Positions 1 to 64,000 of a stretch of 64,000 bases of DNA are shown in pieces. The position numbers and the translations under genes were made by a program. Each line of letters opens with the position of its first letter. Position 1 is the stretch's first letter. Where the stretch lies: positions 1-64,000 of the forward strand of contig JACQQD010000008.1 in the NCBI GenBank assembly GCA_016207165.1. Direction: 5' to 3'. This stretch comes from Microcaldota archaeon (GTDB taxonomy: Archaea > Micrarchaeota > Micrarchaeia > Norongarragalinales > Norongarragalinaceae). The notes beneath the pieces were generated by a model that did not search any database, was not told the origin of the DNA, and saw only the letters and a list, made by a program, of their open reading frames with translations.

Positions 1-552
1 CTCACCAGCAGAGACGGCAGAATGAGGCTCAAGCTAACGACTTTAGCCGACAAGCCGAGAAGTGTTGCATGGCCAGCGTCAGTTCGTGCCGTGAGGTGTC
101 AGGTTAAGTCCTGCAACGAACGAGATCCCCGTCCACAGTTGCAAACATTCAAGCAATTGGGTGTGCACTCTGTGGAGACTGCCCGCGTTAAGCGGGAGGA
201 AGGAGGGGGCGACGCTAGGTCTGTATGGCCTGAACCTGCTGGGCCACACGTGGCATACAATGGCCCGGACAATGGGCTCCGACCCCGAAAGGGGAAGGCA
301 ATCTCCGAAACCGGGCCTCAGTTCGGATTGCGGGCTGAAACTCGTCCGCATGAAGCTGGAATGGCTAGTAATCGCGTGTCATCATCACGCGGTGAATAAG
401 TCCCTGTTCCTTGCACACACCGCCCGTCAAGCCATCCAAGCGGGGTTTTAATGAGGCTTTCGTGTTGAGCGGAAGTCGAGTTAGAGCTTCGTGAGGAGGG
501 TTAAGTCGTAACAAGGTAACCGTAGGGGAACCTGCGGTTAGATCACCTCCTA
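1..552 (+). rRNA. 16S rRNA, 3' portion (truncated by window start)
   Basis: Conserved 16S 3' motifs: TCCTGCAACGAACGAGATCC, CCTTGCACACACCGCCCGTCA, GTCGTAACAAGGTAACCGTAGGGGAACCTGCGGTTAGATCACCTCCT (anti-SD end). Confidence 0.97.
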
Positions 553-771
553 TTGGTTGGGAGAACCCCATGCCTTTTGGAGAGTCAACTCAATTCCTTT
601 GGGTTTGCAACCGAGATGATTCGGTTGGTTCGGGGCAATCCGGTTACCGGGTTGCGCCGTCCACTCTGCAATTTACAGAGCCTGCATAAACGACTCGGCG
701 AGAGTTGAACGCATCGTTCAATCCTCGGGGTGGGTGGGGGTTGTCGTCAAGACAACTTCCTTCGCTCAAGA

Positions 772-844
772 GGGCTCGTGGCGCAGTTGGTAGCGCGCGT
801 GATTTGCAATCACGAGGCCGCGGGTTCGAATCCCGCCGAGTCCA
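772..844 (+). tRNA. tRNA-Ala(TGC) in the 16S-23S spacer
   Basis: Cloverleaf: acceptor GGGCTCG/CGAGTCC, anticodon stem CGTGA-TTTGCAA-TCACG, T-arm GCGGG-TTCGAAT-CCCGC; no encoded CCA. Confidence 0.95.
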
Positions 845-845
845 T

Positions 846-983
846 GAACCTTTTCTTTTGGGAAAGAAAAGCTTCACCAAAAGAAAACGGACTTGGTGGA
901 CCTCCGTGGAACGGGGGTCAGGGGTTACCAAGGACTGGGGGGCGGAGCCCCGCGGTCCGGGTTCTGAATCCCGCCGAGTCCAT
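846..983 (+). repeat. Mini-element E1: hairpin-containing insert plus duplicated tRNA-Ala 3' end
   Basis: GAATCCCGCCGAGTCCAT occurs at 828-845 and again at 966-983; insert contains GGGGTTACCAAGGACTGGGG..CCCCGCGGTCCGGGTTC shared with E4. Confidence 0.8.
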
Positions 984-3187
984 TTTAGTCAAGTACCGAT
1001 GCAAACGGCATTCGGTCATGGGCTAATGTGATTGGAGTTGGTGTCAAAGCCGGTTCCGGTTGTTTGAACCTTCGGGTTTGAATGCGGTTTCCGACGAACC
1101 GTTTCCTTTGGGAAACGAGGTTGGAATTCAAGCGTGGATTGTTTCGCACCTTTTTGGGTGGGAAGCGGATTTCGTGAAGCGGTAGTAGGCAAGAGACAAA
1201 ATATTCTCCGAATGTTTTCACTGGAGGAATTAGCTTTTACGAAACCACCCAGTGGATGGTTCGGCTTGGACAGCGATGAAGGGCGTGGCAAGCTGCGATA
1301 AGCCTCGGCGAGGAGCATGCATCCCGCGAACCGAGGATTCCCGAATTTACCCCGCGAGGGGAGCGTACCCGCTGAACTGAAATATCTTAGTAGGCGGAGG
1401 AAAAGAAATCAACCGAGATGCCGCGAGTAAGGCGACTGAAACCGGCTTTAGCGCAAACCGAATTCCTGCCGTAAGGTAGGTAAAGATGTGGTGTTTGGGC
1501 GCTTTCTTTAACGCGAGACGGCGAGTTGAACTGCGTTGGAATACGCGGCGATACACGGTGATAGCCCGGTAGGCGAAGTCGTTTCGGGTGGAAGGCGTTC
1601 CAGAGTAACGTGTCCTGGTTTGGGCACGCCAATGCGGGAGCATTAACTTCCAACGCTAAATATACTCCAAGACCGATAGCGAACAAAGTACCGAGAGGGA
1701 ACACTGAAAAGCAGCCCGGGAGGGTTGTGAAAAGTGCCTGAAATTGGGTGGTGACAGCGAAGACGCGGCATGAAAGGGCTTCGAGCCCAGTGTTGCGTCA
1801 TCCTTCTTGAAGCAAGAGCCAAGGAGTTTACGATAGTGGCAAGCATTGTGCATAGCGAAAGCGAATCGCGCGCAACGCCGCAAGGCGCCAGGCGCGCCGT
1901 CTTCATGGGCGGGAAGTCACTGTTGTAAGACCCGAAGCCAAAGCGATCTATACGCGAACAGGGTGAAGCCGTCCTTCCGGATGGTCGAGGCCCGCAACCC
2001 GTATTGGTCTAACCATTGGGGTGATTTGCGCATAGGGATGATAGGTCATTCGAGCTTGGCGATAGCGGGTTCCCATCGAAGTGAACCGCAGTTCAGCCTC
2101 ACCCGAGGTTGGTATCGTGTAGAGCCACCGATTTGGTGGAGCGGGGGAGAAATCCCTCACCACCTTGTCAAACTCCGAAGACGATACCGCCGTAGACGGT
2201 GGGAGTTGGGGGCATGAGTTAAGCGCGTGTCCCGAGGGGGGAACGACCCGTACTCACGTTAAGGTCCCAAAGTGTGGTCTAAGTGTAAACTCAAGATGTT
2301 TTGAATCTCAGACAGTGGGGAGGTAGGAACAGAAGCTGCCATCCTTTAAACAACGCGTAACAGCGGACCCATCAAGGTTTAAAGCATCGCAAACTGTCGG
2401 GACTCAAGACCACCACCGAAACGTGGGCGCCGTTTCTGAATAGGAACGGATCGAGTAGATGGGCGTACGGCTTGGGTAGAAGCGGGGGCGTGAGTTCCCG
2501 TGGACCGGGTTGTAACGAAGATCTTGGTGCTAGTAACAGCTATTCCAGGTGAGAGTCCTGGACGTCGGAAGGGCAAGGTTTTCTTGGCAACGTTCGTCGG
2601 CCAAGAGTTAGTCGATCCTAACCCGTAACGTAACCGTGTAGGGGAAAGGGAAAGGCGTTAATATTCGCCTACCTTGCAGGTAGGTGCGGCAACGCAAGGC
2701 GTGCATCTGACGCTTGGGGATAAGTCCAGCCGGTGTATCCGGTTTAAGCCGAATAACGCAAAGAAGTCTTGTTGTAAGGAGCATTTGCGTAAGCGGCGAA
2801 TGGCCCCGCAAGGGGTTGGACTGAATCCCAAAGTCCATGAAAAGGGTGCATGCAGCGATCCTGCAAGATCGTACCAAGAACCAGTACAGGTGCCCCTGGC
2901 AGAAAAAGCCAAGACGTGTCGGGAGAACTAAGGCAAGGGAACTCGGCAAAATAGCCCCGTGCCTTCGGTAGAAGGGGTGCCTACTTTTTTTCCTGGGATT
3001 TATTTCAGGGGGATTAGTAGGTCTCAGTGACAAGGGGACATCGACTGTTTACCAAAAACATAGGTCGCTGCCAAGTGGAAACGCTGTGTACAGCGGCCGA
3101 CGCCTGCTCACTGCCAGTATCTGAAACCGCTTTTCAAGGTGGCGAAGGACTGGTAAAGAGCGGGAGTAACTCTGACTCTCTTAAGGT

Positions 3188-3490
3188 AAACTACGATTGC
3201 CTTATCAAAATTTGGCCATATGCTGGAAAACCTGAGTATCCCACGCTACCACCGGCCACGAGGTGTCTGAACCTTAAAAAAGTTCTGGCACCGAGGGGTC
3301 TGTGGTGACAATGTGTTGGGTGCAGGCAATCAGCAGGAAAGACTGGATCATTTTCCAGAATCCTCAGAGACTGAACGCCAGACACGAAGGAATTCGTGAA
3401 GTTACAGTCCGACCCATGCAGCGATGCATGGAGGCCCACAGAAATGATCGGGCCCCGCATTGTTTTTTTTTTTTGCGAGTAACAAACGTG
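3188..3490 (+). other. Group I intron (ORF-less) in 23S rRNA at site L1931
   Basis: Removal restores CTCTTAAGGT|AGCGTAATACC. P1: exon TAAGGT pairs IGS GCCTTA with terminal U-G; P4 TGCTG/CAGCA; P7 GACTG/CAGTC enclosing P8 CACGAA/TTCGTG; P9 CCATGCA/TGCATGG; last intron nt is G. Confidence 0.88.
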
Positions 3491-4213
3491 AGCGTAATAC
3501 CTCGCCGCTTTATTGGCGGCTTGCATGAATGGCGTAACGAGTGTCCTACTGTCCCTGCCTTAGACCTGGTGAACCTACTTCTCGGTGAACATGCCGGGGA
3601 ATTCTAGGGGGAAACGAAGACCCCATGGAGCTTAACCGCAGCTTGTTGTTGCGACGCGGTTGATGGATCAAAGCGTAAGCAGGAGCCGTTATGTCGTTCC
3701 TTCTGGGGAACGGATAGGCGAAAGTGTGACACTGCTATTTGTTGACTGCGTTGCTCACTCTCCTTTGGGGGAGGACAGCGGCAGGTGGGCGGTTTGACTG
3801 GGGCGGTACGCCTTCGAGAAAATAACAAAGGCGCTCAAAGCTTGACTCAATCCGGTCAGAAATCGGATGTAGAGGGTTAAAGACAAACGTCAGGCTGATG
3901 GTGACCATAAAAAAATTGGTCGCCGGCACGAAAGTGGGACTTAACGAACAACAGTGTGCCCGTTAATGGGGCCCTGTTCTGACAGACAAGCTACCCTGGG
4001 GGTAACAGGCTTGTCGCGTGCGAGAGTTCATATCGACCACGCGGTTTGGTACATCGCTATCGGCTCGGCTTATCCTGGCGGTGCAGGAGCCGCCAAGGGT
4101 TGGGTTGTTCATCCATTAAAAAGCCACGTTAGTTGGGTTCAGAACGTTGCGAGACAGTTCGGTGGCATCTCCTAGAATTGTTTTGTCGTCTGAGGGTAAG
4201 GTTCCCTAAGTAC

Positions 4214-4344
4214 ACGGGTTTCTTGGCCAGCTGCTTTTTCCTGAAAGCGGCGTTTTTTTTCCTTGAACAGGATGGCATTTTGACTGTATGGAATGAAGGA
4301 ATGTCAACAGTTCACAGGTTCACGTGCCAAGGGACTCGGCTTAA
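4214..4344 (+). other. Insertion splitting the 23S sarcin-ricin loop
   Basis: H95 stem AAGGTTCC (4198-4205)/GGAACCTT (4352-4359); removing 4214-4344 gives CTAAGTAC|GAGAGAT, matching SRL AGUACGAGAG. Insert closed by 13-bp helix 4215-4227/4326-4338. Confidence 0.6.
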
Positions 4345-4716
4345 GAGAGATGGAACCTTATTAGGATAATTTCCGTTTTCGGGTGGTAAGTTTCACTCGA
4401 TGAACGGGGAATCGGCGCCTCTAGTGTGCCGGCTCTCTACAGGGATGCCGGGTAGCCACGCGCTAAATGGATAAGTCCTGAAAGCATCTAAGGGCGAAGC
4501 CATACCCAAAACGAGACGACTTAGGTCGCCCGCAGCAGACGGGTTTGATAGAACGGACGTGTAATGCCGGAGCGCAAGCGACGGCTTCAGCGAACCGTCA
4601 CTAAAGGCCAACTTTTGATTCTCCATTAAAACGCTTGGACGAATGTCTTGTCTTCTTGCCTGCCACCGCTCGAAAAAATTCCGCTTTTTTCGCGCTTTCC
4701 AAATGGTTTGTCGGGT

Positions 4717-5007
4717 TTACGGCTTGGATTGCCGTTCGTCGTATTCGCGTTTCAGTCTTTCGGCTTCCTGGTTTTCGAGTTTCCCAGTCAATGCTTCCAT
4801 GGCGCGTTCCAAGGCGTTCAAGTGCATGTCGGCCACGCGTTCCTGGGAGTGCTTGTGGATTGCACTTAGGGCTTCCTGTTCAGAAATGAGTTGATGCCGG
4901 ACGAGCAGGTCAAGCGCTTTAATCAGGCTTTGCGGCTTCTGTTTAAGCATGCGTCCCGCTTGGTCGATGTACCGGATTTCAGTCACGGTGGGCCTTACTT
5001 TCGTCAT
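4717..5007 (-). CDS. Hypothetical protein
   Basis: 96 aa ORF in the free gap between 23S and an MGMT-family gene; no family recognised. Confidence 0.6.
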   Translation of the reverse strand: MTKVRPTVTEIRYIDQAGRMLKQKPQSLIKALDLLVRHQLISEQEALSAIHKHSQERVADMHLNALERAMEALTGKLENQEAERLKREYDERQSKP

Positions 5008-5050
5008 GTGTTGGCATTAAATTTTTTGCGTCTTTTAAGATGTTGCATCC

Positions 5051-5368
5051 ATGGTTTCCTCTTTTTTCAAGCGCGTGTGGGCATTGTGTGCAAAAATCCC
5101 GGAAGGACGTGTTTCCACGTACGGCGTGATCGCCCGGAAACTGCGTTCCAAGGCGTTTCGGGCGGTGGGCCACGCGTTGAATCAAAACCCTCACGGCTTT
5201 ATTCAGGGAAACAAAAAGGTGCCGTGCCACCGAGTGGTGTGTTCGGACGGATCGTTGGGGGGCTTTGCCCATGGAACGACGGCCAAGAAAAAACTGTTGG
5301 AAAAAGAGGGCGTGCGCGTGTACAACGGCCGCGTCGTGGATTTTGAAAACAAGCTTTTCCGTTTCTAG
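5051..5368 (+). CDS. Methylated-DNA--cysteine S-methyltransferase family (MGMT/Ogt-like)
   Basis: 105 aa with IPEGRVSTYGVIA and active-site PCHRVV. Confidence 0.9.
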   Translation: MVSSFFKRVWALCAKIPEGRVSTYGVIARKLRSKAFRAVGHALNQNPHGFIQGNKKVPCHRVVCSDGSLGGFAHGTTAKKKLLEKEGVRVYNGRVVDFENKLFRF

Positions 5369-6102
5369 TTGACTTGGCACTGGTTTTCGATGCACTGGAT
5401 TCGGTTCGGCATGCGGCAAGCTTCGTTTTGCTTGCATAGCACTTGCGCAAAGCCACGGTTGCCTTCGGAAAACGCGTAATAAGCTTGGCACAACCGCATC
5501 TCTGGCCGGCATTCGGAATCCATGCATGCGTGGGCGCATTGGGGGTTGAGTTGGGTTTCCAGCACGCAGTCGGAATCGGTTTGGCAGTATTGGCTATAGA
5601 TTCCGTTGCGTTTATCTTCGGGTTGGGTGTTTGGTTCGTTTTCTGCCTTTGACACCGTGAGTATGGCCCGGTACTGGTTTTTTGGTACGGGCTTTCCCGT
5701 TTCAGGGTAGGGTTCAAGCGTTTGCAGGATGACGTGGTACCCCAGCACGTCTTTTTCGGCCGCTTCCGGTTTACCGGCGCGCGCCGTCAGGTTGAACGTT
5801 TGGTAAACTCCGGATAAGGCCAGATTCAGTTCGACGGTGGCCTGCCCTTCCCAGACGCACGCGATGTTGGGGCCGGAGGGACAGCGCGAGTCCTCCGTCA
5901 CGCCAAGGAACTCCAATGTGGGTGCTCCCAGTTTGCCTTCGTCAAACGAGGCTATTTGGCCGGGACTCAAGTTGAATGGCTTGCCAAAATCGACGAAGAC
6001 TTGGTCGGAAGGCGGTTGCGTTGGCGTGCTTCGAGTCGTGGTTTGAAGGCAGCCCACGGCAACGAGCGTGAAAATGCCCCACATGAGGAACTGGTTTTTC
6101 AT
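5365..6102 (-). CDS. Putative Cys-rich lipoprotein
   Basis: Start MKNQFLMWGIFTLVAVGC (lipobox-like) followed by a Cys-rich C-terminus. Confidence 0.7.
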   Translation of the reverse strand: MKNQFLMWGIFTLVAVGCLQTTTRSTPTQPPSDQVFVDFGKPFNLSPGQIASFDEGKLGAPTLEFLGVTEDSRCPSGPNIACVWEGQATVELNLALSGVYQTFNLTARAGKPEAAEKDVLGYHVILQTLEPYPETGKPVPKNQYRAILTVSKAENEPNTQPEDKRNGIYSQYCQTDSDCVLETQLNPQCAHACMDSECRPEMRLCQAYYAFSEGNRGFAQVLCKQNEACRMPNRIQCIENQCQVN

Positions 6103-6216
6103 GTCGTTGCGTTGAGCGGAAACAAGGCTAAAAAGCCTTCGCGTGCACTGGTTTAGTTCGCCAATCAAGACGGTTTTCTTTTCGTGGAGGTTTTCTTTTC
6201 ACAAAAGAAAAGGTCC

Positions 6217-6289
6217 GGGGGATTGGGGTAGCCTGGCATCCTACGGCCTTGGGGTGGCCGCGACCTGAGTTCGAATCTCAGATCCCCCA
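6217..6289 (+). tRNA. tRNA-Pro(GGG)
   Basis: Acceptor GGGGGAT/ATCCCCC, anticodon arm CGGCC-TTGGGGT-GGCCG, T-arm CTGAG-TTCGAAT-CTCAG. Confidence 0.92.
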
Positions 6290-6292
6290 TTT

Positions 6293-6426
6293 TGTTCGCG
6301 CGCTAGCCGGGGGTCGAGGCGGTTGATCCTTGCGATGTTGCCACGGGCAACATCGCTTCCAAACGTTGCGTGCCAAGGGGGCGGAGCCCCCTGGGGCGAC
6401 CGTTGCGAATCTCAGATCCCCCATTT
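6293..6426 (+). repeat. Mini-element E2 plus duplicated tRNA-Pro 3' end
   Basis: CGAATCTCAGATCCCCCATTT at 6272-6292 and 6406-6426; hairpins GCGATGTTGCC-ACG-GGCAACATCGC and GGGGGC-GGA-GCCCCC. Confidence 0.85.
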
Positions 6427-6609
6427 GACCATCAAAGGGGCCTAGCAAGTCCGTAAGGACTTGCGGGTCCCACTAGTCGTTTGCGACTTGTGAAAGAACT
6501 CGGTTTTCCCTATTCTGGTCGGCTTTACCCCTTTCTATTTTTTCGGTTTCTAGTTTTTTGGCGGGTTCGTTCCCGAAGCGTTTTATTTGTTCGCGTTAAA
6601 CGTTGCTGG

Positions 6610-6918
6610 ATGTTCCGGTTGAAGCTTCCGCGCGTGGTGAGTGTCAAGCAGAAGACGTTGACGGGTTCCGAACGCGAGGAAGGGTATTTTCAGTCTTTTT
6701 TTTCCGAGGCCAAGTCGTTTCTGACGGATCATGAGGTTCGTATACTGATTTTGTGGGCCATTGTTTCGCCGTCCGCCGCCATTGCGTACTTGATTTGGAA
6801 GAAATACGAGAAGCTCAAGTGGCTGGCGGTGGTCTTGTTCGTCGTCAGCATTTTTCAGTTCGTGGGCCAGTGGGGCGGCGTGGCGTGGGCCGTCGGCCGA
6901 ATATTCGGGGTGTACTAG
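6610..6918 (+). CDS. Hypothetical membrane protein
   Basis: ORF with two C-terminal hydrophobic segments; start chosen at MFRLKLPRVV. Confidence 0.5.
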   Translation: MFRLKLPRVVSVKQKTLTGSEREEGYFQSFFSEAKSFLTDHEVRILILWAIVSPSAAIAYLIWKKYEKLKWLAVVLFVVSIFQFVGQWGGVAWAVGRIFGVY

Positions 6919-7682
6919 CGTTTCTTTACGAATTGGACGAGTGCGTCCAACACTTCGCTGGGCGTGGTGAATATTTTCGTAATGCTTTTCTCGCCGCCCA
7001 GGCTATTGATGGTCTGCAGCATTCGGATGTGAAGTCCTCCGGGTACCGCGGAGAGGACTTTAGCGGCCTTGGCCAGACTCTTGGCGGCTTCCAACTCTCC
7101 GGAGGCCTTGATGATGACGGCGCGTTTCTCGCGTTCGGCCTCAGCCTCTTTGGCAATCACGCGGACGAGTTCCGGCGGGAGTTGGATGTCTTTGACTTCG
7201 ACGTTGTCGATGCGTACGCCCCATTGGTTGGCGTTGCGGGCGATGATTTCCTGTATGCGTTTGGAGATGCGTTCGCGCTGTCCCAGTAGGTCGTCCAGGG
7301 TCGTCTCGCCGACGACTTCCCGGAGGCTGGTTTGCGCGATTTGGGTGGTGGCGTAGGCGTAGTCTTCCACGTTGATGATCGCGCTTTTGGGCTCCGTCAC
7401 GCGGTAGTAGATGACGGCGTCAATTTCCACGGACACGTTGTCCTTGGTCATCGTGTCCTGCTTGGGAATCGCAATGACGTTGGTGCGCACGTCCACGCGT
7501 TGGAAGGATTGGATCAAGGGGATTACGACGTTGAGTCCAGGGTCCATGACGTGGGAGAACCGGCCGAGGGTGAACTTGACGCCGCGCTCGTATTGGGCGA
7601 CGATTTTGATGGAGAACAAGGCAAGAAGAAACAGCAGGGACGCGACCCAGAACAATCCCAAAATGAATCCAAGCAACGCCAT
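6915..7682 (-). CDS. SPFH/Band 7 domain protein (slipin/stomatin-like)
   Basis: YERGVKFTLGRFSHVMDPGLNVVIPLIQSFQRVDVR ... AEREKRAVIIKASGELEAA. Confidence 0.93.
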   Translation of the reverse strand: MALLGFILGLFWVASLLFLLALFSIKIVAQYERGVKFTLGRFSHVMDPGLNVVIPLIQSFQRVDVRTNVIAIPKQDTMTKDNVSVEIDAVIYYRVTEPKSAIINVEDYAYATTQIAQTSLREVVGETTLDDLLGQRERISKRIQEIIARNANQWGVRIDNVEVKDIQLPPELVRVIAKEAEAEREKRAVIIKASGELEAAKSLAKAAKVLSAVPGGLHIRMLQTINSLGGEKSITKIFTTPSEVLDALVQFVKKR

Positions 7683-7688
7683 ATTTTT

Positions 7689-8441
7689 TCACTTCTTTTT
7701 CATTCCCGTGTAATTCTTGATGATGTCCAAAGGCACAAAGAACGTGACTTGGTTGGAGGGGTCTGAAGCGATGTCGTTGAGGCTTTGAAGAGTCCGGAGA
7801 TTCAGCGCGCCTTCTTGCTTGTTCAGCAGGGTGGCGGCTTGGCTGAGCACGTGGGAGGCCTGCGCTTCGCCGTCGGACCGGATGATGGTGGCGCGTTTGA
7901 CGCGTTCGGCTTCGGCGGCCTTGGCCATGACGCGCTTCATGTCTTCAGGAAGCTCCACGCGTTTGAGTTCCACGGCCTCGACTTTCACGCCCCAGGGGTC
8001 GGTGGCTTCGTCGACGATGATGCGGATTTTCTCGGAAATCTTGTCGCGTTCCGACAGGACTTGGTCTAGGGTGACTTCGCCGACGGCGTTGCGCATGGTG
8101 GTTTGCGCGAGTTGCGCGGTGGCGTACGCGAAGTCGCGCACTTCAATGACGGATTCCTCGGCGTTGACGATCTTGTAGTACAGAACCGCGTCGACTTTCA
8201 CGGAGATGTTGTCGCGGGTGATGGCTTCCTGGGAGGGTACGTCAAACACGCGGAGGCGCATGTCGACTTTGTTGCTCCACTCGATGAGGGGAATGATGAA
8301 GTTGAGGCCCGGCATGAGGGTACGGCTGTATTTTCCGAGGCGGAACACGACGTGTTTCTCGTACTCGTACACGACGCGAACGGAAAAAACGAGGATGGCC
8401 AGGGCCGCGACGGCGAGAATGTCCAGGACCATGGGTAGCAC
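7689..8441 (-). CDS. SPFH/Band 7 domain protein (slipin/stomatin-like), tandem paralog
   Basis: YEKHVVFRLGKYSRTLMPGLNFIIPLIEWSNKVDMR ... AEAERVKRATIIRSDGEAQA. Confidence 0.93.
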   Translation of the reverse strand: MLPMVLDILAVAALAILVFSVRVVYEYEKHVVFRLGKYSRTLMPGLNFIIPLIEWSNKVDMRLRVFDVPSQEAITRDNISVKVDAVLYYKIVNAEESVIEVRDFAYATAQLAQTTMRNAVGEVTLDQVLSERDKISEKIRIIVDEATDPWGVKVEAVELKRVELPEDMKRVMAKAAEAERVKRATIIRSDGEAQASHVLSQAATLLNKQEGALNLRTLQSLNDIASDPSNQVTFFVPLDIIKNYTGMKKK

Positions 8442-8539
8442 TACGGGGGCGCCGTTTTTAAGCCGTCCGGTTTTTTTATCGGGTTTTTGCAGGCTGGCTG
8501 TCGGTGTTTTAATAAAACGCTGAGCACTTTTATTGCACG

Positions 8540-8644
8540 GGGCCCGTAACTCAGCCTGGACAGAGTGCCTGCCTTCTAAGCTCGCTTTAAGCGAAAGCGT
8601 GCGAAGCCAGCAGGAAGTCGAGGGTTCAAATCCCTTCGGGCCCG
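8540..8644 (+). tRNA. tRNA-Arg(TCT) with ~30-nt intron at 37/38
   Basis: Acceptor GGGCCCG/CGGGCCC, anticodon stem CCTGC/GCAGG interrupted after CTTCTA, T-arm GAGGG-TTCAAAT-CCCTT. Confidence 0.9.
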
Positions 8645-8646
8645 TT

Positions 8647-8801
8647 CAGGAACGCGGGGAACCTACGGCCCCCCCATTCTAATGGTTCCTCTGACCCCCT
8701 CCCTTTTGATTCGCGAAACAAGTTTGAGGGGGCGAGGCTCAGGCCGGGCCAGGGGGACGCCTCCCCCGGGGCGACCGTTCTGAAATCCCTTCGGGCCCGT
8801 T
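8647..8801 (+). repeat. Mini-element E3 plus duplicated tRNA-Arg 3' end
   Basis: AAATCCCTTCGGGCCCGTT at 8628-8646 and 8783-8801; GGGGCGACCGTT in front of the duplicate is shared with E2. Confidence 0.82.
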
Positions 8802-9305
8802 TTAGTGTGGAAGGCTTTTTCGGGGCCACGCCCGATGGAAGGAGCGTCCCAATTCGGGTTCCTTGTTGGTCGAGTATTGCACGGCGACGTGAACGTGTCC
8901 CTGTTTTTCTCCCGGCTTTTTTTTGTCGATGGACGTTTCCCGGTAATAGATTGTGACGTGGATTCCTTGGGCTTCAATGGTTGTCCTGTGTTTTTCGAAG
9001 AGTTCCTTGAGGTCCTGCATGTTTTTGCCGGGTTTGAGTAAACCGTTGAAACTTTGTTGTACGGTGGGTTTTCCCAGGGCTTGGGTGATGATGAGCCATG
9101 TTTTGATGCGGGGATGCGTGGCCGCCACTTTTTTGTCGCTGGAGGATGCGTGGACCCGCCGAGTTTCGTTGAGTTGCTCGTCCAGAATTCGTTGGCGCTC
9201 TTGGTTCCAGCTTTCAAAAGTGGGGAAGTGACCTCGGGGCTGGATGGAGGGCAAAATGGGATCCGGTGTGACGAGTTGCTGTAGTTCGCGGAGGAATTCT
9301 TCCAT
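8802..9305 (-). CDS. Hypothetical protein
   Basis: ORF with start taken at MEEFLRELQQL to avoid overlap with the thermosome gene. Confidence 0.6.
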   Translation of the reverse strand: MEEFLRELQQLVTPDPILPSIQPRGHFPTFESWNQERQRILDEQLNETRRVHASSSDKKVAATHPRIKTWLIITQALGKPTVQQSFNGLLKPGKNMQDLKELFEKHRTTIEAQGIHVTIYYRETSIDKKKPGEKQGHVHVAVQYSTNKEPELGRSFHRAWPRKSLPH

Positions 9306-9438
9306 GCACGCGTTTGCTGGAGCCAACTCTTTAAATATTTGGTGTAGCAGGTGGCGGGCTTGGTCTGAGAAAAAAAGTTTCGGGGTTTTTGGACCCCGTT
9401 TTTCTGAAAAGAAAAAAAATTGGTGAATCGAAGGTTGG

Positions 9439-11079
9439 TTACATGTCCATGTCGCCCATGCCGCCGGCACCCGGTGCTGGGGCGGGCCGTCCCTTGGCGG
9501 CGATGATGTCGTCGATGCGCAAGATCATTTCCGAGACTTCCGACGCGCTTTGGATGGCTTGTTTTTTGACTTTCATGGGCTCCAACACGCCGGCGGCCTT
9601 GAGGTCGCCGACCTTGCTTTTCAGGACGTCCACGCCCGTGTTGATGCCGCCTTTTTCGTGCTTGGCGCGCAGGTCCACCAGCGTGTCAATGGAGTCCAAG
9701 CCGCAGGATTCCGCCAACGTGCGGGGAATGACTTCCAACGCTTCGGCAAACGCCTGGATGGCCAGTTGCTCGCGGCCGCCGACTTGGTTGGCGTATTTTT
9801 TCAACTTCACGGACAACTCCATTTCGATGGCGCCTCCGCCGGTCACCAGGCGTCCTTCATCAATGGCCGAAGTCACGGAGCCGATGGCGTCCACGATGGC
9901 GCGTTCCGCTTCGTCCACGACATGTTCGGTGCCGCCGCGGACCAAGAGAGTAACGCTTTTGGCGTCCTTGCATTTTTCAACGAAGATCATTTGCTCGCCG
10001 GCGACTTTGCGTTCTTGCACCAGGCCGGCAAAGCCGAGGTCTTCTTTGCCTAAGTCGTCCAGCGTGGTCGTGATGCGGGCGCCGGTGGCGCGGGCCAGTT
10101 TTTCCATGTCGGATTTCTTGACTCGGCGGGCCGCCATGACGCCTTTCTTGGCCAGGTAGTGCTGCGCCACGTCGTCGATGCCTTTCTGGCAGAACAAGAC
10201 GGTGCAGCCGGAGTCGGCGACTTTGTCGACCATTTTCTTGAGCATTTGCTCTTCCTGTTCTAGAAACGCCGTCATTTGGTCGGGGGAGGTAATGTTGATG
10301 CGGGCGTCCGTCTCGGTTTTCTCGATTTCCAGGGCCGCGTCAAGCAATGCGATCTTGGCTTTCTCGAGGTTTTTGGGCATGGCGGCGTGCACGACTTCCT
10401 TGTCGATTAACACGCCTTGAATCAAGGTGGTCTGGTAGATGTCGCCGCCTTGCTTTTTCTCGATTTTGATGTAGTCTTTGTTGATGGTGAACTTTCCGTC
10501 CGTCTGGTCGGCGACTTGCGTGACGGCGTCCACGATCATTTTGGACAGAAAGTCTTTCGCGTTTCCGGCGGCGACCGTCTTGGAGCCCATGGAGACGCCA
10601 GCGATTTTCTGGAGCATGGCCTTGTCCTTCATGTCGACTTTTTCGCCGGTGTGGTGGAGGTGTTCGATGACTTGCTGGGCGGCGGCTTTGTAGCCGGCGA
10701 CGATGGTGGATGCGTGCACGTCCTGGTCCAAGAGTTCCAACGCCTTTTTCAAGAGTTCACCGGCAATCACTACCGCCGAGGTGGTGCCGTCTCCGACTTC
10801 CTCGTCTTGGGTCTTGGCGATTTCCACCATCATTTTCGCTGCAGGATGTTCGACGTTCATTTCCTTGAGGATGGTGGCGCCGTCGTTGGTGATGACGATG
10901 TCCCCCATTTCGGAGACCATCATCTTGTCCATGCCACGCGGGCCCAGCGTGCTTTTGATGGCGGAGGCCACGGCGTGTCCGATGGCGATGTTGGTGCGTT
11001 GCGCGTCGCGGCCCAGCACGCGGGAGCTGCCTTCGGGCAGCACGAGCACTTGTTGTCCTGAGAGTTGTCCTTGTGCCAT
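9439..11079 (-). CDS. Thermosome (group II chaperonin) subunit
   Basis: 546 aa: [45 protein letters not shown]-terminal GGMGDMDM. Confidence 0.98.
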
Positions 11080-11327
11080 ATTCTACTATCCACCTCAATT
11101 TTCAATTTCGAAAAATTTAGAATCGCAACAATAGCTTGCCGTGATTTCTTGCTTAGCGGTTTCCAGGAGTACTTGTTAATCCCGCGGAATACTTTGTTTC
11201 GCAGGGGTTTATTAAACATTTTCCTGGGGGCCCCAGGAGGCGTTTTGACCGGGTTTTGGGGGGGTTTCCATCGGCAAACGTTTATCTATTCACGTGAGCC
11301 CATTTTTTCTTTCCCAGGTGTTTTTCT

Positions 11328-12959
11328 TTGTCCAGAATACTAATTACCGCGGCCTTGCCGTACGCCAACGGCGACTTGCATTTGGGCGGCGTGCGCTCCA
11401 CGTACGTGCCCGCCGACGTTTTCGCGAGGTTCTGTCGGCTTTCCGGCAAGAAAACGCTTTTTTGTTGTGCCACCGACGAGCATGGAACCCCCATTGAAGT
11501 CAACGCGCAAAAGGAGGGCCTCCATCCCGAAAAATTCGTGGAGAAGTACCACAAGCGGCAGAAAAAGGATTTCGATGCGTTGGGCGTGTCGTTTGACGTG
11601 TTCTACCACACGCATTCGCCGGAGAATCACAAACTTTCGCACCAGTTCTACCGGGCCGCCCAGGAAAAGGGGTTGATTTTCGAAAAGGAAGTCGAGCAGA
11701 CGTTTTGCGCGAATTGCACGCGTTTTCTTCCGGATCGCTTCGTCAAGGGAACGTGTCCTTTTTGCGGGGCGTTGGACCAGTACGGTGACGGGTGCGAGAA
11801 ATGCGGGAAAGTGTATGCTCCGCGGGACCTCAAAGACCCGCGGTGCGCCATTTGCGGGAAAAGCCCCACAGCGAAAAAAGTGAAGCACGCGTTTTTCAAG
11901 TTGAGCGCATGCGGAGAACCATTGGATGCGTTTCTTTCCACCGCGGCCCTGCAAAAGGACGTGGTGTCCTATGTGCGGAACTGGTTGACGGATCTCAAGG
12001 ATTGGGACATAACGCGTGACGGGCCTTATTTCGGCATCGAGATTCCGGAACGCAACGGCCAGTATTTTTACGTGTGGTTTGATGCGCCCATCGGCTACAT
12101 GGCTTCCGTGCAGGCGTGGTGCGATGCCAACGGGGAAAAACTTTCGGATTGGTGGAACGAGGAAAACCAGGTCGTGCACTTCATCGGAAAAGACATCGTG
12201 TACCACCATTACTTGTTTTGGCCTGCGATGCTGGACGCGGCCGGGTTTGCGTTTCCGTCCCGCATTCCGACGCGCGGGTTTCTCAACGTGGAAGGGGAGA
12301 AGATGTCCAAGAGCCGGGGCACGTTTGTCTTGGTCAAGGATGTTTTGGGCCGGTTTTCAGCGGACTCCCTGCGCTATTACTTGTGCACCATCACCCCCAA
12401 TTCGACGGCGGACGGCAATTTTGCGTGGAAGGATTTCCAGGCGAAAGTCAACAACGAGTTGATTGGCGCGTATGGCAACTTCGTCTACCGCGTGCTGTCC
12501 TTCATTCAACGCCAAGGCGGCGTGGTGCCGGTGCCTTCCAAAGGCAATCCGGTGGATGAGGCCTTCGAGAAGCGCATCGACGCGTTCTTTGGTCCGGTGA
12601 CCCGCGACCTGGAACAGGTGGGGGTCAAGGAGGCGTTGGAGAAAGTCATGGCGTTTGCGTCGGAGGCCAACAAGTACTTCAACGACCGGGCGCCCTGGCA
12701 CTTGAAGGAAGAAAAGGAGTTGAATACGGTTTTGTATCTGAGCGCCAAGGCCGCGTTCGCGTTGGCGTCCGCCTTGTACCCATTCATTCCGTTTTCCTCC
12801 GAGCAGGTCTTCAAGCAGTTCGGCGTCTTTCCGAAGAAGTGGGCGGACGTGTCGGCGTTCAAGGCCGGCTTGGTTTTGTCTGATGTCAAGCCCTTGTTTT
12901 TGCGCATGGAAGACCGGGACGTCGACGCGGAAATCCGAAAACTCTTGAAAAAGCATTGA
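11328..12959 (+). CDS. metG: Methionine--tRNA ligase
   Basis: ALPYANGDLHLGG, CPFCGALDQYGDGCEKCG zinc knuckle, KMSKSRG. Confidence 0.97.
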   Translation: MSRILITAALPYANGDLHLGGVRSTYVPADVFARFCRLSGKKTLFCCATDEHGTPIEVNAQKEGLHPEKFVEKYHKRQKKDFDALGVSFDVFYHTHSPENHKLSHQFYRAAQEKGLIFEKEVEQTFCANCTRFLPDRFVKGTCPFCGALDQYGDGCEKCGKVYAPRDLKDPRCAICGKSPTAKKVKHAFFKLSACGEPLDAFLSTAALQKDVVSYVRNWLTDLKDWDITRDGPYFGIEIPERNGQYFYVWFDAPIGYMASVQAWCDANGEKLSDWWNEENQVVHFIGKDIVYHHYLFWPAMLDAAGFAFPSRIPTRGFLNVEGEKMSKSRGTFVLVKDVLGRFSADSLRYYLCTITPNSTADGNFAWKDFQAKVNNELIGAYGNFVYRVLSFIQRQGGVVPVPSKGNPVDEAFEKRIDAFFGPVTRDLEQVGVKEALEKVMAFASEANKYFNDRAPWHLKEEKELNTVLYLSAKAAFALASALYPFIPFSSEQVFKQFGVFPKKWADVSAFKAGLVLSDVKPLFLRMEDRDVDAEIRKLLKKH

Positions 12960-13646
12960 TCAGCCGTACGTGTTGGCGGCGGCAATGGCGCGCATGAACC
13001 GGTCGTAGGCCGTCAGGGCGTCGGATTCGTTGATGAGAAACGACGTTTTGGTGTACGACGTGATGACGATCCAGATGTTGATGCCGGCTTGGCCCAAGAT
13101 GTTGGTGAAGTGATTGAGCACTCCGGGTGTTCCAGAGCCTTTGGCGCCGTAGTCAATGGTGATCAGGGACAGTTTTTCCTGGATGGCCAGGGGTTTTTGC
13201 TGGGCGGCTTTGATGACTTCGTTGGTAAAGCGGGTTTGGGTGACCACCGTGATTTCGTTGGATCGGTCAATCAGCCGCGCTTTTCCGCCTTCAAAGGCGA
13301 TGTTGGCCTTGGCTTGGTTGAGGCGTTCTTCCAGGCCGTGTTTGAAGGCGAAGTGGATGAGGGCCGCGTCCGGCTCCAATTCCACTTTGCTGTTCCTGAT
13401 GACGGCATAAAGCGGTCCGGCGGCCTGGCGGGGTTTGGGGCGTACGTGGCGGTGAATCGCCATGGTCACGGCTTCCGCGTTTAAGTTCTGGCCCAGCTTT
13501 TTTTCCAGGGCGGGCTTGATTTTGCGGGCCAACGCCGAATGGTTGATGAGCCCCATTTCCAGGGGGATTTCGATATAGCCGAGCCCCTCCACGGCTTGCC
13601 TGACGGCGTCGGAAAGGCGTGGGGTGTTGGAGTTTTTTTTCGTCAT
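12960..13646 (-). CDS. ACT-domain-like protein with N-terminal helical/HTH-like region
   Basis: C-terminal GVLNHFTNILGQAGINIWIVITSYTKTSFLINESDALTAYDRF resembles an ACT domain. Confidence 0.65.
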   Translation of the reverse strand: MTKKNSNTPRLSDAVRQAVEGLGYIEIPLEMGLINHSALARKIKPALEKKLGQNLNAEAVTMAIHRHVRPKPRQAAGPLYAVIRNSKVELEPDAALIHFAFKHGLEERLNQAKANIAFEGGKARLIDRSNEITVVTQTRFTNEVIKAAQQKPLAIQEKLSLITIDYGAKGSGTPGVLNHFTNILGQAGINIWIVITSYTKTSFLINESDALTAYDRFMRAIAAANTYG

Positions 13647-13922
13647 GTCCTGCTTGACTACTCACGTACCCTAATTAACCCTTGTGTTTGTTTTCAAACA
13701 TATTTGTTATAAATAGAAAACTATTTATTGGTGGCCGCTTTTAACGTGCCTTGAGGTGGAAGGGAAAGTTAGGAGGTATCGAGCCACCCAAACGCGCTTG
13801 AAGAAAATCGTGTCGGACCGCAACCGGACAGAGGCAACATCTGGAACGCCCCGAAAAATTTCGGAAAGGCGTTATGGGTTTCGCGGGCTTTTCGGCACGG
13901 TTTTTCAAGCGTTTTCATTTTT

Positions 13923-14162
13923 ATGATTTCGGATCCGTACTTTGATTCGCATCGGGTCCGGGATGAATCCGGTTTTTCGGCCGGGTCCCGGGCCGGCAAC
14001 TTCCGAGCCATTGCTCTTCTTTTCGTCATGCTGTTCTTGTTGTTCGTCCAGGCCGACGTGATTCTGTTTGCCGTTGCGTTTCTGGTCTTCGTGTTCACGT
14101 ACAACCCCACGCGCGTCAGGTTGGGTGATCAGGCCGTCAACGACACGCACGGCTTGATTTAG
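13923..14162 (+). CDS. Small hypothetical membrane protein
   Basis: 79 aa with a central hydrophobic stretch (AIALLFVMLFLLFVQADVILFAVAFLVFVF). Confidence 0.3.
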   Translation: MISDPYFDSHRVRDESGFSAGSRAGNFRAIALLFVMLFLLFVQADVILFAVAFLVFVFTYNPTRVRLGDQAVNDTHGLI

Positions 14163-14194
14163 CGGGGGTGGCGGTTGAATGCGTCTGATTTTTC

Positions 14195-15232
14195 TCAAGT
14201 CCAAAGCGGGTAGCGCAACAACGCCACCACGCCGTAGTTTTTCAGTTCCTGGCCGGTCTCGTTTTCGGAGTCAAAGACGTGGAGTTGTGCGCCCATTTGC
14301 CGCGCGGTTTCCATGATGGTTGAGACGGTCTTGTTTTTGATGAGGGTGTCGGAGACCAGCACGTGTTGGGCGGCTCCGGCCAAAACGGCGTGCTGGACGG
14401 CGTCAAGTCCGTAAGCGTTTTTGTGGTCGTCGCGCCCGATGCTTTCCTTGAATTTCTCCAACAGCGCGAATTCTTGGGCGAGGCGCTGTTCGCCGAGGGC
14501 TTTTTCGATGACGCCGCGTTTGAGCAGTTCGTACACGCCGCTTTTTTCCGCGGTCGAAGCGTATTCAAACGAGGTTTTCTTGGCCACGTCGGGGTGCTTT
14601 TCGGTGAGGTATTTCTTGAAGTTGTCCTTGGCGAATCCGGGTCCGGCCACCACGATTTTTTCCTTTCCTTCCAGGGTTTTCGCGATTTCAGCGAAGAAGG
14701 TTTTCGTGGCTTCTTCAAACGCTTTGGGGTCTTTCTTGGAACCGCGGAAACTCATTTCTCCGAGAAACGTTAGTCCCTGCAACTGAAGTTCCGCTGGAAT
14801 GGCTTGGTGCTCGTCCATGACGATGAGAAATGCTTTGACGTGCTTGGATTTCTTCTTGGCTTCTTGAAGCAGAGCCCAGTGATAGGCGGAGAGTTTTTTG
14901 TGGATTTTGACGCGTTCGTGTAGATCCACGTCAAGGGTGTGGTGGGATCCAATGGAAACGAATTCTTCGGGGGTCCCGCTTTCGATGACTCCGGTCACGC
15001 GGAGTTTAAGCGCGCTTTGAGCGAACTCGATTTGCTCGGCGCGGATTTTCAGGTGGACTTTCTTTTTCTCTCCGGAATCCTTTTCCACGCCTTCGACTTT
15101 GAAGCGTCGGAAAGATGTGCCTTCCACTCCGTCGCCGGGCTCCACGATTTTCTGCAAGTACCACAAGTCTTCCACGCACTGGGGCTCGACTTTCAGCCAG
15201 CCTTCTTCTGGGTTTTGGGAAATGACTTTCAT
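14195..15232 (-). CDS. pelA: Pelota (aPelota) mRNA surveillance protein
   Basis: 345 aa; EDLWYLQKIVEPGD, VVAGPGFAKDNFKKYL, AAQHVLVSDTLIK. Confidence 0.95.
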   Translation of the reverse strand: MKVISQNPEEGWLKVEPQCVEDLWYLQKIVEPGDGVEGTSFRRFKVEGVEKDSGEKKKVHLKIRAEQIEFAQSALKLRVTGVIESGTPEEFVSIGSHHTLDVDLHERVKIHKKLSAYHWALLQEAKKKSKHVKAFLIVMDEHQAIPAELQLQGLTFLGEMSFRGSKKDPKAFEEATKTFFAEIAKTLEGKEKIVVAGPGFAKDNFKKYLTEKHPDVAKKTSFEYASTAEKSGVYELLKRGVIEKALGEQRLAQEFALLEKFKESIGRDDHKNAYGLDAVQHAVLAGAAQHVLVSDTLIKNKTVSTIMETARQMGAQLHVFDSENETGQELKNYGVVALLRYPLWT

Positions 15233-15298
15233 GGTTTTCAGTCAACCGGTGCTTTTTATTGTGGCGACGCCAGCTTTAATTTGCGTGTTTTTGACGTT

Positions 15299-16198
15299 AT
15301 GGACATCGAAGATTTTGTGGCCACGCCGGACGTCTCCGAACTGGTCCAGCGGTTTTCACGAACCGGGTTCCAGGCTTCCCACTTGGCCGACGCCGTGGCC
15401 GTGATGCGTGAAATCAAGAAAGACAAGGACCAAACCGTGTTTTTGGCGTTTACCGCCAACTTGGTCGCTTCGGGCCTGCGTGGCGTGATTGCGGAAGTCA
15501 TTCGCCAGGGCTGGATTGACGCCGTCGTCACGTCGGGCGGCAGCATTGACCATGACCTCATCAAGTCCAAACACGCCTATGCGTTGGGCGGCTTTGATGC
15601 GGACGACAAAAAGTTGCATGCCCAGGACACCAACCGGATTGGAAACGTGTACGTGGAAAACGATTGCTATGTTTGGTTGGAGAAAACCGTGCAACCCGTT
15701 TTCAAGGAGTGCTTGAAGGAGAAAAAGATTTGGAACCCGCAAGAACTCATTGCCAAACTCTCTGAAATCCCGACCGACCCGCACTCGTTTCTTAAGGCGT
15801 GCCGAGAAAAAAGCGTGCCCGTCTTTTCTCCGGCGTTCATCGACTCGGCTTTGGGCTTGCAGCTGCATTTCTTCAAGCAGGATCATCCGGAGTTTGTCTT
15901 GGATGCGTTGGGCGACATGAAGTCCCTTTCCCATTTGGTTCTTTCCGCGAAAAAAACGTCGGCCATCGTGTTGGGGGGCGGCTCGTCCAAGCACTTCACC
16001 ATCGGCTCCAACCTGCTTCGAGGCGGTTTGGATGCGGCGGTATACTTCACCACGGCCCAGGAATACGACGGGTCGCTTTCCGGCGCGCCTCCAAGAGAAG
16101 CCGTGTCGTGGGGCAAACTCAAGGAAAAAGGGAACGCGGTGACCGTATACGGCGATGCGACGATGACGTTCCCGTTGGCGGTTTCCGCCTTACATTGA
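15299..16198 (+). CDS. dys: Deoxyhypusine synthase
   Basis: FLAFTANLVASGLRGVIAEVI, VVTSGGSIDHDL, SAIVLGGGSSKHF, TTAQEYDGSLSGAPPREAVSWGK. Confidence 0.96.
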   Translation: MDIEDFVATPDVSELVQRFSRTGFQASHLADAVAVMREIKKDKDQTVFLAFTANLVASGLRGVIAEVIRQGWIDAVVTSGGSIDHDLIKSKHAYALGGFDADDKKLHAQDTNRIGNVYVENDCYVWLEKTVQPVFKECLKEKKIWNPQELIAKLSEIPTDPHSFLKACREKSVPVFSPAFIDSALGLQLHFFKQDHPEFVLDALGDMKSLSHLVLSAKKTSAIVLGGGSSKHFTIGSNLLRGGLDAAVYFTTAQEYDGSLSGAPPREAVSWGKLKEKGNAVTVYGDATMTFPLAVSALH

Positions 16199-17119
16199 CC
16201 GCAAAATCTTGATTCTTTCTTCAATGGGCGGGTGGGTGGCGAACAGGCCGTCGAGGTTGGACTTGACGGGGTCGTCGAAGAACAAGTGGCTTTCGGCTTC
16301 CGAGACGTTCATGTCGCCCTTGTTTTTGGACTTGAGTTTCTCCAATGCCGAGGCCAGGCCTTCGGGGTTGCGCGTCAGGCGGGCGCCGGAGGCGTCGGCG
16401 AGGTACTCGCGTTTTCTTGAAACCGCTGCTTGGGCGAAGCGCACGGCGATGGGTGCGACAATGGCCAGGATGATGCCGACGATGATCAAAAGCCCGATGT
16501 TGCCTTTTCGGTCCGAACCCCCGCCTCCGGAAAACCAGAGGCCCCGCAAAAACATGTGGCTCAAGATGGCGACCAGTCCCACCATGACGGCGACGATCAA
16601 GGCGAAGCGGATGTCGTAGTTTTGGATGTGCGAGATTTCGTGCGCGATGACGCCTTCCAGTTCCGAGCGGTCCAATGCATTCAAGAGGCCGGTGGTCACC
16701 GCAATGGAGGCGTGTTGTGGGTCGCGGCCGGTGGCAAAGGCGTTGAGTTCCGTGGATTCAATGACGTAGACGTCCGGGGTTTTTGGGAGTCGGGCGGCGA
16801 AGGCCAGGTTTTCGACGAGGTTTTTCAGGTACAGTTCTTTGGGGGTTTTGCCTTCGACTTTTTTGGCGCCGGTGGTCTTCAAAACGATTTGGTCGCCAAA
16901 GTAGTAGGACGTCAGCACGTACCCGCCGGCGACGATGAGGCCCAAAGCCAAAAAGAGGATGGATCCGGTGCCGGTGTAGACTTCCGCGATGATGTAAATC
17001 ATGGCGAACAAGAAAAAGAAGACGAGGATGGAGATCAGGTAGCTTTTGATTTTGTTGCCGGAGATTTCTTGTTCAAACGACGTGCGTTCCACGGGCGCGA
17101 AGGGCGCGGATTGGGGCAT
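16190..17119 (-). CDS. htpX: M48 family zinc metalloprotease HtpX
   Basis: NAFATGRDPQHASIAVTTGLL, HEISHIQNYD, ATHPPIEERIKIL. Confidence 0.96.
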   Translation of the reverse strand: MPQSAPFAPVERTSFEQEISGNKIKSYLISILVFFFLFAMIYIIAEVYTGTGSILFLALGLIVAGGYVLTSYYFGDQIVLKTTGAKKVEGKTPKELYLKNLVENLAFAARLPKTPDVYVIESTELNAFATGRDPQHASIAVTTGLLNALDRSELEGVIAHEISHIQNYDIRFALIVAVMVGLVAILSHMFLRGLWFSGGGGSDRKGNIGLLIIVGIILAIVAPIAVRFAQAAVSRKREYLADASGARLTRNPEGLASALEKLKSKNKGDMNVSEAESHLFFDDPVKSNLDGLFATHPPIEERIKILRSM

Positions 17120-17133
17120 TTCTTTTTACCGTT

Positions 17134-17715
17134 TCAGTCGTTGAGGAGTTTTTCGGCGTCGATGCCTTTGCGCGCTTTCTCGTCGGCTTTGAAGTAGGGC
17201 CACTTGTTTTTGGCGAAACCGAACATGCCGGCGAACCACGCGCCGGGAATGGTGGTGGTTGAGTTGATGTATTGCTGGACGGTGTAGCCGTAGCGTTGGC
17301 GGCCGTACTTGATTTTGTCTTCGATTCCCGATAGGCTTTCCATGGCCATTTGCATGGTTTCGTTGGAGCGCATCTGGGGGTAGGCCTCGGCGCGCGCGTA
17401 AAATCCGGAGATGAGGGCTCCGATTTGTTCGTGGGCCGCGACTTTTTCTCCGATGTTTTTGGCTTTCATGGCGCCTTCGCGGGCTTTGGCAAGGCCGGTG
17501 AACAAGTCGGTTTCTTGTTTCATGATGCGTTTGGCCATGGCGATGAGGTTGGGGATGGTGTCCAACCGCTGTTGGAGGAGCGGGTCGATTAGGTTCCAGT
17601 CGGCTTCGGCTTGGTTGTTCAGCGTCGTCAACTTGTTGAAGTAATACCAAATCAATACGAGTACCAGTAAGACGAGGCCGCCGATGACCCATGCAAGAAC
17701 CATGCTTTTTTCCAC
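17134..17715 (-). CDS. lemA: LemA family protein
   Basis: YYFNKLTTLNNQAEADWNLIDPLLQQRLDTIPNLI; YNSxxxxxPGAWFAGMFGF-type C-terminus. Confidence 0.93.
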   Translation of the reverse strand: MEKSMVLAWVIGGLVLLVLVLIWYYFNKLTTLNNQAEADWNLIDPLLQQRLDTIPNLIAMAKRIMKQETDLFTGLAKAREGAMKAKNIGEKVAAHEQIGALISGFYARAEAYPQMRSNETMQMAMESLSGIEDKIKYGRQRYGYTVQQYINSTTTIPGAWFAGMFGFAKNKWPYFKADEKARKGIDAEKLLND

Positions 17716-17930
17716 CCACCGTTGATTTGAGTTTGTGAAGCAATTACGTTGAACTTGCTTTTAAGGAAATGGTTTGATTCTCGTGCATGGGCGTTTTATA
17801 GCAATCCCGGACTTTTTTTGTCGGGAAACTTTCGTGGTTTACTGTATGGGTGGCCGGGTTTTGTTTGTTCGTATCATGCAATGCGTGTTGTCGGGTTTGA
17901 CTTGAATTCGGGGCGTGTGTCCGTTTCGTC

Positions 17931-19256
17931 TTATTCGGCCAGGACGTTGGAGACCAGCCAAGCGGCGTCGAAGGGTTTGAGGTCGCCGTATTCTTGGCCG
18001 ACGCCGACCAGTACGATGGGTACGCCGACTTCGTGGGCTACGCTAAACGAGGTGCCGCCTTTGGCGTCGCAGTCGACTTTGGTGAGAATCACGCCATCCA
18101 ATTTCAGGGATACGTGGAATGCTTTGGCTTGTTCCACCAGGGCGTGGCCGGCCACGGCTTCGCCGACGAAGAGTTTGAGGTCGGGGTTTACCACTCGGTT
18201 GATTTTCTCCATTTCTTTTAAGAGGTTGTAGTTGGTTTCCTGGCGTCCGGCGGTGTCAATGAGGACGGCGTCGAGTTTCTTGGCTTGGGCGTGGGCGATG
18301 GCGTCAAAGGCTACTGCCGAAGGATCGGAGCCGTATTGGTGGGCGATGACGTTCACGCCGATTTTTTCTCCGTGGTGTTGGAGTTGCTCGATGGCGGCGG
18401 CGCGGAACGTGTCGGCGGCCGCTAAAACGCAGGACGCGCCGTTTTGTCTCAAGTAAAACGCGGTTTTGGCGATGGTAGTGGTTTTTCCCGCCCCGTTGGG
18501 GCCCAGGAAGAGGATTTTGACGGGTTTTTCGTGGGTTTGGATGTAGGCGACCAGATCCAGGGGTTGTTGGTTGACGAGTTGGCTTAGGGTGGCGTGGACG
18601 GCGTTTTTGATTTCTTCTTGGACGCGTTGTTTCTCGACTTTTTTGCCGGCGAGTTGTTCTTTGAGGGTGGTCGTGATGTGGTCGGCGGTGTCAAGGGTCA
18701 CGTCGCTTTCCAAAAGCGCGAGTTGGAGTTCTTCCAGCATGGGTTCCAATTCGCTTTCCTGGATTTGGATTTCTTTGACGAAGAAGCTTTTGACTTGGCT
18801 GAACAAGCCGAGTTTGGCTTCCAGTTTGCGTTCTTTTTTGGGTTCGGGTTGGGCGGAGGGTTCCGGTTTGTCTTGCGGTGCGGATGGTTTGGCGATGGGT
18901 TGGATTGCGGAGGAGTTTTGTGTTTCGGAGGGGTTGACCGCTTTTTGGTTTTCCAATCGGGGTTTCGGTGCAGGTGGCGTAATGGTTTCCCGAATGGATC
19001 TAACGGGTTCTGGGGGTTTTGTAGGCGTTGGGGCCGAAGTCGTTGACTGGTTTCGTGGTTCATCCGGCGGCGTGGGCGTTGGCTTGGTTTGGAATTCGGG
19101 TTGGCGGGGGATCGCTGGATTTTCTTGGGGTTCCGGCGGCTGGAGGGGTTGAGGCTGTGGGGCGTGCAACGGTTGTTCGGGTTCGCCTTTTTGTTCTTCT
19201 TTTTGGGTGAGTTGGTCGATGAAGGACGAAATTTTTTTCTTGAGTAGCCCGAACAT
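17931..19256 (-). CDS. ftsY: Signal recognition particle receptor FtsY
   Basis: GPNGAGKTTTIAKTA, AADTFRAAAIEQL, DTAGRQETN, TKVDCDAKGG; Pro/Gln-rich N-terminus. Confidence 0.96.
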   Translation of the reverse strand: MFGLLKKKISSFIDQLTQKEEQKGEPEQPLHAPQPQPLQPPEPQENPAIPRQPEFQTKPTPTPPDEPRNQSTTSAPTPTKPPEPVRSIRETITPPAPKPRLENQKAVNPSETQNSSAIQPIAKPSAPQDKPEPSAQPEPKKERKLEAKLGLFSQVKSFFVKEIQIQESELEPMLEELQLALLESDVTLDTADHITTTLKEQLAGKKVEKQRVQEEIKNAVHATLSQLVNQQPLDLVAYIQTHEKPVKILFLGPNGAGKTTTIAKTAFYLRQNGASCVLAAADTFRAAAIEQLQHHGEKIGVNVIAHQYGSDPSAVAFDAIAHAQAKKLDAVLIDTAGRQETNYNLLKEMEKINRVVNPDLKLFVGEAVAGHALVEQAKAFHVSLKLDGVILTKVDCDAKGGTSFSVAHEVGVPIVLVGVGQEYGDLKPFDAAWLVSNVLAE

Positions 19257-19267
19257 TTCGTTTCGCC

Positions 19268-19681
19268 TTAGCGGCTGGGGGTGCGGCGTTGGATGATTTC
19301 CTCGGCTTCTTGCGAGATTTTTTCGAGTTGCCCGATGACGGCGGCGTAGTTGTTCGTCACGTCTTGAGCGCTTTTTTCGATGGCGCCTTTTCGTTTTTCC
19401 AGGGTTTTTTGTGCGTCTTGGAGGCTTTGTTCGACCAGGACGCGTCCGCCGACGTCCACAAGCACTTTTTCGACTGCTTCCAGCCGTGCTTTGGCGAATA
19501 CGCCGGATCCCAGAGGGAAAAGCGAGCCGTTCTGGAGGTCTTTGTAGGAGGCCAGGGCTTTCTGGGAGGCAGAAAGTTCGCCGAGGGCCTGTTGCATGAG
19601 CTGCATTTTTTCCTGGAGTTCCGCGGCTTGGCTGCGCAGTACGTTGATTTGGTCGGCTTTTCGTTGCAGTTCGTCCGTCAT
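19268..19681 (-). CDS. pfdA: Prefoldin alpha subunit
   Basis: 137 aa coiled-coil protein next to ftsY and aIF6, with the LFPLGSGVFAKA core. Confidence 0.85.
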   Translation of the reverse strand: MTDELQRKADQINVLRSQAAELQEKMQLMQQALGELSASQKALASYKDLQNGSLFPLGSGVFAKARLEAVEKVLVDVGGRVLVEQSLQDAQKTLEKRKGAIEKSAQDVTNNYAAVIGQLEKISQEAEEIIQRRTPSR

Positions 19682-19687
19682 TTGAAT

Positions 19688-20356
19688 CTATCCTCCGCTG
19701 AGTGCTTCAAAAATGCGTTGGGTTTCCACGCCGGTCGTCAAATCGCCGACCAGTGCGCCAGCCTTGTTGGCGACTACGCCCAGTGCGTTGAAGGGCGTGC
19801 CGCTGTTGGCCGTGCCGTTGAGTCCCCGGACGTGGAACGTTTTTTCCATTTGCCGGAATTCGACTTCGGTGACTTCGTTGTACGCGAAAAGCCCTTGGTC
19901 CGTCACCACGTTGATGGCGCCCAGGGTGACCATGCCGGAGAGGGGTTGTTGGATGACTTCCACGCCCAAAACGTCGGCGATGGACGCGGCTTCTTTCTTG
20001 GGGATTTTGGGTGAAGCAAAGCAGGCGTGGTTGTTCGCCAAAAGCACGTTGCCGGGCGCCAAGCCGCTTTTGAGGGTGTGGATGCGGTAACCCGCGTTTT
20101 TCAGTAACTTTTTTTCCTCGTTTTCCGCGTCGGCGGCCAGCACGCATCCGGTTTGGTTCAGCACGCAGAACAATCCGATGAGCGGCGATTGCTTGATGAA
20201 CAAGTCGATGGCCTTTACGCCGAGGGTTTCCTCGGCGAGTTCTCGGATTTTTGCTGGCGCAGATTTGGGCACGAGCACGTGTTGGTCGTTTGCCTTCAAA
20301 AATAGTCCGATGAACGGGTTTTTGTGGTAATGCGTTTTGGTGATCCGGAACGTCAT
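19688..20356 (-). CDS. eif6: Translation initiation factor aIF6
   Basis: NPFIGLFLKANDQHVLVP, VVTDQGLFAY; located between prefoldin and L31e. Confidence 0.94.
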   Translation of the reverse strand: MTFRITKTHYHKNPFIGLFLKANDQHVLVPKSAPAKIRELAEETLGVKAIDLFIKQSPLIGLFCVLNQTGCVLAADAENEEKKLLKNAGYRIHTLKSGLAPGNVLLANNHACFASPKIPKKEAASIADVLGVEVIQQPLSGMVTLGAINVVTDQGLFAYNEVTEVEFRQMEKTFHVRGLNGTANSGTPFNALGVVANKAGALVGDLTTGVETQRIFEALSGG

Positions 20357-20802
20357 TTGTTTTCCGCCAATTGCGCGTACACGGTGCCGGCTTCGTCTTT
20401 TTGCAAAAGGACGTCGACGTACTTGAGCGGCTTGGCGCTTTTGCGGATGGCGTTGTTGAGGCGGACGTCGACGTGGACGGCGGCGCCTTTCATGTGCCGC
20501 TTGCAGAATTCTTGCAATAGGCTTAACGCTTTGTTTTGTTGTTTGAAGCGGGGCTTGCTGTGCGCTTTGGACAGGTTGACGGTGTACTTTCGTTCCAGGA
20601 CGAATTTTTTTTCCGCTTTTTTGGGTTCTTCGGCTTTGGACGCCTTTTCCGTCTTTTTTTCGTCCGGCGCCTTTTCAGCCGTTGCTTCTTCTTTGGCGGC
20701 TTGCGGGGCCTGGCGCTTGCCTTTCTCCAAGTCCTCTTCGCCTTTCATTTTGGCGTCGTCTTTCTTGGTTTGCGTCTTGTCTTCAAAGCGTTCTTCCGCC
20801 AT
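20353..20802 (-). CDS. rpl31e: Ribosomal protein L31e with charged N-terminal extension
   Basis: C-terminal ERKYTVNLSKA...DVRLNNAIRKSAKPLKYVDVLLQKDEAG; ~65 aa K/E/A-rich N-terminus. Confidence 0.92.
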   Translation of the reverse strand: MAEERFEDKTQTKKDDAKMKGEEDLEKGKRQAPQAAKEEATAEKAPDEKKTEKASKAEEPKKAEKKFVLERKYTVNLSKAHSKPRFKQQNKALSLLQEFCKRHMKGAAVHVDVRLNNAIRKSAKPLKYVDVLLQKDEAGTVYAQLAENK

Positions 20803-20977
20803 GCTTCGTGTTCACCTTGCCTTTGGTTTTCAGTTTGCTGGTTTTCCAGTGGCGTTGCTTGACGTTGCGCGTCACGCGCCGGTTGGTCTTCGCCATGGCG
20901 AAAATGGGCACGCGGCGGTTTTGCTGCAGCGCCTTACTGAGCTTTTTTTTCACGGTTCTCGTCTTGTTTCTTGCCAT
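20783..20977 (-). CDS. rpl39e: Ribosomal protein L39e
   Basis: MARNKTRTVKKKLSKALQQNRRVPIFAMAKTNRRVTRNVKQRHWKTSKLK. Confidence 0.92.
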   Translation of the reverse strand: MARNKTRTVKKKLSKALQQNRRVPIFAMAKTNRRVTRNVKQRHWKTSKLKTKGKVNTKHGGRTL

Positions 20978-20982
20978 GTACA

Positions 20983-21282
20983 TCACTTTCTCTTGAAGGT
21001 AATCTTCGGTTCCTTTTTGACGTCTTGGACTCGGCCCAGAATCGAGAGCAGTTGGCTTTCGGTGACTTTGCCGCGGATCTGCCCGCTTTGGACGAGTTGC
21101 ACCAGCAGTCCGACGAGCTGGTCGTACAAGTCCGGGTTGGCCAAGCGCACGTTTTGTATGCGCTCGAATGCGGGCCCGTCCAGGATTTTCTGCAGGATTT
21201 GTCGTTTCTGGTTTTCCTCCACGTGCTTCCGGCGCAGCTGATCGATTTTTTCCTGCTGCGCCTTCTGCCATTCTTCGTTCAT
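20983..21282 (-). CDS. PDCD5-related DNA-binding protein
   Basis: 99 aa: RRKHVEENQKRQILQKILDGPAFERIQNVRLANPDLYDQLVGLLVQLVQSGQI. Confidence 0.9.
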   Translation of the reverse strand: MNEEWQKAQQEKIDQLRRKHVEENQKRQILQKILDGPAFERIQNVRLANPDLYDQLVGLLVQLVQSGQIRGKVTESQLLSILGRVQDVKKEPKITFKRK

Positions 21283-21695
21283 GATGCCGCGGCCTTGTCC
21301 AACAGCGACCGGCCTTTCGCCGTCAGGATGCGGCCGGTTTTCTCTTTCTTGACCAGTCCTGCTTTTTCCAGTTGTTGGAGGGCCAATCGGATGCTTTTGC
21401 CGCCGGCTTTGCGGTGGTGTTGGGGCGAGACTTTGTGCTGGGTGCGGCCGCCGTATTTGTGGCGGAGGCGTTCGACGCCAACCGGCTTTCCGCCGGCGTA
21501 AAGCGTTCGCAGGATGGCGGCGCAGCGCACGAACCAGAAGTCTTCCTGCTCCGGCACGCGTTCGTTGTGCGGGGACAGTTTGACCAATCCGGCCCAAGGC
21601 GGGGGCGTGATGCCTTCCGTGGTTTGGAGCTGTTTGGCGACTTTGTTGATCAGTTCATTGACGGGAACGTCCAGTGCGGCCAATGGATATATCAC
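21279..21695 (-). CDS. rps19e: Ribosomal protein S19e
   Basis: WFVRCAAILRTLYAGGKPVGVERLRHKYGGR, SIRLALQQLEKAGLV. Confidence 0.95.
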   Translation of the reverse strand: MIYPLAALDVPVNELINKVAKQLQTTEGITPPPWAGLVKLSPHNERVPEQEDFWFVRCAAILRTLYAGGKPVGVERLRHKYGGRTQHKVSPQHHRKAGGKSIRLALQQLEKAGLVKKEKTGRILTAKGRSLLDKAAAS

Positions 21696-21741
21696 CTAGG
21701 ATGTTTCGCGCCGGTTTTCCTTCGGGCCAGGTTGACGGCCC

Positions 21742-22047
21742 TTAAGCATGAATTGGTTTCCGCTTGTAGGGAATGCGGCGCGTGGTATTACACTTCCGGC
21801 AGGCGTATAAAACCGTTTGGGTCCGCCGATTCTGGCGCACCAACAAGGTGTCGGAAGCAAAGGGCACGTGGCATTTCCGGCAGAAGGATTTCGCGTCCAA
21901 ATGCACGCGGTGTTTCATGGCCAGTCGCCGCGCTTTTTTGACGAGCCGAACGGCTTTTTCCGGGTCATGGGGCCAGGCGTGTTTGGCGTGTTCCAGGAGG
22001 TCTTGCGCGTCTTGAGTGACTTTGGTTTTTGGGGTTTTGGGTTTCAT
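21742..22047 (-). CDS. rnp4: RNase P protein component 4 (Rpp21)
   Basis: FCRKCHVPF ... LYACRKCNTTRRIPY zinc ribbon; neighbours are ribosomal genes. Confidence 0.88.
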   Translation of the reverse strand: MKPKTPKTKVTQDAQDLLEHAKHAWPHDPEKAVRLVKKARRLAMKHRVHLDAKSFCRKCHVPFASDTLLVRQNRRTQTVLYACRKCNTTRRIPYKRKPIHA

Positions 22048-23099
22048 AGCGGTTTTTCCTTGACGGGGTTGACCACGACGATGCGGGAACCATTGCGTCC
22101 GGTCAACTCGTTTTGGATGGCGTGCATGATGAGGACGGGGACGTGGGTTTTGGAGGGGTCGTTGAGGTGCGCGTAGGTTTCCGGCGCCGTCCACTCCAGG
22201 GTTTGCCCGAGAAATCCGTGGCGGAACTCGTGGCTGGCGATTTGGTGGAACCGCAGGCGTCTGGTTAGTTGAGGCGTCTCTTTTTCGTGGTCGGCTCCTT
22301 CTTGGCGCGAATCCGTGGCGTGGCGGCTGTATTGGGCGCGGCTGACTAAGAGAATCACGTCGCCTTGAGCTGGTTGGATGCCGCCGACGTACCCGGTTTG
22401 AGGAGTCGCGTTGGGGGAGGGTGAACGGGTTGTGGTTTCGCCGTAAATACCTCCTGGGATTTGAATGGCGCCCCGGATGATGCCTTCCGCCGCATCCTGG
22501 GGGTGGATTTGAAGGTCGGGGTGGAGCCGTCGGGCCACGGCCCACCACTCGTTGAGATCGCTTCGGCCCAGGTGGTGGCGCAGGCGGTCGGCAATGCCTT
22601 GTTTTTGGACGCGGGCGGCCAAAAGGTGTGCGGTTTTTCCTTGGAGGCGGTAGTATTCTTTGCCCATGAGGATGCCCGCGCTTTGCATGAGGTTCATCAA
22701 GCCGTATCCTTTCACGTCCCGGTGCAACACGCTGGCGTGCAGGAAAACCACGTTTCGGGGTGTCGCGTTCTCGGGTTGGACCGTCATGGTGCCCAGCGAG
22801 TAGTATCCCTTGACTTTGCCGCGGTGCTTGACGAGAATCAGGATTTTGACTCCGGTTCCAAACGCCCGTTCCGCGACTTCGTTTTCGTCCGGCAGTTTCG
22901 CGCGTTTGAATGCGGATTGCGTGGCTTGCCGAAGTTCGGACTTGATTCGTTCCTGCCGGACTTCAGGCAGGTTTCCGGGTTCGTAAATGAGTTCCAAACT
23001 GATGTTTTTGGTTTGCCTGCCCTGGGGGTTTCCATTGGCGTCCCTTCGTTTGCAGCGCAACGGGATTTCGACTGGCATGCATGGACTTGGGGGGGCCAC
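22044..23099 (-). CDS. Hypothetical protein
   Basis: 351 aa ORF; contains an HEFRHGF motif (HExxH-like, zincin not established). Confidence 0.65.
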   Translation of the reverse strand: MAPPSPCMPVEIPLRCKRRDANGNPQGRQTKNISLELIYEPGNLPEVRQERIKSELRQATQSAFKRAKLPDENEVAERAFGTGVKILILVKHRGKVKGYYSLGTMTVQPENATPRNVVFLHASVLHRDVKGYGLMNLMQSAGILMGKEYYRLQGKTAHLLAARVQKQGIADRLRHHLGRSDLNEWWAVARRLHPDLQIHPQDAAEGIIRGAIQIPGGIYGETTTRSPSPNATPQTGYVGGIQPAQGDVILLVSRAQYSRHATDSRQEGADHEKETPQLTRRLRFHQIASHEFRHGFLGQTLEWTAPETYAHLNDPSKTHVPVLIMHAIQNELTGRNGSRIVVVNPVKEKPL

Positions 23100-23114
23100 G
23101 GAAATAAAACCTGC

Positions 23115-23501
23115 TTACGGCGGGTTTCTTTTAAGGGATTTCTTCACGCATTCCAAGAGCTGTTTTCCGGCTTCGTCCCACTGGATGTAGGCGCTGTTGG
23201 GGTTGACTTGGGAGCTGTGAGCAATTTGGCCGAAAAAACCGAGTTGAAAGCCCGTCTGGTCGGCGACGATTTCCTGCAACGTTTCCCTGTTTAGCTCTTG
23301 GCGTGTCGCGTCCAAGACGTGGTGAAGCGGGGTTCCAGGTCGCGCGCTTTGCATGATTTTTTTTCGCAGTTTTTCCAGGTCCAACCGATTTGGATGGAAT
23401 TCGATTTGGACGGTGGTGTTTCCATTCCACGTGGTCTCGGAGATTTTTTGGATGTGGCCGGAGGCGTCCGTCAACCCGTACTTTTCGAGCAACTCGTGCA
23501 T
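23115..23501 (-). CDS. Hypothetical protein
   Basis: 128 aa ORF with same orientation as neighbours. Confidence 0.6.
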   Translation of the reverse strand: MHELLEKYGLTDASGHIQKISETTWNGNTTVQIEFHPNRLDLEKLRKKIMQSARPGTPLHHVLDATRQELNRETLQEIVADQTGFQLGFFGQIAHSSQVNPNSAYIQWDEAGKQLLECVKKSLKRNPP

Positions 23502-23516
23502 GACGTAATCAATCGG

Positions 23517-23612
23517 ATGGGCCTGGAGGGATTTAGGAACCCGGACCGCGGGAACCCAGGTTCCCCCAGTCCTTGGTAACCCCGACCCCTCCTGTTTTCA
23601 TGTGCGAATTGT
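23517..23612 (-). repeat. Mini-element E4 plus duplicated tRNA 3' end
   Basis: ATGGGCCTGGAGGGATTT at 23613-23630 and 23517-23534; minus-strand core GGGGTTACCAAGGACTGGGGGAACC..GGTTCCCGCGGTCCGGGTTC matches E1. Confidence 0.85.
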
Positions 23613-23613
23613 A

Positions 23614-23732
23614 TGGGCCTGGAGGGATTTGAACCCTCGGCCACCAGCTTTCCTAGCCAGCGCAGAGGGCGAAACCGTCCTTTGCGGTCGTATAAGACTG
23701 GCGCTCTAAAAACCAGGCTAAGCTACAGGCCC
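23614..23732 (-). tRNA. Intron-containing tRNA, anticodon read as TAT (Ile)
   Basis: Acceptor GGGCCTG/CAGGCCC (with wobble), D-stem GCTT/GAGC, anticodon stem CCAGT/GCTGG with C-T-TAT-A then ~41-nt intron, T-arm GAGGG-TTCAAAT-CCCTC. Confidence 0.8.
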
Positions 23733-23835
23733 GATGCGTATTTTTTGTGGGGCGCTAGGTTTTTAGTTGGGTGGCTTGGCGGGTGTTGGGCTGCAGGCCG
23801 GGACGTATATTAATTGGGCCGGTTTGGTTTTTTCC

Positions 23836-24333
23836 ATGGAGTTTGAGCGGTTGCACGCCAAGGACTTTGTGACGTTGGCGTCGGGGGCGTTGGGGTTTTT
23901 GGCGGTTTTCTTCGCGGTCTCCAGCTACTTCGTGGCGGCGTTGTTTGTGGCGTTGGCGGCGGTTTTGGACGCGTTGGATGGGCGGCTCGCGCGTTGGGAG
24001 GGTAAAGCCAACGCGTTCGGCCGGGAATTGGATTCGTTGTCGGATGCGGTGGCGTTTGGCGTGGCGCCGGCGTTTGCCGCGTTTTACTTGCAGGTCTTTT
24101 CGCCGTGGGTGTGGGTGTACGCCGCGTCGGCCGTCGTTTTTTTGGCGGCGGTGCTGGTGAGGCTGGCGCGGTTTAATTTGTATGCCGAAAAAAAAGTTTA
24201 CTTTGGGTTGCCCAGTCCCGCGGCCGCGGTTTTGCTGTTGGTGTTGGCGCCGGTGTTCGGCGCGTACTCGCCGGTGGCGTTTTTGGTGTTGGCGTACTTG
24301 ATGTTGGCGGATTTCTCGTTCAGGAAGCGCTGA
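23836..24333 (+). CDS. CDP-alcohol phosphatidyltransferase (PssA-like)
   Basis: DALDGRLARWEGKANAFGRELDSLSD matches DGxxARx8Gx3Dx3D. Confidence 0.9.
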   Translation: MEFERLHAKDFVTLASGALGFLAVFFAVSSYFVAALFVALAAVLDALDGRLARWEGKANAFGRELDSLSDAVAFGVAPAFAAFYLQVFSPWVWVYAASAVVFLAAVLVRLARFNLYAEKKVYFGLPSPAAAVLLLVLAPVFGAYSPVAFLVLAYLMLADFSFRKR

Positions 24334-24409
24334 AAAAAAGGAGTGCGGCGACCAGCATGCTGATGAGCATGAACATGTCCGCGCCTTGGAATCCCGGGTA
24401 ATTCAACAT
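24320..24409 (-). CDS. 29-aa membrane microprotein MLNYPGFQGADMFMLISMLVAALLFFSAS
   Basis: Hand-translated ORF downstream of argB; shares M-x-NYPGFQ-x2-D-x-FM with the 29491-29574 ORF. Confidence 0.65.
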   Translation of the reverse strand: MLNYPGFQGADMFMLISMLVAALLFFSAS

Positions 24410-24439
24410 GATTTTTTTTGGTTTACTTCGAAGAGTTAG

Positions 24440-25171
24440 TTAAATGTTTTGGCTGAAGGATTCCAAAAGTCCGTTGACCCACTGCACGGAAATGCCGTGG
24501 CGGGCGGCGTAGGTGGCGGAGAGGCTTTTGGGAATCATGCCTCCGGAAATGATTTGGGTGTCAATGAGTTGCTGGACTTGGGTTTTGTTCACGGTTTGAA
24601 GCACGCGTTTTCGGGTGGCGTCGGTGTAGATGCCGGGGACGTCGGAGGCCATGACGAGTTTTTGGGCGTCCAGGGCCACGGCGATTTGCGCGGCGGCGTG
24701 GTCGGCGTTGACGTTGTAGGTTTGGCTTCCGTCGTATGCGAGGCACGGCAGGATGACGGGTCCTTTTTGCAGGAAGGCGTGGATGGCGGCGTGGTTGACG
24801 TTGGTGATGGTGCCGACGAATCCGTAGTCGTAGTCGGACTCCATTTTTTTGGCGGACAAAACGCCGTCCAAATACGTGTGTTGGATGCCTTGTTGTTCGA
24901 GGAAATCGCCTAAGCGGAATCCGACGCGTCGAACCGTGTTCTGGACGACGTCAAGCGTGGCCTCGTCCGTGACGCGGATGCCGTCGTGGGTCTTGGGTTT
25001 AATGCCGAGGCGCAGGAGTTCGGCGTCGATTTGTTTTCCGGCGCCGTGCACGTAGACGACGCGCCTGTTTTTTTGGTGGACGCACGCGATTTGTTCGGCG
25101 GTTTTTGGCAACTGTTCGTTGGACAAGAGCTTGCCGCTGAGTTTGACTACGGTTACGTCAGGAAAGTGCAT
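24440..25171 (-). CDS. argB: Acetylglutamate kinase (amino-acid kinase family)
   Basis: VVKLSGKLL, YVHGAGKQID, YNVNADHAAAQIAVAL, ASDVPGIYTD; inside arg operon. Confidence 0.92.
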   Translation of the reverse strand: MHFPDVTVVKLSGKLLSNEQLPKTAEQIACVHQKNRRVVYVHGAGKQIDAELLRLGIKPKTHDGIRVTDEATLDVVQNTVRRVGFRLGDFLEQQGIQHTYLDGVLSAKKMESDYDYGFVGTITNVNHAAIHAFLQKGPVILPCLAYDGSQTYNVNADHAAAQIAVALDAQKLVMASDVPGIYTDATRKRVLQTVNKTQVQQLIDTQIISGGMIPKSLSATYAARHGISVQWVNGLLESFSQNI

Positions 25172-26096
25172 GGTGAATCAATCCGGTTTGTTCGTTGATT
25201 CCGAAGCGGCGGTTCATGTTTTGGACGGCTTGGCTGGCGGCTCCTTTGCCGAGGTTGTCGATGCTGCAAATCACGACCAGGCAGCCGCGGTCAAGCGCGA
25301 AGCCACCGAGAACGGCGTGGTGGGTGTGTTGGGTGTCGCGGAGGTTGGGCGGCTCGTCCTGGATGCGGATGAGGGGTTGGTTTTGGTAAGCGGCTTGGTA
25401 GGCGTTCTGGACGTCGGATTTTGTGACGCGGGGTTGGAGGAAGGCGTGGATGGTGCACAGCATGCCTCGGTAGACCGGTAGCACGTGGGGCGTGAAGTGG
25501 ATGGGTGCGGAAAGGAATTGCTGGATTTCGGGTTCGTGGCGGTGGCCTGTGACGTGGTAGGGCCACGCGTTGTCGCGGATTTTTTCCTGGTAGTTTTGTT
25601 CCAGGGTTTTTTTGCCGGCGCCGCTGTACCCGCTTTTGCCGTCAATGACGGCTTTCTCCAATAGTCCGGCGTCGTCCAGGGGTTTTAGGGCCAAGAGGCT
25701 GGCGGTGGCATAGCATCCGGGGTTGGCGGTGATGCGGTTTTTGGTTTTTGGGAATAGTTCGGGTAGGCCGTAATCGGCTTTTTCGGGGTGGGTGTGGGTT
25801 TGCTGGTACGTGGCTTGGTATGTTTCTTGGTTTTGGAAGCGAAAATCGGGGCCCAAGTCAATGAGGGGTGAGTCAAGCATTTTGGCCCATTGCATGCCGG
25901 TGCTGGCAGGGCCGCATAAAAAGGCCAAGTCCAGTTTTTCGTCGTTGATGGTCTGTGGCGTCCAAACGGAATTTGCGTCTCCGGTGGAATGCATGACGGT
26001 GACTTGGACGCCGGGGTGCTGGTGGAGGATGGACAATAGTTCTTGGGCGACGATGCCGGAGGTGCCGATGACGCCGACTTTTTTCACGGCTGGCAC
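25158..26096 (-). CDS. argC: N-acetyl-gamma-glutamyl-phosphate reductase
   Basis: KVGVIGTSGIVAQELL, ANPGCYATASLLAL, HEPEIQQFL, VYRGMLCTIHAFL. Confidence 0.94.
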   Translation of the reverse strand: MPAVKKVGVIGTSGIVAQELLSILHQHPGVQVTVMHSTGDANSVWTPQTINDEKLDLAFLCGPASTGMQWAKMLDSPLIDLGPDFRFQNQETYQATYQQTHTHPEKADYGLPELFPKTKNRITANPGCYATASLLALKPLDDAGLLEKAVIDGKSGYSGAGKKTLEQNYQEKIRDNAWPYHVTGHRHEPEIQQFLSAPIHFTPHVLPVYRGMLCTIHAFLQPRVTKSDVQNAYQAAYQNQPLIRIQDEPPNLRDTQHTHHAVLGGFALDRGCLVVICSIDNLGKGAASQAVQNMNRRFGINEQTGLIHHALS

Positions 26097-27181
26097 TCTC
26101 CGAGTATTTGGACGGCGTCGTCCAAGGTTTTTCCTTCGATGGTCAACGGTGGAAGCAAGCGCAGGGTTTCGTTGTGGCAGACGCTGACGAGGACGCCGCG
26201 GGCTTGGGCGTTTTGCTGGATTTTTTTGGCGTGGGGGTGGTCGGCGCCGAGCATGAGCCCCATGCCGCGCGGCTTCAGTCCGATGGATTCTAGTTTTTGT
26301 GTCAGGTTTTTGTGGGTTGCTTTTGTTCGGGCGTGCAGGTGCTGGTTTTTCATGACGTCGATGACGGCCAACGCCGCCGCACAGCTGACCGCGTTGCCGC
26401 CGAAGGTGGACCCGTGCGCGCCGGGGGAGAAGTCCAGGTCTTCGCGGTACAGGACGGCTCCAAGAGGCAGGCCGTTGGCCAGGGGTTTGGCGGTGGCCAC
26501 GACGTCGGGGGCGATGCCGAAATGCTGGAAGGCAAACCAGTTTCCGGTGCGGTACGCGGTTTGCACTTCATCGAGGACCAACAGCGCGTCGTTTTTTTCG
26601 CAGATTTCCGCGGCGTGTTTGAGGTAATCGCTGTCGGGAAGGTGGATGCCGCCTTCGCCTTGGATGGGTTCTACCACGAAGGCGGCGGTGTCTTTGGTGA
26701 CGGCGTCTTGCAGGGCGTCCGCGTCGTTGAAAGGCACGTGCGTGACGTGGGGTAAAAGCGGCTCGAATCCTTGGCGGTAGGTGGAGTGCGTCAGGGATAA
26801 GGCGCCCAGGGTTCGGCCGTGAAAGCCTTTGTGGCAGGCCACGAGGTGTTTTGATTTTTTGCGGGAGAGCTTGATGGCGGTTTCCATGCTTTCGGTGCCG
26901 GAGTTGGTTAGAAAACAGCATGACGTGCCGGATAGTTCTGTTAGGGTTTCGGCGAGTTTCAGTTGCGTGTCTTGGATGTGGACGTTGGAGGCGTTGACCA
27001 TTTGGGTGCATTGGCGTTGGATGGCTTTCGCTACGTGGGGGTTGGCGTGTCCCACGATGGCGGTTCCAATGCCTCCCGTCAAGTCGGTGAAGCGTTGGCC
27101 GTTTTCGTCCCAGAGGGTGGCGTTTTGTGCTTTGGTCATCGTCAGGCCGGTGCGGTTAAACGCGTTGGACAGAAAGCGCAT
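26084..27181 (-). CDS. argD: Acetylornithine aminotransferase
   Basis: LTNSGTESMETAIKLSRK, FHGRTLGALSLT, EPIQGEGGIH, LDEVQTAYRTG, HGSTFGGNAV. Confidence 0.94.
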   Translation of the reverse strand: MRFLSNAFNRTGLTMTKAQNATLWDENGQRFTDLTGGIGTAIVGHANPHVAKAIQRQCTQMVNASNVHIQDTQLKLAETLTELSGTSCCFLTNSGTESMETAIKLSRKKSKHLVACHKGFHGRTLGALSLTHSTYRQGFEPLLPHVTHVPFNDADALQDAVTKDTAAFVVEPIQGEGGIHLPDSDYLKHAAEICEKNDALLVLDEVQTAYRTGNWFAFQHFGIAPDVVATAKPLANGLPLGAVLYREDLDFSPGAHGSTFGGNAVSCAAALAVIDVMKNQHLHARTKATHKNLTQKLESIGLKPRGMGLMLGADHPHAKKIQQNAQARGVLVSVCHNETLRLLPPLTIEGKTLDDAVQILGECQP

Positions 27182-27187
27182 GGAGCC

Positions 27188-28321
27188 TCACGTCGTGTAG
27201 GCGGTGTTGAATGCGACGTATTTGGTGGTCAGGTCGCAGCCGTAGAAGGTGGCGGTGGTGGCGCCCATGTCTAAGTCCACGTTGATGCGGACGGGGTTGG
27301 TCGGCGCGTTCCAGGCAAACGGTTGGATGGCGTGGTTGTGAAAGACCAGGGCGTCGTTGACGTGGATTTTGACGGTTTGGGGGTTAAAGTCGGTGTTCGC
27401 GGCGCCCAGGGCGGCCACCAGGCGGCCGACGTTGGGTTCGGTTCCGCAAAACGCGGTTTGAACCAGGGCGTTGTGGAGGATGGCTTTCGCCACGGCCTGG
27501 GCTTGTTGCATGTGGCAGGCGTTTTTGATGGTCAGTTCAAAGGTTTGTTGCGTTCCTTCTCCGTCGGCGACAATGGATTTCGCCAACTTCAGGCAGACTT
27601 TCTTGAGGACGTGCTGGAACGCGGTTGGGTCCACGGGTCCGGCCAGGCCGTTGGCCAACAGCATGACGGTGTCGTTGGTGCTTTGGCAGCCGTCTACGCT
27701 GATGCGGTTGAAAGTTTCGTTGACCGCGGTTTTCAGGTGCTCGTGTGCGTCGGTGGCAGCGATTTTCGCGTCAGTGAAAACAAAGCAGAGCATGGTGGCC
27801 ATGGCGGGGTTGATCATGCCTGCGCCTTTGGCCACCGCCACGATGCGCGCCGGTCCGACGCGCGCCGAGGCGTACTTGAGGGTTTGGTCCGTGGTTTGAA
27901 TGGCGGTCGTGGCGTTGAGCCAAGCGGAAGCGGTGTTGTTCAGGCAGATGCGTTCCAACCCGGATTCAATGGCGGAGACGTCCAGGGGTTTGCCGATGAT
28001 GCCGGTGCTGGCCAGGGCGACGTGGCGGGGGTTGACGTGGAATTGTTTGGCGGCGTGTTGCGCGATGCGGTGGCAGTCCGCCATTCCTTGGGAGCCGTTG
28101 GCCGCGTTGGCGTTGCCGGAGTTCACGACGACCAGTTGCGCGGTGCCTTGCAGGCGCTGGTTGTATTGGTTGGGGGGCGCGGCGAAGCGGTTGGCGGTGT
28201 TCACGCAGGCAAACGACGCGGGGGTGGTGCTGTAAAAGACGGCGAGGTCTCTGGATTTTTTTCGGAGTCCTACGTGTTCGCCGCCGCACAGGATGCCTTG
28301 GATGGGTTGGTCTTCAAACAT
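27188..28321 (-). CDS. argJ: Bifunctional ornithine acetyltransferase/N-acetylglutamate synthase
   Basis: VVVNSGNANAANG, KGAGMINPAMATMLCF (autocleavage motif), SVDGCQSTNDTVMLLANG. Confidence 0.95.
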   Translation of the reverse strand: MFEDQPIQGILCGGEHVGLRKKSRDLAVFYSTTPASFACVNTANRFAAPPNQYNQRLQGTAQLVVVNSGNANAANGSQGMADCHRIAQHAAKQFHVNPRHVALASTGIIGKPLDVSAIESGLERICLNNTASAWLNATTAIQTTDQTLKYASARVGPARIVAVAKGAGMINPAMATMLCFVFTDAKIAATDAHEHLKTAVNETFNRISVDGCQSTNDTVMLLANGLAGPVDPTAFQHVLKKVCLKLAKSIVADGEGTQQTFELTIKNACHMQQAQAVAKAILHNALVQTAFCGTEPNVGRLVAALGAANTDFNPQTVKIHVNDALVFHNHAIQPFAWNAPTNPVRINVDLDMGATTATFYGCDLTTKYVAFNTAYTT

Positions 28322-29483
28322 GGCTTTCTCCTTTTTCTTGGTGGTAGGCGTGGCGGAAGGGTGTGCCGGTTTTGACGCGTTCAAGGGACCGGTTGACGCT
28401 GTGGAGTTCGTCGGTCATGGCGGCTTTCAGTTTTTTGGGGTCAAACGCCATGTCGTGCACCCAGAGCGCCGTCATTTCGAGGCATGCGTCCATGGTGGCA
28501 AACGCCTCCAACAGGGTGGCCTTGGTTTCCTGGAAGTCGCGGTGGTAGCCCGACGGCAGGTTTTGTGTGGTGGCGGCGACGTGGGCGTACGCGGCGGAAA
28601 GCGCGGCGGTCCTGGCGCGCACCAGTTCCATGACGTCCGGGTTTTTCTTGTGGGGCATCAGCGAACTGCCGGTGCAAAGCTGGGAGGGTTTTTGAAGGAA
28701 CCCGTATTCGGTGGTGGAGTAAAGGAGGATGTCGCAGGAAAGCTTGTTGAGCGTCAAGGCGACTTGGTGGAGTGCGGAGAGGGTAAACAACTCGATTTTG
28801 CCGCGGCTGTTCTGGCAGTACAGCGTGTTGTTTTGGACTTTGGTAAATCCCAGTTCTTGGGCTTCTTTTTGGCGGTTTAGGTCTAGGCTGGATCCGAATC
28901 CGGCGGCGGAGCCCAGCGGGCTTTGGTCGTTGAGCGTCAAGGCGGCTTGCAGAACTAAGACGTCGTCTTCTAGGCTTTCGTGGAAGGACTCCAGCCACCT
29001 CGCTGTGGAGTAGGCCATGGCTTTTTGCATGTGCGTGTAGCCGGGCATGGGGTAGTCGGTCTTGGTTTTGGCCAAAATCGTGGCTTGGAGTTGGCGGATT
29101 TGATCTTGGACTTGCTGGAGCTGGTCTTTGGCGTACAAGCGAAGCATGGTCAGCGCCTGGTCGTTGCGGGAACGGCCGGCCTGGATGCGACGGCCTGTGT
29201 CGCCGAGTTTCTCGGTGAGGAATTCCTCAATGGCGGTGTGGCTGTCCTCTTGTTTTTGGGTGATGGAAAAGGTTCCGTTCTGCACGCGTGCGGAAAGTTC
29301 GTCCAGTGCGTTTTGGACTTGAGCGTTTTCATCCGCCGTCAGAACGCCGACGTCTTTGAGCGCGTGGGCGTGCGCACGGGTGCCGGCAATGTCGTAGGGA
29401 AGCAGCGGCTGGTCCAAGAGGTGGCCGTGGCCCACGGTGAACGCCATGACTTTTTCCGATACGGGTTGGTTCGTCCAAAGCAT
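28314..29483 (-). CDS. argH: Argininosuccinate lyase
   Basis: AGRSRNDQ, SQLCTGSSLMPHKKNPDVMEL signature; start taken at MLWTNQPVSEK. Confidence 0.94.
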   Translation of the reverse strand: MLWTNQPVSEKVMAFTVGHGHLLDQPLLPYDIAGTRAHAHALKDVGVLTADENAQVQNALDELSARVQNGTFSITQKQEDSHTAIEEFLTEKLGDTGRRIQAGRSRNDQALTMLRLYAKDQLQQVQDQIRQLQATILAKTKTDYPMPGYTHMQKAMAYSTARWLESFHESLEDDVLVLQAALTLNDQSPLGSAAGFGSSLDLNRQKEAQELGFTKVQNNTLYCQNSRGKIELFTLSALHQVALTLNKLSCDILLYSTTEYGFLQKPSQLCTGSSLMPHKKNPDVMELVRARTAALSAAYAHVAATTQNLPSGYHRDFQETKATLLEAFATMDACLEMTALWVHDMAFDPKKLKAAMTDELHSVNRSLERVKTGTPFRHAYHQEKGESHV

Positions 29484-29490
29484 GGGGAGG

Positions 29491-29574
29491 TTAACCCACC
29501 AAAAGCGCGATGGCGGCGGCAAAGGCGAACATCATGAATACGTCGACGGTTTGAAATCCGGGGTAGTTCCACAT
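29491..29574 (-). CDS. 27-aa membrane microprotein MWNYPGFQTVDVFMMFAFAAAIALLVG
   Basis: Between argG and argH, overlapping the argG 3' end; paralogous to 24320-24409. Confidence 0.65.
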   Translation of the reverse strand: MWNYPGFQTVDVFMMFAFAAAIALLVG

Positions 29575-30818
29575 GGTCTCACCTGGTTGGCGGTGACGGT
29601 CTGCAAGGCGTAAATCTTGCAGAAGCCCTCGCTGTGTTTCTGGTTGAAAGTGCTTTGCTGGGTGTACGTGGCCAAGGCGTGTTGGTGCAGGGAGTTCTCG
29701 GAGTGGCGCGCGATGACTTGCGCGTGGCCCTTGTATAGTTTGACGTCCACCCATCCTGAAACCGGCGTTTGCGCATCGGCGAGGTACGTTTTCAGGGAGG
29801 CCATCAAAGGCGAGAACCACTTGCCTTGGAACGTCATTTCTCCGAACGCCGCGTCGGCGTGGCGCTTGAAATCCAATTCGTCTTTGGTCAGCACCATTTT
29901 CTCCAAGTCAAAGTGCGCCTTGAGGATCACGGCGGCCGCAGGGCATTCGTAGACTTCGCGGCTTTTGAATCCCACGACGCGGTCCTCCACGTGGTCAAAG
30001 ACGCCGATGCCGTGAAGGCCAGCCAATTCGTTGAGGTGCTGGATCACGGAAAGCGTGCCGGAAACGGTTTGGGTGGCCGTCTCCAGTTCAACGGGCGTGC
30101 CGTGCTCGAAATGAAGTTTGACGGTTTCCGCTTGGTCGGGGGCCGCTTCGGCGGGGTTGACCCATTCAAAGGCATCCTGTGGCGGTGCGACGGCCGGGTT
30201 TTCCAGGGGCCCGCACTCGATGCTGCGGCCCCACAAGTTGGCGTCCACGCTGTACGTGCTTTGCTTGGATACGGCAATTCCGCGTTGGTGGGCGTATTTT
30301 TCCTCCACGTCGCGGGAAAGCTGCAAGTCGCGGATGGGCGCCAGTACCTGGAGGCTTGCGTCCAAGGAATTCACGGCCAACTCAAAGCGCAGTTGGTCGT
30401 TGCCTTTTCCCGTGGAACCGTGAGCCACCGCGTCCGCGCCCACCGCGTGCGCCACGTCCACCAGGTGCTTGGCGACCAGGGGGCGGGCCAACGCGGTGGA
30501 GTTGGGGTAATGGTTTTGGTAGGTGCCGTTGGCCCAGATGCTGTACGTGACGAATTCGTCGGCGAATTCCTGTTTGACGTCGTGCACCACGGCGTTTGTG
30601 GCCCCCAGTGCCAGCGCTTTTTGTTTGGCGGCGTCCAAGTGCTGGTCGTTGTACTCGCGGGCGCCCAAGTCGGCGGTAAACGTGCATACTTCCATGCCTT
30701 TTTCCAGGAACAATTTCAGCAGACAGCTCGTGTCCAAGCCTCCCGAGTAGGCCAAAACGACTTGGTCGGCGTCGTAGTCGGGAAGTTCAATCATAGGCGT
30801 TTCGCATCGCGTTTTCAT
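29532..30818 (-). CDS. argG: Argininosuccinate synthase
   Basis: VVLAYSGGLDTSCLLK, AHGSTGKGNDQLRFE, GVFDHVEDRVVGFKSREVYECPAA. Confidence 0.96.
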   Translation of the reverse strand: MKTRCETPMIELPDYDADQVVLAYSGGLDTSCLLKLFLEKGMEVCTFTADLGAREYNDQHLDAAKQKALALGATNAVVHDVKQEFADEFVTYSIWANGTYQNHYPNSTALARPLVAKHLVDVAHAVGADAVAHGSTGKGNDQLRFELAVNSLDASLQVLAPIRDLQLSRDVEEKYAHQRGIAVSKQSTYSVDANLWGRSIECGPLENPAVAPPQDAFEWVNPAEAAPDQAETVKLHFEHGTPVELETATQTVSGTLSVIQHLNELAGLHGIGVFDHVEDRVVGFKSREVYECPAAAVILKAHFDLEKMVLTKDELDFKRHADAAFGEMTFQGKWFSPLMASLKTYLADAQTPVSGWVDVKLYKGHAQVIARHSENSLHQHALATYTQQSTFNQKHSEGFCKIYALQTVTANQVRPCGTTPDFKPSTYS

Positions 30819-30878
30819 TTAAAAACCGTTTCGGACAAAAAGAAACAATTTTAAACACTTTTCGTCCAATTCTGGACT

Positions 30879-31502
30879 ATGGCATCCAGTGTGTCCAAGC
30901 GCGTCGAATCGGCGTTGGAGGAGAAACCGTTTCTGTTGGAAGCGCTCTCGCAGGGCTACGCGAACCTGTCGGCGGTGGCCCGCGTCTTGCAGAAGCAGGT
31001 GGGCGGGTCCGAGGAGGCCGTGCGCGCGGCCGTCAAGCGCTTTTCCGCGTCGCGGCTTCGGCAGCGCCGCGCGGACGAAAAGAAAGTGTTGGAGGTGCTC
31101 TCGCACAGCCGGCTGTCGCTGTCGACGAAGGTCAACGTCCTGGTCGTGGAGCGGACGCCGGAGACGGAGGCCAAGGCCGCGTCGTTTTCCGAGAAGACCC
31201 GGGCGCTGGTCAAGGAAGAAAGCGGCATGACGCTGGTGGTGGATGCGGCGTACTTTCGGGAAAGCCAGAAGCTTTTTTCGCGGTCGGAGATTTTGACGGT
31301 CAACGAGGATTTGGTGGTTTTGACGTTGATTTCTTCGCCGGTGGTTGAAGCGGTGCCCGGCGTGGTCGCCTTTCTGACGGCGCAGATGGCGCGGCACAAC
31401 ATCAATTTGAAGGAATTTTGGTCGTCGTACACCGACACGTTGTTTTTCGTGGAGAAAAAAGACGCGTCCAAGGCGTACGAGGTGCTTTCGGCTTTACTGT
31501 AG
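30879..31502 (+). CDS. ACT-domain-like protein with N-terminal helical/HTH-like region (putative regulator)
   Basis: VVAFLTAQMARHNINLKEFWSSYTDTLFFVEKKDASKAYEVL; divergent from argG and similar in architecture to 12960-13646. Confidence 0.65.
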   Translation: MASSVSKRVESALEEKPFLLEALSQGYANLSAVARVLQKQVGGSEEAVRAAVKRFSASRLRQRRADEKKVLEVLSHSRLSLSTKVNVLVVERTPETEAKAASFSEKTRALVKEESGMTLVVDAAYFRESQKLFSRSEILTVNEDLVVLTLISSPVVEAVPGVVAFLTAQMARHNINLKEFWSSYTDTLFFVEKKDASKAYEVLSALL

Positions 31503-32033
31503 TTCGGTTCGCTCCAAGGCGGTATAGGCGGGCCCTGTGGCCTGGAGGCGGCTTTCGTAAAGCGTGACGAAGCGGACCGCAAATTCTGGGAACGTGGTTT
31601 CCGCGTTTTGGGCCAGCCACGCCTGGAGCCTTTCCTTGTTCTGTGCGCTTTTGACGCGCGCCAGAGTCACGTGCGGGTGGAAGGGCTGGTCGTTGCGGTA
31701 ACCCAGGGCGTCGGCGAGTCGTTGTTGCAGGGCGATGACGTCTTTTTTTCCTTTGTCAAATCCGGTCCAGACCACGCGGATGTGGTCGGGTTTGGGAAAT
31801 GCGCCCAAGCCAAAAAGCCGTGCGTCGAAGGCTTTATGATGGACGGCGTGGAGGAGTTCGGCTTTTTCGCGGACCTCGTTGGGGTCAAGTTCGCCGAAGA
31901 ACGCGAGGGTGGCGTGCAACTGCTTCTTGGCGGGGTAGGTGGCGGAAACCCTGGTTTGCCGGATTTCCGACTGCACGTCGGCGAGTCGTTGACGGAGGGC
32001 GTCATCGATTTCCAGCGCCAGGAAACAACGCAT
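31494..32033 (-). CDS. thpR: RNA 2',3'-cyclic phosphodiesterase (2'-5' RNA ligase family)
   Basis: HATLAFFGEL and HPHVTLARVK (two HxTL motifs). Confidence 0.93.
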   Translation of the reverse strand: MRCFLALEIDDALRQRLADVQSEIRQTRVSATYPAKKQLHATLAFFGELDPNEVREKAELLHAVHHKAFDARLFGLGAFPKPDHIRVVWTGFDKGKKDVIALQQRLADALGYRNDQPFHPHVTLARVKSAQNKERLQAWLAQNAETTFPEFAVRFVTLYESRLQATGPAYTALERTELQ

Positions 32034-32088
32034 GCACTGGGGCTTTGGAGGCGGGTGTTTTTTAACTGGTTCGCCCACTTTTCCTCGT

Positions 32089-32910
32089 ATGCGTTGGCTT
32101 GTTTCGTTCCTGGTTTTGGCCGGGCTTTTCGGTGCCGTGTCCGCGTTGTCCCTAACGGTCTTGGATCCCGTGTTCAAGGAAGTCACGGCGTCAAGCACGT
32201 TGGACTTGGGGACCGCCGGGCCCGGGCAGAAAATCGTGGTCATTGCCCAGCGCCCCAGTGGGGACTTGTCCAAGAACGCGGCCAAGCCCGGCGAGGCGCT
32301 TTGGGACCGCATCCTCATCGAGCGTCTTCCGGATGGCTGGACGGCGGAGGCCTCCAAGTTGTACGAAGAGCCTTTTCAGGCGTTCGTCTCCATTGCCCCC
32401 GACGCCGCGGACGGCGAGTACACGTTTTACGTGCGGGCCATGGACGAGTACGACGGACTGCCTTCGCTTTCGTTTCCCGCGAAACTGCGCGTGTCCCGCA
32501 ACGTCTTTTCCGCTTCCCTGACCCAGTCGCGCCTGTCGGTGGGCGTAGAGCAGCCGGCGGTGTACTTCTTGCAGTTGCAGAACACGGGTAGTGCTTCGGA
32601 CGTGTTTGACGTGGCGATCAACGGCTTGCCGGCGTCTTGGTCGGAGCCGCGCCGCGTTTTCGTTCCACACAATTCCGTGGTTAACCTCGCCTTTCCCGTC
32701 ACTCCGGAAGAGGCCAACCAATACGTGTTTTCTTTCCATGCGCAGTCCCTGTCCAGCCCCCGTGTCTTTAGTGACGCGAACGCGGAACTGGTGGCGGAGA
32801 CGACGCTGTTGAACGACTTGCGTGCCAGCGCCAACGGCGTGGTCTTGTTTCCCTCTCCGGTGCAGGCCGTGTATTCGTTGCTGGCGTTCTTGGCCCGCGC
32901 CTTTTCGTGA
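32089..32910 (+). CDS. Secreted/membrane protein with signal peptide
   Basis: MRWLVSFLVLAGLFGAVSALSLT N-terminus, beta-rich body, hydrophobic C-terminus. Confidence 0.75.
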   Translation: MRWLVSFLVLAGLFGAVSALSLTVLDPVFKEVTASSTLDLGTAGPGQKIVVIAQRPSGDLSKNAAKPGEALWDRILIERLPDGWTAEASKLYEEPFQAFVSIAPDAADGEYTFYVRAMDEYDGLPSLSFPAKLRVSRNVFSASLTQSRLSVGVEQPAVYFLQLQNTGSASDVFDVAINGLPASWSEPRRVFVPHNSVVNLAFPVTPEEANQYVFSFHAQSLSSPRVFSDANAELVAETTLLNDLRASANGVVLFPSPVQAVYSLLAFLARAFS

Positions 32911-32916
32911 ACTTCA

Positions 32917-34500
32917 ATGCATGCGTTGCTGACGCCGCGCCAAGCGGCGTTGTTGGAACTGGTCGACGCCCTGCAGCGCGATCCGCCGGAAAAACCCGAT
33001 GAACTGCTTTCCCTGAAAGCCGTGGTGGGCAAGCGTTATGGGTTGAAGGAAGTCATCCGCAACGCCGACATCCTGGACGCCCTTGGAAAGGACGCGTCCC
33101 CGGAACTTAAGTCGCTTCTTCGCACCCGGGCCGTTCGCTCGCTTTCCGGAGTGTCCGTGGTGGCGTTGATGATGCGTCCGGATTGGTGCCCGCACGGCAC
33201 CTGCGTGTATTGTCCTGGCGGCCCCAACACGAATTCGCCGAAAAGCTATACGGGCTTTGAGCCGGCCGCGCGCCGCGCCAAGCAGAATGACTTTGATTCC
33301 CATCGCCAAGTCCACACGCGCATCGCGCAACTGGAGGCCATTGGACATGACCCGCAGAAGTGCGAAGTGATTTTGATGGGGGGCACGTTCAACGCCCAGC
33401 CTCAAGACTACCAGGACGCGTTCGTGAAGGGCATGTACGAGTCCTTCAACCAAAAACCGGCGGGTTCGTGGCAAAAAGCCAAGGAACAGAATGCGTCGGC
33501 GCATTACCGCGTCATCGGCTTGACGTTTGAGACCAAGCCGGATTGGGCCACTCCGACGCACTTGGACGCGCTTTTGGAATACGGGGGCACGCGCGTTGAA
33601 CTGGGTATCCAGAGCTTGGATGAAGAAACCCTGGAGAAATCACACCGGGGCCACACCTTGAAGGACGGTTGGGAGGCGACGCAATACGCCAAGGACGCGT
33701 TTTTCAAGGTATGCCACCACGTCATGCCCGGCCTTTTTTCCACGCCAAAAAAGGATGTCGCCATGTTCAAGGAACTCTTTGAAGACCCGCGGTGGCGGCC
33801 GGACATGCTCAAGATTTACCCGTGCCTGGTCATTCCCGGAACCCAATTGTACGCGCTTTGGCGGCAGGGAAAATTCCAGCCGTTCACCGCGAAAGACGCC
33901 GCGGAGGCCATCGCGCGGGGTAAGGCGTTCGTGCCGGAGTACTGCCGCATCATGCGCGTGGACCGCGACATTCCGACGACCTTGATTGCCGCGGGAGTTG
34001 AGAAAAGCAATTTGCGCCAACTCGTGCACGACCGATGCACGGAGTTGGGCATCGCGTGCCGGTGCATCCGGTGCCGTGAGGCGGGCCTCAAGGCGAGGGA
34101 GGGGTTTTCGTTTGACTGGAGGGAGGTTCAACTCGTGCGCCGCGACTACCTGGCTTCGAAAGGCAAGGAAGTGTTTTTGAGTTTTGAAGCCGACGACGCG
34201 CTGCTTGGGTTCTTGCGCTTGCGTTTTCCGTTCCAACCGTGGCGTCCCGAAATCACGGAGGATGCCGCCGGGGTTCGGGAACTGCACGTGTACGGCGAAC
34301 AGTTGCCCCTGCACTTGAAGAAAAAGGACGCGGTGCAGCACCAGTCCCTTGGGAAACGCTTGCTGAGGGAGGCTGAACGCATCGCTTTCGAGGAATGGGG
34401 CTGCAAGAAATTGTTGGTCATTTCCGGTGTGGGCGTGCGGCAATACTACCAGAAACAAGGCTACTCGTTGGAAGGCGTGTACATGGCCAAAGCGTTATAG
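32917..34500 (+). CDS. elp3: Elp3 family radical SAM/GNAT tRNA uridine-modifying enzyme
   Basis: PHGTCVYCPGGP, MGGTFNAQPQDYQ, VELGIQSLDEE, C-terminal GNAT domain SLGKRLLREAERIA. Confidence 0.95.
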   Translation: MHALLTPRQAALLELVDALQRDPPEKPDELLSLKAVVGKRYGLKEVIRNADILDALGKDASPELKSLLRTRAVRSLSGVSVVALMMRPDWCPHGTCVYCPGGPNTNSPKSYTGFEPAARRAKQNDFDSHRQVHTRIAQLEAIGHDPQKCEVILMGGTFNAQPQDYQDAFVKGMYESFNQKPAGSWQKAKEQNASAHYRVIGLTFETKPDWATPTHLDALLEYGGTRVELGIQSLDEETLEKSHRGHTLKDGWEATQYAKDAFFKVCHHVMPGLFSTPKKDVAMFKELFEDPRWRPDMLKIYPCLVIPGTQLYALWRQGKFQPFTAKDAAEAIARGKAFVPEYCRIMRVDRDIPTTLIAAGVEKSNLRQLVHDRCTELGIACRCIRCREAGLKAREGFSFDWREVQLVRRDYLASKGKEVFLSFEADDALLGFLRLRFPFQPWRPEITEDAAGVRELHVYGEQLPLHLKKKDAVQHQSLGKRLLREAERIAFEEWGCKKLLVISGVGVRQYYQKQGYSLEGVYMAKAL

Positions 34501-34566
34501 CAATCCCGGAAAGCGGGATTGCTATCTAGCAAAGCCAACCTATTCGTCGTGAGATTTGTTGGCTTT
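34497..34566 (+). terminator. Tandem hairpins after elp3
   Basis: ATAGCAATCCCG-GAAAG-CGGGATTGCTAT (12-bp perfect stem), then AAAGCCAAC...GTTGGCTTT. Confidence 0.5.
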
Positions 34567-34625
34567 TCTATAACCCAATGATTTTAAGCGACGTCGCCGT
34601 TTTTCTTGCCTGGGTTTAGCGTTTT

Positions 34626-35954
34626 ATGCCGTATTCCAGGGACGTTGAGGAGGGGCTGAAAAAAATCAAGGCTCAGCCCGGCGACCGCGTCCGCGTAAAA
34701 TCCAAGAAGCAGGTTTTCGAAGGCGTCTTGTTGCCCAAGCCGGAGTTGGGCGCGTCCGCGTCGAACTTGATTTTGAAGTTGGACAATGGCTACAACGTCG
34801 GCGTTTCCGCGAAGGGGGCTCGGCTGGAAAAGCGTGAGGGCTCCGTGGCCTTGGAAAAGTTTGCGGAGTGGGTGCCGGACGCGCGCTCGGAATTGCCGAA
34901 GCTGTCGTTGGTGGCCACCGGCGGCACGATTTCGACAAGGGTGGACTACCAGACCGGCGGCGTGTACATGTTGGGCGAGCCGAAGGAACTCTTGGCGAAA
35001 GTGCCGGAACTTTCGGACGTGGCCAACATCCACCGCATTGAAAGCCCGTTTCGCAAAGCCACGGAAGACATGGATCATTCCGACTGGCAACGGCTTGCCC
35101 AGGAAGTCGTCAAGGAACTCAACTCCGATTCGCAAGGCGTGATGGTGACGATGGGCACCGACATTTTGCATTACAGTGCGGCCGCATTGTCTTTTATGAT
35201 TCAAGACCAGAACAAGCCGGTGGTGTTCACGGCCGCGCAACGCTCACCGGACCGGGGTTCGTTTGACGGTGCCATGAATCTTTTGTGTGCGGCCCAGTTC
35301 GCGAAAAGCGATTGCGCGGAAGTGTCCATCGTCATGCATGGCACCAGTTCCGATGACTATTGTCTGGCGAACGTGGGAACCAAAACCCGCAAGATGCATA
35401 CTTCCAGGAGGGACGCGTTTCGGACCGTCAATGCCCAGCCGTGGGCCAAGGCGTGGCCGGACAAGCCCCCGCATTTTTTGCGCCGCGACTACAAAAAGCG
35501 AAGCGACGGCGTGGCCAAAGCGGATGTGCGTTTTGAATCCAAGGTGGCGCACGTCAAGCCGTGGCCTGGAGCCTCCGGCGAACTCATCGACTTTTTCGTG
35601 AAGAAAAAGTACCACGGCATCGTGGTGGAGGCGTGGGCGTTGGGCCACGTGCCGGCCACGGCCAAGCATTCCTGGATTCCGTCGATTCAAAACGCGGTGG
35701 AGAAAGGCGTGACGGTGTGTTTCACCAGTCAGTCTTTGTACGGCCGCGTGCATCCCTTCGTTTACGCCAACCTCCGCAAAGCCAGTTTTGCAGGAGCCCT
35801 GTACTTGGAGGACCTGTTGCCGGAAACCGCGTTTGTCAAGCTGGGCTGCGTTTTGGGCCGCACCAAGAACCCCGCCAGAATCAGGGAACTCATGTTGGCA
35901 AACCTGGCTCACGAATACAACGACCGGCTGCAGCAAGCCGACTTTCTGGGCTGA
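34626..35954 (+). CDS. gatD: Glu-tRNA(Gln) amidotransferase subunit D
   Basis: LVATGGTISTRVDYQTGGVY, VTMGTDILHYSAAAL, SQSLYGRVHPFVYANLR. Confidence 0.96.
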   Translation: MPYSRDVEEGLKKIKAQPGDRVRVKSKKQVFEGVLLPKPELGASASNLILKLDNGYNVGVSAKGARLEKREGSVALEKFAEWVPDARSELPKLSLVATGGTISTRVDYQTGGVYMLGEPKELLAKVPELSDVANIHRIESPFRKATEDMDHSDWQRLAQEVVKELNSDSQGVMVTMGTDILHYSAAALSFMIQDQNKPVVFTAAQRSPDRGSFDGAMNLLCAAQFAKSDCAEVSIVMHGTSSDDYCLANVGTKTRKMHTSRRDAFRTVNAQPWAKAWPDKPPHFLRRDYKKRSDGVAKADVRFESKVAHVKPWPGASGELIDFFVKKKYHGIVVEAWALGHVPATAKHSWIPSIQNAVEKGVTVCFTSQSLYGRVHPFVYANLRKASFAGALYLEDLLPETAFVKLGCVLGRTKNPARIRELMLANLAHEYNDRLQQADFLG

Positions 35955-35956
35955 CC

Positions 35957-37750
35957 ATGTTGGGTTTCAAAGCCGGTTTGGAAATACACCAACGCTTGGC
36001 CACGTCGCGCAAGCTGTTCTGTCGTTGCCCAGCGGCTGTAGGCGAAGAAGAACCGCACGGCACGCTGACGCGAAAAATCCGGGCGGTGGCGGGGGAATTG
36101 GGGCACGTTGATCCGGCGGCGGCGTTTGAGGCCGCTCGCGGCAAAACGTTTCACTACCAGCTTTTTCCCTCTTCTTCGTGTCTGGTGGAACAAGACGAGG
36201 AACCCCCGACGGAATTGAATTCGGAGGCCTTGGAGATTGTTCTGCAAGTCTCCAAAGCGTTGGGGGCTCGGGTGCTGGATGAAGTGCACGTGATGCGAAA
36301 GACCGTGGCGGATGGGTCCGCGGTGTCGGCGTTCCAGCGCACGGCTTTGGTGGCCGTGGACGGAAAGCTGGAAACGTCGCAGGGCTTTGTGGGTATTGCC
36401 ACGGTTTGCCTGGAGGAAGAAAGCGCGGGCATCGTGGAGAAGACCCTAGGCCAATCCACGTACCGGTTGGATCGCCTTGGCATTCCTTTAATTGAGATTG
36501 CCACCGATGCCACGCTGAAAAACGGGGCGCACGCGCGGGAAGTCGCGGAGAAAGTTGGGGGCCTGTTGCGATCCACGGGGCGGGTCCAGCGCGGCATTGG
36601 CTCCATTCGCCAGGACCTCAACGTCTCCATTGCGGGGGGCGCCCGGGTGGAAATCAAAGGGGCTCAGGAGTTAAGGGATGTGGCGGACTTGGTGGATTTT
36701 GAAGCCAAGCGGCAACAATCGCTTGTTGGTCTTCATGCCAGCGTCCGGCGGCGGGGTTTCTTGGGGTTGGCGTTTTCAAGGCCGGTGGACGTATCCAACG
36801 TGTTTGCCGGAGCAAAACCCTTTTTTTCCAAGCCGTTGCAGGAAGGCGCGGTGGCTTTGGCCGTCAAGTTCATGCATTTGGGCGGCTTGTTGGGCCAGGA
36901 ACTAATCCCTGATTTGCGGTTTGGCTCGGAGGTGTCTGATTACGCCAAAGCCAAGACCGGGGTCAAAGGCATCGTGCACTCGGACGAGGATCCGTCCAAG
37001 TACGGTTTGACGTCCGCGGATTTTGACACGATTTCTCTGGCTTTGGACTGCGGGTCTAACGACGCGTGGGCGGCCGTGGTCGCCCCCGAAAACGTGGCCG
37101 TCCCCGCGCTCAAGGCCGCCTTTGACCGGGCGTATCTGCTGGAAGTGCCCAAGGAGACGCGGCGCGCCGAAGGCACGGGCAGCCGCTTTATGCGCCCGCT
37201 TCCGGGCGCGGCCCGCATGTACCCCGAGACGGACGTGGTGCCCGTACCCGTCGCCGGGCGAATGCTTTCCAAAATCCCGTTGCCCAAGTCGTTGGATGAA
37301 CGCAAAGCCGATTACGTGAAGCTGGGCCTCAACACGGAACTGGCCGAGAAGATGGTGCACTCGTACGATTGGCCCCTGTTTGACCAGCTCTGCCGGCAAG
37401 CGGATCCCAAGACCGTGGCCTGGGTGCTTTTGGATGTCAAGCCGCAGTTGAGGCGCCAGGGCGTCAACGTGGAAATGCCGGACTCCCGGTGGAAGGACGT
37501 GTTGGCGCTTTACGCCGCCGGAGACGTGACGCGCGCGGCCCTGCCGGACGTGGTGCAATTCGCCGTACAGAACCCGGCCGCCGCGTTGGCGGACGGGGTG
37601 CGGGAAAAAAAATTGCAGCGGGTCACGGGCAAACCATTGGAGGTTTTGGCGGCTTTCTTGAATCATGATTTTGGGCAAATCATGCGCCTCCACCGCTTGA
37701 CGGTGGACGCTTCGGAACTCAGAACCCTGTTGGCCTCCAAACGCCCATAG
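35957..37750 (+). CDS. gatE: Glu-tRNA(Gln) amidotransferase subunit E
   Basis: FKAGLEIHQRLATSRKLFCRCP, GSIRQDLNVSIAGGARVEIKG, ARMYPETDVVPVPV; follows gatD. Confidence 0.96.
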   Translation: MLGFKAGLEIHQRLATSRKLFCRCPAAVGEEEPHGTLTRKIRAVAGELGHVDPAAAFEAARGKTFHYQLFPSSSCLVEQDEEPPTELNSEALEIVLQVSKALGARVLDEVHVMRKTVADGSAVSAFQRTALVAVDGKLETSQGFVGIATVCLEEESAGIVEKTLGQSTYRLDRLGIPLIEIATDATLKNGAHAREVAEKVGGLLRSTGRVQRGIGSIRQDLNVSIAGGARVEIKGAQELRDVADLVDFEAKRQQSLVGLHASVRRRGFLGLAFSRPVDVSNVFAGAKPFFSKPLQEGAVALAVKFMHLGGLLGQELIPDLRFGSEVSDYAKAKTGVKGIVHSDEDPSKYGLTSADFDTISLALDCGSNDAWAAVVAPENVAVPALKAAFDRAYLLEVPKETRRAEGTGSRFMRPLPGAARMYPETDVVPVPVAGRMLSKIPLPKSLDERKADYVKLGLNTELAEKMVHSYDWPLFDQLCRQADPKTVAWVLLDVKPQLRRQGVNVEMPDSRWKDVLALYAAGDVTRAALPDVVQFAVQNPAAALADGVREKKLQRVTGKPLEVLAAFLNHDFGQIMRLHRLTVDASELRTLLASKRP

Positions 37751-37779
37751 ATTTATTTAATGCCGGCTTTGAACAATTC

Positions 37780-38814
37780 TTGAACCGCCTTATGGAGGAC
37801 GCGTCTGGGGAAGGCTTTTCCGACCGATTCGATTCCGTCGGGGAAGGCATCAAGCGCTTTGGCGTCGGCAAACTCGTCTTGCTTCTCGTCATTCTAGCCG
37901 CGGCGCTTTGGTTTTTCGTTTTGGCGCCCAAGCCCGGCTCGCTTTCGGTGCGCGTCGTGGAAATCGACAGCGATTTGGCGTTGGAAGGCGTGCAAGTCGA
38001 CGCGATAATGCCGGACGGCGCCCGGCGGTCCAAGTTCACCGACGACGCCGGCTCCGCCTCGTTTTCCGAAGTACCCGCCCAGGCGGACGTGGCGGTCCGC
38101 GTGCTGCCGCCATCCACGCATGCTTCGGCCAGCCAGTCCGTGACGCTTTCTTCGGGCGCGTCGGATTCGCTTCGGTTTTCTTTGGGACGCAACGTCAAAC
38201 TCCAGTTGGAGTCCGACGTGACGGCGCTGTCGCTGGGTTCCGGGTGTTCGACGAACATCGAGGTGTCGGCGCGCAACAACGACGCTCAGGCCGCCGACGT
38301 GTCCCTGGTGGGTGAAGGAAAGCTGTCGGGTCTGGTCTCCTCGGAAACCGTTTTGTTGTCCGGGGGGCAAAGCCAAGTGCTCTCCGTCAAGGTCACCGCT
38401 CCCCCAGAGGAAGGCAAGGCGTCCGGCGCGTTGCGCGTGAAATTCACTAACGCGGAGGTGCCCATTTCCTTGGAGGTCACGGGTCCGGACCAGTTGGGCG
38501 TATCGCCCAACCGCTTGTCCGAGCGCGCGGCACCCGGCGAGCAACTCAAGAAGCTGTTCACCATCACCAACGAGGGCCGAAGCGGCGAAGTGCGGGACTT
38601 GAACGCCGAAGTCACCGGGGAACTTTCCGCGTACGTGCAGCCCGTGAGTTTTTCAAGTCAACAGCCGCTCAAGCCCCGCGAGCAAACGATTCTGACGATG
38701 TTCGTTGACGTGCCGAACGTCCCGAACCAGAAGGTCGTGGGCGTGCTGTTGTTGTCGTCGGCCTGCAGCCGCTTGAGCATCCCCATCGAGCTTGAAATCC
38801 GTGAACGTTCCTGA
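37780..38814 (+). CDS. Membrane-anchored beta-rich protein
   Basis: N-terminal TM (LVLLLVILAAALWFFVLAP) with Ig-like extracellular repeats. Confidence 0.7.
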   Translation: MNRLMEDASGEGFSDRFDSVGEGIKRFGVGKLVLLLVILAAALWFFVLAPKPGSLSVRVVEIDSDLALEGVQVDAIMPDGARRSKFTDDAGSASFSEVPAQADVAVRVLPPSTHASASQSVTLSSGASDSLRFSLGRNVKLQLESDVTALSLGSGCSTNIEVSARNNDAQAADVSLVGEGKLSGLVSSETVLLSGGQSQVLSVKVTAPPEEGKASGALRVKFTNAEVPISLEVTGPDQLGVSPNRLSERAAPGEQLKKLFTITNEGRSGEVRDLNAEVTGELSAYVQPVSFSSQQPLKPREQTILTMFVDVPNVPNQKVVGVLLLSSACSRLSIPIELEIRERS

Positions 38815-39073
38815 CGTGGCCGTCGGCGTGCTTTCCAGTCCCGTTTTTTGGTCCACGTTGTCCTTCACGTTGGCGTTGGCTTTCACGTGGTGGTTTCTTC
38901 AAGTTCCCCGCAAGTGGTGGGTCCTGGCCGTGGCAGGCGTCTGCGTGTTTTTGTTGTTTGATTTCGGCGGCCTCCCTTTTGGGCTGACGGGTTTTTTCGC
39001 CGGGATTGGTTTGCGGCTCTGGAAAGCCTCTCGACAGAAAAGAGCTCTTCCCAGGCCCCGCCGGCGCCCGTAA
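38792..39073 (+). CDS. Small membrane protein
   Basis: 93 aa with three hydrophobic segments; overlaps the upstream stop. Confidence 0.6.
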   Translation: MKSVNVPDVAVGVLSSPVFWSTLSFTLALAFTWWFLQVPRKWWVLAVAGVCVFLLFDFGGLPFGLTGFFAGIGLRLWKASRQKRALPRPRRRP

Positions 39074-39124
39074 CGGCGCCATCGGATTGGAAGGATTTAA
39101 TACGGGTGTTGGCGTTGTTCTGCT

Positions 39125-40645
39125 ATGTCGTACTTGGACGCCTTGATGCACCAGGCCAAGGAGCCGGTTCCTTCTGAACCGTCCAAGGAAAAGCCCTCCA
39201 AGAAGGTGTTGCTGGACGCGTACGGAGACGTCAAGATCTACCGGGAGCCGGACGAACCGCTTTTGTTGTACGAAATCCAGGTGCCCCGTTACCGCGGCGA
39301 GGAAAAGCGGCTGGTGGAGGCGTTGTTGGAAATCGCGTTGAATGTCTTGCCGGTTCAGGCCTCGGCGCTGACGGCGGAAGAAAAACGCCAGCAGTATTTC
39401 CAGAAGATTTTGGAGATCATCGACGGCACGCCGGAACTCAAAGTGCCGGTCAACGCCAAGGAATTTTTCGCGAAAGCCGTGGTGCGGGAAATGGTGGGCT
39501 ACGGCCTCATTGACGACTTGACGCGGGATGACGAATTGGAGGAAATCATGGTCATCGGCAAGCAGAAACCCGTGTACGTCTACCACCGAAAATACGAGAT
39601 GATGCGCACCAACGTGGTCTTCTATGACGACGGAGACATCCGCAACCTCGCCGACCGCATCGCCCGCGCCGTGAACCGACGCGTTGACTTGCAGGCGCCG
39701 CTGTTGGATGCGCGTTTGCCGGATGGCACGCGCGTGAATGCCACCATTCCCCCCATTTCGTTGGACGGCACCACGATTACGCTTCGAAAATTCAAGAAGG
39801 ACCCGTTGACCGTCATCGACTTGATTCGGTACGGCACCATCAATTTCGACGCCGCCGCGTTTCTGTGGCTGGCCTCCGACGGCATGGGCGCTTTTCCCGC
39901 CAACGTCGTCATCTCCGGCGGCACGGCGTCCGGCAAGACCACGACGCTGAACATGTTGTCCGCGTTCGTGCCAAACAGCGAGCGCATCGTCAGCATCGAG
40001 GACACGGCGGAGCTGAATTTGCCGCTTCAGCACTGGATCCGTCTCGAAGTCCGTCCGCCGGGCTTGGAGGGCTCCGGTGAAGTGTCCATGGACGATTTGG
40101 TGAAAAACTCCATCCGCATGCGGCCGGACCGCATCATCGTCGGGGAAATCCGGGGCCAGGAAGGCTACACCATGTTTGCCGCCATGAACACCGGACACCG
40201 CGGCGTCATGGGCACCCTTCACGCCAACTCGGCCAAGGAGACGCTGGTCCGCCTGACGTCGCCGCCGATTAACGTGCCTCTGTCCATGCTTTCTTCGCTG
40301 AACCTCATCATCATGCAGAACCGCATCCACGACCGACGGAAGGGAACGATTCGCCGCATCACGGAAATCGGGGAACTGGTGCCTTCAGAGGAACTGGCCA
40401 TGCCGTCGCTTCAAATCCTGTACCAGTGGGATCCCGTACAGGACGTGCTTTCGTCCACCGGCCTCTCGTCGTTTTACCTCCAACTGCTCTCCCGGTACAC
40501 GGGCCTCTCCCAGGACGACTTGTTGCGGGAAGTCCAAGTGCGTGCGGGGGTCCTGGAACAGTTATCCAAACAAGGAATTCGGTCCTTAGAGGGTGTTTCC
40601 GACGTAACCCAGAACTATCTGGCGAAGTCGCGGTTGAAGGTGTGA
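39125..40645 (+). CDS. Type II/IV secretion (archaeal pilus) ATPase
   Basis: VVISGGTASGKTTTLNML Walker A, RIVSIEDTAEL, MRPDRIIVGEIRGQEGYTMFAAMNTGHRGVMGTLHANS. Confidence 0.96.
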   Translation: MSYLDALMHQAKEPVPSEPSKEKPSKKVLLDAYGDVKIYREPDEPLLLYEIQVPRYRGEEKRLVEALLEIALNVLPVQASALTAEEKRQQYFQKILEIIDGTPELKVPVNAKEFFAKAVVREMVGYGLIDDLTRDDELEEIMVIGKQKPVYVYHRKYEMMRTNVVFYDDGDIRNLADRIARAVNRRVDLQAPLLDARLPDGTRVNATIPPISLDGTTITLRKFKKDPLTVIDLIRYGTINFDAAAFLWLASDGMGAFPANVVISGGTASGKTTTLNMLSAFVPNSERIVSIEDTAELNLPLQHWIRLEVRPPGLEGSGEVSMDDLVKNSIRMRPDRIIVGEIRGQEGYTMFAAMNTGHRGVMGTLHANSAKETLVRLTSPPINVPLSMLSSLNLIIMQNRIHDRRKGTIRRITEIGELVPSEELAMPSLQILYQWDPVQDVLSSTGLSSFYLQLLSRYTGLSQDDLLREVQVRAGVLEQLSKQGIRSLEGVSDVTQNYLAKSRLKV

Positions 40646-40655
40646 TGTTCGGCGT

Positions 40656-41711
40656 ATGGATGAGGGTCGTCTGCAACGCATCAAGGACGCTTTGGAAGAG
40701 GCGCCGGACGAGTCGGACGTGGCTTCGACGCCGGACGTGTCGGGGTTGGCGGCCCGCTTCCGCGAAGAGTCCGGTGCACCCACCGCCCCGCAAAAGCCTT
40801 TGCTTAACTTTGACCGCGTGGCTTTCCCCAAGAAAGGCGTGTTGTCGTTCTTCGGCGGAATCTACCAGCGTTTCGGCCGCTTTTTTCGGGGTCTTTCCGA
40901 ATTCTTTTCCCGCCTGCCCATTTACTCGTCGCTGAAAGAAAACTTGGCGTGCGCGGGCATGCGCATGGAGCCGGAGAATTTTCTCGTGATTTCCGTGACG
41001 GGCGCGTTCTCGTTTGGCGCCTTGGTGTTTGCCGCCGTGGCCCTTTTGGGCGTGTTTCTGCGCGACGTGCTTTTGGGCTTGGCAGCCCCCTTTCTTGGCC
41101 TGGCGGCGTTTATCGGCGTGCTGTTGATCGCGCTGTCGTACCCTTCCATGCAGGCCAACCAGCGCGCCACGCACGTGGACCGCGTGTTGCCGTTTGCCTT
41201 GCGTCAGCTGTCCACCCAAGTCAAAGCCGGCGTGTCCTTTCACCGCGCCATGCAATCCATTGCCGCGTCCGACTACGGGTTGCTCAGCGAGGAGTTCGCC
41301 AAAGTGGCCGCGGATGTCAACCGCGGCGACACCATGGAGAATGCGTTGCTGAAAATGTCGCGTCGGACCAAGTCCCGGGGCCTGCGCAGGACCGTCACGC
41401 AACTGCTTCGATCGTTTAAAAGCGGGGGTAACCTGTCGCAGATCATTTCCGACATCGCCGACGACGTCTCCTTCGAGGTGCGCATGAGCATCCGCGACTT
41501 CACCGAGAAGCTCAACTTCATCAACGTCATCTACATCATGGTCGGCGTCGTGGCGCCGGTGACTCTGGCCATTCTGTCGGCGATCCTCCAGATTCCCTTG
41601 TTCGCCGGCAGCATCCCGCCGTTCTTGGTGTACTTTGCCTTCGTGGGCATTTTGGGCGTCATGGTCGCGATTTTGTACGCGACCAAGCGCATGGAGCCGT
41701 CGGTATGGTAA
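40656..41711 (+). CDS. Type II secretion F domain membrane protein (TadC/FlaJ-like)
   Basis: LRQLSTQVKAGVSFHRAMQSIA, LLRSFKSGGNLSQIISDIADD plus TM segments; follows ATPase. Confidence 0.93.
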   Translation: MDEGRLQRIKDALEEAPDESDVASTPDVSGLAARFREESGAPTAPQKPLLNFDRVAFPKKGVLSFFGGIYQRFGRFFRGLSEFFSRLPIYSSLKENLACAGMRMEPENFLVISVTGAFSFGALVFAAVALLGVFLRDVLLGLAAPFLGLAAFIGVLLIALSYPSMQANQRATHVDRVLPFALRQLSTQVKAGVSFHRAMQSIAASDYGLLSEEFAKVAADVNRGDTMENALLKMSRRTKSRGLRRTVTQLLRSFKSGGNLSQIISDIADDVSFEVRMSIRDFTEKLNFINVIYIMVGVVAPVTLAILSAILQIPLFAGSIPPFLVYFAFVGILGVMVAILYATKRMEPSVW

Positions 41712-42619
41712 CTCCGTCGGAAAACCTCAAAGCCCAGTACGGCAAGCTCAAGCAGTATTATGCGGTGGCCGGTTTTCGCATGCCGTTTGAGCGCTTCGTG
41801 GCCCTTTTTTTCCTGATTTCGCTCTCCGTTTTCGTGGTTCTTTTGTTGCTCCGATTGAGCCTGGTCGTATCCGTGGTCGCGTTTTTGACGTTCATGAGTT
41901 TTGCCGTCTCCATTCCGTTGACCATCCGCAACAACCGCATCGACGCCATCGAAGCCAACCTGCCGGATGCACTCAAGCACATGGCTTTGGTGCTCAAGTC
42001 CGGGGGCACCACTGAGGCCGCGTTGCAGGAAGTCGCGCAAGCCGAGTACGGGCCCGTGAGCGACGACCTCAAAACGTCGCTGGTGCAGTTGCAGGAGGGC
42101 AAATCTTTTGAGGAAGTCTTGGAGGAGGCGGCCAAAAAATCCGGTTCGCTTCTCTTCCAGCGAACGGTCCGAATCGTTTTGGACGCCAAGCGCGCCGGCG
42201 GGGGTTTGGCTGACGTCATGTACAGCATCGCCGAAGACGCCCGCGACCTGCTTCACATCAAGCGGGAACGACGCAGCCGCACCACCATGCACGTGTTGTT
42301 CTTGTTTGTTTCTGGCGTCATATTGGCCCCCTTTATTTTCGGTTTTTCCGTGTCCATCGTCCACTACATCAATACGGGTATTTCGTCCGCGCTTCCCAAC
42401 TCGAAAGCGTCGGGTCTCTGCGATTTGAACAGCGTCTTGACGCTGTTCTTGATGGCCCAGACGCTCATTGCCGCCCTGGCTATCGGCTTGATTCGCGAAG
42501 GGCGGTTCACGAAGTATCTCCTGTACGCGCCGGTCATGGTTTTGGCCGCCCTTATTATATTCGAGGCCGGTAAGTTTGTAAGCGCCCTCATCGTGGGCGG
42601 CGCCGTGATTGCATGCTGA
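41705..42619 (+). CDS. Type II secretion F domain membrane protein, second subunit
   Basis: LPDALKHMALVLKSGGTTEAALQEVA, RTVRIVLDAKRAGGGLADVMYSIAED. Confidence 0.92.
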   Translation: MVTPSENLKAQYGKLKQYYAVAGFRMPFERFVALFFLISLSVFVVLLLLRLSLVVSVVAFLTFMSFAVSIPLTIRNNRIDAIEANLPDALKHMALVLKSGGTTEAALQEVAQAEYGPVSDDLKTSLVQLQEGKSFEEVLEEAAKKSGSLLFQRTVRIVLDAKRAGGGLADVMYSIAEDARDLLHIKRERRSRTTMHVLFLFVSGVILAPFIFGFSVSIVHYINTGISSALPNSKASGLCDLNSVLTLFLMAQTLIAALAIGLIREGRFTKYLLYAPVMVLAALIIFEAGKFVSALIVGGAVIAC

Positions 42620-42741
42620 AAAAAGCCTTCCGTTCAATCCGCGGACAAACGGCGATTGAATACGTCATGATGATTAGTGCCACCGTCATGTTCATTTCAC
42701 TCGTCGCTTTTTTCATCAAGACTCGAGTGATTGCGCCGTGA
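42613..42741 (+). CDS. 42-aa class III signal peptide pilin-like protein
   Basis: MLKKAFRSIRGQTAIEYVMMISATVMFISLVAFFIKTRVIAP; hand-translated, not in the supplied ORF track. Confidence 0.75.
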   Translation: MLKKAFRSIRGQTAIEYVMMISATVMFISLVAFFIKTRVIAP

Positions 42742-42974
42742 GTTCACCGCTTCGCTCCCAGACGTCCATTGAGTACGTCATGATTTTGGGCGGCGTTTTG
42801 CTGATCGTGTCGTTGTTTGCGTATTTTCTCCTCAACACGGTCTACGCGCCGCAGACGGCCGACTTGGAGAATAAATCCAAGGAGTACAAAGACCTCAAAG
42901 GGCAACTCAACGACCAATTGGGCGACTTGGACGGTTCTGAGCAACCCGGCCCGTCGCCGTCGCCGGCTGGATGA
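42738..42974 (+). CDS. Class III signal peptide pilin-like protein
   Basis: SQTSIEYVMILGGVLLIVSLFAYFLL. Confidence 0.85.
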   Translation: MSSPLRSQTSIEYVMILGGVLLIVSLFAYFLLNTVYAPQTADLENKSKEYKDLKGQLNDQLGDLDGSEQPGPSPSPAG

Positions 42975-43037
42975 CAAAGGTTTTTAAACCCCGTTCCGTT
43001 AGGCTTTCAATTGAATCTCACAAGGGGGTTTTTCAGG

Positions 43038-43367
43038 ATGAAGCGGGGTCAAGGAACCTTTGAGTACGTGTTGCTTTTGGGCGGCGTTTTGTTGATCGTG
43101 GTTTTGGCTATCGTTGTTTTGCAGCAGACGGCGCAACAGGGCTTCCAGGGCGCGGGCCAGCAACAGTGTACGGCGCGCTTGTTGACGGACATTTCCTGTC
43201 GCAACGCGCAAGGCAACTTTAACAGTTGTGGCGTCGTGACGGCCTCCACGTATCAGGGTTGCCAATTCCAGGCAGGCACGTTTACCACGGCCGCGCCGAC
43301 GGGTTGCACCAACACCATTGACGCCGCCACGCAGCGGTACTGCGGCCGCGCGCCGATTGGTCCGTAA
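43038..43367 (+). CDS. Class III signal peptide pilin
   Basis: MKRGQGTFEYVLLLGGVLLIVVLAIVVLQQ and Cys-containing C-terminus. Confidence 0.88.
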   Translation: MKRGQGTFEYVLLLGGVLLIVVLAIVVLQQTAQQGFQGAGQQQCTARLLTDISCRNAQGNFNSCGVVTASTYQGCQFQAGTFTTAAPTGCTNTIDAATQRYCGRAPIGP

Positions 43368-43370
43368 AAC

Positions 43371-43437
43371 GGTTTTTTTTCCCCGTTTTCCTTTTTTTCT
43401 TTTCGTATTCCTTTTTTTTCGTTCCTCTTTTTTCCTA
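43371..43437 (+). terminator. Multiple T-runs (archaeal poly-T terminator)
   Basis: GGTTTTTTTTCCCCGTTTTCCTTTTTTTCTTTTCGTATTCCTTTTTTTCG between two pilin genes. Confidence 0.6.
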
Positions 43438-43449
43438 AAGGCTTAAATT

Positions 43450-43806
43450 TTGTGGTTGTTTGGCTGGTTCATGCGTTTGCGGCGGGGTCAAGGAACCTTT
43501 GAGTACGTGTTGCTTTTGGGCGGCGTTTTGTTGATCGTGGTTTTGGCTATCGTTGTTTTGCAGCAGACGGCTCAAGAAAGTTTTCGGGACGCCGGCTCCA
43601 AGCAGTGCGCGGCGCGCTTGCTCACGGATTTAGAGTGCCACGATGCCGACGGTTCTTGGAATGCGTGCGAGGACGTGGATGCATCGCGGTATGCGGGGTG
43701 CGTGTTTGGGTCGGAGACGTTTACCGCCGTGAGTCCGAGGGCGGGTTGCGAGGCGTTGGATGACCCCTTGACGGAGCGGTACTGCGGCAAGCCCCCGGTG
43801 TCGTAA
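43450..43806 (+). CDS. Class III signal peptide pilin (paralog of 43038-43367)
   Basis: Identical 90-nt N-terminal segment; diverged Cys-rich C-terminus. Confidence 0.88.
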   Translation: MWLFGWFMRLRRGQGTFEYVLLLGGVLLIVVLAIVVLQQTAQESFRDAGSKQCAARLLTDLECHDADGSWNACEDVDASRYAGCVFGSETFTAVSPRAGCEALDDPLTERYCGKPPVS

Positions 43807-43852
43807 GGGCTTTTGGTAAATGCTTTTTAACGAGGGTCACGTCGTGTCTTTC

Positions 43853-44029
43853 ATGCGGAATAAAGTTCGGGCCCAAGCCGCCATTGAATACATTTTACTG
43901 GTTTCGTTTGGCTTGTTCGTCGTCATCGTCGGCTTCACGTTGGCTTTTTACGTGAAGAGCTTCACGGATTCCGCGTTGGCCTTGGTCGCGGAGAACCGGG
44001 ATGCCATGCTGGGCTTTTTGTTGCGTTGA
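43853..44029 (+). CDS. Class III signal peptide pilin-like protein
   Basis: MRNKVRAQAAIEYILLVSFGLFVVIVGFTLAFYVKSF. Confidence 0.82.
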   Translation: MRNKVRAQAAIEYILLVSFGLFVVIVGFTLAFYVKSFTDSALALVAENRDAMLGFLLR

Positions 44030-44141
44030 TTTGATTCGCGTTAGCCGGGGGTTCGGGGGAACCTGGGACTATAGGGGGCGGAGCCCCCTGTGGTCCGGGC
44101 GTGAGAACCGGGATGCCATGCTGGGCTTTTTGCTTCGGTAG
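44030..44141 (+). repeat. Mini-element E5 plus duplicated 3' end of the pilin-like CDS
   Basis: GAGAACCGGGATGCCATGCTGGGCTTTTTG at 43991-44020 and 44103-44132; hairpin GGGGGC-GGA-GCCCCC identical to E2. Confidence 0.85.
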
Positions 44142-44181
44142 ACGGAAATCCTTTTCTGTCCGTGTATCCTTTTTTCTCTGC

Positions 44182-44697
44182 ATGAAAGCGTTGCGGCGCG
44201 AGTTTGAGGATTTGCATGGGTGGAGGCTCGTTGAAGCGGATCGGGTTTTCCGGTCCAGAAAGCCTCTTGTTCCAGGTCAGCCGTTGGACGTGAGCTTTAA
44301 TTCAGGCATTCGGTTGTATGCGCCTATACTTCGATTTCAGGTTCCTTTGGATGCCGTCCTGAGGCGGAAGCGAGCCGAGGCGTTGCGCGACCGATGGAAT
44401 CTGATTCAACGGCCTTCGCTGGACTCCGCAGACTCGCGGGCCAGAATTCGGTACTACCTGGATACGCATCGCTTTCAACGGGTCCGCGATTTGTTTAACG
44501 ATTCGCGATTGCATCGGGACCTCCGTGCGGAAGTGGCGGCTCCACTGCGCACGTTCTTCGGTGGGTTATTGGATTCCGGACGGTTTGACGGGGCGCGGTT
44601 TCAGCCTTACTACGTACTTCGGAAACTCGATGACGCGTCGGGAAAACCCGTTTTGGAGTTGCTTGTTTCCTTTGCGCGGATGACGCCGCAAGGGTGA
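44182..44697 (+). CDS. Hypothetical protein in pilus cluster
   Basis: ORF starting MKALRREFEDLHGW, between pilin and prepilin peptidase genes. Confidence 0.6.
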   Translation: MKALRREFEDLHGWRLVEADRVFRSRKPLVPGQPLDVSFNSGIRLYAPILRFQVPLDAVLRRKRAEALRDRWNLIQRPSLDSADSRARIRYYLDTHRFQRVRDLFNDSRLHRDLRAEVAAPLRTFFGGLLDSGRFDGARFQPYYVLRKLDDASGKPVLELLVSFARMTPQG

Positions 44698-45161
44698 GTG
44701 GATTTTTTTTCTACCCGTGGTTTTTCTTTTCTTTTTCCCGTATTTGGTTCGTGTTGGCGGAAATCGTTTTCTTGCAGTACGCGTTGGGCGCGGCGGCCTG
44801 GGATGTTGCGTTGGGTAAAGTGCCGAATTTCTGGAATGGGTTGTGGGTGGCGGCCGGGTTTTCGTTGGCGGGTTTGTCGTTTCCCGTTTTGGCGGCGGGC
44901 GGGTTTGTCTTGGGCTTGTGGCGGTTGGGCGTGTGGGGTGCCGGTGACGCCAAGTTTTTTGTCGGAATGGCGTTGTTTTGCTCGGCGTGGCTTTGGCCGT
45001 GGGCTTGGTTGGCCGTGTTTCTGGCTTCCGCGGTCTTGTTGGCCGGGTGGTTGGTGTTTAATAGGCAGAATTCGAAAGGATTGCGTCCGTCCTTCGTCCC
45101 GTTTCTGGTGGCGGGGTTTGTCGTGGTGTGGGCGTTGGCGGGTTTGGGCGTGTTGATGTGA
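44694..45161 (+). CDS. Prepilin peptidase (A24 family aspartic protease)
   Basis: Polytopic membrane protein with GxGD-type motif GAGDAKFF. Confidence 0.8.
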   Translation: MSGFFFYPWFFFSFSRIWFVLAEIVFLQYALGAAAWDVALGKVPNFWNGLWVAAGFSLAGLSFPVLAAGGFVLGLWRLGVWGAGDAKFFVGMALFCSAWLWPWAWLAVFLASAVLLAGWLVFNRQNSKGLRPSFVPFLVAGFVVVWALAGLGVLM

Positions 45162-45595
45162 GTCGTGGACAATTTAGCATTGATTTTTTCCTGGTTTTGT
45201 CCATTGTCGTGGCCTTCAGCGTGCTGTTGTACAATGTGGCGTTGGGCGAAATCGGCAAGACGAAGCTCTTGGATTCCGCGGTGTTGGGCAAGCACGCATT
45301 GGATGAGTTGGCCTCCGGCGTGGACACGGCCGCCTTTTCGGGCAACCAGAGCCGCTTGCGCAAGGAATTGTTCGTTCCCGAGGACGTCAATTGCCTGTAT
45401 TTTAACTCCACCGAGAACGCGTTTTACTGTTTTGTGACGTCCTCGTTTTTGGAGGGGAGGCCCAACCGGTTGGTCAGCCGGTCTTTGTTGTCGTCCACGC
45501 CGTTGGACGTGCAATGCGGGCTGGCACCGGGCTGGCATGCCGCGTCGTTTTTCAACAACGGTTCGCACGTGGTGGTTTCATGCAGCGGCGTCTGA
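45158..45595 (+). CDS. Class III signal pseudopilin-like protein
   Basis: VSRGQFSIDFFLVLSIVVAFSVLLYNVAL. Confidence 0.8.
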   Translation: MSRGQFSIDFFLVLSIVVAFSVLLYNVALGEIGKTKLLDSAVLGKHALDELASGVDTAAFSGNQSRLRKELFVPEDVNCLYFNSTENAFYCFVTSSFLEGRPNRLVSRSLLSSTPLDVQCGLAPGWHAASFFNNGSHVVVSCSGV

Positions 45596-46005
45596 GGCGG
45601 TTGTTTGCCTTGCGCCCATTGGGTTCGCGCGCCTGCTTTCGAGGCCAGGGAGCCGTAGAGTACTTGTTCGTCATCGTTTTCCTGGTGGGCTTCATCGTCG
45701 CCGTGCTGGTTCCGTCTGTGCGGCAAGCGGAAATCTCGGTGGCTCTTTCCTCCGCTCGGCAGGGTTTTCTGGACGCGTCGTCTCCGGACGCGCGCTTGCT
45801 TTCGCTGAATTATTCGGTGCAGGAGGATACCGTGTGGTTGGACCCTCAGGTAATCAACCGTTCCACGGGTGGGCCGTTGGCGTTGTCCGCTGTACTTTCC
45901 GCTGGAATGTTGGATGGCGTGCAAAAGTTGTCGCCGTCGCAAACCCGCAATGAATCGTGCGCGTTTACTTCGAATTTTGCGTATTGCCTGGTGGGTTCGT
46001 CGTGA
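45580..46005 (+). CDS. Class III signal pseudopilin-like protein
   Basis: FRGQGAVEYLFVIVFLVGFIVAVLVPSV. Confidence 0.8.
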   Translation: MQRRLRRLFALRPLGSRACFRGQGAVEYLFVIVFLVGFIVAVLVPSVRQAEISVALSSARQGFLDASSPDARLLSLNYSVQEDTVWLDPQVINRSTGGPLALSAVLSAGMLDGVQKLSPSQTRNESCAFTSNFAYCLVGSS

Positions 46006-46469
46006 TTTGGTTCCAGTTGTTGTTGGTCTTGTTTTTGGCTTTGCCGCTTTTGTTCTCGTTTTTGCCGTGGGTGGGGGTGGCGTTGTTGTACGCCGCGTTT
46101 TTGGTCGCGGGGTTGTTCAAGGCGTTGTCGTTTTCGCCGCCGAACAAAAAGCCGGCGGTGGCGCTGTATGCCTTTTTCGCCGCGCTTTCTTTGGTTCTGT
46201 CGTTGGGGCTTCAGGCCGGCGTCGTCGTGTGGGTTTTAGCGGTTGGCGCCGTGGCGGCCTTGGGCGTTTTTTTTGTCTGGCTGTCGTTTTGGCAGCGTGA
46301 TGTGTCTTGCGAAATGCTGGGTTGGACCAACGGCTTTGCGGTGCTGCGCGTGCCGAAGTTGTTGGTGGCGTGGGTGCGTCCGGGCGTGTACGCGTTGGCG
46401 TGCCCCCAAAAGCCGAAGGCAAAGTTAGTCATCGTTCGTTTCGGTTGGAGTGGCGGAAAGATTCTGTGA
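46002..46469 (+). CDS. Polytopic membrane protein
   Basis: VIWFQLLLVLFLALPLLFSFLPWVGVALLYAAFLVAGLF; overlaps the previous stop. Confidence 0.7.
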   Translation: MIWFQLLLVLFLALPLLFSFLPWVGVALLYAAFLVAGLFKALSFSPPNKKPAVALYAFFAALSLVLSLGLQAGVVVWVLAVGAVAALGVFFVWLSFWQRDVSCEMLGWTNGFAVLRVPKLLVAWVRPGVYALACPQKPKAKLVIVRFGWSGGKIL

Positions 46470-46777
46470 AGAGAGTGTTTTTGGTATTGGCGCTTCTGGG
46501 TTTTGCCGTAGCCTTTTTTTTCCAGTCCTCGCCCGCGGCCACGCGCGTGTCGGCGTTGTCGGAACGTTTTGAGGGACGAAGCGTTCTGGCATGGGGCGTG
46601 GTGCAAGCCGTTTCGGGTCCGTGGATGCGGGTGTGTGATGCGGGCCGGTGCGTGTCGGTGGTGTCGTCCCGCGATTTTGACTCTCGTTTTTCCGGCCGGC
46701 GGGTGTGGGTGGACGGCGTGTACCGGCAGGACACTTTGTTCGTCAAGACGCCAAAGGACGTCGACGTGTCCGGCTAG
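46466..46777 (+). CDS. Small signal-anchored protein, possibly OB-like
   Basis: VKRVFLVLALLGFAVAFFFQSSPA followed by a beta-rich ~75 aa. Confidence 0.6.
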   Translation: MKRVFLVLALLGFAVAFFFQSSPAATRVSALSERFEGRSVLAWGVVQAVSGPWMRVCDAGRCVSVVSSRDFDSRFSGRRVWVDGVYRQDTLFVKTPKDVDVSG

Positions 46778-47358
46778 CGCTTGACGAAATTCAGGAGAAA
46801 GTGTTCGTGGAGGCGCAAGTCGCCGGAGAGTTCGGGGTGAAACGCGAGCGCCAACGCGTTTTGTTGTTCGACGCCGACCACGGTTTCGTTGAAAAAGGCC
46901 ACCGATTGCGCCGGGGCTTGGACGTTTGAGGCGCTGGGCGCGCGAATAAAGATTCCTGGGAACGGCTCTTCCAGGAACGAGACGTGGACGGGGGCTTGGA
47001 AGCTTTCGCGTTGTCGGCCAAACGCGTTGCGTTCCACGCAGAAATCCATGCGTTGCAACAGTTTTTGCCCGGTTTGCTGGACTTGGATGCCGCCGGTTTT
47101 GGCCAACAGCACCATGCCAGCGCACGTGCCAAGGATGGGCAAGTCTTCCAGGGCGTCTTTCATTTCATTTTTGTCGATGAGTTTGGAAATGGTGGTGGAT
47201 TCGCCGCCGGGAAGGATGGCGGCATCGGCGTTTTCCAACGCGAGTCGGTCTTTGGCCCATGAGACGGCGCCGTGGAAATTCAGGTTTTTCATGGCTTTTT
47301 CCGTGGCGTGCACGTGTTCCAAGACGGCGCCTTGCACTCCAACGACGGCGATGTTCAT
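46774..47358 (-). CDS. pdxT: Pyridoxal 5'-phosphate synthase glutaminase subunit
   Basis: [53 protein letters not shown]. Confidence 0.96.
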
Positions 47359-48227
47359 TGGCTTCTCTCCTGCATGCGCACGGCGGGTTTTTCCTCGCCT
47401 TTCATGGCGGACCCCAACATTTTGGAGGCGTCCGCCACGACGTGGGGGTCGTCGAATTTCTGGGTGGCCGAGACGATGGCTTTGGCGTAGGCTTCCGGGT
47501 TGTCGGACTTGAAAATGCCGGATCCCACAAATACGCCGTCCACGCCCAACTGCATCAGGAGCGCGGCGTCGGCCGGCGTGGCGATGCCGCCGGCGGCAAA
47601 GTTGACAACAGGCAATCGGCTCATTTCCTTGGTTTGCGTGACGAGTTCCAGGGGCACGCGCATTTGCTGGGCTTTTTGTTGCAGCGCGTTTTGGCTGAGG
47701 GACTCCAGTTCCAAAATTTCGTTTTGGATGCAGCGGGTGTGGCGGACGGCTTGGACGATGTTGCCTGTTCCGGGCTCGCCTTTGGTGCGGATCATGGCCG
47801 CGCCTTCGTCAATGCGCCGCAGCGCTTCGCCCAGGTTTTTGGCTCCGCATACAAAGGGGACGGTGAAGGCTTTTTTGTCGATGTGGCGTTCTTCGTCGGC
47901 GACGCTCAAGACTTCGCTTTCGTCAATCATGTCCACGCCGATTTGTTGCAGGACTTGGGCTTCCGCGAAGTGGCCGATGCGGGCTTTGGCCATGATGGGG
48001 ATGGTGACGGCCTGCATGACGCGTTCGATCCGCGCCGGGTCGGCCATGCGGGCTATCCCGCCGGCGGCGCGGATGTCCGCGGGCACGCGCTCCAGCACCA
48101 TGACGGCCACGGCTCCGGCTTTTTCCGCGAGAATGGCTTGGTCTTCGTTGACTACGTCCATGATGACTCCGCCTTTCTGCATGCGGGCAAAGCCCCGCTT
48201 GACTATCGGAGTACCGGTTTGAATCAT
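47355..48227 (-). CDS. pdxS: Pyridoxal 5'-phosphate synthase lyase subunit
   Basis: [67 protein letters not shown]. Confidence 0.98.
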
Positions 48228-48280
48228 GGTGGAACGCTGTGGCGTGCCGCGTTTTTTAAGGCCACTCTTCGCTCGGTTGA

Positions 48281-49456
48281 TTGGAATTCTACCCAAGGCT
48301 TTTCATGGGTTTTTTCCGCTTTCCCTTCATGTGGGATTTCATTTCGGGGTGGGTGTGGGGGGCGTTGGGCGTTCTGCCGTTTCTTCACACCAACCTTCTT
48401 TTGGCGTTTTTGTCGGATTCATCCAGCGCCGTTTCCGTGTGCGTGCTGGCGTTTTCGCACCTGGTTTTTGAGGCGGTGCCCGCCGTTTTCTTCGGGATTC
48501 CGGGAGCCCAGCACGGCGTCGCGGCGTTGCCGGCCCACCAGTTGGTCGCCCAAGGAAGCGGGCGTACGGCGGTTGGAGCGGTGCTCTTGGGTTTGCTTTG
48601 GGGTGTGGCCGGCGCGGTCGCCTTGTCCCCGGTCTTCTTTTTCCTGCTTCCCGTCTTGTTTGATTTCGTTCGGCCCTGGTCTGGATTGTTGTTGTCGGCG
48701 GTGGTCGTGGTTTCCCTGGCCCTGGATGGCTTGTCTTTCAAGCATGCGGCGTTCTTCCTTTTTTTCGGGGCGATGGGGTTGGCCGTTTTTTCTTTGCCTT
48801 TGGCCGAGCCTTTGTTTCCTCTTTTGTCGGGGTTGTTCGGCGTGCCAGCGCTTTGGTTGGCGTCCCAGGCATCGATGTCTTTTGGCGGCCCGGCGCCCAA
48901 GGCCCCGTTTTGGATGGGTTTGTTGGGGGCGGCGTTGGGAGGCTTCTCGGTGTTGTTGCCGGCGATGAGTCCCGCGTTTTTGTCGGCGTTTGCTTTTTTG
49001 TTTTTGGAAGCCTCGCCCGTCTCGTTTCTGGTCCTGTCTTTTGCGTTGGCGTCCAGCAAGTTGTTCTTCGACTTTTTTGGCGTTTTGTCTATTGGCAAGG
49101 CCCGTTCCGCGGCCGCCGCGTCCTGGCAGGATGCCGGCGTCTTGTTTCCCGAGGGCCTTGAAGCGTTGGCGTTTGGCGTCCTGGGGTTCTTGTTGGCGTG
49201 GGTGTTGGTGTTTGTGTTCTGGCGGCGTTTCGCCGAAATTTTGCCCGTATTTTCGTCGCGGTTTTTCGCGTGGACGCTGTTGGGTTTGGTGGTTGCCGGC
49301 GCGTTCTGGGCCAACGGGCCTTGGGGTGTTTTCGTTCTTTCCTGGGCGTCCGTGTCGTCCCTGGCGGCACTTTCCCAGCGGGTTCCCCGAAAGTACGCGT
49401 TGGGTGTTTTGCTGGTGCCCGCCATCGCCTACGCATGGGGGTGGACAGGGTTTTAA
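48281..49456 (+). CDS. TctA/DUF112-like polytopic membrane protein
   Basis: [12 protein letters not shown] start and [25 protein letters not shown] motif. Confidence 0.7.
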
Positions 49457-49478
49457 GACCCCGTCGTGTTGTCTCGTT

Positions 49479-49871
49479 ATGCGCGGCCAAGTCTCGCTGG
49501 AGATATTTTTTTCCGTGTCGCTGTTCGTCTTGTTGCTGTTTTGGTTGAATCACTTCGTCGGCGTGGCCGCGGAGGCAACGAATTCGGATCGAGCAGTTTT
49601 TGCCACGGCATTTTCCCTGGCGCATGCCGCGGATGCGGCCTGCCGGCTGAACCTCTCCGTCAACCTGCCCTCGCCGTGCCTGGCCGATGCCGGGCCATTG
49701 GTCTTGTCCGTTGGCCAGGGCACGCTGAACCTCAACGGCGTGGGCGTGTCCACGGCCTGCCAATTTCAGCCTGGTCAATTTGTGGTCCCGGGGTGCGGAA
49801 AGCGGCTGTGCGTGCAGTCTCTGGACGCTGGCGGGGCCGTACTGCGGCCGGAACCTTGCTCGGGGGATTGA
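49479..49871 (+). CDS. Class III signal pseudopilin-like protein
   Basis: MRGQVSLEIFFSVSLFVLLLFWLNHF. Confidence 0.8.
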   Translation: MRGQVSLEIFFSVSLFVLLLFWLNHFVGVAAEATNSDRAVFATAFSLAHAADAACRLNLSVNLPSPCLADAGPLVLSVGQGTLNLNGVGVSTACQFQPGQFVVPGCGKRLCVQSLDAGGAVLRPEPCSGD

Positions 49872-49875
49872 TGGT

Positions 49876-50229
49876 TTGACGCGGGGGCAATTGTTCAGCA
49901 TGGATTTCTTGGTTTCCGTCCTCATTTTGACGGTCGCGCTGGGTTTGTTCATTCACGCCGCCGAGTTTCCCGCTGCCTTGTTTTCCGGGCCGGAACCGGC
50001 GTTGGCGGCGCTGTCCACCGCCATTTTGTCGAGCCAACCCAACTTGGGCCAAGGCACGCTGAACGCGGCCGCGCTTTCCGGCCCGGGTTTCTGCGTCCGC
50101 ATCTCCAATTCGTCTCACACGTGGTTTGACGGTTGCGCGGATTTTTCCTGCCCCAATCCGCGGGCCGTTGACCGGTACGCCAACTGCGACGGCGCGCTGT
50201 GCACGGTGTCGGTTCGGGGGTGTCCTTGA
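49876..50229 (+). CDS. Pseudopilin-like secreted protein (TTG start inferred)
   Basis: LTRGQLFSMDFLVSVLILTVALGLFIH. Confidence 0.7.
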   Translation: MTRGQLFSMDFLVSVLILTVALGLFIHAAEFPAALFSGPEPALAALSTAILSSQPNLGQGTLNAAALSGPGFCVRISNSSHTWFDGCADFSCPNPRAVDRYANCDGALCTVSVRGCP

Positions 50230-50588
50230 TGCGGGGGTTTTTGCTGACGCTGGATGCCTTGTTTGCTTTGGCCATCCTCATTGCGGGGCTGTCCTTTTTT
50301 GCGGTGCAGTCTTTTTCCGAACCCGCGGCCGCCTCGGCGTTGTACTTGGTTGGACGCGATTTCCTGGTGTTGCCGCCGGGACTTCAACCCGAATTGGCGG
50401 ATTCTTTGGAGCCCCGGGGGTTCACGGTTTCCAGCCAACCCCCCAATTCTCGCTTCGTCGTCCAGGCCAAGGCATTCCGGTATGTTAGGGCCTGCGAGGG
50501 AGCCGTGAGCCCAGATGCGGGTTGCCTGCGGGAGACGGATGCCGCGTTTTCGTCCATTCAATCCGTGACGTGGGTGGGCGTGCGATGA
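50229..50588 (+). CDS. Pseudopilin-like membrane-anchored protein
   Basis: MRGFLLTLDALFALAILIAGLSFFAVQSF; ATGA overlap with upstream gene. Confidence 0.75.
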   Translation: MRGFLLTLDALFALAILIAGLSFFAVQSFSEPAAASALYLVGRDFLVLPPGLQPELADSLEPRGFTVSSQPPNSRFVVQAKAFRYVRACEGAVSPDAGCLRETDAAFSSIQSVTWVGVR

Positions 50589-51124
50589 AGGGTTTTTACT
50601 CGGGGTTTGCCGCGGCTTTAGTCACCTTGTCTTTGGCTGGACTTTTTTTCGCCGTGTTGGCGCTTTCCTACCAGGACGTGGCCGCGTTGGCGGAATTGGA
50701 CGCCGTTCGCACTTTTGACCGGGCCCAGGACGCCCAAGACGTTTTGCGTGAGGTGGTGGCGGACGCCGCCGTGGATTCCGCCTTTGCCGCGCACGGCTGC
50801 CAGCCGGGGCCGTCGGTGTGTGCGCCGGACGGTTTTTCGTCCCGGGTGTCCACGTATGCATCCCGTGCCGCGTCCCGGCTTTCCGACGGAATCTCCGTCC
50901 ACGTTCAAGTCCAAGACGTTTCGTGCCGAGCGTTGACTCCTTCTTTGGGCGTGGACGCGTCGTACGAGGTCAATGCGTCGCTGACGGTGGACGTAACGGG
51001 TTTCCAATCCGGTACTCCGGCTGACGTGGAGGTGTCCTATCGCGTGGATGCTTCCAACGCTCCCGGCGGCCTCATTCGCGTGGGCGCAAAACCGGAATGG
51101 GTCGTCCAATTTGAGTGCCCGTGA
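50585..51124 (+). CDS. Membrane-anchored secreted protein
   Basis: MKGFYSGFAAALVTLSLAGLFFAVLALSYQ; overlaps upstream gene. Confidence 0.75.
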   Translation: MKGFYSGFAAALVTLSLAGLFFAVLALSYQDVAALAELDAVRTFDRAQDAQDVLREVVADAAVDSAFAAHGCQPGPSVCAPDGFSSRVSTYASRAASRLSDGISVHVQVQDVSCRALTPSLGVDASYEVNASLTVDVTGFQSGTPADVEVSYRVDASNAPGGLIRVGAKPEWVVQFECP

Positions 51125-51738
51125 AAAGGGCTTTAAACGCGTTTAATCCCATTAAGCGCTTGATGAAGCGCGTTTTGGTCCTCTCGTTGTTCGTGCTTTT
51201 GGGCGTTGTGGCCTTCTCCTACTTGGCGTCCACAAAATCCGCCCTCACGGAAACGCAGGCCGTGGACGTGGTATTGGAGGATGTGAAGCCCTTGGAAAGC
51301 CAAGGCGTCATGGCTCGCGTCGTGGATTCGCGTTTTGAAAACGGCAAGTGGGCTGTCGACGTGCTCTTGACGCGCCGAGCGCACACGAAATGTCCATCCG
51401 TGGAAAAACGGTTCTACTCGCTGTTGCCCATTGGTTTCCGTTCCGAGTCCGTGGTGGCTTCCTGCAACCCGCCGGTGGCCATCAGTTACCGTGAGGAAGC
51501 CCTGATCCGCTCGGCCAAGGATGCCGGCGCGTTCTCGGAGGGCTACGGGTGCGCGTTTTACTGGGCGGACTTTGATGCCGCCACGTCGGCTTCTTATTGT
51601 GCTTCGCCAGAATCTTCGGCCGTCCAAGCCTTCGGATCCGGCTTGCCGCAGAACACGTGGGTCGTCTCCTGGACGTGGAACAACGCCACCGCGTTCTTCG
51701 CGTATTCCCCAAGTGACGCGTTTTTGAAGTCGTCGTGA
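51115..51738 (+). CDS. Membrane-anchored secreted protein
   Basis: KRVLVLSLFVLLGVVAFSYLAS N-terminal TM and soluble domain. Confidence 0.7.
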   Translation: MPVKRALNAFNPIKRLMKRVLVLSLFVLLGVVAFSYLASTKSALTETQAVDVVLEDVKPLESQGVMARVVDSRFENGKWAVDVLLTRRAHTKCPSVEKRFYSLLPIGFRSESVVASCNPPVAISYREEALIRSAKDAGAFSEGYGCAFYWADFDAATSASYCASPESSAVQAFGSGLPQNTWVVSWTWNNATAFFAYSPSDAFLKSS

Positions 51739-51746
51739 AAAACGTT

Positions 51747-52265
51747 ATGGCGTCGGAAGTCAGTTACGCGGCCCTCCGCTCGTTGCAGACCCAGGAACGC
51801 CATTCGCCCCAGCTTCTGCCTTTGGATTCGGATTTCTACCAGCGCTACGCTTCGTGGCTGTCGGAATTGGAACAGAACGTGCGCGAGCGGTTCTCGTTGG
51901 AAGCCGCCAAGGAACTGGAAAGCGCGCGCAAGATTTTGAACGACGTGTTCACCTTGCGTGCCCAGAAAATCTTTTTCAAGGCATTGCGGGATTTCCGCGC
52001 CGGGCGGGTGGATGCCGCTGGACTCTCCGAACAAGAAAAAGAGTTATATACGGGCCTGGTTACCCTTCTTTCTCGGCACCAGTTGGGCGCTTCGATTCCC
52101 TCGGTTAACGGTGAACTTCAGGTGGACATCGTCGCCGACGTGCCGGCGTTTGTGGGTTTTGATGCGCAACCGTACGGGCCTTTCAGGCCCGGCCAGCGGG
52201 TCGTGCTTCCACGCAAGCAAGCCGAGTTTCTGCAACGCAAGGGCGTTGTCAAGGTGATTTCATGA
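51747..52265 (+). CDS. GINS complex protein (Gins51/Sld5-like)
   Basis: C-terminal VDIVADVPAFVGFDAQPYGPFRPGQRVVLPRKQAEFLQRKGVVKVI matches the archaeal GINS B domain. Confidence 0.85.
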   Translation: MASEVSYAALRSLQTQERHSPQLLPLDSDFYQRYASWLSELEQNVRERFSLEAAKELESARKILNDVFTLRAQKIFFKALRDFRAGRVDAAGLSEQEKELYTGLVTLLSRHQLGASIPSVNGELQVDIVADVPAFVGFDAQPYGPFRPGQRVVLPRKQAEFLQRKGVVKVIS

Positions 52266-52549
52266 TCGTTCCAAAGCAGACCAACGCGTTTTGCGTCAAA
52301 TGCCAAACGCATACGGCGCACAAGGTCAAGGTGTCCACGTCCAAGTACAAGCCGGGTCGCACCCTGGCGTGGGGCACGCGCAAGCACGAACGCAAACTGG
52401 CGGGCTACCACGGCAAAGTCAAAGGCAAGGCCAACGTCCGCAAGCAGGGCATCCGCAACAAACTCATGCTGGAGTGTTCGACGTGCAAAAAAAAGCACGA
52501 GCGCGTCATTTCGGGCCGCATGAAGAAGAAGGCGGAAGTCCAACGTTAG
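52262..52549 (+). CDS. rpl44e: Ribosomal protein L44e
   Basis: FCVKCQTHTAHKVKV ... LECSTCKKKHERVI. Confidence 0.95.
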   Translation: MIVPKQTNAFCVKCQTHTAHKVKVSTSKYKPGRTLAWGTRKHERKLAGYHGKVKGKANVRKQGIRNKLMLECSTCKKKHERVISGRMKKKAEVQR

Positions 52550-52564
52550 ATGAGGGTGATTTCC

Positions 52565-52726
52565 ATGAGCAAGTTCCTCCGAATCCAATGCGACTGCGGC
52601 GCGCAGCAAACCGTGTTTGGCGCCGCCAAGTCCACGATCAACTGCCAGTCCTGCGGCAACGAATTGGTTTCGTCCACCGGCGGCCAGGCCGAAGTGCTCT
52701 GCCGCGTTTTGGAAGTGTTCGGTTAA
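52565..52726 (+). CDS. rps27e: Ribosomal protein S27e
   Basis: MSKFLRIQCDCGAQQTVFGAAKSTINCQSCGNELVSSTGGQAEVLCRVLEVFG; hand-translated. Confidence 0.93.
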   Translation: MSKFLRIQCDCGAQQTVFGAAKSTINCQSCGNELVSSTGGQAEVLCRVLEVFG

Positions 52727-52730
52727 CGTT

Positions 52731-53501
52731 ATGCCGAATTATCCGGAACGCGGAGAATTCGTCATCGCCAAAGTCAAGAAGATCCTTCCCTTTGGAGCGA
52801 TTCTGTCCCTCGATGAGTATAGCGCCCAGGAAGCCTTCGTCCACATTTCCGAAGTTTCCTCCGGCTGGGTGCGCAACATCCGCGACCACGTCAAGGAAGG
52901 TCAACTCACAGTAGCCAAAGTCATCCGGGTCGACGAGTCCAAGCACCAAGTGGACGTCTCGCTCAAAAGCGTTTCCGAGTCGGACAAGAAACGCAAACTG
53001 CAACTGAACCAATCCGAGAAACGCGCGCGCAAAATGCTGGAAGTCGTGGCCAAAAAACTCGGAAAACCCTTGGCCGTGGCCCTCCAGGAAGCTGGAAAGC
53101 CCCTGGAAGACGCTTACGGCGACTTGTATGCCGCGTTTGAGGCCATGGCCGCCGGCCAAGAGCTCTCCGCCAAGATTCCAAAAATGTGGGCCGCGGCGTT
53201 GACGGAACTGGCCAAAAAAGAGATCAAGCCCAAACGCGTGTTCCTCAAGGCGCACCTCACACTCAAATCGTACGCCCCGGATGGCTTGGATCAAGTCAAA
53301 GCCGTCTTGGCGAAAATCGACGCGCAATCGTTTCCGGACGCCCAAAAGACGCTGCGTTACGTTTCCGCGCCCACCTATTTGGTGGAAGTCGAGACGGACC
53401 AATTCAAACGCGCCGAAAAAATAATGGCCCACTTGTCGGCCTTGCTGGAACGCGAGGCGTCCGCCGCCCATTTTGAAGCGGCTTTTACGGTACAACGTTA
53501 A
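52731..53501 (+). CDS. Translation initiation factor aIF2 alpha subunit
   Basis: PERGEFVIAKVKKILPFGAILSLDEYSAQEAFVHISEVSSGWVRNIRDHVKEGQ S1 domain. Confidence 0.95.
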   Translation: MPNYPERGEFVIAKVKKILPFGAILSLDEYSAQEAFVHISEVSSGWVRNIRDHVKEGQLTVAKVIRVDESKHQVDVSLKSVSESDKKRKLQLNQSEKRARKMLEVVAKKLGKPLAVALQEAGKPLEDAYGDLYAAFEAMAAGQELSAKIPKMWAAALTELAKKEIKPKRVFLKAHLTLKSYAPDGLDQVKAVLAKIDAQSFPDAQKTLRYVSAPTYLVEVETDQFKRAEKIMAHLSALLEREASAAHFEAAFTVQR

Positions 53502-53539
53502 GCCCACCGTTTTTATACGCGGCTTTCCTCTTCCTCTTC

Positions 53540-53689
53540 ATGAAGCGCCTACGACGTTGCATGCGCCGCCACTACAGCTTGAATGAGGCCTGCCCCGCGT
53601 GCGGCGGCGAAACGTTCTCTGCGCACCCGCCCAAATACTCGCCGCACGACAAGTACGCGTCCTACCGGAGGAGGCAAACACATGGTTGA
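53540..53689 (+). CDS. nop10: Ribosome biogenesis protein Nop10
   Basis: MKRLRRCMRRHYSLNEACPACGGETFSAHPPKYSPHDKYASYRRRQTHG; hand-translated. Confidence 0.92.
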   Translation: MKRLRRCMRRHYSLNEACPACGGETFSAHPPKYSPHDKYASYRRRQTHG

Positions 53690-54476
53690 AGCATCCTTTT
53701 CCGAGTCCTTCATCCGCGTGAAGAAAAAGCCGCGCCTCAAGAAACCCCTGCTGATCGTGGGATTGCCCGGCATCGGTTTCGTCAGTAAACTGGCGGTGGA
53801 CCACCTCGTGCGCGAGCTTTCCGCCAAACCGTTCGCCACGCTGTACTCGCCGCATTTTCCCAACCAAGTCCTGGCCCTGAAAAACGGGCGGCTGCGCGCG
53901 TTTTGCATGAAATTGTACTACGCCAAACTCCAGGGCCGTGACCTCGTGTTGTTGCGCGGCGACCTGCAGCCCCTGACCGTGGAAGGCCAATACGAAGTCT
54001 CCGCCAAACTCCTCTCGTTTTTCCGGGATTTGGGCGGAAAAGACGTGTTGTCCATGGCTGGCTACGCCATCCAACGCCAGCAAAAGACCCCCAACATTTT
54101 CGCGTACGCCACCTCCAAGACATTGGCCCAGTCGCTGTACAAACTGGGTGCCAAGCCCACCGGCGTGATTGTGCCGGTGGTCGGCATGGCCGGCTTGTTG
54201 CCGGCACTCTCCAAGCTCTACGGCTTGCGGGGGGCTTGTTTGTTGGTGGAAACCGCGGGCCAGAACGTCGACGCCGTGGGCGCCAAACACCTCGTCGCGC
54301 TCCTGGGGCGTTTGCTTAAACGCAAGTTCGACGTGAAGGCCCTGGAGGCCCGAGCCAAAAAGTCGCAGGTCATGATCAAGCGCATCGAACAGCAGGCCCG
54401 CCAAGAAGAAGTCGCCGCCATTTCCCCCGCGCCCCTGGAACCCGGTCAGAACCCCACCTCCGCCTACATCCAGTGA
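53682..54476 (+). CDS. PAC2 family proteasome assembly chaperone-like protein
   Basis: KPLLIVGLPGIGFVSKLAVDHLV, AGYAIQ; follows nop10. Confidence 0.88.
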   Translation: MVEASFSESFIRVKKKPRLKKPLLIVGLPGIGFVSKLAVDHLVRELSAKPFATLYSPHFPNQVLALKNGRLRAFCMKLYYAKLQGRDLVLLRGDLQPLTVEGQYEVSAKLLSFFRDLGGKDVLSMAGYAIQRQQKTPNIFAYATSKTLAQSLYKLGAKPTGVIVPVVGMAGLLPALSKLYGLRGACLLVETAGQNVDAVGAKHLVALLGRLLKRKFDVKALEARAKKSQVMIKRIEQQARQEEVAAISPAPLEPGQNPTSAYIQ

Positions 54477-54539
54477 TTTCGCGAGGGGTTTCCTCCTGGA
54501 AAGCCCGTGCATTTTAACCCGTTTTCCTCGTTCAACTCT

Positions 54540-55298
54540 ATGGACGACGAGGCGGACCCCCATGCCCGCGGCGTGAAATTCGTTCCCATCCAGTTCCGCG
54601 TCACCGCTGACGGCGTGGTACCCACTGAATTTCGTGCACTGCCCATTCTGGAAGCCGCCGGCTATTTATCCATCGATCCACTGCAAACCGACGCATCACC
54701 CACGCACCCCGTGGCGTCGTGCCCGGTGCCAGCGGACGCTTTACTTGTTGACATCGTTGCGTTTGAGCCGTCCAAGCATTTGGATGACGTCGTGCGCTTT
54801 TGCGCGCGCACGGCCAACGCCCCACAATCCCTTTTTAGGCGGGAACTCTTGAAGTTGTACCACCGGCTTCCCACCGGCTTTTTCGTCGCCCTCGCAAAAG
54901 ACACGGGCCGGCCGGTTGGGTTCATCAGCATGGGTTTTCTAAAACCCAAGCCCCTGCGTTTTTTGATGGGAATCCTGGGAAGCCTGCTTCCGGCTGCCGT
55001 GGAACCGCTGGTGCGGGGCTTGGTCGCCTTGCGCGTGGTTTCGACCTTTGAAGTGGCCAACGTCATCGTCGATTTGGACTATCAACGCCAGGGCATTGGA
55101 GGCCAATTGATCGGCTTGGGCGAGCGTTTCATCGCTTCCCGATTCACCCAGTCCCGTGTCAGCCTGTACGTGCGCGAGGACAACGTGTCCGCCCTGCGTT
55201 TATACCGCAAGCTGGGATTCAAAACATTGGACGCGTTTTTGCTGGGCGGCCGCAAGAAGCTCGTGCTTTCCAAAGCCATCTCAACCTCGCCCATTTAA
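54540..55298 (+). CDS. GNAT family N-acetyltransferase
   Basis: C-terminal VANVIVDLDYQRQGIGGQLIGLGERF ... VREDNVSALRLYRKLGF. Confidence 0.85.
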   Translation: MDDEADPHARGVKFVPIQFRVTADGVVPTEFRALPILEAAGYLSIDPLQTDASPTHPVASCPVPADALLVDIVAFEPSKHLDDVVRFCARTANAPQSLFRRELLKLYHRLPTGFFVALAKDTGRPVGFISMGFLKPKPLRFLMGILGSLLPAAVEPLVRGLVALRVVSTFEVANVIVDLDYQRQGIGGQLIGLGERFIASRFTQSRVSLYVREDNVSALRLYRKLGFKTLDAFLLGGRKKLVLSKAISTSPI

Positions 55299-55335
55299 AC
55301 CATTTCGCCCAACCATTTCGTGGAGTGTTTTCCAC

Positions 55336-55734
55336 GTGCCGGTCAAGCTGTCCAAGTCGCCGCGAACCACGCACCCCATGGCCTCCTGCCCGGTGCTCAC
55401 CAACATTGAACTCATTGAAAGAAAATGGATGCTTCCCCTGCTTTTGGAATTCTTTTCCTCCAAAAAACGGCAATCCTTTTCCACCCTCCAGCGCGGCTTG
55501 CAACCCATCACCGCGAAAATCCTGGCCCGGCGCCTGGATGAACTGCAAGCCCACGGCTACGTCAACCGCGTCGAAAAAGGCGCCCGCGTCACGTATGCGC
55601 CCACCCGGAAAAGCTCGATGCTCCGCGGCTTGGTGGCCGTACTGAAAAAATACCGCGTGGCCTGCTCGGAGGCTGACCGCGAACGCTGCGCCACCTGCTC
55701 GCAACGCGACCGATGCGTGGCCGCATACGGCTGA
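55336..55734 (+). CDS. HxlR-family winged helix transcriptional regulator
   Basis: IERKWMLPLLLEFFSSKKRQSFSTLQRGLQPITAKILARRLDELQAHGYVNR. Confidence 0.82.
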   Translation: MPVKLSKSPRTTHPMASCPVLTNIELIERKWMLPLLLEFFSSKKRQSFSTLQRGLQPITAKILARRLDELQAHGYVNRVEKGARVTYAPTRKSSMLRGLVAVLKKYRVACSEADRERCATCSQRDRCVAAYG

Positions 55735-55812
55735 TGAATCCTTTGGCAAACCGTTTTTTAGTTCCCCCTCGCCCAAGCAATCCATGAGGCCTCGCCCCCT
55801 CCCGGTGTTTTG

Positions 55813-57051
55813 ATGCGCCACTTTGCCGACCTCCATTTTCACTCCAAGTATTCGCGCGCCGTGTCCCCGCACATGGAACTGGACGGCTTGGCTGCTGGCG
55901 CCAAGCAAAAAGGCCTCACCATTTTGGGCACGGGCGACTTCACGCATCCGCTTTGGTTCAAGGAACTGAAAAACCGCCTGCAACCCGAAGGCAACGGATT
56001 TTATCGGTTGAACGACGCGTCGGTGCGCTTCATGCTGACGTGCGAAGTCTCCACCATCGCTTCCATGCCCAAAGGCGTCAAGCGCGTCCACCACGTGCTT
56101 CACGCGGCAGATTTGGACGTCGTCGCGCAAGTCAACGACGTTCTTTCCAAGAAAGGCAACCTGGCGGCCGACGGGCGGCCCACCTTCGGCAAGACCACTC
56201 CCACGGAATTGGTGGAGTTGCTCATGGAGGTCTCCCGCGACATCGTCGTGGTGCCGGCCCACATCTGGACGCCGTGGTTTTCCGTCTTCGGCTCAAAAAG
56301 CGGCTTTGACTCCATTCAAGAGGCGTACCAGGACCAGGCCAAACACATTTTCGCGTTGGAGACCGGCATGTCTAGCGACCCGGCGATGAACTGGCGCGTC
56401 AGCGGGCTGGACCGCTTTACCCTCATGAGCAACTCCGACAGCCACTCCCCCCACCCGTGGCGCTTGGGTCGGGAATGCAACGCCTTTGAATTCGGCGAAG
56501 AACAGCTCTCCTATGCCGCGTTATGGAACGCCGTCCGCGAAAAAGACCAAACCCACTTCAAGTACACCGTCGAGACGCCGCCGGCGTACGGCAAATACCA
56601 TTGGGATGGCCACCGCGCCTGCGGGTTTTCCTGTCCGCCGGAGAAAACACGACAATTGAACGGCCACTGCCCCGTATGCAACAAACCGTTGACCCTGGGC
56701 GTCCAGTACCGAGTCGAAGAACTCGCCGACCGGCCGCAAGGCGTCGTGCCCGAAAACGCGGTGCCTTTCAAGACCCTGCTTCCCCTTCACGAATTGCTCT
56801 CGGCGGTGACCGGCAAGGCGTTGACCACGCAAACCGTCCAGAAAACCGCTGATGCGCTCATTGCCAAAGCGGGAAGCGAATTGGCCGTGCTTTTGGATTT
56901 GGACCCCAACGATCTGACCGCCGTCGCCGGGGCTTTTGTGGCTCGCGCCGTCCTGGACAACCGCGCGACCGCCGTTTCGGTAGTTCCAGGCTTTGATGGC
57001 CAATACGGCAAGCCCCAGCTTTCGGACGGCCAACAACGGCTCAATGAATGA
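55813..57051 (+). CDS. Endonuclease Q (PHP family)
   Basis: FADLHFHSKYSRAVSPHMELDGLA, PAHIWTPWFSVFGSKSGFDS, SNSDSHSPHPWRLGRECNAF, C-terminal zinc motifs. Confidence 0.9.
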   Translation: MRHFADLHFHSKYSRAVSPHMELDGLAAGAKQKGLTILGTGDFTHPLWFKELKNRLQPEGNGFYRLNDASVRFMLTCEVSTIASMPKGVKRVHHVLHAADLDVVAQVNDVLSKKGNLAADGRPTFGKTTPTELVELLMEVSRDIVVVPAHIWTPWFSVFGSKSGFDSIQEAYQDQAKHIFALETGMSSDPAMNWRVSGLDRFTLMSNSDSHSPHPWRLGRECNAFEFGEEQLSYAALWNAVREKDQTHFKYTVETPPAYGKYHWDGHRACGFSCPPEKTRQLNGHCPVCNKPLTLGVQYRVEELADRPQGVVPENAVPFKTLLPLHELLSAVTGKALTTQTVQKTADALIAKAGSELAVLLDLDPNDLTAVAGAFVARAVLDNRATAVSVVPGFDGQYGKPQLSDGQQRLNE

Positions 57052-57171
57052 AGCGTTCCCCTTCCTTTCCAGGCGGTTTCCGGTTTTCCTGAAACCAATT
57101 CCAGCGGATTCGCGTTTCCCTAGACCTTCATTTGGTTTTTCGTTACGGTTTTAAACGCCGGATTCGTTGCA

Positions 57172-57474
57172 ATGAACGGGTGCGTTTTGTTGGCTTCAGA
57201 ACTAGTCATATGGGGCGGATTCGGCGTCAGTATCCTCTTCATCGGGGTGGCCTATTACGCGCTGGTCGTCGTGCGTTCGGCCCGGAAAAAACTCCGCGCC
57301 ATGGAAGACCATGTCCAATCCCTGGAAAAAGGCTTTGACGCCGTCAACGAGCAACTCCACTCCGTGCAGCGAAGCCTTTCGACGAAGGTCGGCGCTTCGC
57401 AACTGGAAGAACAATACTCCGCGTTCTTGGCCAAGCTCTTGCGGAAGAAACTGGTGGTGAAGTCCCGTGGTTGA
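57172..57474 (+). CDS. Small TM plus coiled-coil protein
   Basis: N-terminal TM followed by amphipathic helix; overlaps the next gene. Confidence 0.6.
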   Translation: MNGCVLLASELVIWGGFGVSILFIGVAYYALVVVRSARKKLRAMEDHVQSLEKGFDAVNEQLHSVQRSLSTKVGASQLEEQYSAFLAKLLRKKLVVKSRG

Positions 57475-57736
57475 ATTCGAAGTCATCGGTCTGGCAATCG
57501 TCATTCTCTTGGTGTTTTTGTACATGATCAAGGTGGTCTTGGACTTGCAGGCCACCATTTCCTCCAGCATCAGCCGCGTGGAATCCAAGCTGGACGGCTT
57601 GGAACAGACGGCGTCCCACGTCACTTCCGACATGGCCACGCTCAAGCGGTCCCTGAACGACAAAGTGGACCGGTCGTACGTGGAAAAACGCCTGGTCGGC
57701 CTTTCCGAATTGCTTAAGAAAGACAAAAAGCGCTGA
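57467..57736 (+). CDS. Small TM plus coiled-coil protein
   Basis: VIGLAIVILLVFLYMIKVVLDL then coiled-coil; resembles upstream gene. Confidence 0.6.
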   Translation: MVEFEVIGLAIVILLVFLYMIKVVLDLQATISSSISRVESKLDGLEQTASHVTSDMATLKRSLNDKVDRSYVEKRLVGLSELLKKDKKR

Positions 57737-57742
57737 ATGATT

Positions 57743-59518
57743 ATGCGTGCCTGGGTTGCGGCGCTGGTTTTCCTTGGAACCGTATCCGCTCTCAGCGTAA
57801 CGCTTACGTCGCCATCCGACGGCCTTCTTTCTTCGTCGGCTTCCCACGTGTTTTCGTTCACGGTGGACTCCAACGTTTCCTGGTGTGCGTTGTACTCCAA
57901 CCAATCCGGTTGGGCCGCGGTGCAAAACCAATCCAGTGCAACCTCATTGAATCATTCGATGCCCGCCGATGGCTCGTACCTTTGGGGGGTTTCCTGCGCG
58001 GACGCGAACGGCACTTCATTTTCTTCCAACCGCACCCTACGCGTTGACGCCACGGCCCCCTCCGCGGTGTCCAACCTGTCGGCGTCCGGCACCACGTCGG
58101 CCACGCTTTCCTGGAACGCGTCCTCTGACAATTCCTCCGTCACGTACACGGTCTCCCGCAACGGCACCGCGGTTTCCACCGGGCAGTCGGGGCTGGCGTT
58201 TTCCGAAGCCGTGACATCCGGTCAATCCTACAATTACTCCGTTCAGGCCGTGGATGCCGCCGGCAACGCGGGCCCCGCCCAAAACGTGGTGTTTCACGCG
58301 CCGGCCGCTTCGGTGGCCATTTCCGGCTTGAGTGTTTCAACCACGCCATCCACGGCCACGTTTACTTGGACCAATACGCCGGCGGCCAACGCGTCTGTTT
58401 CGTACGGCAACCAAACCGCGGTGCTGGGCATCGTGTCCAACCCCACCCCCGGTTCCAGCCCCTCGCTTTCCATTGCCGGACTATCTGCGGCCATGACATA
58501 CCCCTACAACGTCACGGCGTGCACCACCACGTGCACCCAAGTCTCCGGCTCGTTTGCCACTAAGCCGTCATCGTATCCTTCGCCCTCCCAAATCCAAAAC
58601 ATCAACTCGACGGCAAGCCTTCCCGCACTTTTTTCCGCGTTCTGGACGGACTCCCTGAATTTGTCTCACTATGTTTTCTCCACCAACGTGTCGGGGTCCT
58701 GGGTCAACACGACGTATGCCTTCAACGGTTCCTACAGCAACCACTCCATGATTCTTCCATCCACGGCCATGACCATTGCGTGGCAGTTCTTTGCCAACAA
58801 CTCCCAGAACGCCTTCAACTTCACGCCCGTGAAAAACGTCACGGTCCAACTCCCCGCGCCTTCGGCGACTCCCACGCCCGCCGTGGCCACGCCGTTTCCC
58901 ACGATTCCACCGCAACTGGTCAAAGCCACGCCGACTCCCGAGGCGCCCGCCGCCACCCCAACACCCACGCTGGCACCCGTCGAAGAAGCATCTGCGGAAG
59001 CGTTGCCTTCGGCGCCGCCGAATTTCTCGGGACAACTCGTCGAGTTGGTGGTCAACGCCGAGGGCGCCGAGTTCGGCTTGAGTCCCGAGGGGCTCTTGGT
59101 GTCTCTGGTTGCTCCCAACGCCACCGTGTCTTTTGCATCCCAATTCAACAACACCGGATCCGGAGTCACCGTGGTCTTGCGATCCGAGTTGACGGGTGAC
59201 TCCGGCGTTTTGCTCTTGGAATCCGACCCCGTCACCGTCCGGTCCGGCCAGTCCATTCACCTTGAGACTCGGCCGCAAACCGTGCCTTCCGGCGTCTACG
59301 ACGTGAAAGCCGAAGTCGTGAACCTGGAAGCCGGCACCGTCCTTTTCGCTACGACGGGTCCTCGCGTCCACATCCAGTCGACGGCAAAGGCTCAAAACGC
59401 GTTCACGGGTCTTTTTTCCGGAGGCGACGCCTCCGTGGCTTTCGGCGGACTGGCGTTGGTCTTGGGCGTCGGCGTGTTTTTGGTGCAACAGCTCGCTTCA
59501 CTCAAGAAAGAGTTCTGA
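57743..59518 (+). CDS. Surface protein with FN3-like domains, PT-rich linker and C-terminal TM
   Basis: Signal peptide, TWTNTPAANASVSYGNQT-type FN3 stretches, ATPTPAVATPFP..ATPTPEAPAATPTP linker. Confidence 0.85.
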   Translation: MRAWVAALVFLGTVSALSVTLTSPSDGLLSSSASHVFSFTVDSNVSWCALYSNQSGWAAVQNQSSATSLNHSMPADGSYLWGVSCADANGTSFSSNRTLRVDATAPSAVSNLSASGTTSATLSWNASSDNSSVTYTVSRNGTAVSTGQSGLAFSEAVTSGQSYNYSVQAVDAAGNAGPAQNVVFHAPAASVAISGLSVSTTPSTATFTWTNTPAANASVSYGNQTAVLGIVSNPTPGSSPSLSIAGLSAAMTYPYNVTACTTTCTQVSGSFATKPSSYPSPSQIQNINSTASLPALFSAFWTDSLNLSHYVFSTNVSGSWVNTTYAFNGSYSNHSMILPSTAMTIAWQFFANNSQNAFNFTPVKNVTVQLPAPSATPTPAVATPFPTIPPQLVKATPTPEAPAATPTPTLAPVEEASAEALPSAPPNFSGQLVELVVNAEGAEFGLSPEGLLVSLVAPNATVSFASQFNNTGSGVTVVLRSELTGDSGVLLLESDPVTVRSGQSIHLETRPQTVPSGVYDVKAEVVNLEAGTVLFATTGPRVHIQSTAKAQNAFTGLFSGGDASVAFGGLALVLGVGVFLVQQLASLKKEF

Positions 59519-59521
59519 TTT

Positions 59522-59854
59522 TCAGCGCTTAAAATAAAAGAAAAGCAAGATCAGCGACGCGGCGCCAGCCAGCGTGATGTCGAGGTTCAACGCGAACACG
59601 GCCAACAAGATGGCGGCCAAGCCCACCATGAAGAAGGTGAGTTTGTCCATGCCGAACACCGTTCCCGTCTCCTGGTACGCGGCCGGCGCTTGGGCTTCGC
59701 CGGTGGCGGGAACGCTTCCCTGGCTTAACGGTTGAACGTTGCCGGTTTGGGGGTCGACTTGCACGGCGAAACCGCAGTTCTTGCAGTACACCACGCTGTT
59801 TTGGGGGTCGACATCCAAGTTGGGGTTGCCGCACTGGGGACAGGCCACGTCCAT
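59522..59854 (-). CDS. Zinc-ribbon plus two-TM protein
   Basis: CPQCGNPNLDVDPQNSVVYCKNCG and C-terminal hydrophobic segments. Confidence 0.8.
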   Translation of the reverse strand: MDVACPQCGNPNLDVDPQNSVVYCKNCGFAVQVDPQTGNVQPLSQGSVPATGEAQAPAAYQETGTVFGMDKLTFFMVGLAAILLAVFALNLDITLAGAASLILLFFYFKR

Positions 59855-59944
59855 GCAAGGCTTAACGCGGACTCCGTTTAAAAGGTTTCATCCCCGTTCG
59901 CGGTGATAGCTTAAAATAGCTTTCCCGGCTAATTCGTTGCCGTT

Positions 59945-60568
59945 ATGCCCTTTCGAAAATTCATCAACTGGCTGACGAGTCTATTTGGTTCGAAGAAGTC
60001 CTTCTCTCTGGGTTTGTACGGCAACGTCAACGCCGGAAAAAGTACGCTCGCCAACCGCATTTCTAAGGATTGGACCGGCGAGGAAATGAGCCAAGTCTCG
60101 GAGATTCCCCACGAGACGCGCGAAGTCATCAAAAAAGAACGCGTTTCGTTGCAAGTGGACGGCGTGTCCATCACCATGAATTTGTTGGACATGCCCGGCA
60201 TTGCCACGAAAGTGGACTACCGGGACTTCGTCAAACGGGGGATGAAGGCCGCCGACGCGCAGAAGCGCGCCAAGGAGGCCACCAAAGGCATCATCGAAGC
60301 CATCAAGTGGCTGGAGCACGTTGACGCGGCTCTGCTTGTCATGGATGCGTGCGAGGATCCCTACACCCAAGTCAACATCACGATTCTGGGCAATTTGGAG
60401 GCGCGCAAAATCCCGGTCATCATCGTGGCCAACAAGATCGACAAGAAAAACGCGAAACCCGACCGCATCAAAAACGCGTTCCCCCAGCACCGCCTCGTCG
60501 AAGTTTCCGCCTTGAAGGGCACCCACGTCGACAAGCTCTACAAGGCCATCGCCGAATGCGCCAAGTGA
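59945..60568 (+). CDS. Archaeal Era-like GTP-binding protein
   Basis: GLYGNVNAGKSTLANRI, LLDMPGIATKVDY, VANKIDKKN. Confidence 0.93.
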   Translation: MPFRKFINWLTSLFGSKKSFSLGLYGNVNAGKSTLANRISKDWTGEEMSQVSEIPHETREVIKKERVSLQVDGVSITMNLLDMPGIATKVDYRDFVKRGMKAADAQKRAKEATKGIIEAIKWLEHVDAALLVMDACEDPYTQVNITILGNLEARKIPVIIVANKIDKKNAKPDRIKNAFPQHRLVEVSALKGTHVDKLYKAIAECAK

Positions 60569-60578
60569 TGAACCAACC

Positions 60579-60935
60579 ATGGGCATCGAACTGCAATTCA
60601 TTTCCGCCGAGGCGCTTCGTGACAAGACGCCGCCCCAGAAAGTCGAATTCATTTTGGAAGAAATCAAGAAATCCAAGGATCGAATCCTCGTGATTGAAGG
60701 CTCGCTTTCCAACGTGGAAGAGCGCGAACTGATTGCCAAGACCATGCAGTTGGTGTCCAAAAAGTTTCCCGGCATTGAAGTGGCTTCCCTGGGGGAACAG
60801 TCCTCGGACTTCAAGGCGCAGCTCATCAAGCTTCTCGGAGGAAAGCCCGCGGGGTTGACCGTCGTGGGGCCCTCGACGCTCGTCAAACAGATCAAGCGCG
60901 ACCCGAACAAGCTGAGTTTGTTGACGGGAAAGTAG
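60579..60935 (+). CDS. DUF2073-like protein
   Basis: 118 aa, LQFISAEALRDKTPPQKVEFILEEIKKSKDRILVIEGSLSNVEE; directly after Era-like GTPase. Confidence 0.75.
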   Translation: MGIELQFISAEALRDKTPPQKVEFILEEIKKSKDRILVIEGSLSNVEERELIAKTMQLVSKKFPGIEVASLGEQSSDFKAQLIKLLGGKPAGLTVVGPSTLVKQIKRDPNKLSLLTGK

Positions 60936-60940
60936 CGGGT

Positions 60941-61501
60941 TTACTTTTCAAACTCGTCGCCTTCAATTTCCTTCCTGAGGCGTTCCTGAATTTCAGCAAT
61001 CTGGCCCAAATCGTTTTTTATCATTTTTCGAGCCGTGGATCCTGTTGGAGGAACGACGCCCGACATGATTCCTCGCATGTTTCTCTTAAATTGTTCTAGG
61101 GCGTCTCGCTCTTCGGCGGTTATGCCGGGTCGAATTCCAAGTTCTTGCAATACTTTCAAGCCAACGTCAATTGGGTGATCCGAATGCGTTCCAACGTATA
61201 TTCCTGCTGTTTTTGGGCCGTGGCTTCTTGCAGGAGCAATTGATCCGTTCGCAGCCGTTAATACTTTTTCAAGCGTTCGCCGATCCACGATTTTGACCCG
61301 GCCCAATCCGGTGTCAACGACAACCTCTTCCAGTTCACGCTCTCCATATACGTTGCCCCTTAATTGACGCAGAAACTCCTCATTGACTTGCATAGGAAGT
61401 CCGCCTAAACGCAACTGGTCGCTTTTCAATCCCAATTTTTTTTGGGCCCCTGGACTTTCCAACCCTGTTTCCGCAAACGCGCGCTGAAGAGTCTCTTTCA
61501 T
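60941..61501 (-). CDS. Hypothetical protein
   Basis: 186 aa ORF; no family recognised. Confidence 0.6.
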   Translation of the reverse strand: MKETLQRAFAETGLESPGAQKKLGLKSDQLRLGGLPMQVNEEFLRQLRGNVYGERELEEVVVDTGLGRVKIVDRRTLEKVLTAANGSIAPARSHGPKTAGIYVGTHSDHPIDVGLKVLQELGIRPGITAEERDALEQFKRNMRGIMSGVVPPTGSTARKMIKNDLGQIAEIQERLRKEIEGDEFEK

Positions 61502-61610
61502 GACGTCCTTTCGTTAGAGGCCATAAAAACGGTTGCCTTGGCGGGTTTGCTTGTTGCATACACAAGGTTTTAAGCCACAATTCTCCAGCTTTTAATTGGT
61601 CCAGTATTTC

Positions 61611-61967
61611 ATGTCCCACAAGTGCGTGCGCTGTTCCAGCGTGTACCCCAACAATTCCCCGGAACTCATGCGGGGCTGCACCTGCGGGTCCCGCGTCTTT
61701 CTTTTTTTGCGCGAGGAATCCGACGAAATCCAACCCGGCCACGACCCGGAAGCCAAGGATTACGGCTGGCTGGAAGACGAGCTCTCCTTTTTAAGCAAGG
61801 AAAAACCCGTGTCCGTGGATGTGGACGCCGTCGAGAATTTGCGCATCCTGGAAAAAGGCGCCTACGAACTCAACTTGCATTCCCTGATGAAGGGCGAGCC
61901 CTTGGTCATCAAGTCCGACCAACACGTGTACTACGTCAAACTTCCGAACCCCAAGGAATCCAAGTAA
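61611..61967 (+). CDS. Zn-ribbon protein (DUF2072-like)
   Basis: MSHKCVRCSSVYPNNSPELMRGCTCGSRVFLFLRE. Confidence 0.82.
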   Translation: MSHKCVRCSSVYPNNSPELMRGCTCGSRVFLFLREESDEIQPGHDPEAKDYGWLEDELSFLSKEKPVSVDVDAVENLRILEKGAYELNLHSLMKGEPLVIKSDQHVYYVKLPNPKESK

Positions 61968-61975
61968 CTTGCTAT

Positions 61976-62151
61976 ATGGCCATTTTGATGTTCATCACTG
62001 GCGGCACCATCGACAAGGCCTACAAAGGCCCTCCGCACGCCGGCTACGAACAACAGAAAACCTTCATCCACGACATGCTTGTTCAGTGCCGCGTTGATTT
62101 GTTTTTTCGTACACGGTCGAGTACTACGTGCACGACCCCGCCAAGGAGTGA
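61976..62151 (+). pseudogene. Truncated, possibly frameshifted asparaginase-like N-terminal fragment
   Basis: MAILMFITGGTIDKAYKGPPHAGYEQQKTFIHDML; frame disturbed at T6 run 62101-62106, other frame reads YTVEYYVHDPAKE*. Confidence 0.5.
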
Positions 62152-62157
62152 ACGGCT

Positions 62158-63666
62158 TTGAAGTGGCTGAAAGTCGAGGAAATCAAGCCCTTTCCCCTGA
62201 GTCCCTGCGACCAAATCTATGCGCACGCCGCCTTGGTCGTCAAGGAACTCTTGGGCAAACCCATTCCCGGTTTTGCTTTCCATTACCAGGACTACGGCAT
62301 CGAGTTTCTCATCGCCGACGAAGACCGCATGGACCTTGGAAGTCGCATCCTGGACCGCATCGCCGATAAACGTTTCACCGACCGCGTCGTTTTCGAAGGC
62401 TTGGCGGCCTGTGAACAACTTCTGGAATTGGCCGAACCGTTTTCCAAGTCGAACGAGTATTCCAACAATCAACTCGCCGACCGTTTTGAAAGATACCTTG
62501 GGCTCTTGGGCAAATCCATGGGCTACGGCTACCTTGGAAACCTCTTGGACTACGCCTCCGACGAGGTCGACAACGTCCTAGTCGAAAAACTGGAGAAAAA
62601 CGTGTTCTCCAAGGTGTCCGACCGGCGGCAGGCCATCGACGTCCTGTTGGCCTTGACTACGCCGGATGAAGTCACGTACCCCAACTTGGAGCACCGGGAG
62701 TTTTTGAAACTCGCGGCCGACGTTTCATCCAACCCCGCCGCCCAAAAAACGCTCCTGAAGGAAAAGCCGGAAACCCTGTCCGCCGTCTTCCAGGAAAAAT
62801 TCCCGGACTTGGCCTCTGAAATTGACGCTCACCAACGAAAATGGGTGTGGCTGTCGTTTCTGTTCGTGGGCCCGGCCAAGTGGACGCATTCCTACTTTTA
62901 CGGTTTGCTTTCCACCATGGCGAAAAGCGGTGAAGACCCATCCGCCGAACTGGCACGCCTGGAAAGCCAGCCGAATCAAATCAAGGCTGCCCGGAAAAAA
63001 GCGGGAAACATGGTGCCCGACGACGCGTACTTTTACGCGGCGCGCACGCTTTCGTACCTGAAAGCCATGCGCAAAGACGCGCAAGTGCATTCCTACTATT
63101 ACCTGGATGGCTTCTACAAGCACGTCGCCAAGGTTTTCGGGTTGTCGCCGACCCAGGCGCGTTTCCACACCAGTGAAGAACTTCTGGACGTTCTCCGCGG
63201 CGGCGCCCAACCGGATGCCGCGAAAGCCAACGCGCGCTTCAAGCAATGTTTTTTCTCTACGTATCACGGAACCGTTCAAGTCGTTGACGGTAAAGACGCG
63301 GCCGACTTAGCCCAGGACGTGCGGCGGCCGGTTGCGGTTGAAGCCGACGAAGTCAAAGGCAGTTGCGCGTGCCCCGGACAGGCCGTGGGCATCGTCAAAA
63401 TCGTCAACACCGTCGAGGAGGCATCCAAAGTCAATTCCGGCGACGTGCTGGTATCGTACGCCACCAACCCGGAGCTGGTGTCCGCCATGCGAAAAGCGGG
63501 AGCCATCGTTACCGACATGGGGGGACTCACGTGCCACGCCGCCATCGTCGCCCGCGAACTGGACAAGCCGTGCGTGATCGGCACCAAGCACGCGACGCGG
63601 GTCTTTCGGGACGGTGACCGCGTGGCTGTGGATGCCGATTCAGGCATCGTGCGAAAGTTGGATTGA
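62158..63666 (+). CDS. Protein with C-terminal PEP-utilising-enzyme mobile domain
   Basis: TDMGGLTCHAAIVARELDKPCVIGTKHATRVFRDGDRVAVDADSGIVRKL. Confidence 0.87.
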   Translation: MKWLKVEEIKPFPLSPCDQIYAHAALVVKELLGKPIPGFAFHYQDYGIEFLIADEDRMDLGSRILDRIADKRFTDRVVFEGLAACEQLLELAEPFSKSNEYSNNQLADRFERYLGLLGKSMGYGYLGNLLDYASDEVDNVLVEKLEKNVFSKVSDRRQAIDVLLALTTPDEVTYPNLEHREFLKLAADVSSNPAAQKTLLKEKPETLSAVFQEKFPDLASEIDAHQRKWVWLSFLFVGPAKWTHSYFYGLLSTMAKSGEDPSAELARLESQPNQIKAARKKAGNMVPDDAYFYAARTLSYLKAMRKDAQVHSYYYLDGFYKHVAKVFGLSPTQARFHTSEELLDVLRGGAQPDAAKANARFKQCFFSTYHGTVQVVDGKDAADLAQDVRRPVAVEADEVKGSCACPGQAVGIVKIVNTVEEASKVNSGDVLVSYATNPELVSAMRKAGAIVTDMGGLTCHAAIVARELDKPCVIGTKHATRVFRDGDRVAVDADSGIVRKLD

Positions 63667-63675
63667 ATTTCCGGG

Positions 63676-64000
63676 TTACTCTTCGGGAACGTGTTCTTTT
63701 TCCCACCATTTCTGTACTTCTTTCAAGGTTTGGTTGGCAGGGTGTTCTTCTTGAAGGGCGACGAGGCGGTAGTTGCCGTTTCCGTCGTGCTGGATGGTGA
63801 CTCCGGTTAAATCTGTTTTCAAGCCGTTGTGTCCGTTGGAGGCCAGCAAAACATTCCGTATGTTCTCTTCTTTTCCCGGCGTTCCTTTCAAGTGAAAAAC
63901 CACTTTTCGAATCCTTCCAACGCGGACCCCCTTTTCAGGGTCAAGAGCGCCCTTTGCTTTCGAGAAGTAGTCTTTGGCTGACGCTCCCACTTCTCCAACG
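63676..64000 (-). CDS. Hypothetical protein (likely truncated by window end)
   Basis: ORF open to the window edge; product not recognised. Confidence 0.45.
   Translation of the reverse strand, partial: VGEVGASAKDYFSKAKGALDPEKGVRVGRIRKVVFHLKGTPGKEENIRNVLLASNGHNGLKTDLTGVTIQHDGNGNYRLVALQEEHPANQTLKEVQKWWEKEHVPEE

Follow-up and report, generated by a model that had tools for sequence, protein, structure and literature searches.

The window, a stretch of 64,000 nucleotides, is part of the 1.27 Mb genome G000 of a Microcaldota archaeon, a member of Candidatus Micrarchaeota. It contains a type IV pilus-like gene cluster in which the last codons of a small gene are present twice, on either side of a short non-coding insert called mini-element E5. 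The features of this locus are as follows.

43820–44029, forward strand: target gene for a small class III signal peptide/pilin-like protein; the likely start is at 43853, and the gene carries the putative delivered end
43991–44029, forward strand: copy L of the gene end (attL-like), fused to the gene body, ENRDAMLGFLLR*, ending in TTGCGTTGA; probably the delivered end
44030–44102, forward strand: mini-element E5 proper, 73 nt, non-coding, flanked by both gene-end copies
44050–44063, forward strand: small hairpin of E5, GGTTCGGGGGAACC, predicted by folding
44066–44096, forward strand: main hairpin of E5, GGACTATAGGGGGC-GGA-GCCCCCTGTGGTCC, with T.G pairs, predicted by folding and by covariation over 48 family members
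44103–44141, forward strand: copy R of the gene end (attR-like), ending in CTTCGGTAG; probably the native end

The open reading frames upstream of the target gene encode T2SSE and T2SSF. The nearest homologs of the T2SSE ATPase are 60–76% identical and come from Candidatus Micrarchaeota, mainly from groundwater genomes. The product of the target gene has no Pfam match. Two pilin-like neighbours (43043–43189 and 43482–43628) are 88% identical in their 5' regions and then diverge, a local gene duplication. E5 is matched by our covariance model at 44033–44101 with 77.7 bits. An Rfam identity for E5 was rejected: matches were sub-threshold only, and that to dauA (E value 0.028 on E5) was absent from 19 sister loci.

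The two copies at E5 represent the last 13 codons of the pilin-like gene. As the first-pass annotation had reported, 30 nt are identical in both (GAGAACCGGGATGCCATGCTGGGCTTTTTG at 43991–44020 and at 44103–44132), and the final nine nucleotides, TTGCGTTGA at 44021–44029 and CTTCGGTAG at 44133–44141, both read Leu-Arg-stop in frame. Its estimate of about 4 in 10,000 for such agreement by chance is also correct, (6/64)(6/64)(3/64) being 4.1e-4. Five bases in three codons differ between the copies, all silently. As a single case, E5 alone would be only suggestive.

We found the same pattern across 16 duplications of protein-gene ends. Among the 61 codons that differ between copies, 58 are synonymous, where neutral change would give a fraction of about 0.21 (binomial p ~2e-35, with the differing codons of one locus not being fully independent events). 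With the largest case left out, 33 of 36 differing codons are still synonymous. Because the search for duplications used nucleotide similarity, their total divergence is bounded, but silent changes gain no advantage over replacement changes. In the SMC gene of the congener G002, 35 codons are duplicated and 25 of them differ, with no amino-acid change. In the TFB gene of the congener G001, three copies of the gene end are mutually silent and have two different inserts between them, for which serial integration is the simplest history. These data support the proposal in the first-pass annotation that coding constraint shaped the evolution of both copies. They contradict the two outcomes it had set against that proposal, namely a simple tandem duplication followed by drift and replacement changes at a neutral rate.

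An ortholog of the E5 target gene, 81% identical, is present in G001, where it is empty, and thus offers the relative without an insert that the first-pass annotation had called for. This gene ends in TTTTTGCTCAGATAG-GCGGAAAG. Its stop codon TAG and the following CGGAAA are shared with the downstream copy at E5, TTTTTGCTTCGGTAG-ACGGAAAT, and are missing from the copy before E5, TTGCGTTGA-TTTGATTCG. Because the empty gene has the TAG and CGGAAA of the downstream copy, a short match, the native end at E5 is probably the downstream one and the delivered end the upstream one. Two other genes show this polarity clearly. The 5' end of a ThiI-like gene is empty in G002, whereas G000 and G001 have different elements there, not at quite the same point; in both, the outer copy adjoins the conserved flank GGTTTATAGGCTTT. 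For SMC, the peptide of the outer copy in G001, AMGPTGSRLVEVKLNPA, is also that of both G002 copies, and the inner copy encodes AMGPAGSRLVEVKLNTL, with three different residues. Taken together, the ThiI-like gene, SMC and E5 therefore indicate a native outer copy and a delivered inner copy, in support of the earlier suggestion that an incoming element supplied one end and displaced the resident one. Two hallmarks of site-specific integrative elements are thus found here: attL/attR-like direct repeats at a gene end that is rebuilt by element DNA, and empty sites in relatives that reveal the native end (at the ThiI-like gene and E5, with the polarity at SMC).

E5 belongs to a family. Covariance-model matches to its core number 14 in G000, 8 in G001 and 14 in G002, with further ones in other genera, and core-bearing genomes make up 21 of 99 related archaeal genomes. 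We count approximately 45 well-supported insertions of the hairpin-bearing core, partly from evidence beyond the covariance model; the census, which combines the model with BLAST searches, may have overlooked degenerate copies. The inserts are about 70–250 nt long, and no coding sequence was seen in them. The main hairpin is the conserved mark of the family. Over 48 members its stem is 90.7% paired and covaries, with 110 cells changed on both sides compared to 36 in shuffles. One T.G pair is retained in 46 of the 48, which suggests that the strand reading 5' to 3' from gene to core acts in single-stranded form. Some elements (L200 and L017) have a hairpin arm at both ends. Four sister elements lie in the window, each at a tRNA gene.

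828–983, forward strand: E1, at tRNA-Ala(TGC); copies 828–845 and 966–983, core 900–963
6273–6427, forward strand: E2, at tRNA-Pro(GGG); copies 6273–6293 and 6407–6427, hairpin GGGGGCGGAGCCCCC at 6377–6391
8628–8801, forward strand: E3, at an intron-bearing tRNA (8540–8644); copies 8628–8646 and 8783–8801
23517–23630, reverse strand: E4, at an intron-bearing tRNA (23614–23732, reverse strand); copies 23517–23534 and 23613–23630, core 23538–23610

Of 31 tRNA genes in G000, about ten have an insert of this kind. A second type of repeat, TTTTCTTTTGGGAAAGAAAAGCTTCACCAAAAGAAAA, also occurs between duplicated gene ends (L033 1300–1575, L267 ~700–780 and 846–890 of the window) and is possibly a second mini-element family. 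At another locus, L066 in G002, a mini-element and a tRNA end stand in tandem copy, and the outer copy ends after its left half.

The position of the core relative to the duplication follows a simple rule. A duplicated gene end (duplication score at least 10) is present at 33 of 43 right edges of the core and at none of 82 shifted control edges. In most members about 6 nt separate the right foot of the hairpin from the start of the duplication, which is matched by the gene end on the opposite side. The targets comprise tRNA 3' ends, protein-gene 3' ends and protein-gene 5' ends (L020, L196, L211 and L212). In the 5'-end cases the gene points away from the element and the hairpin is antisense to it. 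Duplications range from ~17 to >100 nt and differ in sequence. A single gene may be entered at different points in different species, as are SMC and the ThiI-like gene. TFB carries one insert in G000 and two different ones in G001, and no element is visible there in G009 and G003. At L033 (1250–1580), two stacked partial copies of the 5' end of tRNA-Glu(CTC), of 27 nt and 12 nt, precede tRNA-Glu(CTC).

We consider it likely that E5 is a non-autonomous integrative mini-element that enters a gene end site-specifically and carries a replacement end in its attachment site. A small DNA, probably a circle from a related lineage, would have brought a relative's version of the last 13 codons beside the conserved hairpin core. 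Site-specific recombination inside the matching stretch, presumably by a tyrosine recombinase acting in trans, would then have fused the incoming end TTGCGTTGA to the body of the resident gene, leaving the native end CTTCGGTAG beyond the element. The predicted junction of the circle is hairpin-GGTCCGGGCGT + GAGAACCGGGATGCC...TTGCGTTGATTTGATTCGCG, and the restored gene would end ...GGCTTTTTGCTTCGGTAGACGGAAA. The incoming end would encode the same peptide, and hence the gene would stay functional. Differences between the copies would be silent because the delivered end is the working end during integration and under purifying selection. The elements, at ~70–250 nt, contain no integrase gene of their own and are too short for one; E5 is therefore not classed as an autonomous integrative element, only as working like one. 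Against this explanation, varied entry points within one gene are unusual for one integrase with one attB, and the core is shared even though the targets are very varied.

The best candidate for the enzyme, and a candidate only, is a tyrosine recombinase acting in trans, perhaps one of ~400 amino acids that is encoded in G000, G001, G002 and G008 (for example at L290 6287–7498) and has a zinc ribbon in most of them (Pfam for the G001 copy). This recombinase looks resident in G001 and G002 because its gene adjoins a DEAD-box helicase gene in both. The core is present in 14 of 35 genomes with a homolog of the recombinase versus 7 of 64 without (p 0.001, kinship ignored); without its own genus the association is weaker (p 0.007 to 0.046, kinship ignored). 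It is broken by G010, a genome that is 71% complete and has six cores and no Pfam integrase hit.

No autonomous relative with an integrase beside the core was found, and the integrase loci that we checked have no core at their ends. The integrase elements of G000 (at tRNA-Glu, at tRNA-Leu, and a provirus at tRNA-Met) were accordingly rejected as parents, the sole exception to the lack of a core being one that lies just outside the provirus attR. IMG/VR viral contigs gave no match to three exact core patterns and genome contigs none to one such pattern, collections from which relatives may be missing. Attachment and end sequences in common with an autonomous relative, which would mark a CIME or a trans-mobilised satellite, did not appear in the loci and contigs searched. 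The provirus itself is ~11.7 kb (G000 contig C1:152884–164672; L078 and L081), lies at an intron-bearing tRNA-Met and has its own tyrosine integrase and, judged by eye, a probable packaging ATPase. Its right attachment site, CCTCCCTCGGCATG, directly precedes a mini-element hairpin core, as if the provirus had entered between the tRNA and an older mini-element. The integrase elements at tRNA-Glu and tRNA-Leu (L076 on G000 contig C3 and L077 on contig C5) are ~4.6 and 5.7 kb and have short att repeats and related recombinases of ~400 amino acids.

Entry might instead need no dedicated recombinase, if circles bearing a relative's gene end were taken in by single-crossover homologous recombination of the Campbell type. 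This would account for a segment that always matches its own target, for the variety of targets and for species-specific entry points, and we regard it as unlikely but worth weighing. The longest identical runs in the most diverged pairs are 11 nt (SMC in G002) and 8 nt (TFB in G001), too short for an ordinary homologous crossover if the divergence seen now was that at integration, which makes such a crossover less likely; if the divergence came after integration, the objection falls. The distance from the hairpin to the join also hardly varies, and this points to a defined cut.

The hairpin arms at both ends of L200 and L017, and the direct repeats that flank the elements as after a staggered cut, recall a transposon-like element with inverted-repeat ends that makes a long target-site duplication near a gene end, with later drift. 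However, duplications of ~17 to >100 nt far exceed a fixed staggered cut. Drift would also give replacement changes in the outer, non-functional copy, and with 58 of 61 differing codons silent this explanation is strongly disfavoured and quite improbable.

Still less probable is RNA-mediated capture, by which an mRNA end with its 3' hairpin would be reverse-transcribed and returned to the homologous gene. The carried ends do vary in length as if truncated at 5', with a hairpin as the fixed 3' end, and the hairpin strand does keep its T.G pair (46/48). However, tRNAs and 5' ends of protein genes are hit as well, with the hairpin antisense in the latter, and no reverse transcriptase domain (PF00078) is found in G000, G001 or G002. 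A diversity-generating retroelement, which would have a reverse transcriptase and make adenine-directed replacement changes, was rejected, given the missing PF00078 in these three genomes and the silent changes.

Finally, hairpins promote slippage and the copies do stand in tandem, but tandem duplication of a gene end during replication, with neutral drift and the hairpin merely a slippage hotspot, is hardly credible and already contradicted, as the copies of many unrelated genes and tRNAs enclose one and the same core, relatives have empty sites, the changes are silent, and one gene carries two different elements in two species.

Beyond the integrative reading of E5 itself, we tentatively suggest, as somewhat less probable than not, that these protein-free mini-elements, each a conserved hairpin module with a swappable, recoded target end that, in place of the enzyme, sets its target, are a new class of mobile DNA. 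If so, one trans-acting recombinase could serve many genes, SMC, TFB and about a third of the tRNA genes among them, and protein-free mini-elements could carry gene ends between species, a route without visible cargo. Target acquisition by an element that has no enzyme of its own becomes testable. The targets include tRNAs and protein genes of basic function such as chromosome segregation and transcription initiation, and these vital genes stay intact though invaded. The mini-elements are thus a clean natural experiment on gene-end replacement, and duplicated gene ends with silent-only differences are a simple signature to scan for elsewhere. The literature searched contained no account of such elements from Micrarchaeota; subscription journals lay mostly outside that search.

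Several known systems share features with the mini-elements. Phage 21 and e14 enter icd of E. coli, a vital protein gene, and replace its 3' end near-synonymously, as here; unlike the mini-elements, each is a large prophage that encodes its integrase and has one target only. CIMEs are att-flanked remnants of integrative elements that are mobilised by the integrase of a relative. The mini-elements likewise have attL and attR flanks and no integrase. However, CIMEs are kilobase-sized with cargo and one target per family, whereas mini-elements are minimal, have many targets and are without a parent among the loci searched.

Like MITEs, the mini-elements are tiny, non-coding, structured and multi-copy and need a trans-acting enzyme. 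MITEs, in contrast, have short target-site duplications of near-constant length and no diverged copy of the end of a target gene. Assignment to MITEs was rejected, since the duplications span ~17 to >100 nt and differ in sequence and two hairpin arms occur in some elements only. Integron attC sites similarly place a structured single-strand hairpin beside the recombination point, and integrons are also on record from archaea (PMC9668308). Unlike integrons, mini-elements have no gene cassette, lie in unrelated gene ends and carry the target end; inspected by eye, their junction sequences differ between elements, and a constant GTTRRRY (core sites GTTRRRY/RYYYAAC) was not seen. Casposons use a Cas1 casposase and make a constant target-site duplication, and the variable, diverged duplications of the mini-elements argue against them.

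A further likeness is to gene-rebuilding integrative elements, which are known as kilobase-sized DNAs with an integrase. Archaeal and bacterial elements with tyrosine integrases that target tRNA genes and gene ends include Islander-type islands (PMC4383910) and thaumarchaeal iMGEs, among which NitEve-E2, on entering a protein gene, brings a stop codon of its own (PMC6563490). Like such elements, mini-elements target gene ends, restore the gene by an element-borne end, leave the displaced end at the far side and form arrays at one site. They differ in being ~70–250 nt with no coding sequence seen, in their conserved hairpin core, in hitting dozens of targets in one lineage and in matching up to 35 silently diverged codons. 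In small archaeal genomes, inserts about as long as a tRNA gene do the same at dozens of places. Larger integrative elements already show the principle; what sets the mini-elements apart is their size, their number, the hairpin that they share and the range of their targets, possibly the marks of a new class.
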